Assembly: GCA_025774805.1 (NCBI GenBank)
Contig: JALGZR010000129.1
Location: forward strand, 1 to 8,917
Source of the DNA: a bacterium
GTDB lineage: Bacteria; ARS69
Direction: 5' to 3'
DNA: 8,917 bases
The notes below the pieces were generated by a model. It was given only the letters and a program-made list of their open reading frames with translations, was not told the DNA's origin and ran no database searches. The translations under genes were made by a program, and so were the position numbers. Below are positions 1 to 8,917 of this stretch, one piece after another. The number at the start of each line of letters is the position of its first letter. The first letter of the stretch is position 1.

Positions 1-2
1 CT

Positions 3-413
3 TCGCGGATTCCGTCACCCGGGGGTCTGTCCCCCGGGGGGGGTCCGATCGCCTGGATCGCCGCCAATCAGAGGAAAGGCGTCTCCACCGCGCCGGCGGT
101 CACCATTCACGCGACTGCGGCTTTCAGCCTGGAACACTGGGATCGTGACCGAAAGGATTGCGGGCGAGAGCTGCTTCAAGCAGCGGAAGTCTGGCTGGGA
201 TCGGCTGTTACCGAGTTCCAGGTCCACGGCTGGCGCTACAGCAAACCCGTCCGCGTCGAAGAGAGTCCCTGCCGGATTCTGAGTGAATCGCCGCCGTTGG
301 TTCTTGCCGGAGATGCCTTCGCGGGCCCGCGCGTCGAGGGCGCCGCGCTTTCCGGCTGGGCCGCCGCCGAGGCCCTAAAACAGACGAACCTCGACGCCGA
401 AGATCGACGCTGA
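3..413 (+). CDS. NAD(P)/FAD-dependent oxidoreductase, renalase/amine-oxidase-like, C-terminal part (5' truncated by window edge)
   Basis: An open frame enters from the left edge and stops at TGA 411-413 (136 residues visible). The segment GPIAWIAANQRKGVS, then a TIHAT...FSLEHWD stretch and VHGWRYSKPV, match the substrate-domain part of the COG3380 family of renalase-like FAD oxidases. The end of the protein has LVLAGDAFAGPRVEGAALSG, the C-terminal FAD-binding signature in which the GD pair contacts the flavin and a short amphipathic helix follows. The N-terminal GxGxxG dinucleotide-binding motif lies outside the window. Family members are soluble flavoproteins; the substrate of this subgroup is not established. 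The 127 nt gap to the next gene is compatible with either read-through or a separate promoter. The coding DNA at 18-38 can form a strong GC hairpin. The family call is firm; the exact activity is unknown. Confidence 0.8.
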   Translation, partial: SRIPSPGGLSPGGGPIAWIAANQRKGVSTAPAVTIHATAAFSLEHWDRDRKDCGRELLQAAEVWLGSAVTEFQVHGWRYSKPVRVEESPCRILSESPPLVLAGDAFAGPRVEGAALSGWAAAEALKQTNLDAEDRR

Positions 414-540
414 CATCGCAATCGCTTCCGGTCCTGCACGTTGCATTTCCGGAGCGGGGAGAATCGGGCAAACGAAGGAGTGGATCGCTTTCCCGTTTCC
501 GGCATCCAAAACAGGAAAAGGACGGAGACGGAAAAACCCT

Positions 541-1233
541 ATGAGGCGGCGTTTGGGACCGGTCGGAATCGGATTTCTCGCCGTTTTCGCGTTGACGGTT
601 CTATCGTGGGGGTGCCAGTCCGTGCCCGAACCCGGCCATAAGATCGTTTCGCAGGAAAAGGGGTACGAGATCCGGGAGTACGAGGGGTACGTCGTCGCCG
701 AGGTGGTGATGACCGGCGCTTGGCGCGATGCGCTCTATGGGGGGTTTCGCGTCCTTTTCGACTACATCCAGGGAAACAACGAGGGACGTGCCAAGGTCGC
801 GATGACGGCGCCGGTCCTGTCCGGTCGTCCCGAGAAGATCGCGATGACGGCCCCGGTTCTGCAGGAGGTCGTCCAGGCCCCACCGGAGAAAGACGGCGGG
901 GGTGAAGGGCCCCCGGGGTCGTCCGGGTTGCAGCGGCACGCGGTCGCCTTCGTCGCACCCGCGGGATACAAGGTCGACACGATGCCGGTGCCGAAGGATC
1001 CGCGCATCCGAATCCGGGCGGTTCCGCCCCAGAAGACGGCGGTGCTTCGGTACGGCGGGTGGACGAATGCAGACAAGGTCATGGAAAAAACGGAGAAACT
1101 GCGCGCGATGCTCGCGCGCGACGGCTGGAAGCCGGCCTCGGAGTTTCGATCGGCCCAGTACAATCCGCCCTGGACGCCTCCCCCGTTTCGTCGGAACGAA
1201 ATCATCGTGGAGATAGTGCGTAGCCAACCGTGA
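541..1233 (+). CDS. SOUL family heme-binding protein, probable lipoprotein
   Basis: A 230-residue protein. Residues 1-24 are a basic then hydrophobic export signal ending LSWGC, so Cys25 is a plausible lipidation site, although the -3 residue (Ser) is not the usual Leu/Val. The mature part is a full-length SOUL/HBP domain. It shows YEIREYEGYVVAEV near residues 42-55, the twin KVAMTAPVL and KIAMTAPVL strands (about 85-93 and 99-107) typical of the family, and the closing YNPPWTPPPFRRNE box (207-220). SOUL proteins bind heme or other tetrapyrroles loosely, through hydrophobic contacts; the bacterial role is not settled. A Gly/Pro-rich insert lies at about 113-129. ATG 541 gives the signal peptide; upstream purine-rich sequence (GGAGACGGA, about 525-533) is a weak SD. 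The gene converges on the lipocalin gene and shares a terminator with it. Confidence 0.92.
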   Translation: MRRRLGPVGIGFLAVFALTVLSWGCQSVPEPGHKIVSQEKGYEIREYEGYVVAEVVMTGAWRDALYGGFRVLFDYIQGNNEGRAKVAMTAPVLSGRPEKIAMTAPVLQEVVQAPPEKDGGGEGPPGSSGLQRHAVAFVAPAGYKVDTMPVPKDPRIRIRAVPPQKTAVLRYGGWTNADKVMEKTEKLRAMLARDGWKPASEFRSAQYNPPWTPPPFRRNEIIVEIVRSQP

Positions 1234-1273
1234 CCCTAGGAAACGCTGGGGATTCTTCATCGCAATCCAAAAG

Positions 1274-1304
1274 CCCGTTTCATGAAACGCGGGTCTGTTA
1301 TTTT
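1274..1304. terminator. Probable bidirectional intrinsic terminator between convergent genes
   Basis: The DNA between the SOUL stop (1233) and the lipocalin stop (1309) holds an inverted repeat. CCCGTTTC at 1274-1281 pairs with GAAACGCGGG at 1284-1293, with one bulged base and a very short AT loop; its core CGTTTCATGAAACG is a perfect palindrome. On the plus strand it is followed by TCTGTTATTTT. On the minus strand it is followed by CTTTTGGATT, so it could serve both genes. The tight loop means the folded stem probably opens by a base pair or two. Confidence 0.6.
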
Positions 1305-1308
1305 CGAG

Positions 1309-1833
1309 TTACGGCCATCGCTGCGGGACCCGCCGAATCTGGCCGGTGTCGTAGCCGGCCGCGGCCAGTTGCTCCACGATCCTTCTGTAGTCCGTTTCGG
1401 GGATATCGGGGGTGCGGGCCATGATCCAGACGTAGTCGCGCTTGCTGCGGCCGATGACGGTCTGGGTGTAGCTTTCGTTCAAGTGAATGATCAGGTATTC
1501 TGCCTTAAATGGCCAAATGAACTGCATTCCCCACACGGCATTTGACGACCGGTCGCGGATGTACCCCCGCGGGTTGTATGTCTTCCTCGGGCCGTCGAAA
1601 CCACCTTTTCGGAAGGTGAACGTTGTGGCGATCGTTCCGTCCGGTTCGAGCCGGTACGATTCGACGGCGTTGTGCGCGCCCTGCTCGATCCAGGTCGGGA
1701 TGTTGGCGACCACGTACCAGTCTCCCATGAAGCGGGGGAGGTCGACGCGGTCCACGGTCGCAAGGGGTGGCAGGGATGCGCCGCAGCCCCCCATCAGCAC
1801 CGCCACGCCGAGCATGACAAGCCGGATCCGCAT
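1309..1833 (-). CDS. blc: Lipocalin family lipoprotein (Blc-like)
   Basis: A 174-residue protein with an N-terminal lipoprotein signal: hydrophobic residues 3-15 and lipobox LMGGC, so Cys17 would be acylated. Lipocalin signatures follow: the GDWYVVANIP box (37-46, the GxW motif of strand A), then NAVESYRLEPDGTI, and the C-terminal RDYVWIMARTPDIP box (132-144) that closes the barrel in the Blc/apolipoprotein-D type. Length matches E. coli Blc. Members sit at the outer membrane and bind fatty acids or lysophospholipids; Blc is linked to envelope stress and membrane repair. It lies 33 nt downstream of the chalcone-isomerase-like gene on the same strand, so the two are likely co-transcribed. GGGGA a few bases upstream of ATG 1833 is an acceptable SD. 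The context fits handling of lipids made or released by the neighbouring fatty-acid-modifying enzymes; that link is inference. Confidence 0.92.
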   Translation of the reverse strand: MRIRLVMLGVAVLMGGCGASLPPLATVDRVDLPRFMGDWYVVANIPTWIEQGAHNAVESYRLEPDGTIATTFTFRKGGFDGPRKTYNPRGYIRDRSSNAVWGMQFIWPFKAEYLIIHLNESYTQTVIGRSKRDYVWIMARTPDIPETDYRRIVEQLAAAGYDTGQIRRVPQRWP

Positions 1834-1866
1834 CGGTTCCCCATTCCCTTTCCGCGCAACGGTTCG

Positions 1867-2472
1867 TTACCCTTTCCGGAGAAGTTCCTTCTTGAGGCCG
1901 TCGTCGAGCGGCTTCTCCCCCAGCCATATCGAGAAATAGGCGGCGGCGAAGTCGGCCCCCTCGATCACGGTCAACGGGATGCCGTTCTGGGACAGTTCCG
2001 TTCCCCGGCCCGGGACGTAGGTGAGCGCGTAGCGGTCACCCGGACGGATGTCCCGGTAGGCGCGGTCGATCCGGTCGAGGCGGCCGCGGAGTCTTTCCAG
2101 CGTCTTTTCGTCCACGTTCCGGACGAGGATCTTCTCCCCGGCCTTGCCGAACTCCTTCCCGGGGATCGACCAGAAGTAGGAGAACTCCATCCGCTTCGGC
2201 ACGTCCTCGAGAACGGAGGAAGGGTCTGCACCCTCGGGCAGATAAAGGCCCACGACGTATCCGCGGAAGACGATCTTGTATCGAAGCAGCGCGGCGTTCT
2301 GCAGGTGCAGGACGACCCCGTCCCCGGTGTAAGACCCCGGGAACGTAACCCCCTCGATGACCATCGGGGGGGTTACCGGCAGGCCGGTGGCTTCCGCCGG
2401 TGCGAGGGACGGGAATGCGGACGCAAGGAGAAAAACCGCAATACACGCTCCAAGATTCCCTTTCCGGGCCAT
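1867..2472 (-). CDS. Chalcone-isomerase-like domain protein, exported
   Basis: A protein of 201 residues from ATG 2472. The N-terminus (MARKG, then a hydrophobic run to LAPAEA at about 28) is a clear signal peptide with an AxA-type cut, so it is periplasmic. The mature part has the chalcone-isomerase-like pattern: GVTFPGSY, a KIVFRGYVVGLYLPEG strand pair (about 66-81), SYFWSIPGKEF, and the ending AAYFSIWLGEKPLDDGLKKELL (about 177-198). Bacterial members are thought to bind fatty acids or other hydrophobic ligands; isomerase activity should not be assumed. Start choice is uncertain. AGGAGG (2492-2487) lies 2 nt before ATG 2484 and 14 nt before ATG 2472, and a GTG at 2523 also keeps the frame. 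ATG 2472 gives the most normal signal peptide. It is divergent from the DUF1295 gene and leads the lipocalin gene. Chalcone-isomerase-like genes are recalled from related CFA/DUF1365 clusters in gammaproteobacteria. Confidence 0.85.
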   Translation of the reverse strand: MARKGNLGACIAVFLLASAFPSLAPAEATGLPVTPPMVIEGVTFPGSYTGDGVVLHLQNAALLRYKIVFRGYVVGLYLPEGADPSSVLEDVPKRMEFSYFWSIPGKEFGKAGEKILVRNVDEKTLERLRGRLDRIDRAYRDIRPGDRYALTYVPGRGTELSQNGIPLTVIEGADFAAAYFSIWLGEKPLDDGLKKELLRKG

Positions 2473-2639
2473 ATCGGTAATCATTGCCTCCTGTCGGTTT
2501 CCGAGGTTTTCATTTGGATTCACGCCGCCGCCCGGGAGATTCCGGTCCCGGCGCCGCGTGTTTGCGGAATCCTCCTTCCTTTCCGGTCATCTATTCTGTA
2601 GACGAAAAAACGGTTGCGAACCGGTTGCAGGAGTCGGGA

Positions 2640-3431
2640 ATGGGTCCGGTGAAAATGGCGCTGATCGGCTGGGGGATCGTCTCCCTTGCGATGGTTTTCC
2701 TCTTTCTCTACCAGAGGTCCCGGTCCGATGCCGGCATCGTCGACGTGGGGTGGGCGTCGGGGGTGGGGCTCCTCTGCCTTTTCTATGCCCTGACTGCGGA
2801 TGGGGACCCGGCGCGGCGGGCGGTCGTGGCCGCATTGGGGATGGCCTGGGGAGGACGGCTTGCGTTCTACCTTTTCCGGGACCGGGTTCTCCCGCCGGGA
2901 GAGGACGGAAGGTACAAGACGCTCCGCGAGAAGTGGGGGGAAAAGGCCCAGGCGTGGTTCTTCGTCTTCTTCCAGGTGCAGGCGGCCTGGGCCGTCCTGT
3001 TTTCCCTCCCCTTCCTGGCCGCGACGGCCAATCCGGTCCCCGCCTTCACTCCATGGGACGTCCTGGGGATTTCGGTTTTCGCCGTGGCCCTGGCCGGGGA
3101 GACGCTGGCCGACCGCCAGCTTTCCCGGTTCCGGGCCGAGCCGGCGAACCGGGGGATGGTCTGCCGTGAGGGACTCTGGCGCTTCTCCCGGCACCCGAAC
3201 TACTTCTTCGAGTGGATCCACTGGTTCGCCTACGTCCTTCTCGCCGCAGGGTCGCCCCTTTGGCTTCTCACCCTTCTCGGCCCCGTATTGATGCTATTGT
3301 TCCTGTTCAAGGTCACCGGAATCCCGTACACGGAGGCGCAGGCGATCAAGTCCCGCGGCGAGAAATACCGCGAGTACCAGCGGACCACGAGCGCCTTTAT
3401 CCCCTGGTTCCCGAAGGAGGATCGGCGGTGA
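2640..3431 (+). CDS. DUF1295 integral membrane protein (steroid 5-alpha-reductase-like superfamily)
   Basis: 263 residues from ATG 2640, chosen because AGGAG (2629-2633) sits 6 nt upstream; the frame is open further upstream but without support. It is a polytopic membrane protein with hydrophobic segments near residues 8-25, 38-52, 104-128, 140-155 and 190-225. Family landmarks are the early [10 protein letters not shown] (30-39), GETLADRQ (153-160), and the C-terminal box [18 protein letters not shown] (178-195) with [21 protein letters not shown]. This His/Asn/Tyr-rich box resembles the NADPH-binding end of 5-alpha-reductases and isoprenylcysteine or phospholipid methyltransferases (ICMT-like fold). 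The reaction of DUF1295 is not known; reduction of an acyl or isoprenoid double bond is a reasonable guess. The stop overlaps the GTG of the next gene (GTGA), so the pair is translationally coupled. Confidence 0.9.
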
Positions 3432-4462
3432 TCTCCCCGGTCGGACTCGCGGAACGCGGCCTCGTGCCGGACGCCCTGATCCGGGCGGGGATAAACAGGC
3501 TCAACCGCGGTCGTCTCGCTTCCCTGGTCCGCGGCGGGAACGCGGAGGCGCAGAAGGCGGACTACGAGGAGATGCTCCGTGCCCTGGGAACCGGCCCGAT
3601 CGCGGTGGAGACGAGGGCCGCCAACGAGCAGCACTACGAGGTCCCGCCCGCCTTCTTCCGCCGGGTCCTCGGGAAACGGATGAAATACAGCTGCGCCCTG
3701 TGGCCGCCGGGCATCGAATCCCTCGACGAGGCGGAAGAGGCGATGCTCGCCGTTACCTGCGAGCGGGCGGGGATCGGAGACGGCATGGAGATCCTCGAGC
3801 TCGGATGCGGGTGGGGATCCCTCTCCCTGTGGATGGCCGAGCGGTTCCCGGGGAGCCGCGTTCTCGCGGTGTCGAACTCGACGCCCCAGCGGCGCTTCAT
3901 CGAGGGGGAATGCGCCGCGCGGGGCTTGCGCAACCTCTCGGTCCGCACCTGCGACATGAACGTCTTCGATCCGGCGGCCTCCTTCGACCGCGTCGTCTCC
4001 GTGGAGATGTTCGAGCACATGCGCAACTGGCGGGAGCTCCTCCGGCGGATCTCCGGGTGGCTGCGCCCGGAGGGGAAGCTCTTCGTGCACGTCTTCTCCC
4101 ACCGGGCGTTTCCGTACTTCTTCGAGGCCGAAGGGGAGGACAACTGGATGGGAAGGAACTTCTTCACGGGGGGAGTCATGCCGTCCGACGATCTCCTGCC
4201 CCGCTTCCGGGAGCGCCTTCGACTGGAGGGGCACTGGCGCGTCGACGGGACGCACTATGCCCGGACCGCGCGGGCCTGGCTCGACAACCTCGACGTAAGG
4301 ACGGGGGAGATCCTGCCGATCCTTGCGGAAACCTACGGCGCCGGGCGGGAGCGTCTCTGGCTCCAGCGGTGGAGGATCTTCTTCATGGCCTGCGAGGAGC
4401 TGTGGGGCTTCGGGGAAGGAAGGGAGTGGCTCGTTTCCCACTACCTCTTCGGGAAGGCGTGA
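3428..4462 (+). CDS. SAM-dependent methyltransferase, CFA-synthase family / coclaurine N-methyltransferase-like
   Basis: 344 residues from GTG 3428. The start is set by AAGGAGG (3414-3420) 7 nt upstream and by a 4 nt GTGA overlap with the DUF1295 stop. Residues 66-98 carry the family entry motif ([12 protein letters not shown], then KYSCALWP with Cys89, aligned with the active-site Cys of CFA synthases). The SAM-binding site is [13 protein letters not shown] (122-134), followed by [16 protein letters not shown] (194-198) and LFVHVFSH (218-225, His221) retain the Glu and His positions that hold bicarbonate in E. coli Cfa. [20 protein letters not shown] (238-257) is the hallmark of the coclaurine-N-methyltransferase-like branch. 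It is probably a cytosolic or membrane-associated enzyme methylating a lipid or amine; the substrate is unknown. Its last 22 nt overlap the 3' end of the convergent DUF2878 gene. Confidence 0.9.
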
Positions 4463-4974
4463 TTCCGGGAGAATCTCCGGGAGAGTGCGAAGAGCGCAGG
4501 CACCGCGACCGCCCAGAGGACGCTCAGGGCCAGCAAACCATGCCAGGACGGTTCGGGGAACCGGATCGCCCCCAGCCGCGCGCCTCCGAGATACGCCAGG
4601 GGACCGGCGACGGCCCCCAGGAGCAACGACAGGAAGGGACGGCTGGAAATCGCTTTGAGCGATACGTTCAGGGTGGTCGCGAAATTGGCCCACATCAGAG
4701 GAAGCCATGCCGGCGCCAGGGGGGGCGGAAGGATCCAGGGAGCGGCGGAGTAGAACCCCGCCGCGTTCATGCCCGTCTCGGCCAGCAGTCCGATCCCCGT
4801 CGCGGTTCCGATGAGCATCAGCTCTCTTTTCCGGTCCGCGCTGCGCGCGAGGTGGACGGCAACGACGAGAAGGACCGCGGCCGGCCCGGTCCAGGGATGT
4901 CCGTTGGCGGGTCCGAGAACGGATGCGAACCAGCCCGCCTGGAACAGGACGATATTCAGGATCAGCGGGAACAA
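4441..4974 (-). CDS. DUF2878 integral membrane protein
   Basis: About 177 residues, highly hydrophobic. The N-terminus [21 protein letters not shown] and the later [20 protein letters not shown] (about 98-117), [15 protein letters not shown] and a final membrane helix before a basic tail match the DUF2878 family. These are small polytopic inner-membrane proteins of unknown function, usually found beside CFA-like methyltransferases and DUF1365 genes. No ATG is available. TTG 4974 is the best start, making a 13 nt overlap with the stop of the upstream methyltransferase gene and so suggesting coupled translation. There is no clear SD, so the start is uncertain. The stop TAG (4443-4441) lies inside the convergent methyltransferase gene (22 nt tail-to-tail overlap). 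It is the last gene of the minus-strand operon. Confidence 0.82.
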
Positions 4975-6236
4975 TGAGCTGTCGGTAGGATCGTCGCCCC
5001 CCGCCAGGAAGGCTTCGCGAAGAGGATCTGTACGTTCCCGTTGTACCGCTCGGAGAAGGACCCCTCGCAGTAGCAGAGGTAGAACTCCCACATCCGGAGG
5101 AACCGCTCCGGGAACCCCATCGCGCGCACCTCTTCTTTCCTCGAAAGAAAGCGGTTCCTCCACTCCCGGAGCGTCCATGCGTAGTGGGGCGTGATGTCCT
5201 CGAGGTTTACGGGCCGGAGGTCGGTGCGCGACGCCGCGCTGCACAGGGCGGCGACCGACGGGATGAAGCTCCCCGGGAAGATGTACCGCTTGATGAAGTC
5301 CACCGACCGGGTGTGCCGCCGGTATATCCGGTCCGGTATGGTGATCGCCTGGAGGAGCATCGTCCCCCGGGAGGAAAGGAGGGAGGCGCAGCGCCGGAAG
5401 AAATCGTCCAGGTAGTGGTGCCCCACGGCCTCGATCATCTCGATCGAGGCGATCTTGTCGTAGACACCGGTCATGCGCCGGTAATCCTCGAGCACGATCG
5501 AGACCCGGCCTTCCAGGCCCGCCTTCTGGACCCGCTCCCGCGCGAGCTCGGCCTGCCTGTCGGAGATCGTGATCCCCGTGACCCGGCAGCCGTAGCGGCT
5601 CGCCGCGTGGATCGCGAAGCCCCCCCACCCGCACCCGATCTCGAGGAGATGATCTCCGGGATTCAGATCGAGCTTGCGGCAGACCCGATCGAACTTCGCC
5701 GTCTGGGCCTCCTCCAGGGTGCTGCCCGGGATCTCGAAGATCCCGCAGGAATAGGCCATCGACGGGTCGAGAAACAGTTCGTAGAAGGCGTTCCCGAGAT
5801 CGTAGTGGTCCGCGATGTTCCGGCGGCTGCCAGATTCCGTGTTGCGGCGCAGGGCGTGGTAGAGACGCAGGAAGGGACGGGAAAGGACCGCCGTTCCGCC
5901 TTCCATCCTCTCCAGGGCCTCCGCGTTCCGGGCGAGGATCCTCGCCACGGAAACCAGGTCGTCGGCCGTCCAGTGCCCGTCCATGTAGGAGGCGCCGGCC
6001 CCGACGCTCCCGCCGAGCAGCGCCCGCCGGTAGAATTTCCGGTCCCGGACCGTGACAGTCGCGGAAAGGTCGGCCCCGCTACCGAAGGAGCGCGAATGTT
6101 CCCCGTCGGCGATGGTGAGCGTCCCCTCCCGGATGTTCGCCAGACGCCGGAACAGGAGAGACCGCGATGTGCGGTCCACAATCCCGTCCGTCGAATATGC
6201 GGCCTCCATCGCGCGGATCCGCGCCGTTCCGTCCAT
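4962..6236 (-). CDS. Cyclopropane-fatty-acyl-phospholipid synthase family methyltransferase
   Basis: 424 residues, longer than E. coli Cfa (382). An N-terminal domain contains ASYMDGHWTADDL (82-94). The catalytic domain has NIADHYDLGNAFYELFLDPSMAYSCGIF (140-167), with Cys164 at the active-site Cys position, and the SAM loop LLEIGCGWGGFA (197-208). IEMIEAVG (265-272) has Glu269 at the bicarbonate-ligand position. Near the C-terminus are DFIKRYIFPGS and MWEFYLCYCEGSFSER (382-397), retaining the conserved Tyr (Tyr386). The segment LLQAITIPD (294-302) puts Gln296 where E. coli Cfa has the bicarbonate-binding His266, suggesting chemistry other than plain cyclopropanation, such as methyl or methylene transfer as in methylated fatty acid synthesis. 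GGAG 7 nt upstream supports ATG 6236, which is 4 nt after the DUF1365 stop. Expected to act on unsaturated chains of membrane phospholipids. Confidence 0.93.
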   Translation of the reverse strand: MDGTARIRAMEAAYSTDGIVDRTSRSLLFRRLANIREGTLTIADGEHSRSFGSGADLSATVTVRDRKFYRRALLGGSVGAGASYMDGHWTADDLVSVARILARNAEALERMEGGTAVLSRPFLRLYHALRRNTESGSRRNIADHYDLGNAFYELFLDPSMAYSCGIFEIPGSTLEEAQTAKFDRVCRKLDLNPGDHLLEIGCGWGGFAIHAASRYGCRVTGITISDRQAELARERVQKAGLEGRVSIVLEDYRRMTGVYDKIASIEMIEAVGHHYLDDFFRRCASLLSSRGTMLLQAITIPDRIYRRHTRSVDFIKRYIFPGSFIPSVAALCSAASRTDLRPVNLEDITPHYAWTLREWRNRFLSRKEEVRAMGFPERFLRMWEFYLCYCEGSFSERYNGNVQILFAKPSWRGATILPTAHCSR

Positions 6237-6240
6237 GTGC

Positions 6241-7014
6241 CTACTCCGCAGGGGTTCTCTTGGAAGGATGAGCGAAGAAGGGCACCCGTTTCAGCCAAAG
6301 GCGCAGGGCCTGCCAGTAGATTCCCGCAACGACCTTCCCGGACATGAACGAGTGGGAAGCAAGCGCGGCAGCCAGTGTCCGGGAGGTGAGCGGCTTTTTG
6401 CGAAGAGAGAGGCCGGCGTCGAAGATCCGTTCCCCCTTCTCGAACGCGATCATGAACACGCTCAGGGCTTCGCCCGGTTCCCGGAACCGCCAGTCGTAGT
6501 CGATCCCCATGTCGAGGAACGGGGAGACGTGAAATGATTTCCGGAACCGGTACCTCCTCCAGGAGTGGTGGACCGATTCGTTTCCGCGGTCGCCGAAGAC
6601 GTAGGCGTGGCGCTCCCCCCAGGGGGTGTTCGTGATCTCCGCGACGATCGCCTCGACGCGTTTCCCTTCCCGGTCGTAGCAGTAATAGAAGCTCACCGGG
6701 TTCTGGAGATACCCGAAGTACCGCAGGTGGGTGAGGAGCCGCACCGGGCCCGCGGGACGGATTCCCAGCCGTTCCTCGACGAGATCGCGGACGGCCCTGT
6801 CGAGAGGAGCAGAGGGGTCTCCGAGGTAATCCTCCCTGCGGAACCACGCGACGTTGGGGCCTTTCGCCGACCAGAGGAGGTAGGGGTCGAAGAGGCCGGG
6901 AAGTTCGGCCAGGTCGAGGTACAGCAGGAAGAGGCGGTAGCGGAACTCGTTACGCACCGGGGCGAATCGCCGGTGGCGCACCTCCCCGCTGTAGACGGCG
7001 CTTCCGACCGTCAC
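6241..7014 (-). CDS. DUF1365 family protein
   Basis: 257 residues from GTG 7014. GGAG lies 7 nt upstream, and GTG overlaps the stop of the FAD oxidoreductase gene (GTGA), so translation is coupled. Longer in-frame extension upstream is only antisense or overlap coding. Family signatures in order: VYSGEVRHRRFAPVRNEFRY (8-27), LYLDLAELPGLF, VRLLTHLRYFGYLQNPVSFYYCYD (91-114), EITNTPWGERHAYVF (126-140) and KSFHVSPFLDMGIDYDWRF (159-177). The conserved His, Asn and Cys residues suggest an enzyme, but no reaction is proven. DUF1365 proteins occur almost always between an FAD amine-oxidase-like protein and a CFA-like methyltransferase, as here, and have been annotated as cyclopropane/cyclopropene fatty acid synthesis proteins. 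The context argues for a step on methylated unsaturated acyl chains. A hydrophobic or amphipathic C-terminus may bring it to the membrane. Confidence 0.92.
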   Translation of the reverse strand: MTVGSAVYSGEVRHRRFAPVRNEFRYRLFLLYLDLAELPGLFDPYLLWSAKGPNVAWFRREDYLGDPSAPLDRAVRDLVEERLGIRPAGPVRLLTHLRYFGYLQNPVSFYYCYDREGKRVEAIVAEITNTPWGERHAYVFGDRGNESVHHSWRRYRFRKSFHVSPFLDMGIDYDWRFREPGEALSVFMIAFEKGERIFDAGLSLRKKPLTSRTLAAALASHSFMSGKVVAGIYWQALRLWLKRVPFFAHPSKRTPAE

Positions 7015-8255
7015 AGGACCGCTCCGAACGCCCGGCCCACGTCCGCTGCACTTCTCACCCCGTCCTCGTGGAACCCGTTCCCCCAGTACGCACCGCAGTA
7101 CCAGGTCCGGTTCACGCCGTTGATCTCGGCCCGCCGCGCCTGGGCGGCGACGGCCTGACGCGTGAAGACGGGGTGGTGGTAGACCGTCCGGAGAAGGACC
7201 GTTTCCGGGCGGACCTTCTCCTCCCGGTTGAGGGTCACGAGGAACTCGACGGGGGACGGAAGGGACTGGAGGATGTTCATGTCGTAGGTGACGCAGGCCC
7301 TGTCCGAGGAAGCGGCGGGGAGGAGGTAGTTCCACGACGCCCAGGCGGCGCGCCTCCGGGGGAGAAGGGAGACGTCCGTATGGAGGACGACCCGGTTTAC
7401 CTGGTACCGGACGGAGGAGAGGATCTCCCGCTCGGCGTCCGTGGGATCGGAAAGGATCGCCAAGGCCTGGTCGCTGTGGACGGCGAGCACCACCTGGTCG
7501 AACGGCTCCGGGGGACCTTCCCGGGGGGTCACCTCGACCCCGTCCGGACGCCGGCGCACGGAGAGGACCGGCGTCCCGAGCCGGATCCGATCCCGGAACG
7601 GTTCCGTGAGGGGGGCCACGTAATTCCTGGCCCCGCCCTTGACGACGCGCCACAGGGGTTGGCCGGCCCTGTCCAGGAAACGGTGGTTGTCGAAGAACCG
7701 GGCGAAAAAAAGGGCGGGCATCGAAAGCGCAGCTCCGGGCGCGGCCGACCAGATCGCCGCAGCCATGGGGACGAGGAACAGTTCGGAAAAGAGGCGCGAG
7801 TAGTCGCCCTGCTCGAGGAACTCTTCGAGGGTGGGACGGTCGTTTCCCGAACGGATCAGTTCCGCCATCGCGCGCTTGAACCGGCCCACGTCGGTGAGCA
7901 TCCTCCAGAACGCCGGGCGGAACAGGTTCGCCGGCTGTGCGAAAAGGGTGCGGAAGTTCGAAGGGCAGTATTCGGTTCCCGTCCGCTCGCACCGGGCGCT
8001 GAAGCTCATCGTGGAGGGTTGTGTCGCCACCCCGAGCATCGAGAGGAGGCGGGTGAAGGAAGGGTAGGTCTCTTCGTTGTAGACGATGAACCCGGTATCC
8101 ACGGGGAAGGTTCTTCCTCCCGCATCGACGTCGACGGTTCGCGTGTGTCCGCCGGCATACCCTTGCTCCTCGAAGACGGTCACCTCGTGCTCCGCGGAGA
8201 GCAGGCGCGCTGCCACGAGCCCGGATACCCCGGCGCCGATCACGGCGATTTTCAT
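7011..8255 (-). CDS. NAD(P)/FAD-dependent oxidoreductase, flavin amine-oxidase-like
   Basis: 414 residues from ATG 8255. The start is fixed by the dinucleotide-binding motif beginning at residue 2 (KIAVIGAGVSGLVAARLL) and by a 4 nt ATGA overlap with the upstream desaturase-remnant stop. Glu29 ends the second beta strand (VTVFEE), GGHTRT (35-40) follows, and FPVDTGFIVYNEETYP (50-65) is the classic marker of this subgroup (COG2907). The C-terminal WYCGAYWGNGFHEDGVRSA (385-403) is the FAD-contacting end. This subgroup accompanies CFA-like methyltransferases and DUF1365. In alphaproteobacteria, homologous sets take part in methylated and furan fatty acid synthesis, where desaturation of a methylated acyl chain is required. 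A fatty acyl desaturase or oxidase role is therefore inferred; it could instead act on another hydrophobic substrate. Its neighbours on both sides overlap by 4 nt, so all three are translated from one message. Confidence 0.93.
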   Translation of the reverse strand: MKIAVIGAGVSGLVAARLLSAEHEVTVFEEQGYAGGHTRTVDVDAGGRTFPVDTGFIVYNEETYPSFTRLLSMLGVATQPSTMSFSARCERTGTEYCPSNFRTLFAQPANLFRPAFWRMLTDVGRFKRAMAELIRSGNDRPTLEEFLEQGDYSRLFSELFLVPMAAAIWSAAPGAALSMPALFFARFFDNHRFLDRAGQPLWRVVKGGARNYVAPLTEPFRDRIRLGTPVLSVRRRPDGVEVTPREGPPEPFDQVVLAVHSDQALAILSDPTDAEREILSSVRYQVNRVVLHTDVSLLPRRRAAWASWNYLLPAASSDRACVTYDMNILQSLPSPVEFLVTLNREEKVRPETVLLRTVYHHPVFTRQAVAAQARRAEINGVNRTWYCGAYWGNGFHEDGVRSAADVGRAFGAVL

Positions 8256-8569
8256 GTCGGGACGGTTCCCGTGCGGCGCACCGCCTCGGGGACGGGCCGA
8301 AGGTCGCGGACGATCCCAAGCCACGAGAGGACGACGAGCCCGTAATAGGTCAGGTCGATTTCCCACCGGAAAAACCCCTGCCGTGCGGAGACGGCGCAGC
8401 GGTGGTAGAACGCCGTGATCGCGAACATGCGGATCCGGTAGAGACCTGCGGCCGTTCCCACGGCCACGGGGCTCCACCCCACCCAATAGATTCCCAGGCA
8501 GGAGACGTGAAAGAGGACGAACGGCAGAACGAGCAGGAAGTCGACCTTCTTCTCCGGCGCGGAGGCCAT
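8252..8569 (-). CDS. Internally deleted acyl-CoA desaturase (in-frame remnant lacking the catalytic core)
   Basis: 105 residues from ATG 8569, against roughly 280-300 for the family. Residues 1-57 read as the normal start of a stearoyl-CoA-type desaturase: a polar head, membrane segment LLVLPFVLFHVSCLGIYWVG, then YRIRMFAITAFYHR reaching the first histidine box. Residues 58-105 (CAVSARQGFFRWEIDLTYY, then LSWLGIVRDLRPVP) read as the family's extreme C-terminus, which normally follows the third box HNNHH. The second and third His boxes, most of the first, and the middle membrane segments are missing, joined near 8396-8404. The product cannot bind the di-iron centre as known desaturases do. The frame is intact and its TGA overlaps the ATG of the FAD oxidoreductase, so it still couples translation. 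An in-frame ATG at 8656 would add 29 residues of non-family sequence with no good SD. Confidence 0.72.
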   Translation of the reverse strand: MASAPEKKVDFLLVLPFVLFHVSCLGIYWVGWSPVAVGTAAGLYRIRMFAITAFYHRCAVSARQGFFRWEIDLTYYGLVVLSWLGIVRDLRPVPEAVRRTGTVPT

Positions 8570-8740
8570 CTCCTCGGTCCCGGCGTACGAACCGAACCAA
8601 CATGCCAGGGAAAGGACGATGTTGCGAAAAATGCTTTTTTGGAATTCCACGCGCATGCTTTGTAATTGGATCCCCCATTTCCCGATGCCGTCGGGAGGAG
8701 GGAGTTTCGGGAAAAAGCGGACTACTTGCCGGGCGACGGA

Positions 8741-8917
8741 TCACGGTTCCCGGGCGAACCGTTCCCGTATTTCCTCGACCCGCCTCCGGTTCACGCCGAA
8801 GTCGTAATACCCGGTCCGCGACGCGGATCGGACGTCGATCCTATTCGCGGCTTCGGTAAGCCGCAGTTCCAGGTCGTCCACGAAACCGAACAACGCCGAG
8901 CGGAACTCCGCGTGAAG
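8741..8917 (-). CDS. DUF1499 family protein, C-terminal part (5' truncated by window edge)
   Basis: A minus-strand frame enters from the right edge and stops at TGA 8743-8741 (58 residues visible). The segment FGFVDDLELRLTE followed by IDVRSASRTGYYDFGVNRRRVEEIRERF matches the conserved C-terminal box of DUF1499 (COG4446): a VDD/E strand, then RSxSRxGxxDxGxNRxRVexIR. The rest of the gene lies outside the window. The function of the family is unknown; many members are exported or membrane-anchored. It is on the same strand as the desaturase-to-DUF2878 operon but separated by 171 nt from the ATG at 8569, so it may be the preceding transcription unit rather than its first gene. No poly-T-tailed hairpin is visible directly after its stop. 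Confidence 0.75.
   Translation of the reverse strand, partial: LHAEFRSALFGFVDDLELRLTEAANRIDVRSASRTGYYDFGVNRRRVEEIRERFAREP

Follow-up and report, generated by a model that had tools for sequence, protein, structure and literature searches.

A putative, nearly complete furan fatty acid gene set and its DUF1295 companion on a bacterial contig

Furan fatty acids are membrane lipids that quench damaging forms of oxygen. Published genetic and in vitro studies of Rhodobacter sphaeroides and Rhodopseudomonas palustris have traced how they are made: UfaM adds a methyl group to the cis-vaccenoyl chains of phospholipids, UfaD, which has an NAD-FAD domain, yields a methylated conjugated diene, and UfaO, which carries DUF1365, forms the furan ring with O2, the three together giving monomethyl furan fatty acids to which FufM adds a second ring methyl (PMC7380195). 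The UfaM of a consecutive Halomonas ufaD-ufaO-ufaM set, expressed in E. coli, gave 11-methyloctadec-12-enoate (PMC12089945). In S. maltophilia, a nine-gene cluster under sigmaE/ChrR control (smlt2375-smlt2367) shows 165- to 697-fold higher expression when chrR is mutated (PMC11832516), and blue light induces the CFA gene VC1122 of V. cholerae (PMC10012899, PMC5241685). A review has also noted a CFA parallel between Chlamydomonas and R. sphaeroides (PMC8491031).

The window analysed here, 8,917 bp in length, is a whole contig. Its features are as follows, the first two lying outside the coordinates covered by an earlier reading of the sequence alone (hereafter, the sequence-only reading).

about 1-413, plus strand: renalase-like FAD oxidase, C-terminus
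541-1233, plus strand: SOUL haem-binding protein with a lipoprotein-like signal (Pfam SOUL, 156 bits)
1309-1833, minus strand: Blc-type outer-membrane lipocalin with a lipoprotein-like N-terminus (Pfam Lipocalin_2, 139 bits; Blc subfamily model)
1867-2523, minus strand: chalcone-isomerase-like protein, exported (Pfam Chalcone_3, 125 bits)
2640-3431, plus strand: DUF1295 membrane protein (Pfam DUF1295, 239 bits)
3428-4462, plus strand: CFA2, CNMT-like CMAS protein, predicted FufM-type (Pfam CMAS, 132 bits)
4441-~4974, minus strand: DUF2878 small membrane protein, start codon uncertain (Pfam DUF2878, 136 bits)
4962-6236, minus strand: CFA1, CMAS-family SAM methyltransferase, UfaM-type (Pfam CMAS, 296 bits)
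6241-7014, minus strand: DUF1365 protein, UfaO-type, GTG start (Pfam DUF1365, 263 bits, model positions 1-234 of 235)
7011-8255, minus strand: FAD amine-oxidase-like protein, UfaD-type (Pfam Amino_oxidase, 91 bits)
8252-8656, minus strand: acyl-lipid desaturase remnant, 134 aa, in frame (halves match an intact desaturase in a related locus)
8741-8917, minus strand: DUF1499 protein, C-terminal part, cut by the contig end (Pfam DUF1499, 81.5 bits)

Rather than a single operon, the genes form three groups, namely a minus-strand run from DUF1499 to DUF2878, a convergent plus-strand DUF1295-CFA2 group, and a minus-strand pair of the chalcone-isomerase-like and lipocalin genes. The tight overlaps reported from the sequence alone were confirmed: DUF1295 and CFA2 share a 4-bp GTGA at 3428-3431, the FAD protein gene and DUF1365 share another at 7011-7014, where the GTG start of DUF1365 overlaps the FAD stop, and DUF1365 and CFA1 are separated by 4 bp. 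The family names given in the sequence-only reading were all recovered by Pfam profile search except that of the desaturase relic, a broken remnant without a Pfam match.

A genome scan with the DUF1365 protein as query yielded 66 fetched loci from many phyla. FAD-DUF1365-CFA1 is a fixed unit in nearly all of them, the exceptions being contigs that end and a Devosia locus (L063) in which CFA1 is missing. The UfaO feature is present in the window as a DUF1365 protein with near-full coverage of the Pfam model, and the UfaD feature as an amine-oxidase-like FAD protein, overlap-coupled to DUF1365, whose closest solved relative is LkcE. In one relative (L003), synteny with the window extends from DUF1499 as far as the chalcone-isomerase-like gene. 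An ufa-type locus for methylated or furan fatty acids had already been proposed from the sequence, in agreement with the literature and with these neighbourhood data, and we consider it quite likely that the locus builds furan fatty acids on phospholipids already in the membrane, the dimethyl form being the most likely end product. Here the steps are assigned by homology and gene order, the steps themselves having been shown elsewhere (PMC7380195). With SAM, CFA1 would act on the cis double bond of an 18:1 chain, methylating it so that the product has a methyl branch and a displaced trans double bond, not a cyclopropane; the FAD protein would introduce another double bond, conjugated with the first; the DUF1365 protein would add oxygen from O2 and close the furan ring; and CFA2 would place a second methyl on that ring. 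Within the membrane, the resulting furan lipid would quench singlet oxygen and oxidants related to it, with DUF1295 possibly acting in an accessory role as an NADPH-dependent lipid C=C reductase, perhaps on furan oxidation products.

At the position of E. coli CFA His266, which we take to be the bicarbonate-binding His of cyclopropane synthases, CFA1 and 63 of 63 operon-linked CFA1-type relatives have Gln; Glu239 and Tyr317 (E. coli CFA numbering) are invariant in CFA1-type proteins, and CFA2-type proteins keep the His266 equivalent. The substitution argues against a cyclopropane product and fits a methyl-branched one. An alternative is that the acyl chains produced by the locus are methyl-branched or cyclopropane ones with no furan, CFA1 methylating and the FAD protein or DUF1295 reducing the product to a saturated branched chain; 10-methylstearate synthesis in actinobacteria is a comparable case. 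CFA1 is indeed a CMAS-family enzyme, and DUF1295, with its C=C reductase-like fold, might reduce the trans double bond that remains after UfaM-type methylation. We nevertheless find this alternative unlikely: DUF1365, the furan-forming UfaO family, is always present and defines the locus, no other gene explains its retention, and the Gln shared by all CFA1 relatives speaks against plain cyclopropane synthesis, although the latter argument is not absolute because a Halomonas strain expressing UfaM yields some cyclopropane acids too (PMC12089945).

Furan synthesis through to the dimethyl form would draw on CFA2 as well, and the two CFA-type methyltransferases proved distinct, as the sequence-only reading had it: both match CMAS and they are 26% identical to each other, the identity also reported between FufM and UfaM (PMC7380195). 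CFA2 is predicted to be a FufM-type second methylase, matched to FufM by described family and identity traits. Its best solved relative is the coclaurine N-methyltransferase 6gkv (230 bits, versus 98 for E. coli CFA synthase), and pavine N-methyltransferases are also among its solved relatives, which would suit a small-molecule N-methyltransferase like these plant alkaloid enzymes. We regard such a role as very unlikely, given that the lipid methylase FufM also resembles a CNMT-like plant protein, LIME1, at 38% identity (PMC10940516), that CFA2 tracks DUF1365 across genomes, and that alkaloid genes are absent nearby. The Aquabacter family was surveyed in 198 genomes; 57 of them have CFA2 relatives (45-57% identical), and DUF1365 is found in 53 of those 57 as against 40 of the 141 without CFA2 (Fisher p = 7e-18, a value that overstates independence since the genomes share ancestry). 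It was also conceivable that DUF1295, CFA2, the chalcone-isomerase-like gene and the lipocalin are chance neighbours of an ufa operon. Most gammaproteobacterial loci (Marinobacter, Vibrio) have FAD-DUF1365-CFA1-DUF2878 with neither DUF1295 nor CFA2, and the adjacency of SOUL is seen in this window only; against chance, DUF1295 and/or CFA2 adjoin the operon in several phyla, and DUF1295 lies directly upstream of CFA2 in 27 of 30 Aquabacter-family loci, two of the remaining three being cut by contig ends. The DUF1295 subfamily was found by profile search in 77 of the 198 genomes, all 77 of which have DUF1365, and in 0 of the 105 genomes without DUF1365. A Cupriavidus plasmid, moreover, has eight window families in one stretch of about 7 kb (CFA1, DUF1295, CFA2, DUF2878, lipocalin, chalcone isomerase, DUF1365 and FAD). 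Chance adjacency is ruled out by these counts for DUF1295 (77/77 vs 0/105) and CFA2 (27/30 loci; 53/57 vs 40/141), and for the left-hand genes as a whole we hold it to be highly improbable.

The neighbourhood search that the sequence-only reading had suggested thus found the left-hand genes recurring with CFA, DUF1365 and FAD, rather than never present in relatives. Loci combining them with the core are titled Deltaproteobacteria, Beta-, Gamma- and Alphaproteobacteria, Planctomycetota and Gemmatimonadetes. The CNMT-like CFA2 is present in 12 of the 66 DUF1365 loci (the window not counted) and DUF1295 in 10; seven have both, among them loci titled Deltaproteobacteria, Pseudomonadota, Gemmatimonadetes, Planctomycetota and Methylotenera. 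Plasmids of Acinetobacter piscicola and Burkholderia anthina have added desaturase, photolyase or sigma/anti-sigma genes, and a Shinella locus from a plasmid record reads sigma-ChrR-DUF1295-CFA2. DUF2177 and fasciclin genes also neighbour bacterial relatives of the locus.

DUF1295 also occurs without CFA2, in 26 genomes, and in 23 of these it lies within 6 kb of DUF1365. The DUF1295 profile was itself built from loci of this kind, which again inflates independence, but its scores are bimodal, a genome giving either E below 1e-100 or nothing at 1e-30. The predicted structure (pLDDT 95) matched 4quv (Z 14.6, 227 aligned, 3.7 A), 7c83 (Z 14.5) and 7bw1 (Z 13.3), a sterol delta14-reductase and steroid 5-alpha-reductases, with a Foldseek probability of 1.00. 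At residue level, the only support for NADPH-dependent C=C reduction is that the invariant DUF1295 residues Asp156 and Pro184-Asn185 line up with the Asp and the Pro-Asn of PbSRD5A. Kinship with the ICMT methyltransferase was considered and set aside: the Z score is lower (11.4 vs 14.6), a modest gap, and the archaeal ICMT has Pro-Met where DUF1295 keeps Pro-Asn. Kinship with the steroid reductases is preferred because of the higher Z and the kept Pro-Asn, and the fold is predicted to belong to the membrane sterol/steroid reductase superfamily. The gene list of the R. sphaeroides RSP1091-1087 operon has no DUF1295 and this organism makes its furan acid by UfaM, UfaD and UfaO, so DUF1295 is dispensable for ring formation. 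We hypothesize that DUF1295 is an NADPH-dependent lipid C=C reductase accessory to the furan system. More tentatively, as something possible rather than probable, it may be a so far unrecognised, dedicated component of that system, shared by bacteria and the algal singlet-oxygen regulon, in which it would act as an NADPH-dependent membrane reductase of a conjugated double bond in a furan-pathway lipid, for instance the reactive enedione formed after singlet-oxygen quenching. We found no paper that pairs DUF1295 with furan, and among the literature found, DUF1295 and singlet oxygen are paired only in the Chlamydomonas SAK1 study (PMC4067076).

Further genes of the window recur beside the core with differing regularity. 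DUF2878 is present in 49 of 66 loci, and the chalcone-isomerase-like gene in 16 of 66, every time no more than a few kb from DUF1365, and in three of four plasmid loci. The lipocalin recurs in three of the fetched loci (L004, L008 and L010) and in three plasmid loci, and the DUF1499 gene is complete in the syntenic relative (L003, 7299-7781). These four are recurrent accessory proteins, probably with lipid-handling roles. SOUL is a possible member of the locus: it adjoins the furan locus in this contig only, and its homologue in a related Deltaproteobacteria MAG, bin162 (G003), lies about 1.6 Mb from the furan locus of that genome. Both halves of the desaturase remnant match the intact desaturase of the syntenic relative (175.7 bits), and the 184 codons it has lost, all histidine boxes among them, would have lain between its two 10-bp direct repeats. 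The remnant arose by in-frame deletion between these repeats. This broken desaturase beside the FAD gene counts against the furan reading; if the break is real, another source has to supply the acyl double bond.

The contig appears to be mis-binned in its assembly. The tetranucleotide signature of the window correlates with that of bin162 at r 0.91-0.94 and with that of its own assembly at 0.55-0.80, while the large contigs of the assembly correlate among themselves at 0.92-0.98; DUF1365 is absent from four same-family relatives. Because the signature fits bin162 and not the assembly, a relative of bin162 is the probable true host; the haem-copper oxidase genes of bin162 make O2 chemistry plausible. 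An assembly-wide search found COX1, no photolyase and ChrR below cut-off, results which, owing to the apparent mis-binning, we do not take as host traits.

In relatives, genes for ChrR, ECF sigma factors or B12-binding MerR-type regulators adjoin the locus. We predict a role for the locus in photo-oxidative stress. The 8,917-bp contig has no sigmaE/ChrR genes. The ECF11 promoter consensus, which we take to be TGATCC, a spacer and TAWGW, had 0 matches in the window, and no sigma-70 promoter was found there; the promoter of the minus-strand run may sit past the contig end. Cupin_7 (ChrR) gave no match over cut-off in the assembly, in which the contig seems mis-binned. A weak ChrR-like cupin on another contig of the assembly (C12) was rejected, the ORFs of that contig offering no anti-sigma context.

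The bacterial furan pathway was worked out in two alphaproteobacteria, and the present locus and its relatives extend the four-enzyme set, gathered in one place, to distant phyla and to plasmids, one of them conjugative. They also provide a short list of uncharacterised co-travellers, with DUF1295 first, followed by DUF2878, the chalcone-isomerase-like protein, the lipocalin, DUF2177 and fasciclin. Since this list recurs in the singlet-oxygen response of Chlamydomonas, work on DUF1295 would bear on photo-oxidative stress in both kingdoms.

Compared with the Ufa/Fuf pathway, the window likewise has an FAD desaturase, a DUF1365 oxygenase and, besides a CFA-type methyltransferase, another methyltransferase that shares about 26% identity with it (PMC7380195). 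It differs in having all four together, whereas in R. sphaeroides ufaM is separate from ufaD and ufaO, and in R. palustris the locus numbers put fufM (RPA0924) at a distance from the RPA2569-2571 set (PMC7380195), and in adding DUF1295, DUF2878, chalcone-isomerase-like and lipocalin genes. The S. maltophilia cluster shares an acyl-CoA desaturase, an FAD oxidoreductase, a CFA, a second CFA and a lipocalin, and by position its cytosolic hypothetical protein corresponds to DUF1365 and its two inner-membrane hypothetical proteins to DUF2878 and DUF1295 (PMC11832516). That cluster is, however, one divergent operon beside rpoE-chrR (PMC11832516), while the window is split into convergent and divergent groups, has a broken desaturase and lacks sigma/ChrR genes on the contig. 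The Aeromonas salmonicida/Vibrio operon has the same core order, FAD-DUF1365-CFA-DUF2878, but neither DUF1295 nor CFA2, with SDR and SnoaL/NTF2-like genes instead (PMC10012899, PMC5241685).

In the Chlamydomonas SAK1 singlet-oxygen regulon, CFA1, the CNMT-like CPLD27, DUF1365, DUF1295, SOUL1/2, DUF2177 and fasciclin are co-induced (PMC4067076), and all those SAK1-dependent families are found in the window or beside its bacterial relatives. The algal system is eukaryotic with unlinked genes, and no report of a furan acid from it was found in the literature; nor did we find the wider match between the Chlamydomonas and bacterial gene sets stated there, beyond the CFA parallel. The idea that the second methyltransferase performs a second methylation agrees with the published role of FufM (PMC7380195), and the pathway extension proposed in the sequence-only reading is largely known, from that second methylation (PMC7380195) and from the nine-gene S. 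maltophilia cluster (PMC11832516). The window carries a nearly complete set of predicted furan fatty acid genes of a kind already known from other bacteria, and the element of it that looks new is DUF1295.

The window contig (G000:C172) appears to be mis-binned in its assembly. Its tetranucleotide correlation with G003, a Deltaproteobacteria MAG that has a furan locus of its own, was 0.91-0.94, and that with the contigs of its own assembly was 0.55-0.80; the large contigs of that assembly correlated with each other at 0.92-0.98.

Three further features were noted in the window:

1-413, + strand, C-terminus of a renalase-like FAD oxidase
541-1233, + strand, SOUL haem-binding gene, adjoining the lipocalin gene
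8252-8656, - strand, desaturase remnant; 184 codons flanked by two copies of a 10-bp repeat are deleted in frame

Through this deletion the desaturase has lost its histidine boxes, but its reading frame still runs on into the FAD gene. Marinobacter loci have genes resembling the renalase-like oxidase at a distance of about 3-4 kb from the operon, and the SOUL gene of G003 is distant from the furan locus. In Chlamydomonas, SOUL genes also show strong singlet-oxygen induction (PMC4067076).

Related operons in other genomes (loci designated L) were found to have further neighbours, with DUF2177 adjoining the operon in five of these loci:

L004, 3148-4137, B12-binding regulator, MerR type
L011, 8295-9179, B12-binding regulator, HTH_17 type
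L005, 6136-7008, DUF2177
L062, 1236-1790, DUF2177
L063, 8127-8588, DUF2177
L067, 5896-6306, DUF2177
L156, 10587-10988, DUF2177
L012, 5745-7001, fasciclin protein

The position of the two B12-binding regulators beside the operon suggests that it is under light control in some bearers. The Burkholderia anthina plasmid L157, typed as conjugative, carries the entire furan set together with sigma and anti-sigma genes, and the trait can therefore pass from strain to strain.

When the predicted structure of the window's DUF1295 membrane protein (model m01a37fffebac) was compared with known structures, its fold also matched 8xku chain G (Z 11.8). This chain belongs to the Ycf2-FtsHi motor complex of Arabidopsis chloroplasts, which would thus contain a DUF1295-like protein. 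The DUF2177 and fasciclin families are both included in the Chlamydomonas SAK1 regulon of singlet-oxygen response genes (PMC4067076).
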